Shown here: piece after piece, positions 1 through 64,000 of the stretch
How the letters are laid out: each line of letters begins with the position of its first letter
Position numbering within the stretch: position 1 is the first letter of the stretch
NCBI RefSeq assembly: GCF_026210795.1
Contig: NC_089430.1
Coordinates: forward strand, 310,001-374,000
Direction: 5' to 3'
DNA length: 64,000 nt
Origin: Rhizophagus irregularis
Lineage: Eukaryota; Glomeromycota; Glomeromycetes; Glomerales; Glomeraceae
Made by a program: the position numbers and the translations under genes
Notes under the pieces: model-generated
What the model was told of the DNA's origin: nothing
The model's database searches: none
What the model saw: only the letters and a program-made list of their open reading frames with translations

Positions 1-320
1 TGTAATTTCTTGTGGACGAATTTTAGAATATGTGTTGATATGTCATGCAATGGCAAATCTTGCTGATTTTATTGATTGTACTGAATATTCAGCTCCATTT
101 TGCTGCTTACATGAAACAAAAAATGAAACAAGTTGGCGCTCTAACTCTTCTTTAGAATTCACATCATCTATTTTTCCAGTAATCCAATATCCTTACGAAA
201 AGTTTCAAGTGCATTAATCCAAGTACTTGTAGAATTATGTGTAGCTTTGCCACGAGCTGCTGTTTGCATACTTTTTATTTCTTCTTCAGTAGGGGCCACA
301 TATGTGAAAGTTTTTTTATT
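1..320 (-). pseudogene. Crypton/QRICH1-like exon, frameshifted and interrupted by a stop
   Basis: Read on the minus strand, an exon opens after a T-rich AG acceptor at about 321 with TFTYVAPTEEEI, then TSTWINALETFRKDIG. A one-base loss near 195 moves the frame to TGKIDDVNSKEELERQLVSF, and later a TGA interrupts AIA-HINTYSKIRPQEIT. The layout of a W..AL..FR...G motif followed by a KEELE..L..FF segment resembles the Crypton tyrosine-recombinase-derived domain of QRICH1/ZMYM-type proteins, which is amplified in Glomeromycotina. The family name is recalled from pattern, not from a search. Two independent lesions in 320 bases argue for a dead copy. The 3' part lies outside the window, so length and any catalytic residues cannot be judged. 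It could also be the host-domesticated form rather than a mobile copy. Confidence 0.55.
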
Positions 321-562
321 CTAAAAAAAAATCTTTAATAAAATGCAAAAAAAAAAAAAAAAAAATATTAACTGAATGAATACAAATAAATAGTGAATAC
401 TACTTTTTTACTTTTATTTTGAGATTTTTGTGTGGTATTATTATAAAAATACTAAAGAGTCGGCAAGAGAAAAAAGCATAATTTTTCAATATAAACAGTA
501 AAAAATCAAACTTTTAAATAAACTTTTTTAAGCTTTTAAATGTTATGATCAGTTCCAAACGA

Positions 563-720
563 TAATAATATTATTGTACAGGGAGCAATATCACTTATTT
601 TATAGGTCAATGTATGATTGGTTACCAATTTTGCCACTGACGTGGCAAAATTAAAACCAATCATACATTGACCTATACTAAAATAAGTGATATTGCTCCT
701 CCCCTATACAATAATATATA
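563..720. repeat. Long imperfect hairpin (MITE-like)
   Basis: Two arms of about 70 bases pair around a centre at 638-641 (TTGCCAC-TGAC-GTGGCAA). The left arm contains GAGCAATATCACTTATTTTA and the right arm its complement. No open frame is present. No convincing target duplication could be fixed, so foldback MITE is inferred from shape only. Confidence 0.7.
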
Positions 721-1656
721 ATTATTAACTAGTATTTTTTCACATTTTTTTAATACTTAATTTTTCTGCGATATCAATCATGAAAAAATATCACATGTAT
801 AATGTATTACACAAATAGAAAAAAATGATTACTAAATAACATGCAAATTTCTTTGAATTTGAAAGATCTTCCTTATCTTCCTGCTTAAAGATCTTTCCCG
901 TACTTATTTTCCTATTGAAAGCAATCACTATACCCCGTGCTTTTAATTTCATATTCACTTTATGACTTACGAATAAATCACTTTAAGTTATAAAGCCATG
1001 TTTTTGTATAATACGCAAGGATAAAGATAAAGCCGAATGATATGTAGATTTTCTCTCGCCGTTCTCGCCGTAATATTATGTCCAATCTTAAACAATTATT
1101 TTATGAAGCGAATGCTACCAAAGGTATTGAAAATGTGTGTTCCAGAAATTTTTTTATGGCTGTGGTATCACGAATAAATTGTAATAAATTGTATAATTCT
1201 GTAATTTAAAAGCATTGTTTATTAATATTTATTGATTTTTTTTTTTTTTTTTTTTTTTTGAAAAAATAAATTTTATTGAATACTCGAATCTAAACTTTAG
1301 CTAAAACCTTAGAAATGTTAATTTTTTTCTTGTTATAATAGGAAACAACATTAAAAAATTTGAATAATTTAAATAGTATACAAATCAATATACGGTATTT
1401 ATTCATTTAATAATTTGGGAATAAATTTATTAAAATTATTTAAATTACAAACTAAGAATTTTGTAAAACATTTACTACTCTAATCTCAGTGTTTAAATAA
1501 TCCATGATAAATAAATATTAAGTGATAATTATTTAACATATAAAAAAAAAAATATTGTTAATTTGATTTATAAAAAGACAATTTAAAATCCATCTAAAGA
1601 TAAAAAATAGATTAATTATTTTGCTTTATAAAGAAATTTATTTTTTCTACTTTATT
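721..1656. other. AT-rich intergenic stretch
   Basis: No coding signal is seen. It holds a small GAAAGATCTT/AAGATCTTTC inverted pair near 862-899 and a pure T run near 1238-1259. The right end is the 3' flank of the minus-strand kinase gene that stops at 1657. Confidence 0.5.
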
Positions 1657-3831
1657 TTAAGAGCTTACCATCGGAATTTCCAGTTCATCTTGTTCTTTTG
1701 AATGAAAGTTTGGATTATTATATACTTCGTCATCATCTGTAATAGATAAGTAATTAGAATTAAAATAGTATTAAAATTTATTATGTAAAATTTTCACCTA
1801 CCATCAACATATTTTTGAGTTTTTTCTTTTTCGTCATCTAAATTTTAAATAAAAGTCGTGTTTAATAAATTAAATTGATATATATAGTAACTTTATTTGT
1901 TAGTAATTTACTCACTATTTGATTTAATTTGCAACTTTTTAAATAATTTAGATAATTTTTTATTACTATCTAAAAATTAAAATATAAATTTAATATATAA
2001 ATCAATCTCGATTTGACAATAATTAAAATATATTACCTCTAAAAATAGTAATTACTTTTGATGATTTGCTACTATTCTGCTCATTTGATTTATTAAAGTC
2101 GTCAACTAAAAAAAAATTAATTAATCATTATATGAAAATTCAACGCTATAATGTTAATAAATACTTACTATTGTTAGGAATGTTAAAATCATACAATTTA
2201 CTATGAAACGCTATTAGTAGTAAAATAAAGTAAATTATTTTAGTATCCAAATAAAATGGTAGAATTATTATTTATACAGTTATACCTTCTTGTTCTTCTA
2301 TTATAATAAAAGACAACATTAATAATATATTTTAAAATAAATACATTCGCTAATAAAATATTATACACTTATTTATACCTTCTGTTGCATTTCTTGGTTC
2401 AGGTAGATTTCCAAAGTTGTGAATTTTACTTGTAAATAATCTGCTACTCGTATAATTTTCTTCTACTTTATTCATTTCTAAATTATCCATTTCTGATTTG
2501 AATAATTCATCTGACATATTTTGATAATATAAATTAATTTTTTGCATTTTTCTCCAAAGTGTATTATAATCAGGTCTTTTTAATGGATCAGCATCCCAAC
2601 ATTCTTTCATTAAATTTTTATATTCTAATGGAGTTTCTGGCACAATTTTTGGCCTTATACCGTTAATAATATTCATTACAATATCATTTTCATGTTCATA
2701 ATTTATAAATGGTGTTTGTCCAGATGAAATTTCCCACATAAGAATTGCAATACTATAAATATCAGATGCAAAAGTATATTCTCTTCCAACAATAACTTCG
2801 GGTGCTATGTAAGGAAGATTTCCATATATACTTGTTGAACATTTATCAGCAGGTCCACAAAATCCAAGATCACTAATACACCAATTATTATTTAATACAG
2901 AATATAATATATTTCCAGAATGTAAATCTCTATGCACTGCTTTCTCTTTATGAATATAATAAAGTGCAACAGTTATTTTATTAATAATATACATTCTATC
3001 TTTCCATGTAAGTTGATTATGATTTTGTTGTAAATATTTTCTTAAATCTATATCCATTTCCATCATTACAAGCATATAATTTCCATTTGATGGATTTTGC
3101 GTTAAACCAAAACATCGAACAACCTCCGCCCATTTATTACTTATATTTAAATGTGATTTAGCCTAAAAGACAATAATTTGTAAAAATACTAGTGCTAATA
3201 CAAAAATTACAACAATTTTATAAAATATAATTATACAAACCTCTTCAAACCAACTTTGATTTGCACTTTCAACATTTTCTAATTTTTTAAGCACTATAGC
3301 ACGATTTCCAAGTCTCGTTAATTGTTTTTTTTCAGAATCCCATTCATTGTATCGTCCATCAATCCAACCTGCTGTATAAATTTCAGAAAATCCACCTTTT
3401 GTTAAATATTTAATATTTTCTAAATTACTATATGGGATCCATTCAACAATCATAAACGGATTAAGTGATTCCATTTGACATTTCTGTATTAAATTATCAA
3501 TATCATCATTTCCAGATGTCCAATTTGAAAAATCTTCTTTTAAATAATTTCGAACACAATATTCACAATATAATGTGGCTAAACATTCTTGCTTACAATT
3601 TTCACAAACTCTTTTTGTACCATCATTATACATAACTTTATTTCGATCATAACTTTTAGTCATCCATCTTATTGCATAAGTTTTTTCATCATTTGTAAGA
3701 ATTTTATCAGCAAGGACTGTTTGTTTTTCAAATTCAAATTGTTTGTGTATATCATTGTAAATATTAGTATCTAATAATGATGTTGCTCTATGAATTGTTG
3801 CATAAATTAATTCATATCGAAGAGTGGACAT
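1657..3831 (-). CDS. TKL-like protein kinase, 8 exons, about 555 aa
   Basis: Exons on the minus strand: 3831-3241, 3162-2379, 2297-2286, 2210-2169, 2105-2037, 1969-1916, 1837-1802, 1736-1657. All junctions are AG/GT and the lengths sum to 556 codons including TAA. The first intron is phase 0; the other six are phase 1. The ATG at 3831 (MSTLRYEL) is chosen because the upstream in-frame ATG adds only a low-complexity stretch. A Cys-rich segment (CENCKQEC, YCEYC) precedes the kinase domain. Kinase motifs: GGFSEIY loop, IVLKKLE lysine, catalytic HRDLHSGN, SDLG in place of DFG, YIAPE, DIYSIAILMWE. Catalytic residues look intact, so an active serine/threonine or tyrosine-like kinase is expected; substrate unknown. 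The C-terminal tail is a chain of small in-phase exons, one only 12 nt, each removable without changing frame. It belongs to the family expanded in Rhizophagus. Confidence 0.9.
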
Positions 3832-3942
3832 AATGTAATCAATAAGAAAGAAAGAATGAATGAATTTAAGTTCATTCACTTGATAAATTAGTAAAGTTGT
3901 TGATCAAAATTTCATGTTGTCCCACATAAATTTTGTGACCTT

Positions 3943-3964
3943 GAGGCGTAATATTTTACGCCTC
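3943..3964. promoter_or_regulatory. Perfect palindrome upstream of kinase start
   Basis: A nine-base perfect inverted repeat (GAGGCGTAA, four-base spacer, TTACGCCTC) lies 112 bases upstream of the kinase ATG. It is GC-rich against a very AT-rich flank. A binding site for a dimeric regulator is possible but purely inferred from symmetry and position. Confidence 0.35.
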
Positions 3965-4005
3965 ATAACCAAAAAAAGAAAAATAGTATGATCAATAATT
4001 TACGT

Positions 4006-4038
<33 letters not shown>

Positions 4039-6689
4039 TTCAGCGTATAAATTTGATTGTCATACTTAATTATTCTTATTAATTTAATTCAAATAATTTG
4101 ATAAACAAAAATCAATGATTATTATTCAATAGACTATTTTTTTGTAGTATCTTACTTAAAAATCTAGTGTAATAGGTATGTCATGGGTTTTCATGTATAC
4201 AATCCAAATTATTTATATGAAGACTATTCTAAAGTCTAAACGTCAGACATATTTTTTTATATAGATGAAGTTTAAAAAAATTTACAAAAAATAAAATAAC
4301 AAAAAAAAAATACGAAATATATTAAATTATATTCCAAAAATTATACTTGGTTTTTTATGTTGTATTATTTTCATTTCTATTATTAAATTAAATTATTACA
4401 ATAAATTTAGTAATAAAAAAAAAAATTCTATTTTGTAATAAATAGACTTAATATACAGTATAATTTTCCAGTAAGTCAAATTAAAAGGATTTATAAGATT
4501 TTTTAATATTCATCTAAAATCTTTTTATTTAATAAAATTCATTTTTTAAAAAATCTTTTTTTAACGAGAAAATTTTTTTATAGAGTCTATGGAAATTTTT
4601 TAATAAAATCCATTTGAATTTTTAGATATAGATTTTTGTTTATGAAACTGATGTGAGAGATTTTTTGAGAAATTTTTGCATTAAGTAATTGATGCATTCA
4701 GAAAAATTTACAAAAATTAATTTTATTGTTGAAAAAAAGGTATTTAATTTGAAAAATCTTAAAATATTAATAATTTTTGGTAAAATAGAAATCGACGGAA
4801 TATATATAGTTTATGAATCGTAAAAATGGAGTTGAAATTTTTCATGTCAAAAAATTTTGGGACGGAACAAAGGTGGAAGAGCTCATGCTTCCACCCGGAA
4901 AACTATTAATGATACTCACCACTTAACTATGTTCCCTTTCCTTTGGTCATACCGATTCAAAATCTATGGACATAATGTTGACTATTTTGTATTCTTGATG
5001 TCATATAACAAACATTACACTTCGAAGCGGTGTTACGATCCCGTTCATCCGTCACTTGGATAGTCTTTAGTGATTGGTATTGTAAGATCTACGCTCGTGA
5101 TAAATCACGTTGCCATCGCAGTCTTAATATAAATATAAAATTACAAGAAGTTAATATAATAATGCTCAGTTTAATAATATTCCAATAAGATAATTTCTAA
5201 AGTAATAATCATAATTTCTAATAAATTCTAATAATAGACCCCTTAACGTCCAAATTTTCTCCTTTTTATAATTTCTGTCGATCATTATTTTTCACTAAAA
5301 TATTCAAAGTTCATAAAATTATTTCAATTTTTTCATTTTTAAACTTTTTCAATTTTGATTTTTCCACTTTTTGACTTTTCCTCACAAAATATCCTTTTCA
5401 AAAATGTTGTTTTTCGCTTTTCGTAAATATTAATTTTCCAAAATTTTCAATTTTCGATCTTCAAATCCTTTTCTTATTATAGTAATATTTCGATTCTAGT
5501 TCCCAATTAAAATAAAAGTGAACACAAGAATCGTTACAAATGTTACACTTGTAACATTACACAATTATAATACTATACTAATAAATTCACTAGGTGCTCA
5601 CAGCATATACAGTAATGCCGGGATCTAAGGCATTTATTAATTACAAACCGCAGCAATTTATTTATTGTTGGTATATAACCTACGAATTTCGAAATGTTTT
5701 AAAGTGAACTAGGGAAGCATCAGGAATCAAGTTGGCACACTCTTCAATTAATTAAAAATTTTCAATAAATGTGTTATTTATAGTTGCGGAGTTTTGTTTG
5801 TGGAATGGTGCTTTTGTGTTTATTTTATGTAAATTTTGTATTGAGTTAAAGTGAAATTACATTTATTATCAAATCTTAATTTATATATATTATATTATTA
5901 TTTCTATGATTCAACAATAATTTTTTTTTATTATTAAAAGATCATCTTTAACGTTGTAAGACCTAATCCTGTTAACAATACGTTTGCCACCTTAGGACTT
6001 AATAAAATAATACTTTATTAATAATATAAATAAATACAATATATGCTTGGTTTAACAATATTATATGTTTAATAAATATTTGTTTTAATGAATCTTCAAA
6101 CTTGTATCCTTTTCAGAATATCAATATTTATTGCCTATTTATATTAATTTAAAATATACTCTCTTAAAGAAACCTCCTGCGCCCTCTATGTTTTGTTGCA
6201 AACCTAAAAATTTCAACTTCATCTTATTTTATGCTCAAATGAACTGCACATATTAGTACTTGCTATTTTTCATGTTTTTGATATTTTAAATTTTCCTTCA
6301 TTTTTGATCTTCATAACTATAAGTACTAATCATAGTTCTCTGTCGTAATGATCTACAAATTAGTCACCTGTTTTCTTAATCACTTGACTTAATAATCTTC
6401 TAGTTTTACGGACGATGCATTTGTAACTTGATTCCTCATTGTGGACCAATTAATATACAATTTTAAACTACTAAAAATTTATACGCTAATTACAAATATA
6501 ATGCTGCGCCTCTCAATTAAATAAATTCACTATGTGTACTACGGCATTACAACATATTTATTGCCGTTTTCAAAATGGTTGAAATTGATGTTGATCACAT
6601 AACACAAAAAAATTCTTAAATATATGAGAAAATTTTTCGTTTCTTATAACTTAAGATCTAAATTTTTTATAGTACTAATATATATTTTT
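3965..6689. other. Intergenic, no recognisable gene
   Basis: Mostly AT-rich. A locally GC-richer patch at 4857-5120 has a short open frame (plus, 68 codons, ending CYDPVHPSLG) that I do not recognise; it may be mobile-element debris. 5220-6560 is a mixture of A/T-rich tracts with nothing identifiable on either strand. Confidence 0.45.
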
Positions 6690-6984
6690 TATTTAAATAA
6701 TTTAATTTGAAAGTTTATGAATTACCTCTAAAACATCATCATAAGGGGTTCTTTGCAAAGAGCAAATTTTCCCGTAAATCTGAGTACATTACCAGACGTA
6801 AAATCTGGAATCCATTTTGGAACTGAAGGATTTTTTGGGAAAAAAGTAATTACTTTTAGGTTCATTGTTGTATTCAGTTATCTTCTTTTTTCACAACAAC
6901 AATAGCTTCTTTTACAATAAAATTATTACTATCACGTTCAACAACTGAGTGAATTACACAGATAAAGGTGAGCTTTGCTGGCAT
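6690..6984 (-). pseudogene. Unknown conserved gene start, frameshifted at least twice
   Basis: From ATG at 6984 the frame reads MPAKLTFICVIHSVVERD..FIVKEAIVVVKKEDN and meets a TGA. Coding character resumes in another frame (NLKVITFFPKNPSVPKW, then GNVLRFTGKFALCKEP), and a one-base surplus in a CCCC run near 6745 shifts it again to PYDDVLEVIHKL. The alternating beta-strand look of FTGKFAL and VITFFP might fit an OB-like fold, but that is a guess. I recall similar small repeated proteins in Rhizophagus, without a known function. Two or more lesions in under 300 bases indicate a dead copy. Confidence 0.45.
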
Positions 6985-8290
6985 AGTATTTATTATTATT
7001 TTTTAATTAATAATTAAAAAAAAATGAAAATTTATTTATGGTAAATTTTTTATTAAAAAAGATATTTGTATAAGCGTTATTAATTAAAAATGAAATCACT
7101 ATTTTTTTTATAATAAATAAATTTTATAAGGAAATATTTTGACATAATTATTTTATCATTATTTATCATACAAAAAAATTCTTATTAATTATTTATTGTT
7201 TTTTTTAAGAAAATATTATATATATATATATATTTTATTTTAGTAATAAAAAACGAAAGTGAATGGTAATTATTACTTTGCTATCAATTATTATATAATT
7301 ATCATTATCATAATAATTACGTAATGATTATTTATGTCTATCATCATTTTATTACATATTATGTTGATCATTTTTTTTTTCATCAAATTGATTTTTTTTA
7401 TCATCACTTTTTTTTCATATATATTAACCCATCATCCATAAAGAAGCTGACTGCGGATTCAATACTTGAAGCTTGAAGCTTGAAGCTAGAACTTAAGCTT
7501 AAACTTAAGCTTAAGCTTCAAGCTTAAGTATATGAATAAAAAATCTTGGAAAGGTCTAAACCATATTTGGCCTCAAACTAACCATATTTTGAATTTCATG
7601 GTTAGTACGATCATCAAATTAATTAAGAAAATAACCACAACTAAAATTAGACATATTACACAAGATTTTTGGCATTCTTTTCTTCAGGCTAATTAACTAA
7701 TTATTAATTTATTTATTTATTTATTAATTATAATTATAAAAAAATATAATTGTTTAATTGTTTTTATTGTATTTTATATTTACTAATTACCAATTACTAA
7801 TTAATAATCATAAATTAATTAAACAAATAGTAAAATTCACACGTACAGTATATAAACAACCTTTGTTCCTTTGTTCACAAAAGAAATGCAAAACAGATTA
7901 TAAACATAAGATTTTACAACGGATTATAAAACAGAATATAAACAGATATAGAAATCAATATATAAATCAATATAGAAAACATATATAATATATATATATT
8001 ATTTAATTTTTTATATATAAAAATGGCCAGTCATTAATTACCATAAAAGGAGATTTTTTTGAAAAAGGAAATCATTTATTACACCAAATGACCCAGCAAT
8101 TTAGTAAACAACAATATGAAAAAATACATTTTTATAGTAACACAAAATTTTAACAGACCGTCCTTTATTATGGTATGTTAAACATAGATTTTATCAATAA
8201 TAAACAAGGGAGTTGTTGATCAGTGAGATCATTTATTCAATAATGATTTAAATTATTTGATCTACACGTAGAATCTGGAACATTAATTTC
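6985..8290. other. Low-complexity intergenic region
   Basis: Contains an (AT)n microsatellite near 7215-7235 and a cluster of overlapping AAGCTT/TTAAGC palindromes at 7464-7527 that can fold on itself. A short A-rich frame at 7758-7988 has simple-sequence composition and is not accepted as a gene. Confidence 0.5.
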
Positions 8291-9190
8291 AGGGCAATAT
8301 GGAAGACACTAGAACGATTCATCAAAGATAATGGTATAGATATTAATGTTTTCAAAGTTAAAAGTCATTCAAATAATATGGCTGATGGTCTATGCAAGAC
8401 AGCACATTTAGATGAAAGCGATAATAATAAAAGTAAAGTCAATATTAAGAATGACTATACGTGAGAATATTTAGTATTTTGGAGAAATATAACTATCAAG
8501 TCCAAGAGAATTTATGAAAATATTAATCAGTTAAAGTATAAAGCTGATTGGTTAGTGTTAAACGTTAGTAGATCATATAGGGTTAGTAATATTATGGATG
8601 TTTGAAATAGACTGAAAAGTGTCGATTAATATTATTATGAAGAGTTTCAGGATGATATTTCTAGTTTGAATAACAATCTTACTGCCTATATTTTAAAAAA
8701 TTATTTAGAAATTTTACCGAAATTTACAATGTTAAATCAAAGAAATCTGGAACTCTATGAAAGTAGTAAATGTTGTCGATGCAATGTTACAATTGAAACG
8801 TGGATACATGTATGGATTTGTAAAGAAAATGATCTAACGATTAAACAGATAATCAATGAAGCTGATAAGTTGAAAGGCAAGTTAGATGAGAATAATTTTT
8901 GAATACCATTTAATTATCATGCCAGATAATTGCAGTTATTGGATGATAGATCGTTCTTGATTTTCAATGGAAGAATTTTTCATGAAACAGTTAAAGGTAT
9001 TGTCAATAAAAAACTGTATTTAGGAAGCAACAAATGATAATGTTTTCAAGAATGCTATACAAGATTTCGTGGTTAATATAAGGAATTATGCCAGAATTTA
9101 CATTTGGAATGAATGATGTAAAGATGTTATCAATTGGGAAAAAAAGAAAGGTATAACAATGAAAATGAAAAAGCTGGGAAACAGGAATGA
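8291..9190 (+). pseudogene. LINE-type element 3' end: RNase H domain plus C-terminal Cys motif, decayed
   Basis: One frame from 8291 reads AIWKTLERFIKDNGIDINVF, then VKSHSNNMADGLCKTAHLD: the end of an RNase H domain with the late H and the N..AD of the last catalytic aspartate. After stops at about 8460, 8603 and 8630 the same frame continues to SSKCCRCNVTIETWIHVWIC, a CxxC..H..C motif often found at the C-terminus of non-LTR polyproteins. Further debris (YARIYIWNE, KDVINWEKKKG) runs to about 9190. There is no reverse transcriptase upstream, as expected for a 5'-truncated LINE insertion. Multiple stops show it is dead. The call rests on RNase H motif order and the trailing Cys motif. Confidence 0.6.
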
Positions 9191-9555
9191 TTATTAATTG
9201 GGTATCACAGTTTTGGATATTTTCAGGACACTCATTTGCTTGTCTGGAATTTGTACAATTATATTCTGGACAATTTCAGAATATTTTCCGGACACATTGT
9301 CTTTATAGGGATGTTGAGATGTCAACTGATGACTTGAAGTTATTGCAACAGGTGACAGATAAAAGCAATTTTAATTTCCATAGTAACAATCAAACCTTAA
9401 AAGAAGCCAACATGAGACTTCACAATCCTGTACCCAAAGACTTGCAAGTTTATAAACCTCATTTACAGAAGTCTTTGGAGCAATTAGTAAATGGTGCAAA
9501 TCTACAAGCAAAGCTTAGGAGGAGTCAAAATGAAACTTCGCAAACTAGTTCCTGA
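9187..9555 (+). CDS. Doubtful short open frame, 122 aa
   Basis: An ATG-initiated frame overlaps the end of the LINE relic in a different frame. The first 45 residues (QFWIFSGHSF, SGQFQNIFRTH) look repetitive; the rest is hydrophilic and unremarkable. No domain, signal peptide or splice context supports it. It may be transposon tail sequence. Listed because it is the longest intact frame in this stretch. Confidence 0.2.
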   Translation: MIINWVSQFWIFSGHSFACLEFVQLYSGQFQNIFRTHCLYRDVEMSTDDLKLLQQVTDKSNFNFHSNNQTLKEANMRLHNPVPKDLQVYKPHLQKSLEQLVNGANLQAKLRRSQNETSQTSS

Positions 9556-10544
9556 AGACATAAAAAATTTATAACAGAAGGCTTTCAAAGTATTTGCAAG
9601 TCTTAGTAACCAAAGCTTAATTGCATTAAATATTAAAATTATTAAATTTAAAAATTAGAGATATATGTACTTATTCATACAAATAAAATGTTTTTTTTTA
9701 TGTTTGCGAAACTTATTTTTTTTTATTTGCCAGAAAATTTTTTATTAATACGTGCAAAATAAATTAATATATGCAAAATAAGTACAAAAGCTTGGGACTA
9801 TTTCTGCGATACATGACGAAGTTTCTATGTTATGACTTATGAGACGTATCTATTCCTAAATCCTAATTCTTTTTCGGTTACCTTTGGTAACTTGCCTAAC
9901 CTTACCCTTTTTATTTCCCTCAATTCCTCTCCCCTTTGTGAAGCCATATCAGGACCCCAAGCAATACTGAAATAGGTAACAAGAAATAACGCGTAGAATA
10001 GGCTAAAATAATCATGAAAATCTTTCCTTTTTTAGATACATTTTGATAACGTTGGTAAGAAATATATTACTTTATTTAGTAACTGACTGACATTATCATA
10101 ATTCCGGCCCTGAAAAAATGCGTAGAGCTAATAGTAAAATTTTGCCAATTTCCTATGACCTATTTATATATTGTTCGGGGTCCTGCCATATCCAAATAAT
10201 CATGAAATTTTTGGAATCCGAAAGTAAATAATTTTACCCCTGAGAATTACCCTTTTCAGATTTAAACTGTGGCTTGTAATATCAGTGTTCAGCAAATGAC
10301 TTGAAATGACCAAATGATTCAAATGACAAATGACATGTCATTTCAATGCTTAAATGACAAATGACCTTGGTCATTTGAATGTAATTTTGCCAGCATTATA
10401 ATTTTCGCCTACATTATTTTTTAATTATAGTCACATGATTATTTATGTGATAAATATTAGCCAATTAAAATCAAATCATTGAAATGACCAATGATTATGA
10501 ATAATGACAAATGATTTCATAAATCATTTAAATGGTCGGTCATA

Positions 10545-11531
10545 GAGCTCCGAATGGGTCAGGTCAAGTCAGGTTAATTGATAAACCTGACCTGAAATTT
10601 TTTTTCAGGTCAGGTCAGGTCAGGTCATATCAGGTTGTCTGTTTGACCTGACCTGACCTGAAACCTGAAAAATTTCAGGACTATTTTTATTAAAGTATTG
10701 AAAAAAAACGGTACAAAACTTTTTTTTTTTAATATAATATTATGAAAAAAAACGTTTTTGCAACATTTTTTATTAAAATATTGAAGAAAAATATTGCAAA
10801 ACGTTTTTTTTAATATAACATTATGAAAAAAATGTTTTTGCAACGTTATTATTGAAATATAAAAAAAAAAACGTTACGAAACATTTTTTTAATATAATAT
10901 TATGAAAAAACGTTTTCGCAACGTTTTTTCTCGAAATATTGCGATTCAACATTTTTATATTAAAATCATATAAAAAAGTGAATCCCAATACTGCAATTCA
11001 CTTTTTTATATTGATTTTGTATAAAAAAAGTGAGTTGCGGTATTGCGATTCACTTTTTTATATAGATTCTATATAAAAAAAGTGAGTTGCGGTATTGCGA
11101 TTCACTTTTTTATATTGATTTTATATAATAAAAGTGAGTTGCGGTATTGCGATTCACTTTTTTATATAGATTCTATATAAAAAAAGTGAGTTGCGGTATT
11201 GCAATTCACTTTTTTTATATAGAATTAATATAAAAAGTGAATCGCAATATCGCAACTCACTTTTATTATATAAAATCAATATAAAAAAGTGAATCGCAAT
11301 ACTGCAACTCACTTTTATTATATAAAATCAATATAAAAAAGTGAATCGCAATACTGCAACTCACTTTTATTATATAGTAGAATTAATAGTTTCAGGTCAA
11401 CAGGTCAATCAGGTCAGGTCAATCTTCATACCTGACCTGAATTTTTTTTAAAAATCTCATACCTGACCTGAATTTCAGGTCAGGTCAGGTCAGGTCAGGT
11501 TACCTGAATTTGGCTGACCTGTTCGGAGCTC
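10545..11531. mobile_element. GAGCTCCG inverted-repeat element, copy 1, TA target duplication
   Basis: Flanked by TA at 10543-10544 and 11532-11533. Termini are GAGCTCCGAATGGGTCAGGTC on the left and the inverse of GAGCTCCGAACAGGTCAG on the right. Inside the ends sit runs of the pentamer AGGTC/GACCT in both orientations. The core is an array of hairpins. A second element with the same ends but a different core is at 24712-25961. TA duplication and inverted ends suggest mobilisation by a Tc1/mariner-like transposase, which is not in the window. Confidence 0.75.
10930..11385. repeat. Hairpin satellite, period about 52 bp
   Basis: Tandem units each contain GTGAGTTGCGGTATTGCGA followed by the inverse GATTCAC end, so every unit can form a short stem. 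Copies recur near 11035, 11086, 11139 and 11190; orientation flips near 11220. Upstream, 10680-10925 carries a related set built on ACGTTTTT motifs. Confidence 0.75.
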
Positions 11532-11994
11532 TAGTCGGTCATTTCTGAACACAGACGTTTATCAAATATCTACTTACTACGTTCATTGTATATAATTAAA
11601 TAATATACACGAAATTACTTTTTTTTAGTATACTACAAATCTTAGATTTATTTTACTTCTTATGACGTGATGAAAAATGTCAAATTACTTTTTTTTAATA
11701 CTACGTAACATGCTAAATAACAAATCTAAGTTTATCTCTTGTATCCAAATAAAACCTGCTTTAAAAGTTTATACAGCGCTATTATAAAAGTAATGTTTGT
11801 GAGAATAAATTCAAAATGAAAATTTTTATTTTTCACGAATTTTATTTTTTACCACTCAATCCAAATAAAATAAATAAAATGGAGTTTTTTTATCGCTATA
11901 AATATTCTACATGCTATTTTTATTTTCTTGATAGAAATGATAATACACTTAGTGAACTATTGATTATGGAGTTCAATTTGATACTGTTAATATA

Positions 11995-12600
11995 TTACCC
12001 AATAGTTTGATCATATCATTGAAGAGTGGAATGATAATGATCAAGAATTCAAGATTATGTAGCAATGAAATTACTTCCAGACAAATACAAAGATTATGTT
12101 TGTATTAGATCAACTCCTGATGGAAACTGTTTTTTAACAGTGCATCATTAATTGTATTTAGAATGAAAATTTTAATATTCAGTTGTGATTAGCTGTAATT
12201 ACTGAATTAATGTACATTTACAATTTTACTTACAACAAAAAAATTTTTGAACAAGATATTATCTATCGAGAAGAAGCATCGGATAATAGAAATGAAGCTA
12301 GAATTAAAATTAATGCGTGCTCTTATTTTTTGTAACATTTTCAGTACAAATATAATAACCAAAGTAAATAAAGTCTTTTGATAAATTGTAAAAAAAAAGC
12401 TATCAAATTTTTTCACTGATAATTCGATATTACTTTACAGCTATTTGGAAAATATTTCTGATCGGGCCCCTGTTTTTAATAAAATTTTCAGACGTATTTA
12501 GATGCACTTATTATTACAATATACGGTGACATTTGTGAAATAGAAGGTGATAGGTATGGAAAAACAAATGTGACTAAACATTGAATAAAATTGAAAGATA
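11995..12600 (+). pseudogene. OTU cysteine protease-like gene relic
   Basis: The plus strand shows LLPDKYKDYVCIRSTPDGNC at 12066-12130. DGNC is the classic OTU nucleophile motif in which the cysteine attacks ubiquitin-type isopeptide bonds. A one-base loss in the T run directly after it shifts the frame; reading on in the next frame gives SASLIVFR, then LAVITELMYIYNFTYNKKIF and a further hydrophilic stretch to about 12335. A last fragment near 12485 reads TYLDALIITIYGDICEIEG. The catalytic histidine region cannot be identified. At least two frameshifts and several stops make this a dead copy. The match to OTU rests on the DGNC context and the LR..ELM segment. Confidence 0.5.
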
Positions 12601-12718
12601 ACCAACAGCTAATAGCACATAAGAGATGCACATACGAAATATAAAGAATCGGGTGATAAACGAGATTTCATTTAAAAAGGAAATCAACAAAATGCAACTT
12701 GACTACCTTATTTTAAAT

Positions 12719-13814
12719 TTAGAAATTGTGATAAAATGGTGAATTTAAATACGCTTCTATACATTCTGATTCACTGTCAGGTTCAGTGCACAATTTTATT
12801 TCATATTCTATGATCCGATCGAGTTCAAGTTGAGCATATGACATGAATTCTTTCTTGAAAGTATCTGGAAGTTTCCATCGACTACATAGCTTCTTAAGTG
12901 ATTTATGTGATCCAGAAACGGCAACGTTATATCCTTTGATTTCTTGTACATATCTGATGTACAATTCACATAAATAACAGCATTTTTTTGAAACTGCTAT
13001 AAAAATCCTTTTCTCTTCATGATTCATTACGCTGGTCAATAAGTTCAATTCCGCGTGTAAATACATTTCATTAGAACTTACACAATTCAGTTCTGCATCT
13101 ACGCCGCCATACACACGTTTTAGTCTATACCTTATCGTAGGATCTTTCAAACATTCTTCCATGAAACCTTCATATTCTTTTTCATGATCAAGAAATTTTT
13201 CGACAATACCATTCCATGGTAATATGGGTTGAATCACCACATCAGGATTCAATAATTTCAAATCTATACGAAAAAATAAGTCTTTGTACTTTGTATTACG
13301 TACGCAATTTACGATATTAAATAAAGATTCAATGTATGATCCCACCTTTCTGGTGTGGTTTCGAAATTTTTTCGGGATTTCAAAATCTTTTTTTACTATT
13401 TTATAATATTTGCAACAAACTGAGGATATAGTGTATTTTCCTTATTGTTCAATACGTCAACTTTGTCAAATATGTCAACATCGTTGATTTTAGTCTTAGC
13501 ATAATCTAAGAAAGATTTAGTATATACTTTGTCTTTATACTCGGTTATATCCCACCTAAGTTTGTTCAATGTACTGTAGTTAAAATTAAATCTCTCATAT
13601 CCTCCCTATCTCTCGCTAGTATTGTTGCTAGATTATAAGAAAATTTGTTCACTCCCGACAGATTAATTTCTTTTTCACGTTTTTTCTCGACGGCACCTTT
13701 AAAAATTCTAGCAACACACAGTTTACTATAAAATTCATTCTCTTCTGCTATTGCCATTGCTTGCGTGTTTTTTCTTTTTATTAAACTGCTTTTTATAAGA
13801 AAATGTTGCGTCAT
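12719..13814 (-). pseudogene. OTT_1508-like nucleic acid deaminase, two frameshifts
   Basis: The 3' part (13345-12719) is one clean frame of about 208 codons with MYLHAELNLL (zinc-binding H plus catalytic E) followed by SKKCCYLCELY (the two zinc cysteines), the C-terminal core of the OTT_1508-like fungal deaminase family. Coding character continues upstream without ATG (KVGSYIESL, IPKKFRNHT), shifts frame near 13430 to DVDIFDKVDVLNNKEN, and shifts again near 13575 to the 82-codon frame that starts at 13814. No splice sites would explain the shifts, so single-base indels are the simplest reading. Catalytic residues themselves are intact, meaning loss is recent or the assembly has errors. Members of this family are implicated in nucleic-acid editing or conflict systems; the substrate here is unknown. 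Confidence 0.65.
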
Positions 13815-16800
13815 AGGAGTGTCATAGGTATCAGAACTATCTCATGCACAAGCCGATCATATCATAGTGACGCTAATCTAATTAGTCAGCACGAACAATT
13901 TTGTCGTTAATTTACTGCGGAATTATATGAAAAGGGAAAGAGTTCTTTACTTATGTGATATATATTTTAGTTTCAATAACAAAATTTAAAAAGTTCACTT
14001 TTGCTTAACACTATTTTTATTTATTTTTCAATACAAACCCCTCCTATGATTGTCTATGACAGGAATGGACGAAGGTTCGATCCATCATCCATCCAGCCAA
14101 CGGATGCTTTATGAATTATACTGCGTGGGCGTATACCATAGGTCTAGAAGGTGTAGATCGTAGCCCTAGTGGTGGAAAAGTGCATAGATCATTAGATCAT
14201 GGTATCACACTGACTTCAGTCACAATCGTGATATCAACCAATGGTAGACTACTTCGGTAGTTGACAGGTTGGAAATTATTATTTAATTGAAATATTAATC
14301 ATTAATTATTATTCAAATAGTGCTAAAATATTTAATAAAATGTATAGATCAATTAAAAAAAGTTTCTACATATACAAAAAAATACATTCTAACGAAGTAT
14401 TAGCAAGTAAATAATCCATATACAAAAGCTATAAAACTACTAATAATATTCTCTTGACTTGTTTTTATCATCTATAGTTGAAAAATACATCAAAACTACA
14501 GAGTGCCTCACATAGTTATTAGCTTATTCATCAATTTATTTTTATCTTTAAATATCATTTAAATACATACTATCATTTATGATTTTAGTGTACGATAATT
14601 TATTTCGTCAGAAATAATCATATTCAATACAAAAAGTTTTTTATAATTTTATTATCATAAATTGGTTCGCATTAGAGAAAGGATACTATGTACATTCACG
14701 TGTACAGGTTTGGTACATAAATAGTTTTTCCGAAAAGTTATAACTTTATTACTTAGTTATACATTTTTTTATGTAGTAAATAATATGATGTTAAAATTAT
14801 AGCAACTAGTGAGAATATTTACAATTTAGACGTAATTATAATCTTTATTTCAATAAATAGTAATTGTAATAATATATAAAAAAAGAAAATAAATAAATAA
14901 CTTAATAAAATCAGAACATGATTACAAAGTTTCTTTCTGTGTTAACATTGTTACTAACTTTAACATAGCAGAAACTTATGATTTTAAGACAACGCTTTCA
15001 CTATGATGTAACATCATGGTTGTAATAATGTGACAATGCATTTTACATTAATGCAAAGTTACAATACACTCACGATGCTGCAACAGTGTTGTTAGACATG
15101 TTGTAATGATACTGTGAATTTAAATTTTTCAATGTTATAAAACGGTGAACTATTTTTATATTAATAAATTTCAGAATGTCAAAAACGTAATTATAATAGT
15201 TGTAATTGCATAGTGATAATGTTGAAACAGTATTAAAATGGTGTAATATTATCGTCAAATAATCATTAGGAATGTTTACTGAATATATGAATTATTTTAT
15301 TAATTTAAACATAATTTAACCATCTTTTATATGTAGTTTAAACATTAAATGTACATAATCTAAATGTAAAATATACAGAAAAATTGATTTAACAATTTTA
15401 TGTAAATTTGATATTACAATGAAATAAATATAACATTTATTATAAAATGACTTGTACAGAGACTTTTATACATGCATTAAACAAAAACATTATAGAATCA
15501 TAAACTTCGTAGCCACGCTCAATTAAGGCAATGTATTACTAGACCTACACTAAAGATGACTTTAGCAAGGCTTTCTTTATGATTTAAAAGAAATTTCATA
15601 CACTTTGCCAGCTGGTGAGCAAGCCTATGATTCTAACCTCAAGTCAGTTAATTATTACACCAAGTCCAAAGAGTTGAAGAATCAACAATCTAAAAAAGAA
15701 AGATGAATATTAGTACGATTCATTAAAAGAAAAAATTAAAGAAAAGAAGTTAAATGACTTTCAAAATTCACGTCCAAAGATATCCAAAAAGACCAAAGAG
15801 CCAGTCACCTAGTGTCCGAAAACTGGTTGCTTATGAAATAAGAGAAAACAACAAAACATTATAAGTTTCATCAAAAAGTAAGTTTCATTAAACTTGAAAT
15901 AAAAGATAATAAGAAACACACCAAAAAATATGCAAGTTACTGAATTCAAAGCTTCAAATTCCCATGCATCCAAAAGAATAAAGAAAAATCTAAAAAAAAA
16001 AAGAAAATTAGTGTTTAAACAAAATTGTTAAATTAATGTTTTGTTAAATAAAGAGTTTAAGAATATAAAAAAAATATGCCGTAATCTGCGTGTCCAAAGA
16101 TCCTAATGAAGCTGCCTAAAAAACTAAAACACCAGTATATGCTTTGTTAAAGAACCAAAATCCCACACGTCTAAATATTTGAAGACTATTAAAAAAACAA
16201 ATGAAACAAATTTACAAAAAGAAAAAAAATGAAACTTTAATAATTTATTCATTAAAAAAGTAAAAAAAAAAAGGTATTAAAGAGAAATTTAGGAATCTAT
16301 GTCCAAGGAGATTCAAAGCAGCTACTAAAAAAAAAGTAAAAGAAAAAACAAGGGAAAGGGAAAGGAAAGAATGAGGGAAGGGTGAGAAAAATAAAAGAAA
16401 AAAATAGGAGAAAGAATTATAATAGGAAAGAGAAAGATAACGAAAAAAAAATTTTAAAAGCTTAAAAAAGCTTAGTCTTTAATAAAATCAAACTGCAGTT
16501 TGCAGATCATTAATTCATCTCATCGTCTATGATACCAACAAAAATCAATGAATTATTTGTTTATTTCTATTAAAAATTATCCAAGCTAGACGTTATACAG
16601 TCAACATGTACCATATTATATATGTTTTATATCGATGTGTTTTTTTTATGGAGTAATACGAAGTAATATGAAGTCAAAAAAAAAAAAAAATTAAACTTCA
16701 TGAAACTTTTAAATAAATTTTTTTTTTAATAATAACTTGGAATAATAGCTATTTTTTTCATATTAGTATTGAAAATATAATGCTTTTAATGATTTATTTT

Positions 16801-17010
16801 ATTGAACGAAGTGTAGTACAATATGTAATTAATGTGTATATAGAAGTAAAGAAAATTCTATACTAAATATACATCTAGACTATCACTAATAAAGTTACCC
16901 TTCAGAAAAAAAAACAACACAGTGATCATATCAAACTGGAATTTCGATCAAACATTTTGTGAAAATTGTGTTACGTAAATATTATTAATATTCGATGATC
17001 TCTTTTTTAA
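13815..17010. other. Long intergenic region with decayed A-rich coding-like debris
   Basis: 14040-14270 is less AT-rich than its surroundings but has no open frame and no RNA gene fold. 15540-16340 on the plus strand has fragments such as KEISYTLPAGEQAYDSNLK and three occurrences of a GTCCAAAG(A/G) motif, probably an old element tail. 16320-16450 is a purine-rich run. Nothing here can be assigned. Confidence 0.4.
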
Positions 17011-17183
17011 CTTAAACTTTTTTTTTAACTTTTTTATCAAAACTTTTTCTCCCTCTCTTTCATACTTCCCTTTCCCCCTTTCGTTAACTTTAGAAACTTA
17101 AACTTTTTTTTTTAACTTTTTTATCAAAACTTTTTCTCCCTCTCTTTCATACTTCCCTTTCCCCCTTTCGTTAACTTTAGAAA
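17011..17183. repeat. Perfect tandem duplication, 86/87 bp
   Basis: Two adjacent copies (17011-17096 and 17097-17183) differ only by one T in a poly-T run. The unit is pyrimidine-rich (TTTTTCTCCCTCTCTTTC). Near-identity indicates a very recent duplication. Confidence 0.9.
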
Positions 17184-17241
17184 CACAAAAATTCCAAGAA
17201 AACAATTTCCCAAGAAGAAAAAAAATAAGTTTACCGAGAAT

Positions 17242-18090
17242 ATGGAAAATCAAACTGGAAAACAACCAGGTGGATGTTTCTTTTTTTCCTGTTTCTTTAC
17301 TGTTAACATTATTAACATCTTTCTTTTTTTAGGTTTCATTTTCATTTTGAAGGCTTTCCTGTGAAAATGGAGTTAGCACTTTTTTTTATTATTTTACTGT
17401 TGAATTACAGAAAACAAAACTCCAAATCAAAATTGCGTTTCACAATCTGACCTGTCTAAAAAAAAAGAATAAATGAAATTTAGAAAAATATTTTGTTAAA
17501 AGAGATATATTAAAAAGAACCCTTTCCTCCCTACCTAAATCTAACATGTCCGAAAGCTAAAACAAAGAAATAAAAGAAAAATTTACATCACGATCACTTA
17601 ATGACTCTATTATTTTACCAAAATTTTACTAATGTTTTATTGTTTTTTTTATTTTTAGACCGGCTCAGACATTTGGAATTTTGCATGTGGGTTTTTCTTT
17701 AGTTTTTATTTTAATGAAATGTTTATTGACTAACATTTTGTTCATCCTTTCTTTTTTTAGGAATCCAGCTCTGAACTAAATACTCTGGTACTAGGTCATC
17801 GAATCAATAATTTTTTATTTTTTGAAAAAATTTATTTATTTTCTATTTTGTAGGAACTCCAGCTTCAATTTTTTGCTTTATGGGCGGATTCCTTAGTAAG
17901 TTTTAAATCACTTTCAAAAGCTTGTTTTCAAAAAAATTATATTAATTATTTTTTTTCGTAGTCTGATTTAACCACTGGCAGAATCCTGGGAAATAGCTTT
18001 GAAAACTATTTAAAAAAACATTCTTTAAGCATTTTCTTTAATTTTATAGGAACTCAGCTCTACTGAAACCTGAGTAAGTTTTCGAAAACT
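17242..18090 (+). other. Candidate small multi-exon gene or decayed exon repeats
   Basis: An ATG at 17242 opens MENQTGKQPGG and continues as a 37-codon hydrophobic frame if unspliced. Downstream are several T-rich AG acceptors, each followed by a similar short block: GGAATCCAGCTCTGAACTAA near 17761, GGAACTCCAGCTTCAATTT near 17854 (ending in a GTAAGT donor) and GGAACTCAGCTCTACTG near 18050 (also ending in GTAAGT). Read in phase 0 after AG they give ESSSELNTL, ELQLQFFALWADSL and ELSSTET-stop. This may be a gene built from duplicated exon-intron units. I do not recognise a product and cannot join the exons with certainty. Confidence 0.25.
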
Positions 18091-18950
18091 TTCAAAAACT
18101 ATTTTAAAAAAGACGAACTTTTTTTTAAGTTTTGTAAGATTCATGCTTCTATTTTTTAATCATATCGTATATATCATAAATTGGCTGTTGTTGTTGAATT
18201 ATCGAAAAATTTTTAGATGGTCAGACTTTTAGATATGTGAAATTTTGGTAAGATTTGGCCTCTTTTAATCCATTTTCAACATTTATTTTTTTTAATGATA
18301 TTAACGTATATATTTTTTTGTAGGTTCAGTCCTAAGTGTTAGGTTCAATAGGACAATTTTGAAGTCAACTTGACTTCAAAACTTTATTTTTTATTTTTCT
18401 TTTTATAGGTCCACCTTTTTCGAATCTCCTCGTTTGAATATTAATACTTAATAATGTATAATTTAATATGTAGTTATTAGTGTCGCAATGTTGGTAATAT
18501 AGCATTGTTCATTTTATTAAATATATGTAATTAAAGTATGTCTACAGTGTTATAAATATTAAAAAATTGCACATTGACTGTATATTCACAATAATAAATA
18601 AGTATAGTGAAAGCGATTTTACAGTAAATTAAAAAAGCACAGTGGCAACGCATTTTCTTACCTTTGCAACGCGTCGTATGACGTTCAATAACGACGCACA
18701 AAACAACGGCTTAATCATGTGATTTTGGCGTAGTATCAACGTTGTTTAAAAATTTGATGTTTCTGTAATGAATATGCATTCCTATTTTTTAAAAAAAGAA
18801 AAAATATAAAATAAAATAGAATAAAAATGATAAAAATTTATTTAGTAAAATCTTCAGTTGCATCTTGTTTCCTTGAATTTATTGGATTACTTCTGAAATC
18901 TTACCAAAGCAATTATTGAAAGCAATAATAGAAAACTTTTAATTGTACCT

Positions 18951-21900
18951 TCAAATTTCATTTATATCAAACTCATATTCTTTTGTAATATATTCTAAAG
19001 AAAAAAAAACAAAGTAATTAATAAATTCCTTTACGTACTGATTAAAAAATAACTTAATACCTTTATTGTTGATTGATTCTTCAATTAGTTTATTATCTAA
19101 GATAATAATAATTATTAAATGTTAAAATGTTGTAAATATTGTCCAAATTTATAAAAAAAATAATTTTTACATACTTGGTTTCGTATTAAACGTTATTGAT
19201 CTGCTTGTATAAATTGCTTTTGGATGAGGTTTTTCATTAAAATCTGGTCCAAGCATTTTTGATTTTATTAATTCTAATCTTATTTCTTCAGCTTGATTAA
19301 AATATTCGGCATCCATTCCCATATTTGACCAAGAATTAAAAATTTTACAAACATCCGCTGCTGAAGGTCTTTTTTCAGGATTAGGATTCCAACATTTTTT
19401 CATTAAATTAGCAAAATCTTCAGGAGTGTCGTCAGTAATATTAGGTCGTTTCCCATCAATAATTTTATAAATTAAATCAACATCATGTTCAATATTATCA
19501 AAAGGTTTACAACCAGTTGTCAATTCCCACATAATCATGCCCATACAATAAATATCAGATGATTTAGAAAATTTGACACCTTTAAATATTTCTGGTGCAA
19601 TATAATAAGGTATTACTCCATATATACTGCTATCATGTGGAATGTCATTTGCGGGCTGTGATAATCCTAAATCTCCAATTAGATATTGATCTATTTTACA
19701 TGAATCATTTTCAATTATTTCAACCAATATGTTTCCGCTATGAAAATCTCGATGTATAAAATCTTTTTCATGAATAGTTTGAAGTCTAAAATAAAAAATT
19801 GGTGATTAATAAAATTATACTTAAATAATTTTAAAATCATTACTAAATAAATTATAAAAACCCATCTGAAATTCGCCACAAAATGTGCAATTTTTTCTTC
19901 CATGTAATCTCTGCAAAATTTTCTTGTAAATAATTATGTAAATCTCCTCCATTTGCAAATTTCATTATAAACATATATTCTTTTGTTATAGGATCTTTTG
20001 TGATACCATGACATTTAATAATATATTCAAATTTACTATCATAACATTGATAAAGTGATTTTAACTAAAATTTTATCGTTTAAATTAGTATTAAATATTT
20101 TAAAAAAAAACAAATTTTGAAAATTAATTACCTCATTTAAAAAATATTTGTTTGGTTCTTGAGAATTTAAAACTTTTTTTAGAGCAACAACGTCTCCTTT
20201 AATTAAAGCTTTATAAATAATGCCAAATCCTCCTGCTGCCATTTTTATTAAACTTTTAATTTGTGAATATGAAACCCATTTTATTTCATTTTGAGAAATT
20301 AGATATTTTTGATCCAAAAATCCTTGAGAATCTTTTAGAATTTCATTTAATTCTTCACTGGTAAAATCGAGTAAATGACTTGTATAGCATGCTTTTGGAT
20401 GAGATTTTACAATAAGATTATTATACTCAATTGGTGCATTTATAAATTCCATAATATTGCTTTTTAATTCTTCATTAATATCTTCAATTTTTTTATTATC
20501 AGGAAGAAAAATCCAATTTTCAATGATATTTAAAATTTCTTTAGAAGATGGTCTTTTTAATGGATCTTCATCCCAGCATTTTTCCATTAAATCTATATAA
20601 CATTGTGGAGTATTTTCAATAATTTCAGGACGTCCACCTATACAAATACCTGAAGCAAGTTGAAGATCATGTGCTTTATCATTAAATGGTGGAATTTCAG
20701 ATGTAAATTCCCACATAATTATAGAAAAACTATATATATCACTAGCTTGAGTATAAGATTGACCTCTTAAAATTTCGGGTGCTATAAATGGTAAAACTCC
20801 ATAAATAGCATTTTCTTTTAAAAAAGATTTTGCAAGTTGATATAATCCTAAATAATCACTAATAAAAATTCCGTATATGTCTTCTTCAAATTTGTTACAT
20901 AAAATATTACCATTATGAAAGTTATGATGAATAAGATCTTTTTCATGAATATCATTAAGACCCTTAATAATCTGATATAAATTAAATAATTTTTGTTTCC
21001 AATTTTTTGTTATTTCTGTTAAACATCTTTTTAAACTACCCTTATTTGTATACTCTATTATTAATACATAATTCAAAGTATCTGGATCTTTTGTAAATCC
21101 ATATACTCTAATCATTCTACGTGAATTAATAATTTTCCACTATAAAAAAAATAATATTTAATTAATTAATATAAACAAATTATAATATTAAAAAAAATAA
21201 TAATATCTAAACATACTTCATTTAAAAATTCATTTAAACTTCCATCTGAATTATTAAGATAATCAAAATATTTAAAAATTACTTCGATACTATTATATCT
21301 AGCTTTATATATAGTACCAAATCCTCCTTTATCAAGATATTCAATATTTTCAAATTTATTATAAGGAACCCATTTTAAGTTATTTTTAGAAATAAATTGA
21401 TCCACAATTTCACTTCCACTAGTACCAAATCTTTAAATATAAAAATGAAATTATATTAAAAATTTAAATCTAAAATAAAATTTACAATTAAAAATTTAAA
21501 TATTAAATAATATTAATTATAACTTACTCTAAATAAAATTATAAGATTTAATATAATGAATAATTAGTTTTAAATAAATAGTATATAATAACTTAGTATA
21601 ACTTACCAACTAAAATAATTATCAAAATATTTAAAAAAATTTAATTATTATGAGTAAATATTATATAATTATAATAAATTAAATATAAAAAATATAATTA
21701 AAATAATACAATACTTACAGGCTAAAATATTTTAAATAATTTTTTAAATAATTTTTTAGTTTGAATTATACATAATATTATGTAAATATAATATAATTAC
21801 TTACAGGCTAAAATATTTTAAATGATTTTTTTAAATAAAAAATTTAATTAGTTTAAATTACATGTAAATATTATATAAATATAATAGAATTATATAAATA

Positions 21901-24600
21901 ACTTATAACTTACCAACTAAAAGAAATTACAAAATAATTATTTAATAAAGAATTTAGTTAGTTTAAATTATATGTAAATATTATATAAATATAATAGAAT
22001 TACTTACAAGCTAAAATATTTGAATAATTTTTTAAATAAAGAATTTAGTTAGTTTAAATTATATGTAAATATTATATAAATATAGAATTACTTACGTTCT
22101 TGAATAATTTTTTAATAAAGAATTTAGTTAGTGTAAATATTATATAAATATAATAGAATTAGATAAATAACTTATAACTTACCAGCTAAAAAAATTGCAA
22201 AACAATTGTTTAAATAATAATTTAGTTAAATTATATGAAAATATTATATAAATAACTTATAACTTACCAACTAAAAGAAATTACAAAATAATTATTTAAT
22301 AAAGAATTTAGTTAGTTTAAATTATATGTAAATATTATATAAATATAATAGAATTACTTACAGGCTAAAATATTTTAAATGATTTTTTAATAAAGAATTT
22401 AGTTAGTTTAAATTATATGTAAATATTATATAATACATAATAGAATTACTTACGATCTAAAATATTTGAATAATTTTTTAAATAAAGAATTTATTTAGTT
22501 TAAATTATATATAAATATTATATAAATATAGTAGAATTAAATAAACAACTTATAACTTACCAACTAAAAAAATTACAAAATAATTATTTAAATGAAAAAT
22601 TTAGTTTAAATTATATAAATATTATATAAATACAATAGAATTAAATAAATAACATACTACTCCCTATATAATTTTTTAAATAAAGAATTTAGTTAATTTA
22701 AATAATAAATAAATATTATATAAATACAATAGAATTAAATAAAATAACATACTCCCTATATTATTAAATAAATAATTTTCAAATAAAGAATTTAGTTAAT
22801 TTAAATTATATGTAAACATTATATAAATACAATAGAATTAAATAAATAACATACTCCCTATATAATTTTTTAAATAAGGAATTTAGTTAGTTTAAATTAT
22901 ATTTAAATATTATATAAATATAATAGAATTACTTACTATCTTAAATATTTGAATAATTTTTTAAATAAAGAATTTAGTTAGTTTATATGCAAATATTATA
23001 TAAATATATTAGAATTAAATAAGTAACTTATAACCTACCAACTAATAGAAATTACAATATAATTATTTAAATAAAGAATTTAGTTTAAATTATAATATTA
23101 TATACAGTAAATACAATAGAATTAAATAAATAACATACTCTCTATATAATTTTTTAAATAAAGAATTTAGTTAGTTTAAATTTATGAAAATATTATATAA
23201 ACATAATAGAATTACTTACGATCTAAATATTTGAATATTTTTTAAAAAAAGAATTATATATAAATATTATATAAATATAATAGAATATAAATAACTTATA
23301 ACTTACCAACTAAAAGAAATTACAAAATAATTATTTAATAAAAAATTTAATTAGTTTAAATCATATGTAAATATTATATAAATATAATAGAATTACTTAC
23401 AAGCTAAAATATTTTAAATGATTTTTTAATAAAGAATTTAGTTAGTTTAAATTATATGTAAATATTATATAAATATAATAGAATTATATAAATAACTTAT
23501 AACTTACCAACTAAAAGAAATTACAAAATAATTATTTAATAAAGAATTTAGTTAGTTTAAATTATATGTAAATATTATATAAAACATAATAGAATTACTT
23601 ACGATCTAAAATATTTGAATAATTTTTTAAATAAAGAATTTATTTAGTTTAAATCATATGTAAATACTATATAAATATAATAGAATTACTTACTACCTAA
23701 AATATTTGAATAATTTTTTAAATAAAGAATTCAGTTAGTTTAAATTATATTTAAATATTATATAAATACAATAGAATTGAATAAATAACATACTCCCTAT
23801 ATAATTTTTTAAATAAAGAATTTAATTAGTTTAAATTATATATAAATATTATATAATATAATAGAATTACTTACGATCTAAAATATTTGAATATTTTTTA
23901 TATAAAGAATTTAGTTAGTTTAAATTATATGTATATATTATATAAAATAATAGATTAAGTAAATAACTTACACCCTGTAGCATTATAAATTAATTTATAA
24001 AGTAAAGTAATTATAATCAATTAGATAAAAATATTATAATTATTGTATATAAAAATTAAGTATATACAGTAACTTACAATCTAATTATTCAAATAAATAT
24101 TATTAGTCTAAATTATATATAAATACTTTTAAATTAATATATAATTAAATACTTACTTTCTATAATATTAGTACCATAATTATTAAACAATTATATTAAT
24201 GGAAGATTTAGTTATTTAAAATATCATGTAAAATGCAATAAAAAATATAGTCATTAACTTACCAACTATAATAATAATAAAATAAATTATTTGGTTATAT
24301 AAAATAATAATAGAAGTAAGTAATTTAATTATCATTCCGATTATAAGATAACCTATTACTTACGAGCTAATATAGTAAATAATTTTTAGAAATAGTTTAA
24401 AATATTTAAATTACATGTTTATAATTTACAAGCTGTTAAATAATTTTCTTACTTTTATCTTTCTTAAATTTTGAAACTAGTTTCATTATGTTGCAAATTT
24501 GGTTTGAAAAAAATTTTAGAGCAATCTCAATTTGTATTAGATACCTATATTCATATTATATGCTTTTACCTTCATTGTTACTTTGAGTACTTTGAGCCAT
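18951..24600 (-). CDS. Tandem pseudokinase-kinase with microexon-encoded N-terminus, about 746 aa
   Basis: Large exons on the minus strand: 24600-24570, [32 microexons between 24432 and 21528], 21430-21217, 21139-20132, 20064-19862, 19785-19175, 19096-19061, 18994-18951. The start is MAQSTQSNNE. Counting the microexons the total is 747 codons including TGA with no internal stop. Domain 1 (about residues 70-330) has GGFGTIY and VIFKYF, but its catalytic loop is HHNFHNGN instead of HRD..N and its metal motif is SDYLG, so it should be inactive. Domain 2 (about 385-700) has AAGGFGIIY, VALKKV, HRDFHSGN, GDLG and YIAPE and should be active. The end of domain 1 and the start of domain 2 lie in one uninterrupted exon, so the fusion is secure. 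The arrangement resembles JAK-type pseudokinase control by convergence. Both domains are of the TKL-like family of the kinase at 1657-3831. The microexon part is read from splice signals and needs transcripts. Confidence 0.85.
21431..24569 (-). repeat. Array of homologous short introns separated by 3-nt (one 1-nt) microexons
   Basis: On the minus strand 32 intron-like units (63-109 bases apart) each carry a GTAAGT, GTATGT or similar donor, usually an AAACTAACTAAATTCTTT branch-like block, and a TTTTAG, ATATAG or AAG acceptor. Between each AG and the next GT lie three nucleotides, at plus-strand positions starting 21607, 21719, 21805, 21914, 22008, 22096, 22183, 22268, 22362, 22454, 22561, 22658 (or 22661), 22753, 22855, 22937, 23039, 23139, 23220, 23307, 23401, 23508, 23603, 23694, 23794, 23875, 23972, 24078, 24157, 24263, 24364, 24430; the last, at 21528, is one nucleotide. 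At 22658-22663 the gap can be read as three or six. Triplets: TTG eight times, ATC four, GGA four, CCT three, CTT three, and nine singletons. The intron bodies are clearly homologous, as expected for tandem intron duplication or introner-like spread. Confidence 0.8.
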
Positions 24601-24711
24601 TACTAAATAATTTTATTGGAGTTAAATGCAATTAAACGCCTTTATTCGAGTATATATAGTAGTTTGTGTAGGGTGTTACAATAACATGTAGTGTATGGAT
24701 ACCTATGTATA

Positions 24712-25961
24712 GAGCTCCGCACGGGTAAGGGTCAATTCGGGTGACCCGTTGGGTTGACCCGAAATATTCAGGTCAGGTTGTCAAATTCGTGACCCGGTAT
24801 CAGGTCGGGTTACTTGACCCGACCCAATTGACCTGTTAACCCGAATACTTTAGCTCAAAAAAAATGTTTATACTCTGAAACGGCGGTTTTTCATGTTACC
24901 TTATGAAAAAAACGCCATTTCGGCATTGTTTTTTATAAACAAATACGCCGAAATGGCGTTTTTCATTTTATTTTATGGAAAAATGCCATTTCGGCATTTT
25001 TTTCACTTTTATGAAAAAAATCGCCAAAATGGCGTTTTTTCATATTATTTTATGGAAAAATGCCGTTTCGGCATTTTTTTCACTTCTTTTATGAAAAAAA
25101 TGCCGGTTTGGCATTTTTTTTTCACTTCTTTTATGAAAAAAAATCGCCAAAACGGCGTTTTTTCATATTATTTTATGGAAAAATGCCGGTTTGGCATTTT
25201 TTTTCACTTCTTTTATGAAAAAAATCGCCAAAGCGGCTTTTTTCATATTATTTAATGGAAAAATGCTGAAACGGCATTTTTTCCCCACTTCTTTATGAAA
25301 AAAATCGCCAAAATGGCGTTTTTTCATATTATTTAATGGAAAAATGCCGAAACGGCATTTTTTCCCACTTCTTTTATGAAAAAAATCGCCAAAGCGGCAT
25401 TTTTTCATATTATTTAATGGAAAAATGCTGAAACAGCATTTTTTTTCCACTTCTTTTATGAAAAAAATCGCCAAAACGGCATTTTTCCATATTATTTAAT
25501 GGAAAAATGCCGAAATGGCATTTTTTTCACTTCTTTTATGAAAACATCGCCAAAGTGGCATTTTTTCATTTATCTTATGGAAAAATGCCGTTTTGGCATT
25601 TTTTTTTCACTTCTTTTATGAAAAAAATCGCCAAAACGGCGTTTTTTCATATTATTTTATGTAAAATGCCAAAACGGCATTTTTTTTTCACTTCTTTTAT
25701 GAAAAAAATCGCCAAAGCGGCATTTTTTCATATTATTTAATGGAAAAATGCTGAAACAGCATTTTTTTCCACTTCTTTTATGAAAAAAATCGCCAAAATG
25801 GCATTTTTTCATATTATTTTATAGAAAAATGACCTGAATACTTTCAGGTCAGACGGGTCAGGTCGGGTCAGAGCAGGTTACCCGACCTGACCTGACCTGA
25901 TAAAAATTTTTCGGTTCAGGTCAGACAAATTACCTGACCCGACCCGACCCGTGCGGAGCTC
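24712..25961. mobile_element. GAGCTCCG inverted-repeat element, copy 2, TA target duplication
   Basis: Flanked by TA at 24710-24711 and 25962-25963. Both ends read GAGCTCCGCACGGGT inward, followed by GGGTC/GACCC and AGGTC/GACCT pentamer runs. Removing the element restores a CCTATGTATACCTATGTATG-like site. The interior differs completely from copy 1: it is a hairpin array built on AATGCCGNAANCGGCATT. No transposase frame exists; translated frames through the array are by-products. Confidence 0.8.
24880..25830. repeat. Hairpin satellite, period about 80 bp, two palindromes per unit
   Basis: About a dozen units alternate two short palindromes, AAATGCCGAAACGGCATTTT and ATCGCCAAAACGGCGTTTT, separated by CACTTCTTTTATGAAAA and CATATTATTTAATGG spacers. 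Substitutions in one arm are often matched in the other (for example GCCGTTTCGGC, GCCAAAACGGC, GCTGAAACAGC), which keeps or nearly keeps the stems. Confidence 0.85.
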
Positions 25962-26305
25962 TACCTATGTATGTAGGGTATGCAAAATTTCACACGCGTT
26001 CCATACAGATCTACATTGTTTATTACCAAATAAGGAAAGGCCTAGACCATTCTATTCTGTACCACGTATGGTCACGTGATACCTTTATATGTGATGTTTA
26101 ACCATACCCTACATACATAGCCAACCATACAGAAAAAAAAAACTCTTTCCCCTTTTTTTAGTTTTGTCAGTTTTCCGCAGTAATTTTGCGAAGTTTAGTT
26201 TTTTTTAGTTTCTATTTGAAACGCCAAAGGGTGAGAGGTCTAAACGGGCGCCTCTGTCTTATACGAGGTTTTTAGTTCTTCTTATATCCTATATTATAAA
26301 GGAAT

Positions 26306-28792
26306 ATGTCTTCTACACCTTCTATCGAAATAGACTGGTCTTCCACTTCACAACGTTCTTATGTTCAACTCGGTGACTTTACACCACCTGATAATAACTC
26401 AGCAGATATATTATATAATACTGAGCGACCAGCATTACTTTCTGCTAAGGATATTCTTTCTCTTGATATCGATGATATTTATCCTTATACGTATTCAACT
26501 CTTCATTTTGAAGACAACAAAACGGAATATATATATGACGACGAAGTCTACTTTCAACAGCTATTACAGGCTAATTTAAACGCTGAAATAGAAGTAATCA
26601 GCGTACTCAAAAATGACAAACCTTTTGTTGACGACACTCCTTTAACTCCCATACAGGAGATTAATCCTATGCCACCTTTGGATACTGCGCCTCTCTCAGA
26701 TAATTTACCCATAGTCGAGAACATTAATCCTATACCACCTTTGGATACTGTGCCTCTCTTAGAAAATTTACCCATAGTCGAGAATATTAATCCTATACCA
26801 CCTTTGGATACTGCGCCTCTTTCAGAAAATTTACCCATAGTCGAGAACATTAATCCTATACCACCTTTGGATACTGCGCCTCCCTCAGAAAAATTACCCA
26901 TCGTTGGGAAAAAAAATACTTTGCTGGTCTCCCTGAAAAAATTTCACGTGACTACGCCAAAACGATCTGGATATAACAAGATCTACGAAATTCGGCGCTC
27001 TAGGAGTTTCTTTTTTGAGCTTGCTGATCATAATCAAAACACCAATGAAATTCATTTGAAGATACACACAAATGATTATCATATGAAAACTAAACCGATT
27101 AGTTATAATAACACAAGTTCGTTCCCCAATGACAAATATCAAATCAGCTGCATACTTACGCATTTTTTCACCTCACAAAGAGTCATTCCACGTCGAATAC
27201 AAGACAAATATTTTAATTTCTTACGTAACAAATTATTGGATAGAATTAAAATAATAAGATCACGTGTTACTAGTACTTCTAATCGAAATTATTCTACAAA
27301 AACATTTTTTAATTTCACCTATAAGAAACGTCGTTTTCACTTTGGCATTTATATTCCTTGCCCCTATATTAATAATCGTGAACATTTTCATAATGACACA
27401 CCATGTAGTATCCCTACTCCTTTCGTCATGTCGCACAATAGACGCTCATGCGTTATGCATCAACATACCTTCTCACAATTACATTGTTTTAAAAATATTA
27501 AAAAGAAACATGAATCCAAATCGGATGATATTCCTACAGATTTCTTTAATGACAAATCATCTCATGCCAATTTATTATATTACAGATGGCTTAATGGTAA
27601 ATCAAAACGTATTACCTCTAGACGACTGGGTATTTTGTATAACAGCAATATTCATGCTAGAGATCCCTCTACAACTTTCAATAAAGGCAAAAGACACATG
27701 TATCGAAAATGTCTCGCCAAATTCGAACACAGTTGGTCTCCTAATTTACGTACACAAAAACAACAAGATATACGTTTCAAGCGCTCTTGCCGTCGTGTTT
27801 TTAATAAAATGCGTCTACCGCCTAATCATAAGGTCACTAACCAGGACTATTTAGCGACTGCACGCAGACATCATTTTCTATTCATGAAATCTCAAAAGAT
27901 TAAAGCTCCTATTCGACACTTATCATACAAACAATGTGATTCAATCCCGAACGCTAACGATTATTTGTTCTTGGTTCCTTACTTCGCTACGGATTTTAAC
28001 CACAAGCAACAAATCATGACGAAACTCACTCAAGCTTCATCATCTACTGGTCCTTCTGCACCACCAGAGAATTACAATCCAATTTCGGATGTATTCATAC
28101 CTAAAAAATATCATGATATTATACCAAAGGATCCGATTTTTGTGAACGATCGTTATGTGGTTCCTGGATCTAGAGAATGGTTCACTTATATGTATAACGT
28201 TGATGAATCTTATTATCCATCAGAGAGTAGTACCTCACGTTACAACGCTAAAGGGAAATATATAGCAAGAACTCCAATATACCGTTCAGGAGTAGTAGAA
28301 AATTACGTACCATCATATATAGTAGAAAAATCTCAATTACGAAGAATGGAAAAATTAAAAGAGGACGCTTTAACGAAAGAGGCAGCATACCATGGAACTA
28401 CCTTCAAGCATTATAATGCTCGTGTTAATACTATTAAATCCTTAACAGATGCATCATTTCATTTTCACGAACGCACACCTAGTTATTTGGCCAGAAGACT
28501 AGAAAATCACAATTCGGGTTTTAGTAATACCACGTTAGATAAAAATCATAACAAGGGTCTCAAGAAAAATAATCTCCGAACTCAAGGGGCTATCCGATTT
28601 CCTACGCATCATTATATTGATGTATCAGATGATACAGCAGAGGTCGAATATCGGCCCAACAAGCGTGATAATATTAATAACGAGAATCATTATTTCTCAT
28701 TTCAGGATCATAACATGAAAAGACTACGTCCTTCACCAGATATTACCAATGACTCCCTGGTACCAGGACCTTCAAGTTCTAAGACAGTTTAA
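26306..28792 (+). CDS. ORF1-like or unknown 828-aa protein of the retroposed element
   Basis: A single exon from ATG at 26306 (MSSTPSIEIDW) to TAA. Residues 1-118 are acidic. Residues about 119-200 hold four tandem 21-residue repeats around NPIPPLDTAPLSENLPIVE. Residues about 205-560 are strongly basic, rich in R, K and H (KKRHFHF-type runs, SKRITSRRLG), as expected for nucleic-acid binding. The C-terminal third contains YNPISDVFIPKKYHDIIPKD and GSREWFTYMYNVDESYY. No zinc knuckle, RRM, endonuclease or RT motif is visible. Codon use is less AT-biased than in the neighbouring kinases. I recall similar proteins being abundant in Rhizophagus, but no function is known. An RNA-binding ORF1 role is inference from the charge pattern and its place in a retroposed unit. 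Confidence 0.7.
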   Translation: MSSTPSIEIDWSSTSQRSYVQLGDFTPPDNNSADILYNTERPALLSAKDILSLDIDDIYPYTYSTLHFEDNKTEYIYDDEVYFQQLLQANLNAEIEVISVLKNDKPFVDDTPLTPIQEINPMPPLDTAPLSDNLPIVENINPIPPLDTVPLLENLPIVENINPIPPLDTAPLSENLPIVENINPIPPLDTAPPSEKLPIVGKKNTLLVSLKKFHVTTPKRSGYNKIYEIRRSRSFFFELADHNQNTNEIHLKIHTNDYHMKTKPISYNNTSSFPNDKYQISCILTHFFTSQRVIPRRIQDKYFNFLRNKLLDRIKIIRSRVTSTSNRNYSTKTFFNFTYKKRRFHFGIYIPCPYINNREHFHNDTPCSIPTPFVMSHNRRSCVMHQHTFSQLHCFKNIKKKHESKSDDIPTDFFNDKSSHANLLYYRWLNGKSKRITSRRLGILYNSNIHARDPSTTFNKGKRHMYRKCLAKFEHSWSPNLRTQKQQDIRFKRSCRRVFNKMRLPPNHKVTNQDYLATARRHHFLFMKSQKIKAPIRHLSYKQCDSIPNANDYLFLVPYFATDFNHKQQIMTKLTQASSSTGPSAPPENYNPISDVFIPKKYHDIIPKDPIFVNDRYVVPGSREWFTYMYNVDESYYPSESSTSRYNAKGKYIARTPIYRSGVVENYVPSYIVEKSQLRRMEKLKEDALTKEAAYHGTTFKHYNARVNTIKSLTDASFHFHERTPSYLARRLENHNSGFSNTTLDKNHNKGLKKNNLRTQGAIRFPTHHYIDVSDDTAEVEYRPNKRDNINNENHYFSFQDHNMKRLRPSPDITNDSLVPGPSSSKTV
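26650..26903 (+). repeat. Four in-frame 63-bp coding repeats
   Basis: Near-identical units around ATTAATCCTATACCACCTTT encode a 21-residue proline-rich repeat. The unit length is a multiple of three and differences are mostly silent or conservative, so the array has expanded within a coding frame. Confidence 0.9.
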
Positions 28793-29647
28793 TTATTCAT
28801 TTATATATATTAGTACTCTTTTATTTGGAGTTTTTACATTTACCTAGTAGTTTAATCTACATTTTCGGTTCTTTTTTTCGTTATCATATGTATAACACAA
28901 CTTAAAATAGTGTGAATCATTCCACCTCTTACAGTATTCACAGGTGGCAACCGTGGTTGAAAGGAAAATACGGATCTTAATTTTTATATTTTGATTGCAC
29001 ATACTGTAGATAAAGTTAGACTATATTAGCCGCCCTTTAACTTTCTTTTTTTTAGATAGCCGCTAGTCTCTCGGATGGTTTTTTTATGGTTCCCATTTGA
29101 TTTTTTAGCGTAGTCCTACTTTATCAAAGAGTACAGATCGAAGAGTGGGGTCCCGTAGGGGATGACGAACAAAGGTCTATACACATATATTAGTTCTAAG
29201 CATTTTTGAATTCTTTTTTTCTTCTATTTGTAATAGCCTGGGTTTTAACACTCTTTTAGTAATAAAATAAATAAAAATAAATAGCCAACCATACACTATA
29301 TGTTTACTATGTTCTCTATGCAAAATGCAGATACCAATTTTCAGGTTTTAGTTCCAGATATATCTAATTAGGCAATAGGAACCGTTATAGCGTCCAAAAT
29401 GTTGATGGTATCACTAAATTATAAAAATACAATCTTTCTTGTCGATCATTAGTAAAATTAAATCTAATATTTACTTGTCTTTTTTTTCACTTTCACATTT
29501 CTTTTGAGAGTATAAAGCGCCAGTACAATAGCGTTCTTTGCAAATTTTGTTATGAAATAAGAAGATGGGCATGTGAAAAAGTCTGAGTAATTTTCGACCT
29601 TTAAAGACGGCTGAGAGTGGCAGTGTGGCGCAAGAAATAAGATGCCA
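28793..29647. other. 3' part of the retroposed element and flank
   Basis: 28793-29280 is the noncoding tail of the element, containing a GC-richer patch (GGGGTCCCGTAGGGGATGACG near 29148). 29296-29647 is flanking DNA; a 65-codon minus-strand frame at 29464-29661 shows no features and is not accepted. Confidence 0.4.
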
Positions 29648-29801
29648 CTATATAGATGCATTTAAACAATTTGCATACACTTTATCACGTACATATATAA
29701 ATAAATGTTGATCCTATTCTATATGCACAAACACGTGATCGCTTTACAATTGTGTTGCGTTTGAAAGTGTACGCAAATTGTTTAAACGCTACAGTATATA
29801 G
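29648..29801. mobile_element. Small MITE-like inverted repeat
   Basis: Left arm 29648-29683 and right arm 29764-29801 are inverted copies of CTATATA..GCNTTTAAACAATTTG continuing to CGTACACTTT, separated by an 80-base centre. The right flank has two copies of ATAGATACGTTTA. The target duplication is unresolved. Confidence 0.6.
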
Positions 29802-30834
29802 ATACGTTTAATAGATACGTTTATAGTGACACATATAACACCCAATGGGTAGGTGTGACAAATAGAAATCAGACACTCAAAAAAACGTCACGATATGTGG
29901 CAGTCACCATAGTGTAGTAAGATTTTTCCACTACACCTACCTTCCTACCTTGCAGACCCTGAAAGATCAAGGGAAAAGAGTTTTTGTTGTAAGTTGTTGT
30001 AACTACAAGACTTTTCCAGAAGGACGGGCTATATTATTTATAGTTTTTAGTTTCTGTATTTTTTTTTTTTTATAGTTATCAGATTTTTTTTTGTTTTTAT
30101 CAATACAAGCATACAGGCTTGGAGTTTTATGTTAACAAAAATTCAGTGGTTAAATAGGATACATCATGTGGTGCAATGTTTTATTGTAAGATGTATGTTT
30201 TAGAGCGTAGTCCTCGATGATTTGAAAAGAAATGAGATTTTATTTATTTTTTTTGAAACTTTTTTTTAAAAAAAAAACTATAATTGTCTGCCCTATAAAA
30301 AATATATATACGGTTAGTATACTGTATTTTCGTATTTTGCGAACAGTATATTTATAGTATTATTACCGTATAATTACAGTATTTTCACATACTGTATATA
30401 TTCGGTATTCTGCACACCGTATCATATATACGGTTTGCATACAGTATATTTTTCCAGTTTCACCCGTATGTTTTATACTTGTAAACAGTAGAAAAACCGT
30501 ATGTTTTATACCAATAAACAGTATATTGTTTTATATTTTATATTGCGAACAGTATACTTTTCCAGGATAAACCGTATATTTTATACTGATAAACAGTACT
30601 TTTTTCCAGTTTAAACTGCATATTTTGTACTGATAAATAGTATATATTATTCAATTAAATCGTATATTTTATATTTGCGAACAGAATTTAAAATGCATTT
30701 ATAATCAATAAAATTTTTATTAAATAATATTAAATATACAAATATTTTTTTATAAATAATATAAATAAAAAACTAGTATAAAATAATATACTATTTGTAA
30801 AAAAAATAATATTAGCAAAATATAAACAAAAAAA

Positions 30835-31050
30835 AAAGAAATTTAATTAGTAATATTATCATTATTTTAAATATAAAAAAGGAATAATAAAAGGTTCGTA
30901 AAAAAAAAGAAATTTAATTAGTAATATTATCATTATTTTAAATATAAAAAAGGAATAATAAAAGGTTAGTAAAAAAAAGAAATTTAATTAGTAATATTAT
31001 CATTATTTTAAATATAAAAAAGAAATAATAAAAAGTTAGTAATATTATTA
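30835..31050. repeat. Three tandem 70-bp repeats
   Basis: Units beginning GAAATTTAATTAGTAATATT recur at about 30841, 30912 and 30982 with near-identical sequence. AT-rich, noncoding. Confidence 0.8.
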
Positions 31051-31614
31051 ATATATTAGTTAGATATAAAAATGTAATAAAACGATAGTAGTAATGTTAG
31101 TAATATATTAAAAAAATTAAATAAAATACATAAAAGTAAAAAAAAAATATAATTAATATATGTTAACATATAATATTATTAATATAAAAATAAAAACATA
31201 AAACGGTGTACATATAGTTGTTTAGTTAAAATTCACCATTACAATTCCAGAGAGATATTAGTGAAAGTAATTGTTAATTGATATACGTGCATATCACTTT
31301 TTGTATAACTAGTAGTTTGGTACAAATATATATATTATATATTATCAAAATAAGTTTTTTATTTAATTTTTATTATTATATGTTAAAATAATTTTGGTAT
31401 TCATTTTTATTGTCTTTTTTTTTCTAAAAAAAAAAGAAGAGAAAAGAATATTTTTGAAAAAATAAACAAAAAATAAACAATAACGTGTTATTAATGCATG
31501 TGATCGGTGATCAGCTGAATTTTAATTGGTTAAATGTAGAAATGCGAAAATTAAAAAGCAGAAGTATTTTTTTTAAAATTTAAATTATACAGATTGTTTT
31601 TAAAGTTTAATTAG

Positions 31615-31900
31615 TAATTTAAAAGTTCTTTTTTTAATAAGAAAATTTGTAAAAATTTTTCTTAATACTACTTAATTTTTAAATTAAAGCCTTAATACTA
31701 AATTAGCTAAATTAGAATTAAGAAAAATTTGTGAGAATTTTCTTTGATACTGCTTAATTTTTAAATTAAAGCTTTAATATTAAATTAGTTAAATTAGAAT
31801 TAAGCAGTATTAAGAAAAATTCGCAAGAATTTTCCTTGATACTGCTTAATTTTTAAATTAAAGCCTTAATACTACTAAATTAGTTAAATTAGAATTAACA
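31615..31900. repeat. 92-bp hairpin satellite, outlying copies
   Basis: About three degenerate units of the same family as 33004-33530, recognisable by GATACTGCTTAATTTTTAAA and TTAGTTAAATTAGAATTAAG. Confidence 0.75.
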
Positions 31901-32069
31901 TATGGACTGATTTATGGAATTAAGTTTTTATATTCAAAAAACTAACTTTATTAAGAAAATGCTAATACAATTTACATGAAAATGATAGATTCACACCGCT
32001 GATATAAATAAAATTGATTTGATTATATTATTTTTTGATTTTTTTAATAATATCATTAAAATTAAAAAA

Positions 32070-32385
32070 TTTAAATATAATTGTCATGACAAAATATTGA
32101 ATAACTTAACGTATATGTGTGCTAGACGAATGAATTTATATTCATTAGAAAGAGGTAATCAAGAGCTATCCATAAACCAAATATCATATGAATTGGATCA
32201 CATGTTGCTGAATAATTACGTTCAATATATTTATTTTTAACCTTTGACTTTGATCGTTAATATCTTCACATCTAGTAATTCGATTTGAATAATCTTTCTT
32301 CGTTCAGGTAGAGTAGATTCTGGGCTTTCATATGAATATAAATATATGTGTTTAGCATACATGTACGCCGAGATATTAACGATTT
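32070..32385. repeat. Degenerate inverted repeat
   Basis: The block AACGTATATGTGTGCTAGAC..TATATTCATTAGAAAG near 32107-32152 reappears inverted near 32318-32375 (CTTTCATATGAATATAAATA..TTTAGCATACATGTACG). Arms of about 45 bases, 70-75% alike, around a 165-base centre. An old MITE is the likely origin. Confidence 0.45.
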
Positions 32386-33003
32386 TGTTAATTGAATAAA
32401 ACTCTGACACAAAAATTTTTAAAATTATAATTCTTACCAAAAGATGATCTTTACAGGTATTATTGGGCTCTTTTTACTTTACTTAACAAGTTTTTATTTG
32501 CCATTTCTGTTTTAAATTGAATAAATTAATAAAATCAATTTTAAAAAGTAATTAACAAGTAGAATAAAATTAGTATAGTAAAAAACAAAAAAAAAACATC
32601 TCAAAAACTCTAAATCATAACTTACATTTTTATTTTGTATATATTTTTACTAAAAAAAAGAAGGAAATAAGGTTAAAAATAAATGAAAAAAGATTTTTCT
32701 TATTAATAAAAATTATTAATATTTGTTTTCTTACTTACTGATTAAAAAAAACCTGCTGTATATGCCTATAAACTTTTCTAAGTCACCTAACAAAAATCTG
32801 ATTGAAAAGTGATTGAAAAGTGATTGAAAAAGAAAGTAGTTGCCATTGTTATTTTTGAATAAACGTTAAAAATTTTTTTTTATTTTTTGATAGATTTAGA
32901 TCATCTGATTATGTAACACATACAATTTAAGCTTGTGAAACATAATTCTTGTTAAAATATGCAAATCTTTATGTTTGGCTAATTTCACGAATTGGCAGAT
33001 ATA

Positions 33004-33530
33004 AGCAGTATTAAGAAAAATTCGCAAGAATTTTCCTTGATACTGCTTAATTTTAAAATTAAAGCCTTAATACTAAATTAGTTAAATTAGAATTAAGCAC
33101 AATAAGCAGTATTAAGAAAAATTCGCAAGAATTTTCCTTGATACTGCTTAATTTTTAAATTAAAGCCTTAATACTAAATTAGTTAAATTAGAATTAAGCA
33201 GTATTAAGAAAAATTCGCAAGAATTTTCCTTGATACTGCTTAATTTTTAAATTAAAGCCTTAATACTAAATTAGTTAAATTAGAATTAAGCAGTATTAAG
33301 AAAAATTCGCAAGAATTTTCCTTGATACTGCTTAATTTTTAAATTAAAACCTTAATACTAAATTAGTTAAATTAGAATTAAGCAGTATTAAGAAAAATTC
33401 GCAAGAATTTTCCTTGATACTGCTTAATTTTTAAATTAAAACCTTAATACTAAATTAGTTAAATTAGAATTAAGTAGTATTAAGAAAAATTCATGAGAAT
33501 TTTCCTTAATACTGCTTAATTTTTAAATTA
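33004..33530. repeat. 92-bp hairpin satellite, six copies
   Basis: Unit starts near 33005, 33106, 33198, 33290, 33382 and 33474; the period is 92 apart from one 101-base step. Each unit holds AAGCAGTATTAAGAAAAATTC, a GCAA loop and the complement GAATTTTCCTTGATACTGCTT, forming a stem of about 20 pairs. Confidence 0.9.
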
Positions 33531-33732
33531 TAATTTATAAAAATGATTTATAATTGAGTTTTGAATTTAGTATTATCAATCGGACTTTGAACTTAAAAAT
33601 TAAACAGTATTAACAAAAATTCTTGTGAATTTTTTAATAATTGTGATTTTACATCAGTGAGTTTTTGGGTAGTACATATTAGCAGATACTAGTATTGTTT
33701 GATGCTTTAAAGTGTAGAAAAACTTACTCTAT

Positions 33733-35675
33733 CACACGTCAAATAAATAAAAATTGGCTGATTTTAGCTATATTTGTCCGATTTGTGACTTTTTACAGCC
33801 ATATTACCAATTCTTAACCATATTTTTCAGTTTTTTCACTATACAAAAAAATTGTATATACATTATGAAATATATATTTTTATAAAAAATTATATTGTAA
33901 TATTGAATTAAAATTTAAAAAATATTTTATTAAGCAATATTAAATAAAAAACTAATCTTAAATAATTAAATTTTAAACAAAATACATTAAGAATATAAAT
34001 TTACTTGTAATTTAATGTAATACGCACAATTATAAAAAATTAATAACTCCACAAATATTAACTGTGCCTTCATTAAAATAAATATTCAAGTAGATTCTAA
34101 GCTGCTGAACAATTTTTAATTAATAAAAGAAGTCGATTTACTTTGGCTAAAGTGCTTAAAATACGCTCTGAAGTAACAAAATGGAAAAAATAAAATTCGT
34201 AAATGAGTACCGTTGTGAAAATCGTGAATAACTCATCAAGTATTAACTGTACCTTCGTAAAAATTAATATCCAAGTAGTTTTTTGACCTGCTGAACAACT
34301 TTCAATTAATAAAAGAAGTCGATTTACTTTGACTAAAGTGCTCAAAATACGCTCTGAAGTGACAAAACGGAAAAAAATAAAATTCGTAAATGAGTACTGT
34401 TGTGAAAATCGTGAATAACTCATCAAGTATTAACTGTACCTTCGTGAAAATTAATATTCAAGTAGATTTTGACATGCTAAACAACTTTCAATTAATATAA
34501 GAAGTTGGTTTACTTTAGATAAAGTGCTCAAAATACGCTCTGAAGTAACAAAATGGAAAAAATAAAATTCGTAAATGAGTACCGTTGTGAAAATCGTGAA
34601 TAACTCATCAAGTATTAACTGTACCTTCGTAAAAATTAATATCCAAGTAGTTTTTGACCTGCTAAACAACTTTCAATTAATAAAAGAAGTCGATTTACTT
34701 TGACTAAAGTGCTCAAAATACGCTCTGAAGTGACAAAACGGAAAAAAATAAAATTCGTAAATGAGTACCATTGTGAAAATCGTGAATAACTCATCAAGTA
34801 TTAACTGTACCTTCGTGAAAATTAATATTCAAGTAGATTTTGACATGCTAAACAACTTTCAATTAATATAAGAAGTTGGTTTACTTTGGATAAAGTGCTC
34901 AAAATACGCTCTGAAGTGACAAAATAAAAAAATAAAAGTCGTGAATGAGTACTGTTGTGAAAATTGTAAATAACTCATCAAGTATTAACTTTACCTTCGT
35001 GAAAATTAATATCCAAGTAGATTTTAACCTGCCGAACAACTTACAATTAATATAAGAAGTTGATTTACTTTGGCTAAAGATCTCAAAATACGCTCTGAAG
35101 GTAAAAAAATTTGTAACTTAATACTACTGTATAATATAAAAAATGTAAATAATTCCAAAAATATTAACTGTACTTTTATGATCTTAACAGTTTTAAACTT
35201 ACTAAACTACTTTTAATTAAAAGAATAAGATTTACTTCAGCCAAAATGCTCAAACCATACTTTGAAATATATGTAAAAAAAATATAATATTTGTTTATAT
35301 TTTAAATTATGAGTTATTTAATTTAAATGTATTTATATTTAAGAAAAAAAATATTTTAATTCTATTTTATAAAGTATTTAAAAAGTATTTTAGTAAAGTT
35401 TTTAAGGAAAAAAAATAATTATAACTGAAATAAAAAAAAAATCTAAGTTAATAAATAAATATTAAACTGTAATACATAATCACATGTTATATATTAAAAT
35501 CGAAAAATCCTATTACAAATAACCAAAAATCGGCAATTTCATGTTAAAAATCAGAAATATTATATTAAAATCAAAAATGTTTATTAAAATCGGAAATATT
35601 ATATTAAAATTGCCAAAAAATCAGACAGCCATATTAAAAAGGGCAAAAATCTGATTTTTATTTATTTGACCTGTG
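33733..35675. mobile_element. Foldback element with CACANGTC ends and TAT target duplication
   Basis: The left end reads CACACGTCAAATAAATAAAA and the right end is the inverse of CACAGGTCAAATAAATAAAA; both are flanked by TAT. Subterminal sequence rich in TTGGCTGATTTT/CAGACAGCCAT motifs is also inverted. CAC ends with a three-base duplication recall CMC/EnSpm-type elements. No transposase is present; the core is a 186-bp satellite. Confidence 0.65.
34080..35225. repeat. 186-bp satellite inside the foldback element
   Basis: The landmark ACTCATCAAGTATTAACT occurs at 34231, 34418, 34603, 34789 and 34973, spacing 184-187, with decayed units at each end. Alternate units are more alike (TTGACCTGCT and TTGACATGCT types alternate), indicating duplication of dimers. 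Minus-strand translations of this array are artefacts. Confidence 0.85.
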
Positions 35676-35929
35676 TATATCTGTAGAAAATACGTTATAA
35701 ACGTATGAATTTTAATATACTGTAGAATAATATGTATACCGTATCCTTTATTTACAATATTTTTGTGAACCGTATACAAAATACTGATATACAGTAGAAA
35801 TGATATACGTTATAGACGTATGAATTTAATATACCGTATCACACAGTATGTTTACCGTATACTTTATTGTATTTTTTACTAAAAGTTAACTTCATAGTTC
35901 GAAAATCTTGGAACCAGATTAATAGATCT

Positions 35930-36720
35930 GCCACGCCACAAAGAAAACTAGTTAATATTTATATCAAAATGGTTTTTTTAATGCTAAAGACGGAGGCTAA
36001 CTCCAATGAGCTAATAGATTATTATAGGATAAAATTATCGACCACTATTATTCTCATGATCTTTTTCGTCCTAAGATTAATTGTGTGGAAAAACCAATTA
36101 AGGTTTGCAAAAGAGATTGCAAGTGTGATTTTATACTTACCATGATTACACTTACAAGATCCCGTGCACTATTTTCTTTACATCATGTGTTTAATAAATT
36201 GCCTAATAAACTAGTTCACTACATTGTATAATTAACATGTTCTTTTTTTTAGCATTCCAATAATACAATTAAATTAGCAGATTCTGGCCAATCATTTGAA
36301 AAAGGAAAGGGTTGTGATAATACTGAAGTATGGAGTGATACCTTACGTGAATCCTAAAATGCTTTATTAAACAATTCCATGTAAACTAAATGAAAAATCT
36401 GATATATAGTTTGGAGTTTTATTCTGGGAACTGGCCATCTCATTATTTATTAATGATCTTGAAATAACCACATTGCATTTGGAGAGCCAGTGCCAAACAC
36501 GAATGGTAAATTTTGCTGAACTATATCAAAGTGAGTGTAAGATTAACTTTAGAACAATGTCACCTTTTGTACTAGTACAAGTTTTATTTTGTTTGTCGCA
36601 ATCTAATTTTTTATCTATTTGAATAGAATGTTTGAAACAAGAACCAGATGAATTACCAAATATTTCCGAAATAAATGAAACACTTGGTAGTGTTGACAAT
36701 GATGAGTCTACCATTTCAAT
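35930..36720 (+). pseudogene. TKL-like kinase relic 1
   Basis: Plus-strand fragments in order: RFAKEIASVILYL (helix E region), a frameshift, a T-rich acceptor near 36252, then NTIKLADSGQSFEK where DSG replaces DFG, IPYVNPKML (APE region), NEKSDIY-stop-FGVLFWELA, and CLKQEPDELPNISEINETL from the last kinase helix. Stops and frameshifts break it at least four times and the HRD loop is unreadable. It belongs to the subgroup with NTIKLADFG-like motifs, related to the relic at 43840-44605. Confidence 0.6.
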
Positions 36721-37499
36721 TATGTTGTTTGTATACTAATTTCACAATATTCAATGACCATTTTTTAATGTAAACTTAGTTTACATCTTAGAATATGGTC
36801 ATTTGAAGTACAAAAATGTATAGTTTGCATATCAATAGTAACTCTTCATGAATGTGTTGTTATTCAAAAGTTTTTTAATGAACAAGCCTATAAACTCAAC
36901 TACTGAGAATTGAATGTAAACATCACAATTCACAAATGTTCGCTGATGATGGAATAATCCATTTTACATTAATTTCACGTAATAAGATATTTCTACTATG
37001 TCTACTGCAAAATGTGTTTCTCAAGTACTGTGACAATTATATCATTTTCAATTCTAAGTCCTGTTAGCTAACGTAAAGAGAGAGTTGATTGGTTTATGAT
37101 TAACAATGCTCAGCAATAATTTTATAGTGCATTTATATTTTGGTCAGCATATGAATAATTACCTTCGACATATAAAGGTAAAAATTAAAAAATTTTTCGA
37201 GGAAAATTTTTTTCAGCTTGATGCTGTACTGTACATAGTTCATTATTTACCATTCTTGCCATTCTTGTCTATTTATTACACAATACAGTAGCTAATAATC
37301 GGCTGTTACGGAATTAAAAAGAAAAAAGTTATTAAATCATGTAGTTCTTGCCCAGATCTGCATTGGAAAAACAAATAATTTTTTGGATTTGATAATAGTC
37401 ACATGCAATGTAACAATAATAATAATCATAAATAAGTACTGGGATCTTTGAAGAAGCTTATAAATAATACAATGTTTCTTGAAAATTGTAAGAATTGTA

Positions 37500-38945
37500 G
37501 TAAAAAAATATGATGATAAATTTTCTAAATGGTGCAAATCATGTCAAATGATTAATTTAAAAGAAAATTGGACTAATTATACTTAATTATAGTAGCGGAA
37601 ATGATGAAATTGACGATTTAATTCTGCTAAAGATGATTATTCTACAATATATTCAGCAATATGGAAGGGGTAATCCATTATATTATGATTTAAATGAAAA
37701 TATACATAAAAGGAGTCAAGTTAATAAGAAAGTCAATTTAAAATGTTTATAAAATTCACGTGAAATTGCCTATGAATTTTTAGATAATATATATAAATTA
37801 TTTATTTTCTAAACTTATTAAAAAGCGGGACAATAATTTTTTATTTGATTTTTATAGGTTAAATCATATTATTCAATTGATAAACAATGTTTACTTAAAA
37901 TATTATGGCCAGTTACAAAAAATTATATTGTGATTAATTGTGAAAAATATGGTAAACGATATACAAATTTAAGGAATAATTGGTGTAACCATGTCAAATA
38001 AATTTAAGGAAAAATTGCAATATAAGTGGAAATGAAAAATTGATAATTTGATTCAAGAGATACAATTAGAAACTAATTATTATTGTGACATAATAATTGA
38101 ATGGATACCATATGATCATTAAAGAAATAGGTAAAGGTGGGTTTTCTACAGTATGTGTACGTAAAAGGATCATAGTCTGAATACAAAAGATTTTATTATG
38201 CAAAGGTGGAGATTTTATAACTGGTTAACTAAAAACTATATTGAATTTAATTGGCATTCCAAAATAAAATTTTTACTAGATCTTGTTAAAGGCCTTACCG
38301 CCTTGATATTATTCATCAAAAAACAAATGGTTCATCATGATTTTCATATAGGATATATATTAGCAAAAATTACTGATTTAGAATCAGAAATTGAGTTTAC
38401 TTATTTCAGATATAAGGTTATGTAGAAAAGCTGATAATTTGGATAAAACAAAATTTTATGGAGTTATGCCTTATGTAACTCCTGAAATGTTAAGAGGAAA
38501 TCCTTACACTCAAGCTGCGGATATATATAATTTTGCTATTGTTTTGCCTGAAAAACAACCTTTTGGCAATTACACACATGATGAATATCTAGCACTAGAC
38601 ATATATCACGGAATTAGACCTGAAATAAATGAGCAAGAAGCGCCAAAATGTTACATTAACTTGATGAATAAGTGTTGGAATTCAAATCCAGATAATAAAC
38701 CAAATGTTATTGAATTAAAAGAATCATTTAATCTATTCAGAGATTCAACTGATAATTATCATATGGAAATGCGTTTGAGAGATGATGAAACAATTCAAAG
38801 AAGCAGAGGAAAATAGAAAACAAATCTATCATTTATTGAAAACATCAAGTCATCTACTCATCCACAAGCTATTTATACATCTTGGTTACTTAATCCTTTA
38901 TGGATAATCTTCCAAGATACAACAATGATGAGAGCAAATGTCTAA
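37500..38945 (+). pseudogene. TKL-like kinase relic 2
   Basis: Fragments in family order: YDDKFSKWCKSCQMINLKEN (Cys motif), a second similar Cys-motif block near 37930-37990, FDSRD/IQEIQLETNYYCDIIIEWI near 38050-38108, IKEIGKGGFSTV (glycine loop) near 38128, LDLVKGLTALILF, MVHHDFHIGYIL (HRD altered to HHD, N altered to Y), LISDIRLCRKAD, YGVMPYVTPEMLRG, ADIYNFAIV followed by a deletion, CWNSNPDNKPN, and HPQAIYTS-like tail debris near 38860. At least three frameshifts and an internal deletion of the helix-F region. Two N-terminal modules suggest an old tandem duplication. Confidence 0.7.
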
Positions 38946-39757
38946 ACTGTATAATCTAAAATTAAAATTCATATGGTTCATTAATTAGAATGAGAGAAAT
39001 TTTTTATACTTTATTAATATTACCATTATTTAGTTTTTTTTAACATTGATATATGTAGTTATAAATTCCGACTAATAATTAAATATTATTTGTGGTATTA
39101 AATGGAATCTAGACTCCTTGAATATTAATAAATCACAATTTGTTTTCATTCTAACTGTTTTAACTTGTGAATTTAAATATTGAGTGAAGAAATGCGGTGT
39201 TTATGTAAAAGAAGTAATAACTACAGTAATAATCTATTGCAAAAATACTGTATTAGTACCATTACCATTCCTTTTATTCCTTATTTAAACAGTCAGCGAG
39301 TGGGTTTGTCTCTCCTACAAAGTTATTTATAGTACTGTTATAATCATTGTTATGTCAAAGAATCATAGTTATGAAATTGAAGTATTAAAAAAAGTGAACC
39401 AATATATTAAGGACAAAAAGATATGAAATCAAAGTAAAACATCAAAAGATACGAAAGACTAAAGCATAAATAAAAGCAAAAATAAAAACAAAAGCCAACC
39501 ATTAAAAGATGCGAGCCAGAGTATAAAAGAAAACAAAGCCCAAAACCATCCCTATAAAAATTTTATTCGTTATTTCTGTAAGTAAATAATTCAAAATTCC
39601 ATGATATAAGGTTATTAATTCTGGAAATATTAGCCTTTTATGGAAATCAATGATGTCATAATCATGGCGTAGTACTTAGAAATCAATAAAGCGTGTAAAG
39701 TTCGTGTTTAAGATCTTCTATACGCGTTAATTTTTCACCTTTTGATAAAAGATAAAC
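38946..39757. other. Intergenic spacer upstream of the CRN gene
   Basis: AT-rich, no coding signal. An A-rich stretch at 39420-39550 has repeated AAAGCATAAATAAAAGC-like words. It must hold the promoter of the plus-strand CRN gene, but no specific site is recognised. Confidence 0.4.
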
Positions 39758-42545
39758 ATGGTCAAATATCAAGGTTATTCTGGTGAGTCTTGCAAATAGC
39801 ACTTTAACACAGTAAAAAATTTTTCAGCTTATAACTGAGATTTTAATTCTAGCGCTCATCTCTTATTTGAGAAGTCAAGCAAAATGGTCATTTCGTGGAT
39901 TCCTGGTTCTTTATCGTGAAGTTATTGTTTCCTCATCCTTCTTCAAAAGACTGGCGTGAACTGAACAAAACCTGGGTTGACCGATTCTTAGGAGCTGCAA
40001 AAAAGTTATCAGATAAAAAAATTTTTGCAGATTTAACAGAAAAGGTGCGTTTCTTATATTGCAATGGAAGGGTAACTCCTAGTTTACGCTTATTTTGAGT
40101 TACCAGAGTTTTGCTCAGAAGAATAATTGTATTTTGAATTACTGGCGTTTTGCTAGGAGAATTACTGTATTTGACAGCTTGGTAACCACTCCAAGTCCTC
40201 AATATGGGCGCCCTAACTTTGTTGTTAATAAAGATCTATTGATTCTGGATGAGGAATCAATTACTCTTTCCTTTATTATTACTAGATAAAAAATTGCACT
40301 GCTAAAATTATTACTTTCACAACAGGTAAAATCAGAAAGTAAAGGGCATCGGTTAAAGCCATATTGGAAGGGAGTGATCACAGAGAATAAGACGGTAAGT
40401 AATATATAAAATTTTTTGCATAACTTACTAGACTAAACCTACTTACTATTATAGGAATTCAAAAAGAGGAAACAAGAAAATAAAGAAAACATTGGTAATA
40501 AATTTAGTCAATACAACATATATTTTCTTTTTTTGTCTTTATTGTTAATATCCCAAATCTTAATTATATCACTAATTTAGATTCTGAGGGAAGAAGAAAA
40601 TCTACGAAAAGATGTAAGAATGTATAATATAATATTTTTATTATTAAGGTCTCTGGCAGTACCCATTCTTACAATATTTAATAGTACCATATCCTAGTAT
40701 CAGAAGTTGGGCAACCAACGGAATTATCAGTCCAGATCAAAGAGATAAGTACTACTACGCAGATCCAGCTAAAACAAATACAGAATTGCTGAATTCCATA
40801 TTAGAGGGCAAGTTTGTGGCACTTCACGGCCCACGGTCATCCGGTAAAACAACACGAGTGTATCGAATTATGCAGCAGTTGACGGAGCATCATGACTGTT
40901 GCTGTTTCTAGTAAATATTCTCTCAATAATTAATAACGTACAACTGTTGACATATGCTGATTGTTTTCTTTCTACAGCTTCACCCTGCAAAATGTCAATA
41001 TGGACACTAATGAAAAATGCTTCTGGCTTGATATAGGGAGAAGCCTACAAATATGTAATGATTCTTTTTTTAACCGTTTAGATACTATCGAGTCTGGAAG
41101 CGATTTTGCTGTTGCATTCAATGAGTGGAAGTCTGTTGTTATCTTCATAGACGAGTTTGACAGATTGTACGGCACAATTGACAAGGTTCATGATGAATTC
41201 CTTGGTTGCTTCCGTACCATTAAACATGCCATGAGCATGAATGTGAATTATCCTATCCTTTCAGTAATCATTGTTGGTACTTTTGGAATCCTTGAGCTGA
41301 ATTCAAGTAATACTTATGATTCACCATTTAATGTTCGGGACCCTTTTCAGAATCCTAATTTATCCGAAGAGCAGGTGCAAAGACTTTTTGAAGAATTTGG
41401 ATCGGAACATAAACTTAATGTGGAATCTAAAGTCATTGAAGACATATACTTGCAGACAAACGGGTATGTTTCATAGAGCAATTTTAAATAATTAAAATCT
41501 TATAAATCATCCTATGTTTTATTTTAATAGGCATGCTAGTATGGTATGTCTTTGCGGAAATTTAATTGAAAAGATTAAATTACCAGATAATGATGATAAT
41601 TTTAGTTTCGCATCCTGGAAAAATTTGTTATTCACGTCATTGAATAAAAACATTTATGGTTATGTTGTCTTTGAGAGGATGTTAACAGATCTGCTTAAAG
41701 AGGAATCAAGGCCTACTGTAGACCTTTTACGATTGCAATTTTTGCCAAACTTAGGTCCAGTGACCATCACAAGATCCAAAGATTTGATCCATGCACATAA
41801 CCTTGTCAGACAAGGAATTTTGATAGTTGTAGAGGATCAAATCAACACTTTCATGGTGGCCTCGCCACTTATACGTTCTGTGATTTTACGTTATGTACTG
41901 CCTGATATCTTCAAGTTTTGTCCATCAACAGAAATACCAAAACGCACAGATCACAACATAGATATGCTTAGAGCTCTAAGTGATGCCGTTCGTGTTTTTG
42001 ATAAAGAAAACATAGAATTGGCAGCTTTGCATTCGTATAAAACAGCACAAGTGCCTGTTGGGGGATGTTCTAATGTATTGGTTCCTCGAGAAAGTGTATA
42101 CCAACAGCAGCTTGCTGGCACTTTCACAAATTGGATATCATCAATAGGGTTCGAAGTTATGAGTCAATACCATATTATAAAAAGAAAAAAACACTCTTAT
42201 AGTGACTTGGTGATAACGGCACCTTCAAGTTGGCCTGGAAAACCAACAGTAATACTTGAACTCCTTGCAACTTCAACTCAAAAGGAATTGGATGAACATT
42301 TTGAACGAACTCTGAAATATTCCCAATTACTTAAGAGGAGTCTCTGTATTCGTGACATTTGGACGGTACATTTCACATGCGAAGATGAACCAAACCATCA
42401 TTGGCCAACTAAAGAACAGCGAAAAAAAGGGTTGAATGCTATAATGTTTTGGCATAATCGTGATTTCACAAGTGTTTATATGAGTGCTTGTTATAACGAT
42501 GAAAATGGCAATATGATAGATATTACAAAGGAATATATTATGTGA
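39758..42545 (+). CDS. Crinkler (CRN)-type P-loop NTPase with PD-(D/E)XK-like C-terminus
   Basis: Exons: 39758-39782 (MVKYQGYS), 39853-40044, 40326-40394, 40455-40494, 40581-40613, 40649-40910, 40978-41463, 41531-42545. From 40326 on, all phases agree. Walker A is GPRSSGKTT (near 40834), Walker B VVIFIDEFD (near 41137-41163). The last 130 residues carry SDLVITAP and TVILELLAT, the D..E layout of a restriction-endonuclease-like fold, although the usual lysine after E is replaced. CRN proteins pair such NTPase and nuclease domains and include secreted or nuclear-targeted host effectors in oomycetes and AM fungi. In exon 2 a one-base shift is needed near 39910-39925 between WSFRGFLVLYRE and PHPSSKDWRELNKTW, so either the 5' end is damaged or the start lies elsewhere. 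The 35-base intron 40614-40648 is unusually short. No header domain or signal peptide is evident. Confidence 0.75.
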
Positions 42546-43839
42546 TAGGAAATAGAAAATGTGAAATTAGGTTTATAATCATTACAATGGTAGGTGATAT
42601 AGTATTTATTTTAGGCTAATATAATGCCTTTATTATCCAAATTATATCTAAGTTTAGCTAAAAGATCAGAGTTATAATTTTGATTCTAACATTGATACGC
42701 TCTTGTAGATTTCAAGACTCTAATATGCCTATGGATGTGATAATAAGAAATATTCGGTGAGAAAAATAATCATAAAAATATTTCACAACTTCATTTCTTC
42801 CAACAAAGACGAATCTGAAACTTGTTGGATGCCAAAGTGCAGGAGAACATTGCATAAGTATGGCACCTTTTGTTGCACACGTTAATTAACATCATCTTTT
42901 ATTTTCTATTATTTTTGCTATCAAATCTATTAGAAGCTTTTACAAGAATATTTTCAAACGGTATCAGTCATTACATACAGGAACATATTGATATTATGGG
43001 GTAAAACTATCAGAAAATTATTGCCGAAGCTCTTCGAAAAAAATGTTTCGTCTCTTTCAGAGGACCGCAGCAAAGACTCGCAGTCACGTGATCTGGAAGA
43101 AAAAAGGAGCAAAGAAAGAACAAATATCAGATGGTACCAGCGCTCTACACACCAAAGTTTCTATACGGGAAATTCAGATTTCAAGTAACACTTTACCCAC
43201 TTTAGATATATTCAATAAAATAAAGAAATTTCCCCAGATTAATACTTAACCGTTTGCTTTGCCACTTGGCGGAAGAAACTAATCAACACATATAGCGTTG
43301 CTCCAATTTAAAAGATGCAATTTAATCAGTTTTTGCACGCCTAGCACAACTTCTGGCAATGTTGGTCCAACTAAATGGTTTTACTGCTCATTTGTGTCCA
43401 TGACACAATTAAATATTCTCCTACTTTTAATTGGGCTTTTACCAACAAACCAATATCTACCGAGGCTTTATTACTACTCCGATCTTATGTCATGATCTAA
43501 CTAAAATCTTAAAGCACATATTTCATCACGCAAACAAATTATTATCACTCTATTTAAATGTTTAGAATCCTCATGTTTGGAATGTAAATTTGGAAACAAT
43601 GTTCCTTACAATGGAAAAAACAATTTATTGATTACCGTTAAAAATCACAACACGCAGAAATTTTACGAATAGATACCAACGCATCACTATCCTTGACTCA
43701 ACAAACAGGTAATCGATCACGCATCAAGACTTTTTGAATATTGTAGCCCTCAACATGGCTTTAGGAATTATAAAAATCAAGTTGGCCTGCTCTTTATTTT
43801 ATTTCATCCTCCAATTTTTTACATCGGCTAATTTGATAG
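42546..43839. other. Intergenic, unrecognised
   Basis: Two overlapping short plus-strand frames (42988-43188 and 43043-43249) lie in a patch of more balanced base composition with basic, Ser-rich translation; they show no domain and neither can be preferred. Coding-like debris may continue to about 43500. Nothing supported. Confidence 0.35.
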
Positions 43840-44605
43840 TGTTTTGATGAACCAATACATTGCCGGAGTGCTATTCAAAAAGAATATGTATATATATTAA
43901 ATTTATGGAATACGTCATAATTTCTTAAATTTATTTGAAGTAAAATATTACCAAATCGTGGTGTACTATTCCCTCGCTATGTAAGCATAATACAGCAGAA
44001 GCTAACTGATACGCCAAGTTATATTTATCATTCCAAGTAAGATTATGGAAGTTTTTCTTCAAATAATTTCTAAGAGAACCACCATCGGCATATTCCATTA
44101 CTAACATGTAATTTTTTAATTGACCGTTATGATTTTCGAATAATTAATTACAACTGAAAGTCTTACAATGTCCAATTCTAAATATTATTAATAGTATATA
44201 TATCATACCTGGTCCGAACTTTGTAATTCCATAGAAACTAATAATATTATTGTGAAATTGTATTAAAAGTTGGAGTTTAATCTAAATTTCAAAAATATAA
44301 ATTATTTAATAGAAAAGTAAATATATAAAAATAACATCCATTACGTTCATATAGTATTACCTCATTGACAATTTCTTTAAAGTGACATCATTTAAATTAA
44401 AGAAAGATTTCAAAGCTAAATATTGACCTAGATTTTTCCATTTTGCACGATAAACTTTTCCAAAAGCGCCAGAACCAATTTCTTGTATATTACTAAAATG
44501 TTTATATTCATAATATTTAAAATATTCTTTATCAATAGCATCATCAATCCATTTGACCTATTCGCTTGTACTTTCTGCACCTTGAATTTCGATATATTGA
44601 GACAT
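43840..44605 (-). pseudogene. TKL-like kinase relic 3
   Basis: From ATG at 44605 the minus strand reads MSQYIEIQGAESTSE then TAG, and continues WIDDAIDKEYFKYYEYKHF, IQEIGSGAFGKVYRAKW (glycine loop) and YLALKSFF (beta-3 lysine). A one-base deletion precedes an EIVNE block and an intron. Further exons give IISFYGITKF, NYMLVMEYADGGSLRNYLKK, LCLHSEGIVHHDL, an intron, and HSGNVLVHQNTIKLADV, where coding stops without DFG or APE. The nonsense codon, frameshift and 3' truncation make it non-functional. The HHDLHSGN loop differs from the HRD of the intact genes. Confidence 0.7.
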
Positions 44606-46029
44606 AGTAAAATAATAAAGTATAATAAATATTAATAAAGATTATTAAAAAAAACAAGAATATAATCCTATTATTCCTATTTATATTTGTAATTGTATAA
44701 TTGTATTATTGTTACACTACATACAATACTTTAATGATCATTGTGCCATTAACAAAGAAAAAGGAAAGATTTTCGAGATTAAAGATTGTATTTGATTTAT
44801 GGTTTGCTGATGACTTCTAAATTTATCCATTTTTTCGTGAGAATTAAATCAGGGCTTTTTAAATGCATAAAGCTTATGTTTCTCTGACGTCATTAGATCG
44901 TAATACAAAAATTGTTGAATTTTTTTTTTTTTGTAAATTCGAAGAAATACAATTTTTATTACATGTAAATTAGCTGATGCAATATTTAGTATTTAAAGTT
45001 AATAAACATATATAAATTCATATTTTATTTTTTGTTATTGATTAAATTTTCTTGAATATCAGCATTGTTTATTTAAATTTTATAGGAAGGATATAATATT
45101 ATTTTTAAATGACTGGAAATGGTTTATCCTCGGAAACTTTTTTGTGTGCTGCGCATGTTTATTGTTAGCACATTGGTTAAATTAAATCATATGGAACTAC
45201 TCAAATATCAGAATTCATTAAGTTACTTTTAATGTTTGTGCATTTTTAACTTTTGTTAGATAAAATAGGTCGTGTGAGATTAATTTGTTCGACAACTTAG
45301 CCGGATTTCAACTTTACAATGATTTCTTGGATATTTAATTTGTGGAACAACGATGAAATTACTGTACCATTTCATAGTGCAAAATGTTTATCGTAAATAT
45401 GTGTATATTTTCTTTATTATTGCTCATTTACAAAGACTACTCATTGTTAACTATATAATAAAGCTATCAATAACATATAATGTCATTTTACGGATGCAAA
45501 TATCATGTCATTAAATGTGAAAGTAAAATCAATTTATTATTTAAGATCTTTATTGGATGATCGTCTAGTAAAGATTTTATTTATTTCTTTAAATGTATTT
45601 TTAAAATTGCGAATAAAATATGAGAGTATCTTAACTGATTCTCTTTTAATTGTATTGTACATCAAAATATAAATATACTCTATTATTATTGCAAACACCG
45701 TATTTATTTTACTCTCTCTCTCTTCTTTACGAGTAAAAATGTAAAATGTTTTAATTAAAAGGGTAACTTTTACATTTGAATTTTCGGAATTTTTATCTGT
45801 AAGCTTGCAAGAAAATTAATTCTGAAATATGGATTCTCATTTCAAAACTATTCACTTCAAAAGAATCATATAAACATTTCTATCAATTATTTTTCTTGTA
45901 TAAATTAAACAGCAATCACACATTCCCAATATTGCGTATATAAAAAAAAATAATTTCAGGTGAATAATCATGATAAGTGAACTTGTTAAAATATACAACT
46001 TAATATGTTTTTTTGGTATACAAAACTTT
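44606..46029. other. Intergenic, no gene seen
   Basis: AT-rich, with short homopolymer runs and a (CT)n stretch near 45713-45726. The 70-codon minus-strand frame at 45852-46064 overlaps a dispersed repeat and has no features. Confidence 0.4.
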
Positions 46030-46290
46030 ATATCACTCAAAAAGAGAAATGATAAAGAGCACAAAGTAGGAGCAATTAGATTATTAGAATTCCATAATAA
46101 AAATAATTTTTTTTTTTTTTGCCTTCCGCTACACCAATGTTGGTAGGCATCATACGTAGCGTGATCAAAATTGGTTTTCCCATGCAGAATAAATTATAAG
46201 TAATGAAAAAGAAAAGCTTTATGTCTCTAGAACTTTTGTTGAAATTTTTGTTAACTATGAATGGTCATACAGATTGGTCATGATGTAATG
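46030..46290. repeat. Dispersed repeat, copy A
   Basis: Shares AGAGAAATGATAAAGAGCAC, a GCAATTAGATTATTAGAA block, TTCCGCTACACCAATGT and AATGGTCATA with the stretch 54895-55345, in the same orientation. Copy A has one CTACACCAATG unit where copy B has four. Confidence 0.75.
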
Positions 46291-46469
46291 AGCTCAACTG
46301 ATATATGATCCAGCAATATTTATCAAAAATGATTTTAAAGTTTTATTAGAGTAGTATACATTGAAACACCAGTGTCTCGTTTTGCACTTACGCGTCCAAA
46401 TCCTAGTCTACAAGTGCACTGAATTGTGGTAACTCTTTATGATGAGCACTTTTAATAGATTTCTCTCAT

Positions 46470-47475
46470 TGAAACACTATCTGCTATTGAAACAAATCAA
46501 TATCTTTAATCTTTGAAAGTTGGCAAGCCATATTCCTGGTTTAAAAAATTCTAATGAAGATAACACATCATCAATGTTATTGATTGCATCAAAAATTATA
46601 CTTTGCAAATCATTATCTGTCACCCAGCAAATCTAATTAAATTTAGTGAATTGAAATAAAAAATGGATAGCTCTAACTCCGTTGTAAGAATCTTCAAATA
46701 CTAAACAATTTTTTACTGGTGGAGAGTCGATTTTTTCCATGCAGATAAGAACAAATTTGGTTATGGTTAACCAAAGTAAATATTATCACCATTTCCACAC
46801 GTTATATTATCACCAAACAATTTAAAAAATCAATATTATCTCTTATTTTAATATTATTATACAATTCTTTTGAGGAACTTGTAAAAATCTAAAAATTAAC
46901 ATATTTGATGCTATTCAATATATTCAATAGTAATTCAATTAGTATATTTTAAAAAATAAAAATTACCGCAATAGGAACTTCGTATTTGTTTAAATGAGTA
47001 ATTAATTTCTTAAAATAGAAAAGATTGATTATTTAACGAAACGATTAAGTAAAATATTAAAAATATGCACTATATTTTACCAATGCACCCGGTAATCTTT
47101 CTACTTTATTTTGTTGAAATAAATGAATCTAATGAAAATCCAAGTTAATATTCTATAATTATGTAATACAGTAAATAATTTACTTAAGTTTAATTTAGTT
47201 CTTTCTGAAATCGGTTCATCGATATTTAAATTTATTCCACACTTTTTTATTATAAGTTTCGCAGACTAATTATTAAAATATAAAAATTAATTAAATAATT
47301 AAATAATTAAATAAATATTAAAATTAAGATATTACGACAAAGCTATTGAGTCCTAATAAACTAGACTTTAAACTTGGCGTTAATTTCTTCACATGTTTAT
47401 CTAGTATCATTGCTAAAAATAATTAAATGTTGATTCAGAATAAATAGGTTCGGTATTCTATTGATAATTTATGAA
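46470..47475 (-). pseudogene. HAD-superfamily sugar-phosphatase-like gene, broken
   Basis: Minus-strand fragments in family order: TEPIYSESTFN (downstream of motif I), DKHVKKLTPSLKSSLLGLNS, KLIIKKCGINLNIDEPISER (cap helix), NKVERLPGALKLITHLNKY, EVPIA then IFTSSSKELYNN (motif II), a motif III segment with two stops where GKP would be, MEKIDSPPVKNCLVFEDSYN (motif IV with its acidic residue) and WVTDNDLQSIIFDAINNIDD. Introns with standard signals separate the pieces. The order and the FEDS.NGVRA motif match HDHD1/GPP1-type phosphatases. In-frame stops, a frameshift near 46745 and loss of motif I make it non-functional. Confidence 0.65.
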
Positions 47476-47645
47476 TTTTAATAATTTAATGTTAATGTAC
47501 AGTACAGTAACTATTCAATTATCAAAAAATACAATTACTTACAATTAATAATCCTCATTGGAAAGTAATGATTAATAGCGAATAAATATATAATTATTTA
47601 GAAAAAGTTACCATTTTTTACCATCAAAATTACGTCTTACTGTAA

Positions 47646-47808
47646 GGGCAGTGACATTTATTACGTAATATTTTAGGGGTGGGAGGGTATTTAAAGGTCA
47701 TATAACATATAAGTGTAACGTAAGATTTTTCATATTACATAGGATGGGGGAGTATGGGCTTATAGTAAATGGATATTACGTAATAAATGTCATTGCCCTA
47801 ATGAAAAT
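47646..47808. mobile_element. PIF/Harbinger-like MITE
   Basis: Terminal inverted repeats of about 25 bases (GGGCAGTGACATTTATTACG and the inverse of GGGCAATGACATTTATTACG) with TAA on both sides as target duplication. It is 163 bases long with a GGGGTGGGAGGG-type centre and no coding capacity. Confidence 0.8.
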
Positions 47809-48658
47809 CGTTACATCATTTTGACAATGCTAAGATTATTTTTATTAATACCGCGGCTTTTTAATAATTAAGTATTAATAAAGTTTAATAATCGTAATAA
47901 AATATTGTATACCTTGTATTTACAATAAAACAATCAAAATTGTATTAAAATGAATAAATAATACGAATAAATAATACGTTTACTGTATATGAGAATATCA
48001 ATTGTAACGTGATATTTTAATTTTTTCTTTATTATCATTAGTAACTGAACCTGAATACCTTCGTATTTACATGACTGATTAACTACCAATTGCACTATTA
48101 AATTTTAATAAAGTAAGTACATTTTATGGACAATATTTAAATTATATCGGCGAGTACGCAAATGTATTTTAATATAAAGCGATATTTAAAATTATTAGTA
48201 ATAAGTTGAATGATTCTTTGATGTGCTTATTAATCAATTTGCTTAAGAAAATGTAGAAAACTAAAAATGAAATTACATTACAGTTACAATAGAATGCAAT
48301 ATTGTAAATGTAAAGGAATCATACAGACATTGTACTAAGTTTGAGATGTTTAATGAGTTATATAAAACAATATTGGAGACCCATAAGCGCTATATAACCT
48401 AAAAAAAAAAAATAAAGATTGCGTGAAAGAATTATAAAATTCCTACGATAATACAATAATTAATAAATCACAATAGATGTGCATTCTATTGAATTCATTT
48501 CCTTTAAATTCATGACTATTTTCTGGTAAAATACTAGAAATTGTATATTTTTCTCAATTATAATTTTATAAGCAGTAATAATTTATTTGAATTTTACTTG
48601 TCTATAAATATCATGCAATATGGAAACTTTTGTCAAAAAAAACAAAGAGTATTTACAT
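47809..48658. other. Intergenic spacer
   Basis: AT-rich, no coding signal on either strand; contains the 3' flank of the cysteine-rich gene ending at 48659. Confidence 0.45.
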
Positions 48659-50783
48659 TTATTTATGTAAAATCTTAATATTATATCGACAATCTCTACA
48701 AATCCATTCTCTTAATTGATAGTCAAAGTCAAAAACTCTATCATTCTGTTCAAAAAAGTTACACCAACACTTAAATAAATCCTTTGGTGGTAAACAATCA
48801 TCTAAATAGAAAATAAATAGTTAATTAATTAAAAATATTTAATATAAATATTCAAAATATAATACCTTTTATGATAAATTTACAATCTTTACAATTCCAC
48901 CCTTTGATATTATTGTTATAAACAAAAATTCTTTCATTAGCATAATTATTGCAGAGACACATCACTTCTGTTGATGAACAATGAACTTAAATAAATTAAA
49001 TATAATAGATAATTAATACTTATAGAGTACTAATGCTAATAACTAACGCTAATAAAAAATAAACTTATATATTACCTTTTCTTGATATATTATAATTTTG
49101 AAATTTTTCTAATGACGATTTGATATCTGAATGACTAATTTCCTATTATGATAAAAATAAAATAAAATAAATTTTTATAATAAAATAAATTAGAATTTCA
49201 AAATTAAACATAGCTTACACTTTTAGGGTCAGCTAATTTTCTATCTTTATAGATATGACGTCCATATCTTTTATAACCATATTTATTATTTTTACATTTA
49301 TAATTTCCACATTTAAAACAGAAAGTAGAATGTATTATAGGGCGGCAATTACATGAATTATAATTGCAACATAAACACCATGTTGACTTCTGAATCACTA
49401 TTAATTAATGTTAATGGTTAAATAACTTAGAATAAAACAAAATACGATTACAAAGTGAGTTTACTTGCCTTCTTGAAAATAAGTGAGGGTAATTCTCGAA
49501 TGAACTTAATAACAATTATATTAAGAAGTTAACAATATTGAATTTATAGTCAAACCAACAAACCAATAATATGTACTTACTTGTCATAACATTCAATTCA
49601 GCATTTGGTGATTCATGTGGCGCTTGATCCATTGTTGTGTCATTCAATTCAGCATTTGGTGATTCATGTGGTGCTTGATCCATTGTTGTGTCATTCAATT
49701 CAGTGGTTGACAATACATGTAGCATCGCATTACTACTCCATAATGATAAATTATGTGCCTTAACATTGGATAATTCTCGGTGTAAATCAGAGTTAATATT
49801 AATATTTTCAGGGTTCACTAATAATTGGTCAAAACGTAAAACATATCAAAGTCAATAATAAGAGTCAACTAAAGACATTATGATTAAGAATATTGTTACC
49901 TTCTTCAACTTCGGAGCCTTTATTAATATTTTCGAATGTTGTTGATTGATCTAAAAATACAAAAAAAAAATAAGATCAGCCCTAGTAAAATCTACGAGTG
50001 GCTCATTGCAGACAGGAGACTTCTCCTATAAGCACGCACTCTGCTAAACTTTATATCTATGAGTGGCTCATTGCAATCAGGAGATTTCTCCTATAAGCAC
50101 GCACTCTGCTAAATTTAATATCTATGAGTGGCTCATTGCAGACAGGAGATTTCTCCTATAAGCACGCACTCTGCTAAACTTTATATCTATGAGTGGCTCA
50201 TTGCAATCAGGAGATTTCTCCTATAAGCACGCACTCTGCTAAACTTTATATCTATGAGTGGCTCATTGCAATCAGGAGACTTCTCCTATAAGCACGCACT
50301 CTGCTAAACTTTATATCTATGAGTGGCTCATTGCAATCAGGAGATTTCTCCTATTAGCACGCACACGGATTGAGTAAGCAAGTTACAACAGACAGGAGAA
50401 TATCACCCTACTAGCTCGTACTTACCATCTTTATCATCTTTATCTTCATTCTGCAAATCATCTATATAATGATAATTGCATCAAAGGTTACTATAGACAC
50501 ATGAACATTTTATCTTGAAAAACAAAATTAAAAAATACATGCCAGTTTGCTCGTACTGCTCAGTAAACTTATATACAATTAGTTTGTTTTGCTTTTGTTT
50601 ATTGTACTTTATAAGCCTATTAATATCATTCTGCTGTTTATTTTTGGATCTCTTTCTTTTCTTCTTTTTAATTATTGAAGTTCCGTCCCTCCTCTCCCTT
50701 CTTTCTATATTCTGGTTTCTATCAAACGCCCGTCGTGCACTATTTCTCTGTTTTTTTTTCGAGTCAGTTTGTTTATTTATCAT
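48659..50783 (-). CDS. Cysteine-rich protein of unknown function, 8 exons, about 357 aa
   Basis: Exons on the minus strand: 50783-50543, 50461-50426, 49950-49900, 49817-49581, 49397-49219, 49142-49076, 48985-48866, 48801-48659; the sum is exactly 358 codons with TAA. The first intron uses a GC donor (G|GCATGT); the rest are GT-AG. The N-terminus (MINKQTDSKKKQRNSARRAF) is very basic with nuclear-localisation-like KKKKRKR. The middle holds two copies of a 17-residue repeat around DTTMDQAPHESPNAEL. Then comes a Cys cluster (WCLCCNYNSCNC, CFKCGNYKC) likely to bind zinc, and two copies of a module: MCLCNNY..R.F.YNNNIKGWNCKDC and KCWCNFF..R.F.FDYQLREWICRDC. The WxC.DC plus CxC spacing suggests a small zinc module. 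I do not recognise the family. The frame is intact, so it is likely expressed. Confidence 0.75.
49986..50375. repeat. Six 65-bp minisatellite units inside an intron
   Basis: GAGTGGCTCATTGCA recurs at 49996, 50061, 50126, 50191, 50256 and 50321, exactly 65 bases apart. Each unit contains the dyad GGAGATTTCTCC (or GGAGACTTCTCC) and GCACGCACTCTGCTAAA. Copies are nearly identical. The array lies in the second intron of the cysteine-rich gene and accounts for most of that intron. Confidence 0.95.
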
Positions 50784-51265
50784 CTTAACAACAGTACTTT
50801 TAAGATAGAAAGGCAAACACAACACAGTACCAGAGAAGTAGAGATAAGATCGATAAGATCACTCTAAAAATTCAAATCACTCAGATAATAAACAACGCGA
50901 ACGTGAACATCACGTGAGATAGTGACGCTGTTTTTAGATTTTTTTATATCTATTTTTTTTTTTTTTTTTGTTAGTAACTTGCATTTTTTTTATTTATCTT
51001 ATTGCATTATACAATTTACAATATAAAAGTAATACATAGTAAAGAATACTATCCAAATTATTTATGGATGTATTAATAAAAATATTAATACTGAAACTAT
51101 ATTAATAATATATACTACTAAAAAATAAAAATTCTAACCATCACAAATTACACAAATCTGGTCTATAAACGTATTCCCACGTATCTTGATAAGGTCTATT
51201 AATAATTCAACTGTTACTAACTATATTTTCTACAATAATTTCTTTTTAATTCTTTTTGCATTATA
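50784..51265. other. Upstream region of the cysteine-rich gene
   Basis: Contains a CACGTGA palindromic box near 50911 and a T run at 50949-50969. No gene. The promoter of the minus-strand gene should lie at 50784-50950. Confidence 0.35.
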
Positions 51266-51548
51266 TTATTGATGTTTTTGCACTTTTTTTAAGGTATTTT
51301 TTTTTTCTTCACTACCATCTTCCAATGATATTTCCGTTGACACGTCCAACTGATCTTCACGTTTTCGTTTTTTGTCAACCATGGTGACGCCTTTACCTTT
51401 TTCTATTTCACTAATTTTATTACATCTATATCCGTTCTTATATTTAAAAGCGATTTTCCCAAATTTCTTCTAAAACTTGACATTCCACTTTAGAATTACA
51501 CATTTTGTATAATTCATTGTTAAAATCCCCGCATCCGCAACTGTCCTA
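51266..51548 (-). pseudogene. C-terminal exon of an unknown Cys-containing protein, frameshifted
   Basis: After an AG acceptor near 51549 the minus strand reads DSCGCGDFNNELYKMCNSKV and on to EEIWENRF, then TAA. One base out of frame the sequence continues KYKNGYRCNKISEIEKGKG, then KKRKREDQLDV and an acidic/basic tail ending at 51266. A single-base deletion explains the break. I do not know the family. The upstream exons are missing because a Helitron-like element begins at 51571. Confidence 0.4.
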
Positions 51549-51570
51549 ATATTAACACATTAATTTTTTA

Positions 51571-54269
51571 TCTATATAATCAAAAAATACAATGTGTAAC
51601 CGTAACATTTAGACTAGCATGTATAAATAGTCTGAATTGTGTAACTTGAAATGCCATGCATAATTAAAACCCGTGACATGCCTCCGCCTGATCTAAAAAT
51701 CCATGTGCATTCCTAATCAACTAATCCAATTTCAGAATTTTTTTTACTGATTTATTAATTTTTTTATCCGATTTTTTTTTCCAAATTTTTTTCGGTTCTC
51801 GTTTTTCAAACCGAAAAATTTGTTTTTTTCTCGTTCTTTTCCCGTTTAGGTTTAATTTTTTTCCCAAACTGAAATTATTTTTTTTTTTTAAATAATCCTA
51901 TTGTTTTAGTCTTTTTAAGACTAATTTTTTTATATTATTTCTTTTCGATCTTTTTTTTAGACCGTATTGTTATTTAAAATTTTTTTTTCACTCTTTTTTG
52001 GACTGAATTATTGTCCTTTTTTTCAGTTCAGAATTTTTTCGGTACTTATTTTTTTCAGAAATTTCCCTTTTTTTAAACCGATTTCTTTCTTTTCCTTTTT
52101 CTTTTTCCCCAATTTTTTTTTAAAATTTTTTTTTATTATTAAATAAAGAAATAAAACATATATTAAGTATATTTATAAAATTATTATTTTTTTAAAAAAA
52201 TCAAGTAACATGTACCGTAAGATGATTAAGGTTTTTTTTCAATTAAATTGAACGCTGGATAAATATTTTTGATTTTCAAATTCATAAAAATCAAAAAAAA
52301 AATTGATATTTTGCAATATTTTATAATTAATTACAGTAATTGAAGAAATTGTTAATTTAATAATTAAGAAGATTATTATAACCAAATCCATATCCGAAAT
52401 TCTTTAAATAATCACCGGATTTTTGAATAAAGATTTTAATTCAAATGATTTAGTTAAATTAATAATTTATCAAGTAAAATGAGTATTAAAAGAATAATAA
52501 TAAATGAAATGAACAAATTCTAATACATTTAATTGTTCAAATATTTTTCCTAAGTTAGTTATAAGTTTAAGACTACCGTAATATAAAATAATAAGAAATA
52601 ATTACAAAATTTATAATTAATTTATAAAAATATTTGTAATATTTTCATAATATCAAGGTTTTTTCGAAAATACTTCTAAAAAATTAAACAAATTTTATTG
52701 ATAATTATTTTTTCACAATTTCCTTAATTAATCCAAATTTCATTCTACACTCAAACGTCAAATCATTAATATAAATAGCTACATTAATTGGGAATTGCTA
52801 AAAGTCATTGTCGTCTAGGTTTTTTTTTAAATATTTCACATGATGTACAATATACAAAGAGTAAATTTATTAATCGGCTGACGGCTGATTTTTTTCAACT
52901 TGGCCAATTTTTGATCGGCTAAACTTAAAAATTTTATTGCAAAGATATTTTAAAAGAAAATTTTTTTGTAAACATATTTATTTATCTAATGAAATTTTAT
53001 TTGCAAATATTAAAATTTAAATTACACATTTACGATTTAAAGAAAAAAATCACTGTATTTATTTTTTAATGAAGTGATACAAATAAAAGAAAAGATAAGT
53101 AAATTACAATGATCAAGAAAAAAGATGCTAATAAAAAATTGAAATAACAATGGAGTAATGAAAACTGAAAAGTAATAGAAGATGAAAGGGAGTAAAAAAG
53201 AGTAATGAGAAGGGATAGGAACAAAAAGAGAAATAGGACATGATGGGAGATGAAGAGGAGTGATAGGAAGATGAAGAGGAGTGATGGGAAGATGAAGAGG
53301 AGTGATGGGAAGATGAAGAGGAATAATGAGAAGATGAAGAGGGGTAATAGGAGACGAAAAGGAGTGATGGGAGACAAAAGAAGTGATGGGAAGATGAAGA
53401 GGAGTGATGGAGGTAAAATGGAGTGATGAGAGACAAAAAGAAATGATGGGAAGTAAACAGGAGAGAAAAGGAAATAATGGAAAATGAAAAGATGTAATAG
53501 AAAATAATGGGAGTCGAAAAGAATGAAATAATGAGAAGTAATAGGAGGTGAAAAATGATGAGAGACAAAAAATAAAAAAAAATGATCTTGATAGGAGGTT
53601 GGGTAGCAAAAGATAATGATAGGAAACCAAGTAAAAAATAAACCATAAAGTAAAAAAAATGAAGTTAGTAAAAAACGAAATATAAGATAGAAACAATAAA
53701 TAAAAAATAAACACATACCTTTATTAATTGTAGAATCAAAAAAACTAAAAGATCTAAAAAAAAAGATGAAATAAAATTAGTGAAAAATGAAATATGAAAC
53801 AGAAACATAAAAAAATAAGAAACGAAATGTAAAGTGAAAAACAACTGAACCTTAATTGCAGAATCGGAAGGCTAAAAGACTAAAAATAATGAAATAGAGT
53901 TAGTAAGAAACAAAGTGTAAGAATGTAAGTTAGAAATAAAAAAAAAAGAAAGATATTTCGAGACCAAAAGAACCGTGGAAACGAACCTCGAACCTATAAT
54001 GAAAATGAGTTTCGATAAACTGACGTGATCATGTGGCAAATCTGGCCAATCAAAAATATTAAATCTGCCGCATGATCGACGACCCAGGCGATGTTTACCT
54101 TTAATACATATTATTTTATTAATTTTTGTTAACTAATTATTACCTATATTAAATTCCTAATTATAAAAAAAAAACATCTTTAATTTACTTAGTATTACAT
54201 TATAATACTAAAATTTTCTATTTAAACAAACTCATTGGTCCCGGTGCGGAGCAACGGGTAACTGCTAGT
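51571..54269 (+). mobile_element. Helitron-like element, copy 1
   Basis: Begins TCTATATAAT after an A and ends in CTAGT at 54265-54269, preceded by GGTGCGGAGCAACGGG, a short GC-rich hairpin-like block, as in Helitron 3' termini. No terminal inverted repeats and no Rep/helicase frame, so non-autonomous. The interior consists of T-rich sequence, a block shared with the element at 60610-62317, and a purine-only minisatellite. Confidence 0.65.
53160..53565. repeat. Polypurine minisatellite in Helitron copy 1
   Basis: Plus-strand units such as GATGGGAAGATGAAGAGGAG and GATGGGAGACAAAAAGAAGT, almost free of C and with only sparse T. Long minus-strand Ser/Pro/His/Leu frames across it result from the base bias and are not genes. 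Confidence 0.85.
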
Positions 54270-54894
54270 CCTTTTCTATATTTATATATTGCTAACATGA
54301 TCATAATAATTTTTGAAATATGAAATTTCCGAGCGATTTTTAAACTAAAATATATATTTCTTGTTGACTCATGTATAATACAAAGGGTATGGTCTGTAAT
54401 AATATTTACATCAAAATATTTGTTACTTTTCACACTCAACTTTTAATGTGTGATAATGAGCATTCATTACAATATTTCTGTCTATATAAAATCGTGGCAG
54501 AATACAGTGCTTATTTACACAATTATTGCATTTAAGTTTTTTCGTTATTAAGGGGAAGAAACAAATCAAATACGGGACTAGATTTTTTATTTTAGCGTTT
54601 GTTCAAAGTTAATCATTTCCATTATGTTATTCTATATTTAACAAAAAAAAAATATGAAAATTGCGTAGCAATTTATTACATAAATTATTCATGCATCAAT
54701 CGGAATTTTGAGGATATTCTTTATAAACATAGTTCTATTTTTTTTTTATATTTTAATATAAAGCAGTCATATAGTCTTTTATTCAATATATCATTTCATA
54801 TTACACTATTTTTAGTGAAAGAACAATGGTTACATACGTAATATTGCATCAGGAAATTTTTAGGCTCAAACTTTATGTACATAATTTAGGAGGT
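54270..54894. other. Unannotated AT-rich stretch
   Basis: No supported gene. Short frames on both strands are hydrophobic and A/T-driven. Confidence 0.4.
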
Positions 54895-55345
54895 CATTCA
54901 ATAAAGAGAAATGATAAAGAGCACCAAGCAGGGGCAATTAGATTATTAGAAAATTCCGTGATAAAAAAATTTTTTTTGTCTTCCACTACACCAATGTCGG
55001 TAGGCGTCGTGTCTTCCGCTACACCAATGTCGGTAAGCGTCGTGTCTTCCGCTACACCAATGTCGGTAAGCGTCGTGTCTTCCGCTACACCAATGTCGGT
55101 AGGCGTCGTGTATAACGGATCAATTCTATGAAGAAATTGTTTTTTCCATACAAAATAATGAAAAAAACTTCCAAAGAGATTGTAGAAATAATTCAAAATT
55201 TTCCATAAAGAAATTCTTTGTCCAACATGAATAAATTATAAATAATTAAAACTTCTTGTGTAAAAAAGTAAAAAATTTTTTGCAATTCTTATCAAAAAAG
55301 TTTTTTTATTAACAATGAATGGTCATAAGAACTGGTCATTAGCGC
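54895..55345. repeat. Dispersed repeat, copy B, with 36-bp minisatellite
   Basis: Homologous to 46030-46290 but with four 36-base units (CCGCTACACCAATGTCGGTA) at 54978-55112. In one plus-strand frame the units encode a 12-residue SSATPMSVSVV repeat following KRNDKEHQAGAIRLLE, and copy A preserves KRNDKEHKVGAIRLLE, so the repeat may descend from a coding exon. A third, weaker relative lies near 57000-57150. Confidence 0.7.
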
Positions 55346-57984
55346 CATATCATAGTATCATACCAATATTAAGCACATAACAACGTAATGATTTCATTAG
55401 AAATCTAAGTATATTTTGACCCAGCAAACGATTAAACGATTTAATTTTTTTTATTGAATAAAATCATATTTGTTACAATTTACTATAATCATTTAGTTTT
55501 TAGGAATTGTTTTTTAATCTAAATTTGTAGTGTAGCGATGCTACAATCGATTTATTTTTTTTAAATTCTTTTTTGTGGGCAAAATATACTTCGTCATATT
55601 TATAATAAATTCTGTAATTCATGACTATGATTTTTAAATCTAAATTTGTAGTGTAGCAATAAAGTCGTTATACTACAAACGATTTAATTTTTTTAAATTC
55701 TTTTAATGGACAAAATCGTATTACATTCTTTAATTTCGTAAAGAAATCACTTAAATTTTTTATTAAATACGTATTATTTAATTTTCATTTTTTTTTCAAA
55801 ATATTTCGTCATATTATTACTTCATTTGTTACATATGCTTATACTTCGCAACCCTTTTGTTCTTCAATCACTTTTTAGGATAAGTTAGTCTTAAATTTTA
55901 TTTGGCTCATTTATTTATTTGCTTTTATTTTTATTTTTATTAATTAATAAATTACAATATTAACTACAAGTCTTGAACAGAATTTTAACATATGAGAAAC
56001 TTTTAAGTGAGAAATGAGTGTGACGCTGGTTTTCGATTTTTTTAAATTATTTCTATTTTTATAAAATATTCAACAGTTCATTAGGTTCGAATTGAAAAGG
56101 TAGGTTTTAGGATTTTTCGTGAGATTACCTTTTTTTTTATTACTTATTTTTGGGAATGAAGAAATGGCGCTATTGTTAAGATAATGTACATTGACTTTAT
56201 TTTTTTGAAATATTATCTAATAAAAGGGTTATTTTAATACGGAAAACTATTATATTTTACAATGTATAAATAAAAAAAAAGTTTGGTTATTTTTCATTCT
56301 CAATAATATTTGCGTTAACTATGCAAAATAAAGAAACATTTTCAAACCATTTAGAATTGTTTTAACGAGATCAAATTTTAATGGACCATGTCAAATTGTC
56401 AGAATTACCATAGAAGTTTGAATCAATAATATTACTGATATTTTTCCTTAAAATTATTTACAGAATCCATGTTTGAACGATTATTTTGAGTTCACGCTTA
56501 AAATAAATGTTCGGATTTTTAAACCTATAAAAAATATGATATTGTATTAGTATGCAATAATTATAAATAAAACCCATACTAATTAGCATAAATAACATAG
56601 TCAACACAAAATCATCATGCAACATTCATCCGAGTTCAATGATATTTGTTGTAAAAATTGTTTTTAAAATATTTTATATTATTAGTATGATTGATTGAAC
56701 TTTATAAAGTTTCACTTTAAATTATTGACTAAAAATGAAAAAATTGTCTATTCATAAATGAGTAAATGAGTAAATGAAGAAATATAATAAATGATTTAAT
56801 TTTAATAAAAACGAACATCGTGTTACATATTAGGAACACAAATTATAGTTCAGGATACATGTGACTGAAATGGTAAATTAAACAAAGCAAAGGTGTTACG
56901 TAATTCGGGAAATCATTCAAAAAAGGAAATTGTTGAAAGTGATGCTTATCATCAAAAATTTTAACGCCCATCTCTACAAAAAAAAAATTTATTTATTTTT
57001 TTTTTTTGCCTTTTACTAAAAGGTCTAAAAATTCGGTTTATTTACTGCTACACCAGTGGCTGCATGCAGTAATTGCAGCATGATTATTCTATGAAGAATT
57101 TAGCTTAGAAATTTTTTCTACACAGAAATTCTTGGTATAAAATGAATAAAGTATAAATAATTAAAAAAAAATAACTTCTTATTAAAAAAACTTTTTATAA
57201 TTTCTTTACAAAACATGCACCTCTTGTCAATTTTATTGTTAATAATTTTCTTACAACATAAATCTTTCGTCAATTTCTTCTCAAAATATGTACCTACAAC
57301 ACACAGAAACAATTATCAGAATAATAAACAATCGACAAATTTGTGGCGTAGCGATAAGTCGTTATACCACAAACGATTTGACTTAGAATTGTTTTAATGG
57401 ACGATATCATATTCGTTCCACCTTACATTCATTAATTTATCGTTAAATGATTGCAAAGAAGAAAATAATGTCACATTAAAATTTCGATATACTCGATTAA
57501 ATACAGTACATATTTAATTTTCGAAGCGAAATACACTTTTTTTTTATATAACTATACTTTATTATGACTTCATATTATTTAATTAGTCAAATGTAAGATA
57601 TTAGCATAACCAATCAAATTACAATATTAGATCACATGACTATTAATTAAGATTTTTTACTAGGGTCAAATTATTGTAAATAACGTCAAGAATAGGGATT
57701 AAAATTTGTTACTCAATGAGTAACTTATTTATTTTATTTTTTATTTATGTAATTTTTTTTAAACAACAAAATATATCATTAACGTTCTATTTTATTTTAT
57801 CGACAAATTGAGTAGCGATAAAGTCGTTATACTATAAATCGATTAATTAAGAAATTTGTTACTCAATGATTAACTTATTTATTTTATTTTTTTATTTATG
57901 TAATTTTTTTTAAACGTATCGGTATTACATATGTAATAATAATGTAATAATAAATTACGCTATAATATTTTTTTTTTAATAATC
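55346..57984. other. Intergenic with a recurring GTAGCGATAAAGTCGTTATAC motif
   Basis: A short repeat around TTTGTAGTGTAGCGATAAAG with the inverse end ACTACAAACGATTTAA occurs near 55530, 55650, 57340 and 57805; it can form a stem. Otherwise AT-rich with no gene. The 64- and 60-codon frames at 57118-57397 overlap one another and are not supported. Confidence 0.5.
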
Positions 57985-58310
57985 TATATCTATCTATATA
58001 TCTATATAATTAAAAAAATTGTGTTTGTGTGACTAACGTTTAGATTAGCCTATATAAATAATTTTTGAATTGTCCAATGTGTTATTCATCTGCGCCTCTG
58101 CACCTGACCTATTACGTTCTGATCGATATATACAATGTTAATTACTAATGTTGTGTAACATTTAATATGATCTATTAATGTGTTCGCACCTGATCTATGC
58201 TTAATAGTTAAGACCACTTGATCGGCAAATTCATTCTAACTGCTAATTACTAATGTACGTGAGAATTAATTTTATTCTCGGTAATCACCCTTTCACTAAT
58301 ACTTATAAAT
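57985..58310 (+). mobile_element. Helitron-like 5' fragment
   Basis: TCTATATAATTAAAAAAATT followed by AACGTTTAGATTAGCCTATA and an AATTGTCCAATGTG block parallels the first 100 bases of the element at 51571. No CTAGT end follows, so it is a 5' fragment or a highly diverged copy. Confidence 0.5.
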
Positions 58311-58733
58311 GATAGGTAATTAACTTTTATAGGAATAGCAATAGATCAGTATAATCTATATTCTATATAATAAATAAATAAATTTTAATATAGAAAAATA
58401 AATTTTTTTATAATAATGGATCGGTAACTGACATTTTTCTAATACTGATAAGCAATAAGTAATTAACTATCTTTAGCAATAATGATAGATCCCTATAACA
58501 GGTGTTTTTTTTTTTGAGATGTATTTTTCAATTATATAGATTAATATGGATTTTTTTAACAATAGAACATTATGATGGTATTTTTGTTTTTATATCAATA
58601 AATTATTTAAAATTACCTTTATAATGTATTTGTAAACACATAAATAAATAATAAATTCTACAATACTACAACATCTCCTTCGTGTAATAATAAGATTTGC
58701 ATCAAATTTCCATCTATATAACACATCTACTTA

Positions 58734-60609
58734 TCTATATAACTAAAAAAATTTGTCTGACGTATGGATTTGTATAATTTGAATTGTGTAACTTGAAATC
58801 CCATGCCATGTAATTAAAACCGTGACATGCCTCCACCTGATCTATTTATGGTCGATTCCAATCAACTAATCCAATTTCAGTTAATTAAATTTTACCTTAG
58901 TCGGAATTTTTTTTTTGATTATTAATTTTTTTTGGTTCTTTTTTTTTAATTTTTCAAACCGAAAAAAATTTTTCTCCCTTTTCTTTCAGTTTTTATTAAA
59001 TAATCCCCATTGTTTTGGTTTTTTAAGACCAATTTATTTTATTTTATTTTTTTTTGATCTTTTTTTTTTAGACCGTATTGTTATTTTTTTTAAAAAAAAA
59101 TTTTTTTTTCACTCTTTTGGATCGGATTATTGTCCTTTTTTTTCAGGAATTTTTTTCGTACTTATTTTTTTTTCGGATTCCTTTTTTTTCGGAAATTTCC
59201 CTTTTTTTAAACTGATTTCTTTCTTTTTCTTTCAATTTTTTATTATTATTAAATAAAAAATAAAATATTATATTAAATATATTTACAAAATTATTATTTT
59301 TTTAAAAAAAAATCAACATAACATATCAGATATAGGAAAATTGACCAACGTTGATAGAAAGATGTGTAAGATTTTTTTAATTAAATTGAACGCTGGATAA
59401 ATAGTTTGATTTTTCAAATTCATAAAAATCAATCAATTAATTTAATTAATTATTAAATATGTAAAAATATCAATTTTTTTTTTTGAAGAAATTGTTGATT
59501 AATATTAGATTATTATAACCAAATCCATATCCGAAATTATTTAAATAACTACCAGATTTTTGAATAAAGATTTTAATTCTGGTTTAGTTAAATTAAGTAC
59601 CAAAAGAATAATAATAAATGAAATGAATAGATTCTATAAATACATTTAATTATTCAAATATTTTTTTAAGTTGGTTATAAGTTTAAGATTGACGTAATAT
59701 AAAATAAGAAATAATTATGAAGTTTATAATTAATAAAAAAATGAGGGTGAATGAAAAAATAAGGAGAGTAAAAGGGAATAAAAGAAACGAAGGGGAGTAA
59801 GGGAGAAACGAAATGGAGGAAAGGGGAAGTGAAAGAAACAAAAGGAACGAAAAAGATCAAGTGGGAATGAAAAAAATGAAAAGAATGGAGGGGGACGAAA
59901 TGGAGCAAAGGGAATAAAAAAATGAAAGAAACGAAGGGTAGTGTAAAGAGAAGTGGGAATGGAAAAAAAATGAAAATGACAAAGGATAGTGTAAAGGAAC
60001 GAAAAAGATGAAGTGAGAATGGAATAAAAATGAAAGGAACGAAGGGTAGTGTAAAGGAATGAAAAAGATGAAGGAACGAAGAGGAAATAAAAAACAATGG
60101 AAAAAATGAAGGAAAGGAAGAATAAAAAGAGCAAAAGAGATGAAGAGACAAAAAGAAAACAAAAAAATGGAGAAGGGACAAAATGAGATAAACAGGGGGA
60201 CCAAGTAAAAACAAAACCCATAAAACTAAAAGAAAAATAAAGTTAGTAGGGAACGGAAATTACATGTAATAAATAAACAAAAACAAAAAGAAATAAAAAA
60301 CATACCTTAGTAGTTACAAAGAAGAACCGAAAGAATTCAAAATATAAAATAATTAGCTCATTAATTAGCCAATAAAATTTAATGTACAAATTAATAATGA
60401 GGTCATATCACCGGGTAAATTATATTGGTTCAATCACCCTAGGTGAAAAATTATTAAATCGCAAACGTCAAATCATTAATATAAGCTATATTTAAAAACA
60501 AAAAACTACTATAACCATCTTTAATTTATTTAGTATTACATTATAATACTAATTTTTCTATTTAAACAAACTCACTGGTCCCGGTGCGAAGCAACGGGCT
60601 GCTGCTAGT
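58734..60609 (+). mobile_element. Helitron-like element, copy 2
   Basis: Starts TCTATATAAC after A and ends GGTCCCGGTGCGAAGCAACG..CTGCTAGT at 60609, followed by T, matching insertion between A and T. The T-rich 5' third and the 3' 90 bases are closely related to copy 1 (TAATACTAA..TTCTATTTAAACAAACTCA), but the internal purine minisatellite differs. No coding capacity. Confidence 0.7.
59745..60195. repeat. Polypurine minisatellite in Helitron copy 2
   Basis: Units around GAAAGGAACGAAGGGTAGTG and AAAGATGAAGTGGGAATGGA, nearly C-free. The three overlapping minus-strand frames over this region are Phe/Ser/Leu-rich artefacts. Confidence 0.8.
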
Positions 60610-62317
60610 TTATAATAAAAAAATACATGTCGATCTTCTAACGTTTAGATTAAGTCTGTATAAATAATCTTGAATTGTGTAGCATGATTCAGTGCCTGAT
60701 AAGTTAAGGCCATTTATTTGATCGGCAAACGTATAGATTTTTTTAACTTAGCTAATTTTTGATTGGTTAAACAAAATTTTATTGCGAAGATATTTTTTAA
60801 AAAATTTTTTTTGCAAACATATTTATTCAAAATAATCTTATTAAATGAAATTTTTTAAAATTTAAATTCCACATTTTCGATTTTAAAGAAAAAAATCACT
60901 GTATTTATTTTTAATGAAGTGATACAATAAAAAAAACAATAACAATAAATAAAAAAAATAAGTAAATGACAATGATCAAGGAGAAAGATGCTAATAAAAA
61001 AAATGAAATAACAATGGAGTAATGGAAAGTAATAGAAGAAGAAAGGGAGTAAAAAAGAGTAATGAGAAGTGATAGGAAACAAAAAGGAAAAATAGGACAT
61101 GATGGATGATGAAAAAGAGTAATGGGAGACGAAAAGGAGTGATGGGAAGATGAAGAAGAGTGATGGGAGACGAAAAGGAGTGATGGGAAGATGAAGAGGA
61201 GTTATGGGAGACGAAAAGGAGTGATTGTAGACGAAGAGGAGTGAAAAGGAGTGATAAGAGACGAAGAGGAGTGATGGAAGACGAAAAGGAGTGATGGGAG
61301 ACGAAGAGGAGTGATGGGTGATGGAAAGGAGTGATGGATGACGAAGAGGAGTAATGGGAGACAAAAAGGAGTGATTAGAAACAAAATGAGTGATGGGTGA
61401 CGAAAAGAAGTGATGGGAGATGAAAAGAAGTGATGGAAGACGAAAAGGAGTGATGAGGGACGAAGAGGAGTGATGGGTGATGGAAAGGAGTGATGGATGA
61501 CGAAGAGGAGTAATGGGAGACAAAAAGGAGTGATTAGAGACAAAATGGAGTGATGAGGGACGAAGAGGAGTGATGGGTGACGAAAAGGAGTGATGGGTGA
61601 CGAAAAAAAGTGATAGAAGACAAAAGAAGTAATGGGAGACAAAAAGGAGTGATGGGAGACGAAAAGAAGTGATGGAAGACAAAGAGGAATGATGAAAGAT
61701 AAAAAGGAGTGATGAGAGACGAAAAGAAGTAATGGAAATGAAAAGAAGTGATTGAGAGACAAAAGAAATGATGGGAAGTAAATAGGAGAGAAAATGAAAT
61801 AATGGAAAATGAAGATGTAATAGAAATAATGGGAGACAAATAATGAGAAGTAGTATAAAGTAAAAATGATGAGAGACAAAAATAAAAAGTGATCATGAGG
61901 AAACAAAGTAAAAAATAAACCATAAAGTAAACAAAAAATGAAGTTAGTAAGAAATGAAATATAAGATAAAAACGAAATAAAAAAAAATAAAAAAAAATAA
62001 AAAAAATACCTTTATTAATTGTAGAACTGAAAGAACTAAAATATCTGAAAAAAAATAAAATAAATTAGTGAAAAACGAAATATGAAACAGAAACAAAATA
62101 AAAAATAAAAAAATGAGTAAGAAACGAAATGTAAAGTGAAAAACAACTGAACCTTACTGGAAGAACTAAATGACCTAAAAATAATGAAATAGAATTAAAT
62201 ATGTAAATTATATAAATTATATAAATTTATTAGTCTAACCTTACCATATTGTAAATATTTATTATCAAAATACTAAGAAGTTTTATCCCCGGCGCAGCGC
62301 GACGGGTTACACCTAGT
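60610..62317 (+). mobile_element. Helitron-like element, copy 3, abutting copy 2
   Basis: Begins at the base after copy 2 and ends CGGCGCAGCGCGACGGGTTACACCTAGT-like, with CTAGT at 62313-62317 and a different hairpin from copies 1 and 2. Internal 60640-60690 has AACGTTTAGATTAAGTCTGT, a typical 5' block, and 60740-60960 matches 52870-53110 of copy 1. A head-to-tail arrangement of two elements is known for Helitrons. Confidence 0.6.
60990..61910. repeat. Long polypurine minisatellite in Helitron copy 3
   Basis: About 35 degenerate units of 25-27 bases such as GAGTGATGGGAGACGAAAAG and GAGTGATGGATGACGAAGAG, over 900 bases with almost no C. Higher-order copies are visible (61310-61400 and 61450-61545 are near-identical). 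Confidence 0.9.
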
Positions 62318-63637
62318 AAATCATATAAAGATTTTTCTTGTTACAAGATTTACCAAAATAACTCTTGGTTGTACCCATAACTTCACACATCTTTTGACAG
62401 GAAAAGAATAAAACAAATATCACATGGGTATAAAAACTTAAAATTTGTATAAAGAACAACCATCATTTTTTAATTTGATTGTATTACAATAAAGCTGTAA
62501 ATACGCCTTTAAAAATTAATAAATTGTATCGTAAATTGTTAAATAGTAACGTTGTACTATTATCTTACAGAAAAAATTACTGCGTATGTACAGTAAAAGT
62601 TAAAAGACCATAATAAAATGTTACCATAAATCACTTGACGTATTGCATAAATTAATATTGATAGAAATTAAGGACAAGAAAGAATTTTTGCTTTTTTGTA
62701 AGGAATTCTATAAAAGAATTTTGTTTATTTTATTTTTTTTTATTTGAGATGCGGGTTTTTTCTATTAAATTCCGTGAATATGTCACATATATATGAGGAT
62801 CAAATTACGGAATACTTTGTTATTTGGAATTACCAGAATGGCGGAATAATTTTCTCTTCTATTAAGAAAATTTTCGTTTTTCCAAATAGTAATGCGGACA
62901 TTAACTCATTTTTCGACGCTTGATATCTAGTTTGTTTTATTATAAACAAAGTTCCTATATTGTAAAATATGATATAGCCTTAGTATATCACAAAAATTCT
63001 TTTCTTTATTTATTGATTAAATCCATGTATAATCGTATAATTGCCGAGTCAGTCAATCCGCGGATTTTGAAAAACAATACGATACTACTAAATGAGAAAT
63101 TGACCCCAAAAAAAAAAAAAAAATCCCAAAAGACAAAATCACAAACTTTACTTCTTCACTTCCAAAAAAAAACTTTGTAAAAAGAAAACAATCAAATCAA
63201 TATTTTTATACCGTAATCTTATTTAAAATTACAATAAAAAAAAGTCATGAAAAACTTCAATGAAATAGGCTTAAATTTTTTTTTGATTAGTATTTTTTTT
63301 CCATTAATTTCTATATAGATTGAAATTATGACCAATAACCTTCTTAATATTCTGTCATCAAATTCCTTTAATTTAGGATTTAGGATTTTGCTGAATTTAT
63401 AAACTTTTCATAAATTAGCAGTATTAAATTTGCCCAGTATAAATATCGACAAGGTCTCATCAAAAAAGATCGACTATAATAGTACCGAGAAAATCATTAC
63501 GGTAGTGTTACCTATTACAGTTCACCTGAGTGTTACAAAATTTATGTACAACCGTGTGACATCCAAAATTAGGCTTATAATGACTTATTTACTCCGTAAA
63601 TCCGGAAAAAATTTTCTTTCCTTCCTAAATTTTCAAG
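62318..63637. other. Upstream region of the F-box gene
   Basis: No supported gene. 63430-63663 on the plus strand has a 77-codon frame of fairly balanced composition that overlaps the F-box start in another frame; it may be 5' leader. A T-rich stretch precedes 62750. Confidence 0.4.
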
Positions 63638-64000
63638 ATGACTTTACCTTATTTAACAGATGATTGTATCTTTTACATTTTACAACATCTCAAAAATAAT
63701 CATTCAACTTTATTTAATTGTTTATTAGTTAATCGATTTTGGTGTAAATCAACGATTCCTTTACTTTATGCAAACCCTTTTATGAATATAACTAAAAAAA
63801 ATTACTCGATAATCATGACCTTAATTTTTTGCTTTAATAAAGAAGAAATTTTACAATTGAAGAATAAACTAGAACAAAACCATATTAATAATATTAATTT
63901 GGATGAAGAATACAAACCATTATTTGAATATACGAAATATTTGGAAAACTATAATTATTTTACAATAGATAACATAATAAATGGATATTGTTTGGGTTTA
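63638..64000 (+). CDS. F-box protein, 5' part
   Basis: ATG at 63638 opens MTLPYLTDDCIFYILQHLKN, and the frame runs to the window edge without a stop (121 codons). Residues 3-45 fit an F-box: LPYLTDDCIFYIL, then CLLVNRFWCKSTIPLLYANP, the L.VN..W motif. F-box proteins link substrates to Skp1-Cullin-F-box ubiquitin ligases; the substrate-binding part (often leucine-rich repeats in this family) lies outside the window. This type is greatly expanded in Glomeromycotina. The N-terminal position of the box and the absence of an upstream in-frame ATG support the start. Confidence 0.8.
   Translation, partial: MTLPYLTDDCIFYILQHLKNNHSTLFNCLLVNRFWCKSTIPLLYANPFMNITKKNYSIIMTLIFCFNKEEILQLKNKLEQNHINNINLDEEYKPLFEYTKYLENYNYFTIDNIINGYCLGL

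What the first reader, a model, noticed from the sequence alone, without database searches (positions are those of the whole stretch)
21431..24600. Array of 31 three-nucleotide microexons encoding a protein N-terminus about one codon per intron
Seen: on the minus strand 32 successive short intron-like units each end in AG and, after three nucleotides (one case three or six, the last case one), restart with GTAAGT, GTATGT or similar. The donor and acceptor flanks and the CTAAC-like branch block are conserved, whereas the three bases between them are variable (14 different triplets). Intron lengths drift from about 63 to 109 while the exon length stays fixed, as expected if the reading frame is selected. 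Joining exon 1 (31 nt), 31 triplets and the one-nucleotide exon gives phase 2, exactly what the next kinase exon needs, with no stop codon. Joining exon 1 directly to the kinase exon would be out of frame. I know of single microexons of 3 nt or fewer, but not of a chain like this.
Basis: partly seen in the sequence, partly recalled or inferred. Interest (0 to 1): 0.96.

Follow-up and report, generated by a model that had tools for sequence, protein, structure and literature searches.

The report
Kinase N-terminus written in 3-nt exons
In what is very probably the mycorrhizal fungus Rhizophagus irregularis, the start of a kinase protein appears to be written in about thirty exons of three DNA letters each, and the same layout, with up to 121 such exons, recurs in many related genes, which would be the most extreme splitting of a coding sequence into tiny exons that I know of.

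Summary
On the minus strand exon 1 (24600-24570) is followed by 32 exon-like units (30 of 3 nt, one of 6, one of 1; 24432-21528), then a tandem-kinase gene from 21430. The joined frame is open. It is not unique: 17 of 20 further loci fetched, one 11-kb locus with 121 triplets and 13 diverged kinase loci share the layout. TTG followed by a 1-nt exon A occurs 122 times genome-wide; with a 2-nt exon, 0 times. Decisive test (34 arrays): in the predicted phase, stops occur at 1 of 845 neighbouring-triplet junctions, but at 4-6% of triplet pairs two to seven apart, and at 140 of 845 junctions in phase 2. So selection sees neighbouring triplets joined in phase 1. Triplets are hypervariable on near-identical introns (0.31 against 0.026 differences per site). 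Best reading: a constitutively spliced chain of 3-nt exons encoding a hypervariable N-terminal segment in an expanded kinase family. No transcript or peptide data could be examined; no NCBI model seen has this N-terminus. Function is inferred. New variant of micro-exon genes, very high interest.

The parts
24570..24600 (-). exon 1, 31 nt, MAQSTQSNNE + 1 nt (phase 1), donor GTAAAA
24430..24432 (-). microexon 1 CTT (donor GTAAAT)
   Evidence: also called in 8 other first-set loci with the same GTAAAT donor and a CTC next (L043, L044, L045, L047, L052, L053, L054, L055)
24364..24366 (-). microexon 2 CTC
24263..24265 (-). microexon 3 TTG
24157..24159 (-). microexon 4 AAA
24078..24080 (-). microexon 5 ATT
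23972..23974 (-). microexon 6 GGT
23875..23877 (-). microexon 7 ATC
23794..23796 (-). microexon 8 GGA
23694..23696 (-). microexon 9 GTA
23603..23605 (-). microexon 10 ATC
23508..23510 (-). microexon 11 TTG
23401..23403 (-). microexon 12 CTT
23307..23309 (-). microexon 13 TTG
23220..23222 (-). microexon 14 ATC
23139..23141 (-). microexon 15 AGA
23039..23041 (-). microexon 16 TTG
22937..22939 (-). microexon 17 ATA
22855..22857 (-). microexon 18 GGA
22753..22755 (-). microexon 19 GGA
22658..22663 (-). microexon 20 GGAGTA (6 nt; or GGA with a weaker donor)
22561..22563 (-). microexon 21 TTG
22454..22456 (-). microexon 22 ATC
22362..22364 (-). microexon 23 CCT
22268..22270 (-). microexon 24 TTG
22183..22185 (-). 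microexon 25 CTG
22096..22098 (-). microexon 26 AAC
22008..22010 (-). microexon 27 CTT
21914..21916 (-). microexon 28 TTG
21805..21807 (-). microexon 29 CCT
21719..21721 (-). microexon 30 CCT
21607..21609 (-). microexon 31 TTG
21528..21528 (-). microexon 32, one nucleotide A, between AG and GTAAGT
   Evidence: AG|N|GTAAGT found in 29 of 30 family loci, A in 28 and T in one; genome-wide pattern
21217..21430 (-). first kinase exon, (A)TTTGGT..., start of the first kinase domain
20132..21139 (-). exon with the rest of kinase 1 (HRD position reads HHN by eye, pseudokinase-like) and the start of kinase 2
19167..20064 (-). remaining kinase 2 sequence: an exon from 20064 whose end was not fixed, and the open frame 19805-19167 with a kinase match

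Best explanation
The region is the 5' half of a tandem-kinase gene whose N-terminal segment is written in a chain of 3-nt exons, each flanked by a short (63-109 nt) intron with a strong GTAAGT-type donor, a CTAA-type branch region and an AG acceptor. Inferred: every intron is removed conventionally, by intron definition, probably one after another so that each triplet joins a growing upstream exon, giving exon 1 + 31 microexons + a 1-nt exon + the kinase exon in one open frame. Shown by sequence statistics: adjacent triplets are read together in phase 1, so each residue is split between two neighbouring microexons. Shown: the same layout recurs in many kinase genes of this genome, with 23 to 121 triplets in the well-formed arrays whose exon 1 was found. 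Inferred: the arrays grew by tandem duplication of [3-nt exon + intron] units, which add or remove one residue without shifting the frame, and the triplets are under diversifying selection while the introns are homogenised, so the N-terminus is a fast-evolving segment attached to a kinase. Which partner it recognises, if any, is unknown.
For: Exon length fixed while everything else varies: 692 exons of 3 nt, 17 of 1 and 7 others in 18 arrays; 156, 14 (1 nt) and 3 (6 nt) in 13 diverged loci. Phase-1 stops at 1 of 845 adjacent junctions against 31/767, 44/700, 33/641, 31/589, 28/542, 28/498 at lags 2-7 (Fisher P = 1.2e-16, not corrected for shared ancestry), and 140/845 in phase 2 (34 arrays); shuffles expect 32.7 where 1 of 714 is seen (21 arrays); as distinct pair types 1 of 467 against 27.5 (18 arrays). 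Held out: 0 of 131 (expected 5.15; 0.4% of shuffles as low) in the diverged loci and 0 of 119 (expected 3.75; weak alone, some shuffles also reach 0) in the C22 array. Exon 1 was found in 16 of 21 first-set loci and in C22; its length is 1 mod 3 in all 17. Encoded ends ASLENW-like and (P/S/T/A)FE-FG in most arrays. 1-nt exon in 29 of 30 loci; TTG-intron-A pattern 122 times, 2-nt version 0; 85 of the first 100 listed places lie just upstream of a kinase exon. Units with at most 1 difference in 84 flanking nt differ in the triplet at 0.31 per site; control windows mean 0.026, max 0.086, 0 of 82 reach it (18 arrays).
Against: No RNA or peptide data were available. None of the 45 proteins (all read) has the phase-1 N-terminus: P0002-P0010 start at MDQF, several are partial at the kinase exon, and P0013, P0015, P0016, P0043, P0045 begin with MALNND or MAQSND followed by other, ordinary-looking sequence. 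The array peptide was not found as one exon in the genome (0 candidates, no positive control). In one search the frame is closed in 4 of 21 arrays: L049 (ragged), L052 (TTT+A+A at the kinase junction), L056 (ATT-AGA) and L039 (only with 7- and 9-nt exons that the free-length caller added; open). Only 10 of 21 were joined from exon 1 to the kinase exon; 8 of these 10 are open. No 1-nt exon was found in L032 and no array within 1.4 kb in L033. In the diverged loci lag 2 is also stop-poor (0 of 108, expected 4.26). Exon 1 joined through the 1-nt exon alone would also be in frame. One NCBI model, P0014, seems to join the same kind of triplets in another phase.
Confidence: 0.87

Rival explanations
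1. The array is an untranslated minisatellite inside one long intron: a ~90-bp repeat that happens to contain splice-like ends; the real transcript joins exon 1 through the 1-nt exon to the kinase exon, or starts inside the kinase exon as NCBI models of relatives do.
For: The array is a tandem repeat with units of ~91 and ~464 bp. Exon 1 + A + kinase exon is in frame. NCBI models P0002-P0010 start at MDQF.
Against: Neutral repeats would not avoid stops only at adjacent junctions and only in phase 1, nor keep exactly 3 nt in diverged arrays, nor have triplets about ten times more variable than the intron flanks.
Confidence: 0.06
2. The microexons are spliced, but inclusion is variable: each cell or isolate uses a subset, so the array makes protein diversity by alternative splicing (any skipped set of 3-nt exons keeps the frame).
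For: In the window only 18 of 496 contiguous skips create a stop; lag 2 is stop-poor in the 13 diverged loci.
Against: In the 21 first-set arrays stops at lags 2-4 are not below the shuffled expectation (31, 43, 31 against 31.1, 29.2, 27.4) while lag 1 is 1 against 32.7, so selection acts mainly on full inclusion.
Confidence: 0.12
3. The triplets are read in phase 0, one codon per exon, through a different start or donor, as NCBI model P0014 suggests.
For: P0014 has ...NNGVGGRRHLGK-FGKSG where the array before its closest kinase exon (C14) reads N S G V G G H G G H L in phase 0 (one GGC with donor GTAATT was added by eye). Phase-0 stops are nearly absent: 1 TAA (in ragged L049) of 933.
Against: Exon 1 lengths and the kinase exon both demand phase 1. 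Junction stops are avoided in phase 1 only. TAC and TAT are absent too, which fits a splicing constraint (AG+TAxGT makes a donor over the acceptor). P0014 seems to need retained intron sequence after exon 1 (by eye).
Confidence: 0.03
4. Decayed gene copies: arrays spread with segmental duplication of dead kinase genes.
For: Some arrays are broken (L049, L052, L056), and this kinase 1 lacks the HRD motif (by eye).
Against: Frames without a stop in 17 of 21 first-set arrays as far as they could be joined and no adjacent phase-1 stop in the 13 diverged ones, with the stop avoidance above, need continuing selection.
Confidence: 0.02

Closest known systems
Schistosoma mansoni micro-exon genes (MEG)
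   Same: Genes built mostly of very short exons, mostly multiples of 3, hard to annotate, linked to protein variability (PMC10526429, abstract and passages seen).
   Different: MEG exons are 6-81 bp (abstract: 3-81), mostly 15 bp, 10-20 per gene, with introns of about 100 bp to 5 kb and secreted proteins. Here nearly every internal exon of the segment is exactly 3 nt, up to 121 in a row, with introns of ~90 nt in tandem-repeat units, in front of a kinase.
Aphid bicycle / megacycle genes
   Same: Many small exons of one phase; a megacycle gene has more than 100 microexons (PMC9168663, passages seen).
   Different: That gene codes about 2000 residues in its 100-odd exons, so tens of nt per exon on average (my arithmetic); the family codes putative plant-gall effectors. 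The passages seen do not describe tandem-repeat units with homogenised introns.
Single 3-nt microexon of Drosophila homothorax
   Same: An alternatively spliced exon of 3 bp (PMC7392893, start of abstract in a search listing).
   Different: One microexon, not a chain.
1-nt exons: Arabidopsis APC11, plant VPS55, Fusarium CYP621A
   Same: A single-nucleotide exon, needed for the frame in CYP621A (PMC4674806 and PMC12940212 abstracts; PMC8831610 passages), as with the terminal A here.
   Different: Isolated exons of single genes and their orthologues; here it closes a 3-nt exon array and is shared by many paralogues.
Recursive splicing (ratchet) sites
   Same: Acceptor and donor nearly touching inside a long intronic stretch (from memory).
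   Different: Ratchet points leave no exon (AG|GT, from memory); here 3 nt remain and are under coding constraint.

Membership tests
Micro-exon gene (broad sense) | Most of a coding segment made of internal exons far below 51 nt, mainly multiples of 3 | tested here: met
   692 exons of 3 nt of 716 called in 18 arrays, by sequence only
Micro-exon gene (broad sense) | Exons joined in mature mRNA | not testable with these tools
   No RNA data; indirect support from adjacent-only stop avoidance
Schistosome MEG | Exons of 6-81 bp, mostly 15 bp, with long introns | tested here: not met
   Exons 3 nt; 667 introns under 130 nt have mean 92, sd 9
Schistosome MEG | Secreted product with signal peptide | not tested
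   No predictor run; MAQS... shows no obvious hydrophobic stretch by eye
Tandem-kinase protein (two kinase domains) | Two kinase domains in one gene | tested here: met
   Pfam kinase matches on both parts and a second AGGFG...LKK lobe in exon 21139-20132; that one transcript joins them is inferred
Recursive splicing site | Zero-length exon, AG directly followed by GT | tested here: not met
   128 of 143 donors have AG 3 nt upstream; 2 of 143 at 0

The most novel reading that the evidence does not exclude
A codon-cassette diversification system: on the order of a hundred or more kinase genes in one fungus carry a hypervariable N-terminal recognition segment written one triplet per exon, in which duplicating or losing an intron-plus-triplet unit adds or removes one residue without frameshift, introns are kept alike so units recombine, and the triplets are driven to diversity, serving partner, self/non-self or symbiont recognition.
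Probability: 0.35. Interest if true: 0.97.

Novelty: new variant of a known kind. Interest (0 to 1): 0.94.

Why it matters
It would be the most extreme splitting of a coding region that I know of: tens to more than a hundred consecutive 3-nt exons per gene, in many genes of one genome. It would show that a spliceosome can be relied on to chain exons too small for exon definition, test sequential intron-definition models directly, give a way to evolve a protein one residue at a time by copying introns, and imply that current annotations of this kinase family lack their true N-termini, since read aligners and gene finders have trouble with such exons.

Tried and rejected
Untranslated minisatellite: rejected by the junction test. 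A 10-nt exon AAAGATAAAG in intron 1, called: rejected because it breaks the phase and leaves a ~20-nt intron. Phase-0 reading: rejected as the main reading (phases of exon 1 and kinase exon), kept as a rival because of P0014. My idea that kinases outside the first set lack arrays: wrong, 13 diverged loci have them. Search for a one-exon copy of the array peptide: nothing. Search for other gene models like P0014 by its N-terminus: only itself. Literature: sought microexons in Rhizophagus, in fungi, or 1- and 3-nt exons, and their listings (capped) show no such arrays; some searches served the comparison; the library holds open-licence papers only. PMC8786786 (passages) and PMC8042270 (abstract) were looked at and not used. 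Genome-wide count of 3-nt spacing after TTG and a 4-nt control: not completed.
Full report
WHAT IS THERE. The window is G000:C2:310001-374000 of a 146.7-Mb genome in 32 contigs. On the minus strand exon 1 (24600-24570) is followed by 32 exon-like units (30 of 3 nt, one of 6, one of 1) at 24432-21528 and by the kinase exon at 21430. The introns between them are 63-109 nt with all three residues modulo 3; they are 89% A+T, the triplets 60%. The joined frame is open: MAQSTQSNNEASLENWYRSNLAFDQIDRRRSIDPFAEPFASFE-FGTSGSEIVDQF. Downstream is a tandem-kinase gene (Pfam kinase on both parts; exons).

IT IS A FAMILY. A 330-nt piece of the array matches 424 places in the genome, a lower bound. I fetched 20 loci (L039-L058) and later one more locus in two pieces (L060+L059). 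Splice sites were called with exon length left free from 1 to 9 nt. Of the first set (20 loci plus the window), 18 arrays (17 fetched and the window; the ragged or short L049, L051 and L058 left out) gave 692 exons of 3 nt, 17 of 1 nt and 7 others. The site scoring was trained on strict 3-nt sites, so one search is the fairer check: in 13 diverged loci, 128 of 143 GTAAGT motifs have the nearest upstream AG exactly 3 nt away; 8 more lie at 1 nt, 7 of them because the triplet itself begins with AG; in the rest of the window 3 of 29 are at 3 nt. These 13 loci come from the protein search; I first took them for array-free. They share 41-74% of their 12-mers with the first set. The other 17 of the 30 loci are 14 first-set genes, the C22 gene (counted apart), L032 and L033. 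Exons called in the 13, with length free from 1 to 6, are 156 of 3 nt, 14 of 1 and 3 of 6. The largest array read, on C22, has 121 triplets in more than 11 kb and encodes a coiled-coil-like stretch (...ELEQLEQQLEQQQLEQQ...; coiled coil judged by eye). Among well-formed arrays whose exon 1 was found, triplets number from 23 (L041) to 121.

THE 1-NT EXON. AG|A|GTAAGT stands roughly 80-100 nt before the kinase exon in 28 of 30 loci, and AG|T|GTAAGT in one (L036); none was found in L032, and L033 has it but no array within 1.4 kb. Genome-wide, TTG microexon + intron of 65-95 nt + 1-nt A exon occurs 122 times (0 for the reversed pattern), the same with a 2-nt exon 0 times. Of the first 100 of the 122 places, the only ones listed, 85 lie within 330 nt upstream of one of 162 kinase exons (from the capped lists) on the same strand, and 15 do not. 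AGAGTAAGT-(75-105)-AGATTTGG occurs 31 times against 2 for its reversed control.

THE DECISIVE TEST. Exon 1 was found in 16 of 21 first-set loci (window included; not in L042, L045, L050, L051, L058) and in C22; all 17 are 1 mod 3 in length. The kinase exon needs phase 2 before it. The triplets must then be read in phase 1: last base of one plus first two of the next. A triplet ending in T before one starting AA, AG or GA is then a stop. Over 34 arrays (21 + 13, ragged ones included, C22 not) such stops occur at 1 of 845 adjacent junctions; at lags 2 to 7 they occur at 31/767, 44/700, 33/641, 31/589, 28/542 and 28/498 (Fisher P = 1.2e-16); phase 2 has 140 of 845 at adjacent junctions. Shuffling triplets within the 21 first-set arrays expects 32.7 (sd 4.5, lowest of 500 shuffles 20) where 1 of 714 is seen; at lags 2, 3 and 4 it expects 31.1, 29.2 and 27.4 where 31, 43 and 31 are seen; as distinct pair types within 18 arrays, 1 of 467 against 27.5. 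Held-out sets agree: 0 of 131 (expected 5.15) in the diverged loci and 0 of 119 (expected 3.75, weak alone) in C22. Because units are duplicated, the P value is too small, but the higher lags share that dependence and show no depletion in the first set. Against: in the diverged loci alone lag 2 is also low (0 of 108, expected 4.26). The single adjacent stop is ATT-AGA in L056; L052 has a stop formed with the 1-nt exon, L049 is ragged, and L039 shows stops only when two long exons (7 and 9 nt) are called.

HYPERVARIABLE TRIPLETS. In 18 arrays, pairs of units with at most one difference in 84 flanking bases differ in the triplet at 0.31 per site (0.16 within arrays, 0.36 between); control 3-nt windows in the flanks average 0.026, highest 0.086, and 0 of 82 reach the exon value (pairs are not independent). 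The third base of the triplets, which is the first base of the next codon, is nearly uniform (A 230, C 234, G 235, T 234 of 933) beside introns that are 89% A+T in the window; part of this follows from the few unit classes. Triplets beginning TA are almost absent (1 of 933), including the non-stop TAC and TAT, which I read as a splicing constraint, since AG+TAxGT would place a donor over the acceptor (inference).

HOW IT LIKELY WORKS. Inferred: intron definition with strong donors removes each short intron; since two spliceosomal complexes can hardly sit on both sides of 3 nt at once, removal is probably sequential. Skipping any microexon other than the 1-nt one keeps the frame, so splicing errors are mostly tolerated (18 of 496 contiguous skips create a stop in this gene), but the adjacent-only avoidance of stops says that full inclusion is what selection sees. 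Tandem duplication of units would change length by one residue at a time. A fast-changing N-terminus on a tandem kinase suggests recognition or partner choice; that is a guess.

ANNOTATION AND LITERATURE. None of the 45 proteins found (all read) contains ASLENW or the window's array peptide. P0002-P0010 start at MDQF inside the first kinase exon; P0001, P0012, P0025, P0026, P0028 and P0029 are partial from its start; P0013, P0015, P0016, P0043 and P0045 have other N-termini (MALNND... or MAQSND...). I did not match these models to the arrays read here. P0014, a partial R. irregularis model, aligns at 96% to a kinase exon on C14 from its residue 77 on; no match to its N-terminus is among the 150 listed (all kinase-exon matches, so an exon match could have been crowded out), and its ...NNGVGGRRHL resembles the phase-0 reading N S G V G G H G G H L of the array before that kinase exon (one GGC with donor GTAATT added by eye). 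This hints that triplets have been joined in an annotation, in another phase; I could not see what that model rests on. The R. irregularis genome paper PMC10234402 (passages) counts 2,533 kinases, mapped Nanopore reads with minimap2, and has no occurrence of 'microexon' in its main text. A Trichoderma paper (PMC11121469, abstract) says functional microexons had not been described in filamentous fungi; PMC12940212 (abstract) reports a 1-nt exon in Fusarium. Schistosome MEGs (PMC10526429, passages) and aphid megacycle genes (PMC9168663, passages) are the nearest relatives in kind. Nothing like a chain of 3-nt exons turned up in the listings; only open-licence papers were searched.

VERDICT. Observation confirmed; interpretation supported by sequence, widened from one gene to a gene family, and still without RNA proof.

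Noticed in passing
L061 (C14:3084400-3085650) and NCBI protein P0014: An NCBI R. irregularis gene model seems to contain array triplets joined in phase 0, with retained intron sequence after exon 1; worth checking what evidence it rests on.
   Followed up: partly
L060+L059 (C22:2757300-2770300): 121-triplet array dominated by AAC and TTG, encoding LEQ-rich, coiled-coil-like sequence.
   Followed up: partly
G000:C2:647595-647804, C24:1869231-1869401, C9:519616-519780: Three kinase loci whose match to the query reaches upstream of the kinase exon (from query residues 16, 30 and 32); of these only the C9 locus (L028) was looked at, and it has an array.
   Followed up: partly
L057, 281-2600 (oriented): The first intron found in the other array genes is missing between exon 1 and the motif GAAGATAAAG, and 2247 nt with short repeats separate the first and second microexons: possible intron loss or gain and insertion.
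   Followed up: no
window 12719-13441 (-): Open frame with OTT_1508-like deaminase domain (PF14441, E 1.7e-13).
   Followed up: no
window 2350-3903 (-) and 38165-38816 (+): Two further kinase-like genes or fragments; Pfam kinase matches in 2350-3162 and 38382-38816.
   Followed up: no
window 26300-28792 (+): 830-aa open frame without Pfam match, with a 63-bp in-frame repeat at 26660-26901.
   Followed up: no
window 24878-25831: Long 77-81 bp tandem repeat with short hairpin-like GCCG...CGGC cores, about 280 nt upstream of exon 1.
   Followed up: no
window 40648-42545 (+): Open frames with a P-loop-like GPRSSGKTT motif (by eye), no Pfam match in the two pieces scanned (40961-41476 not scanned).
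   Followed up: no
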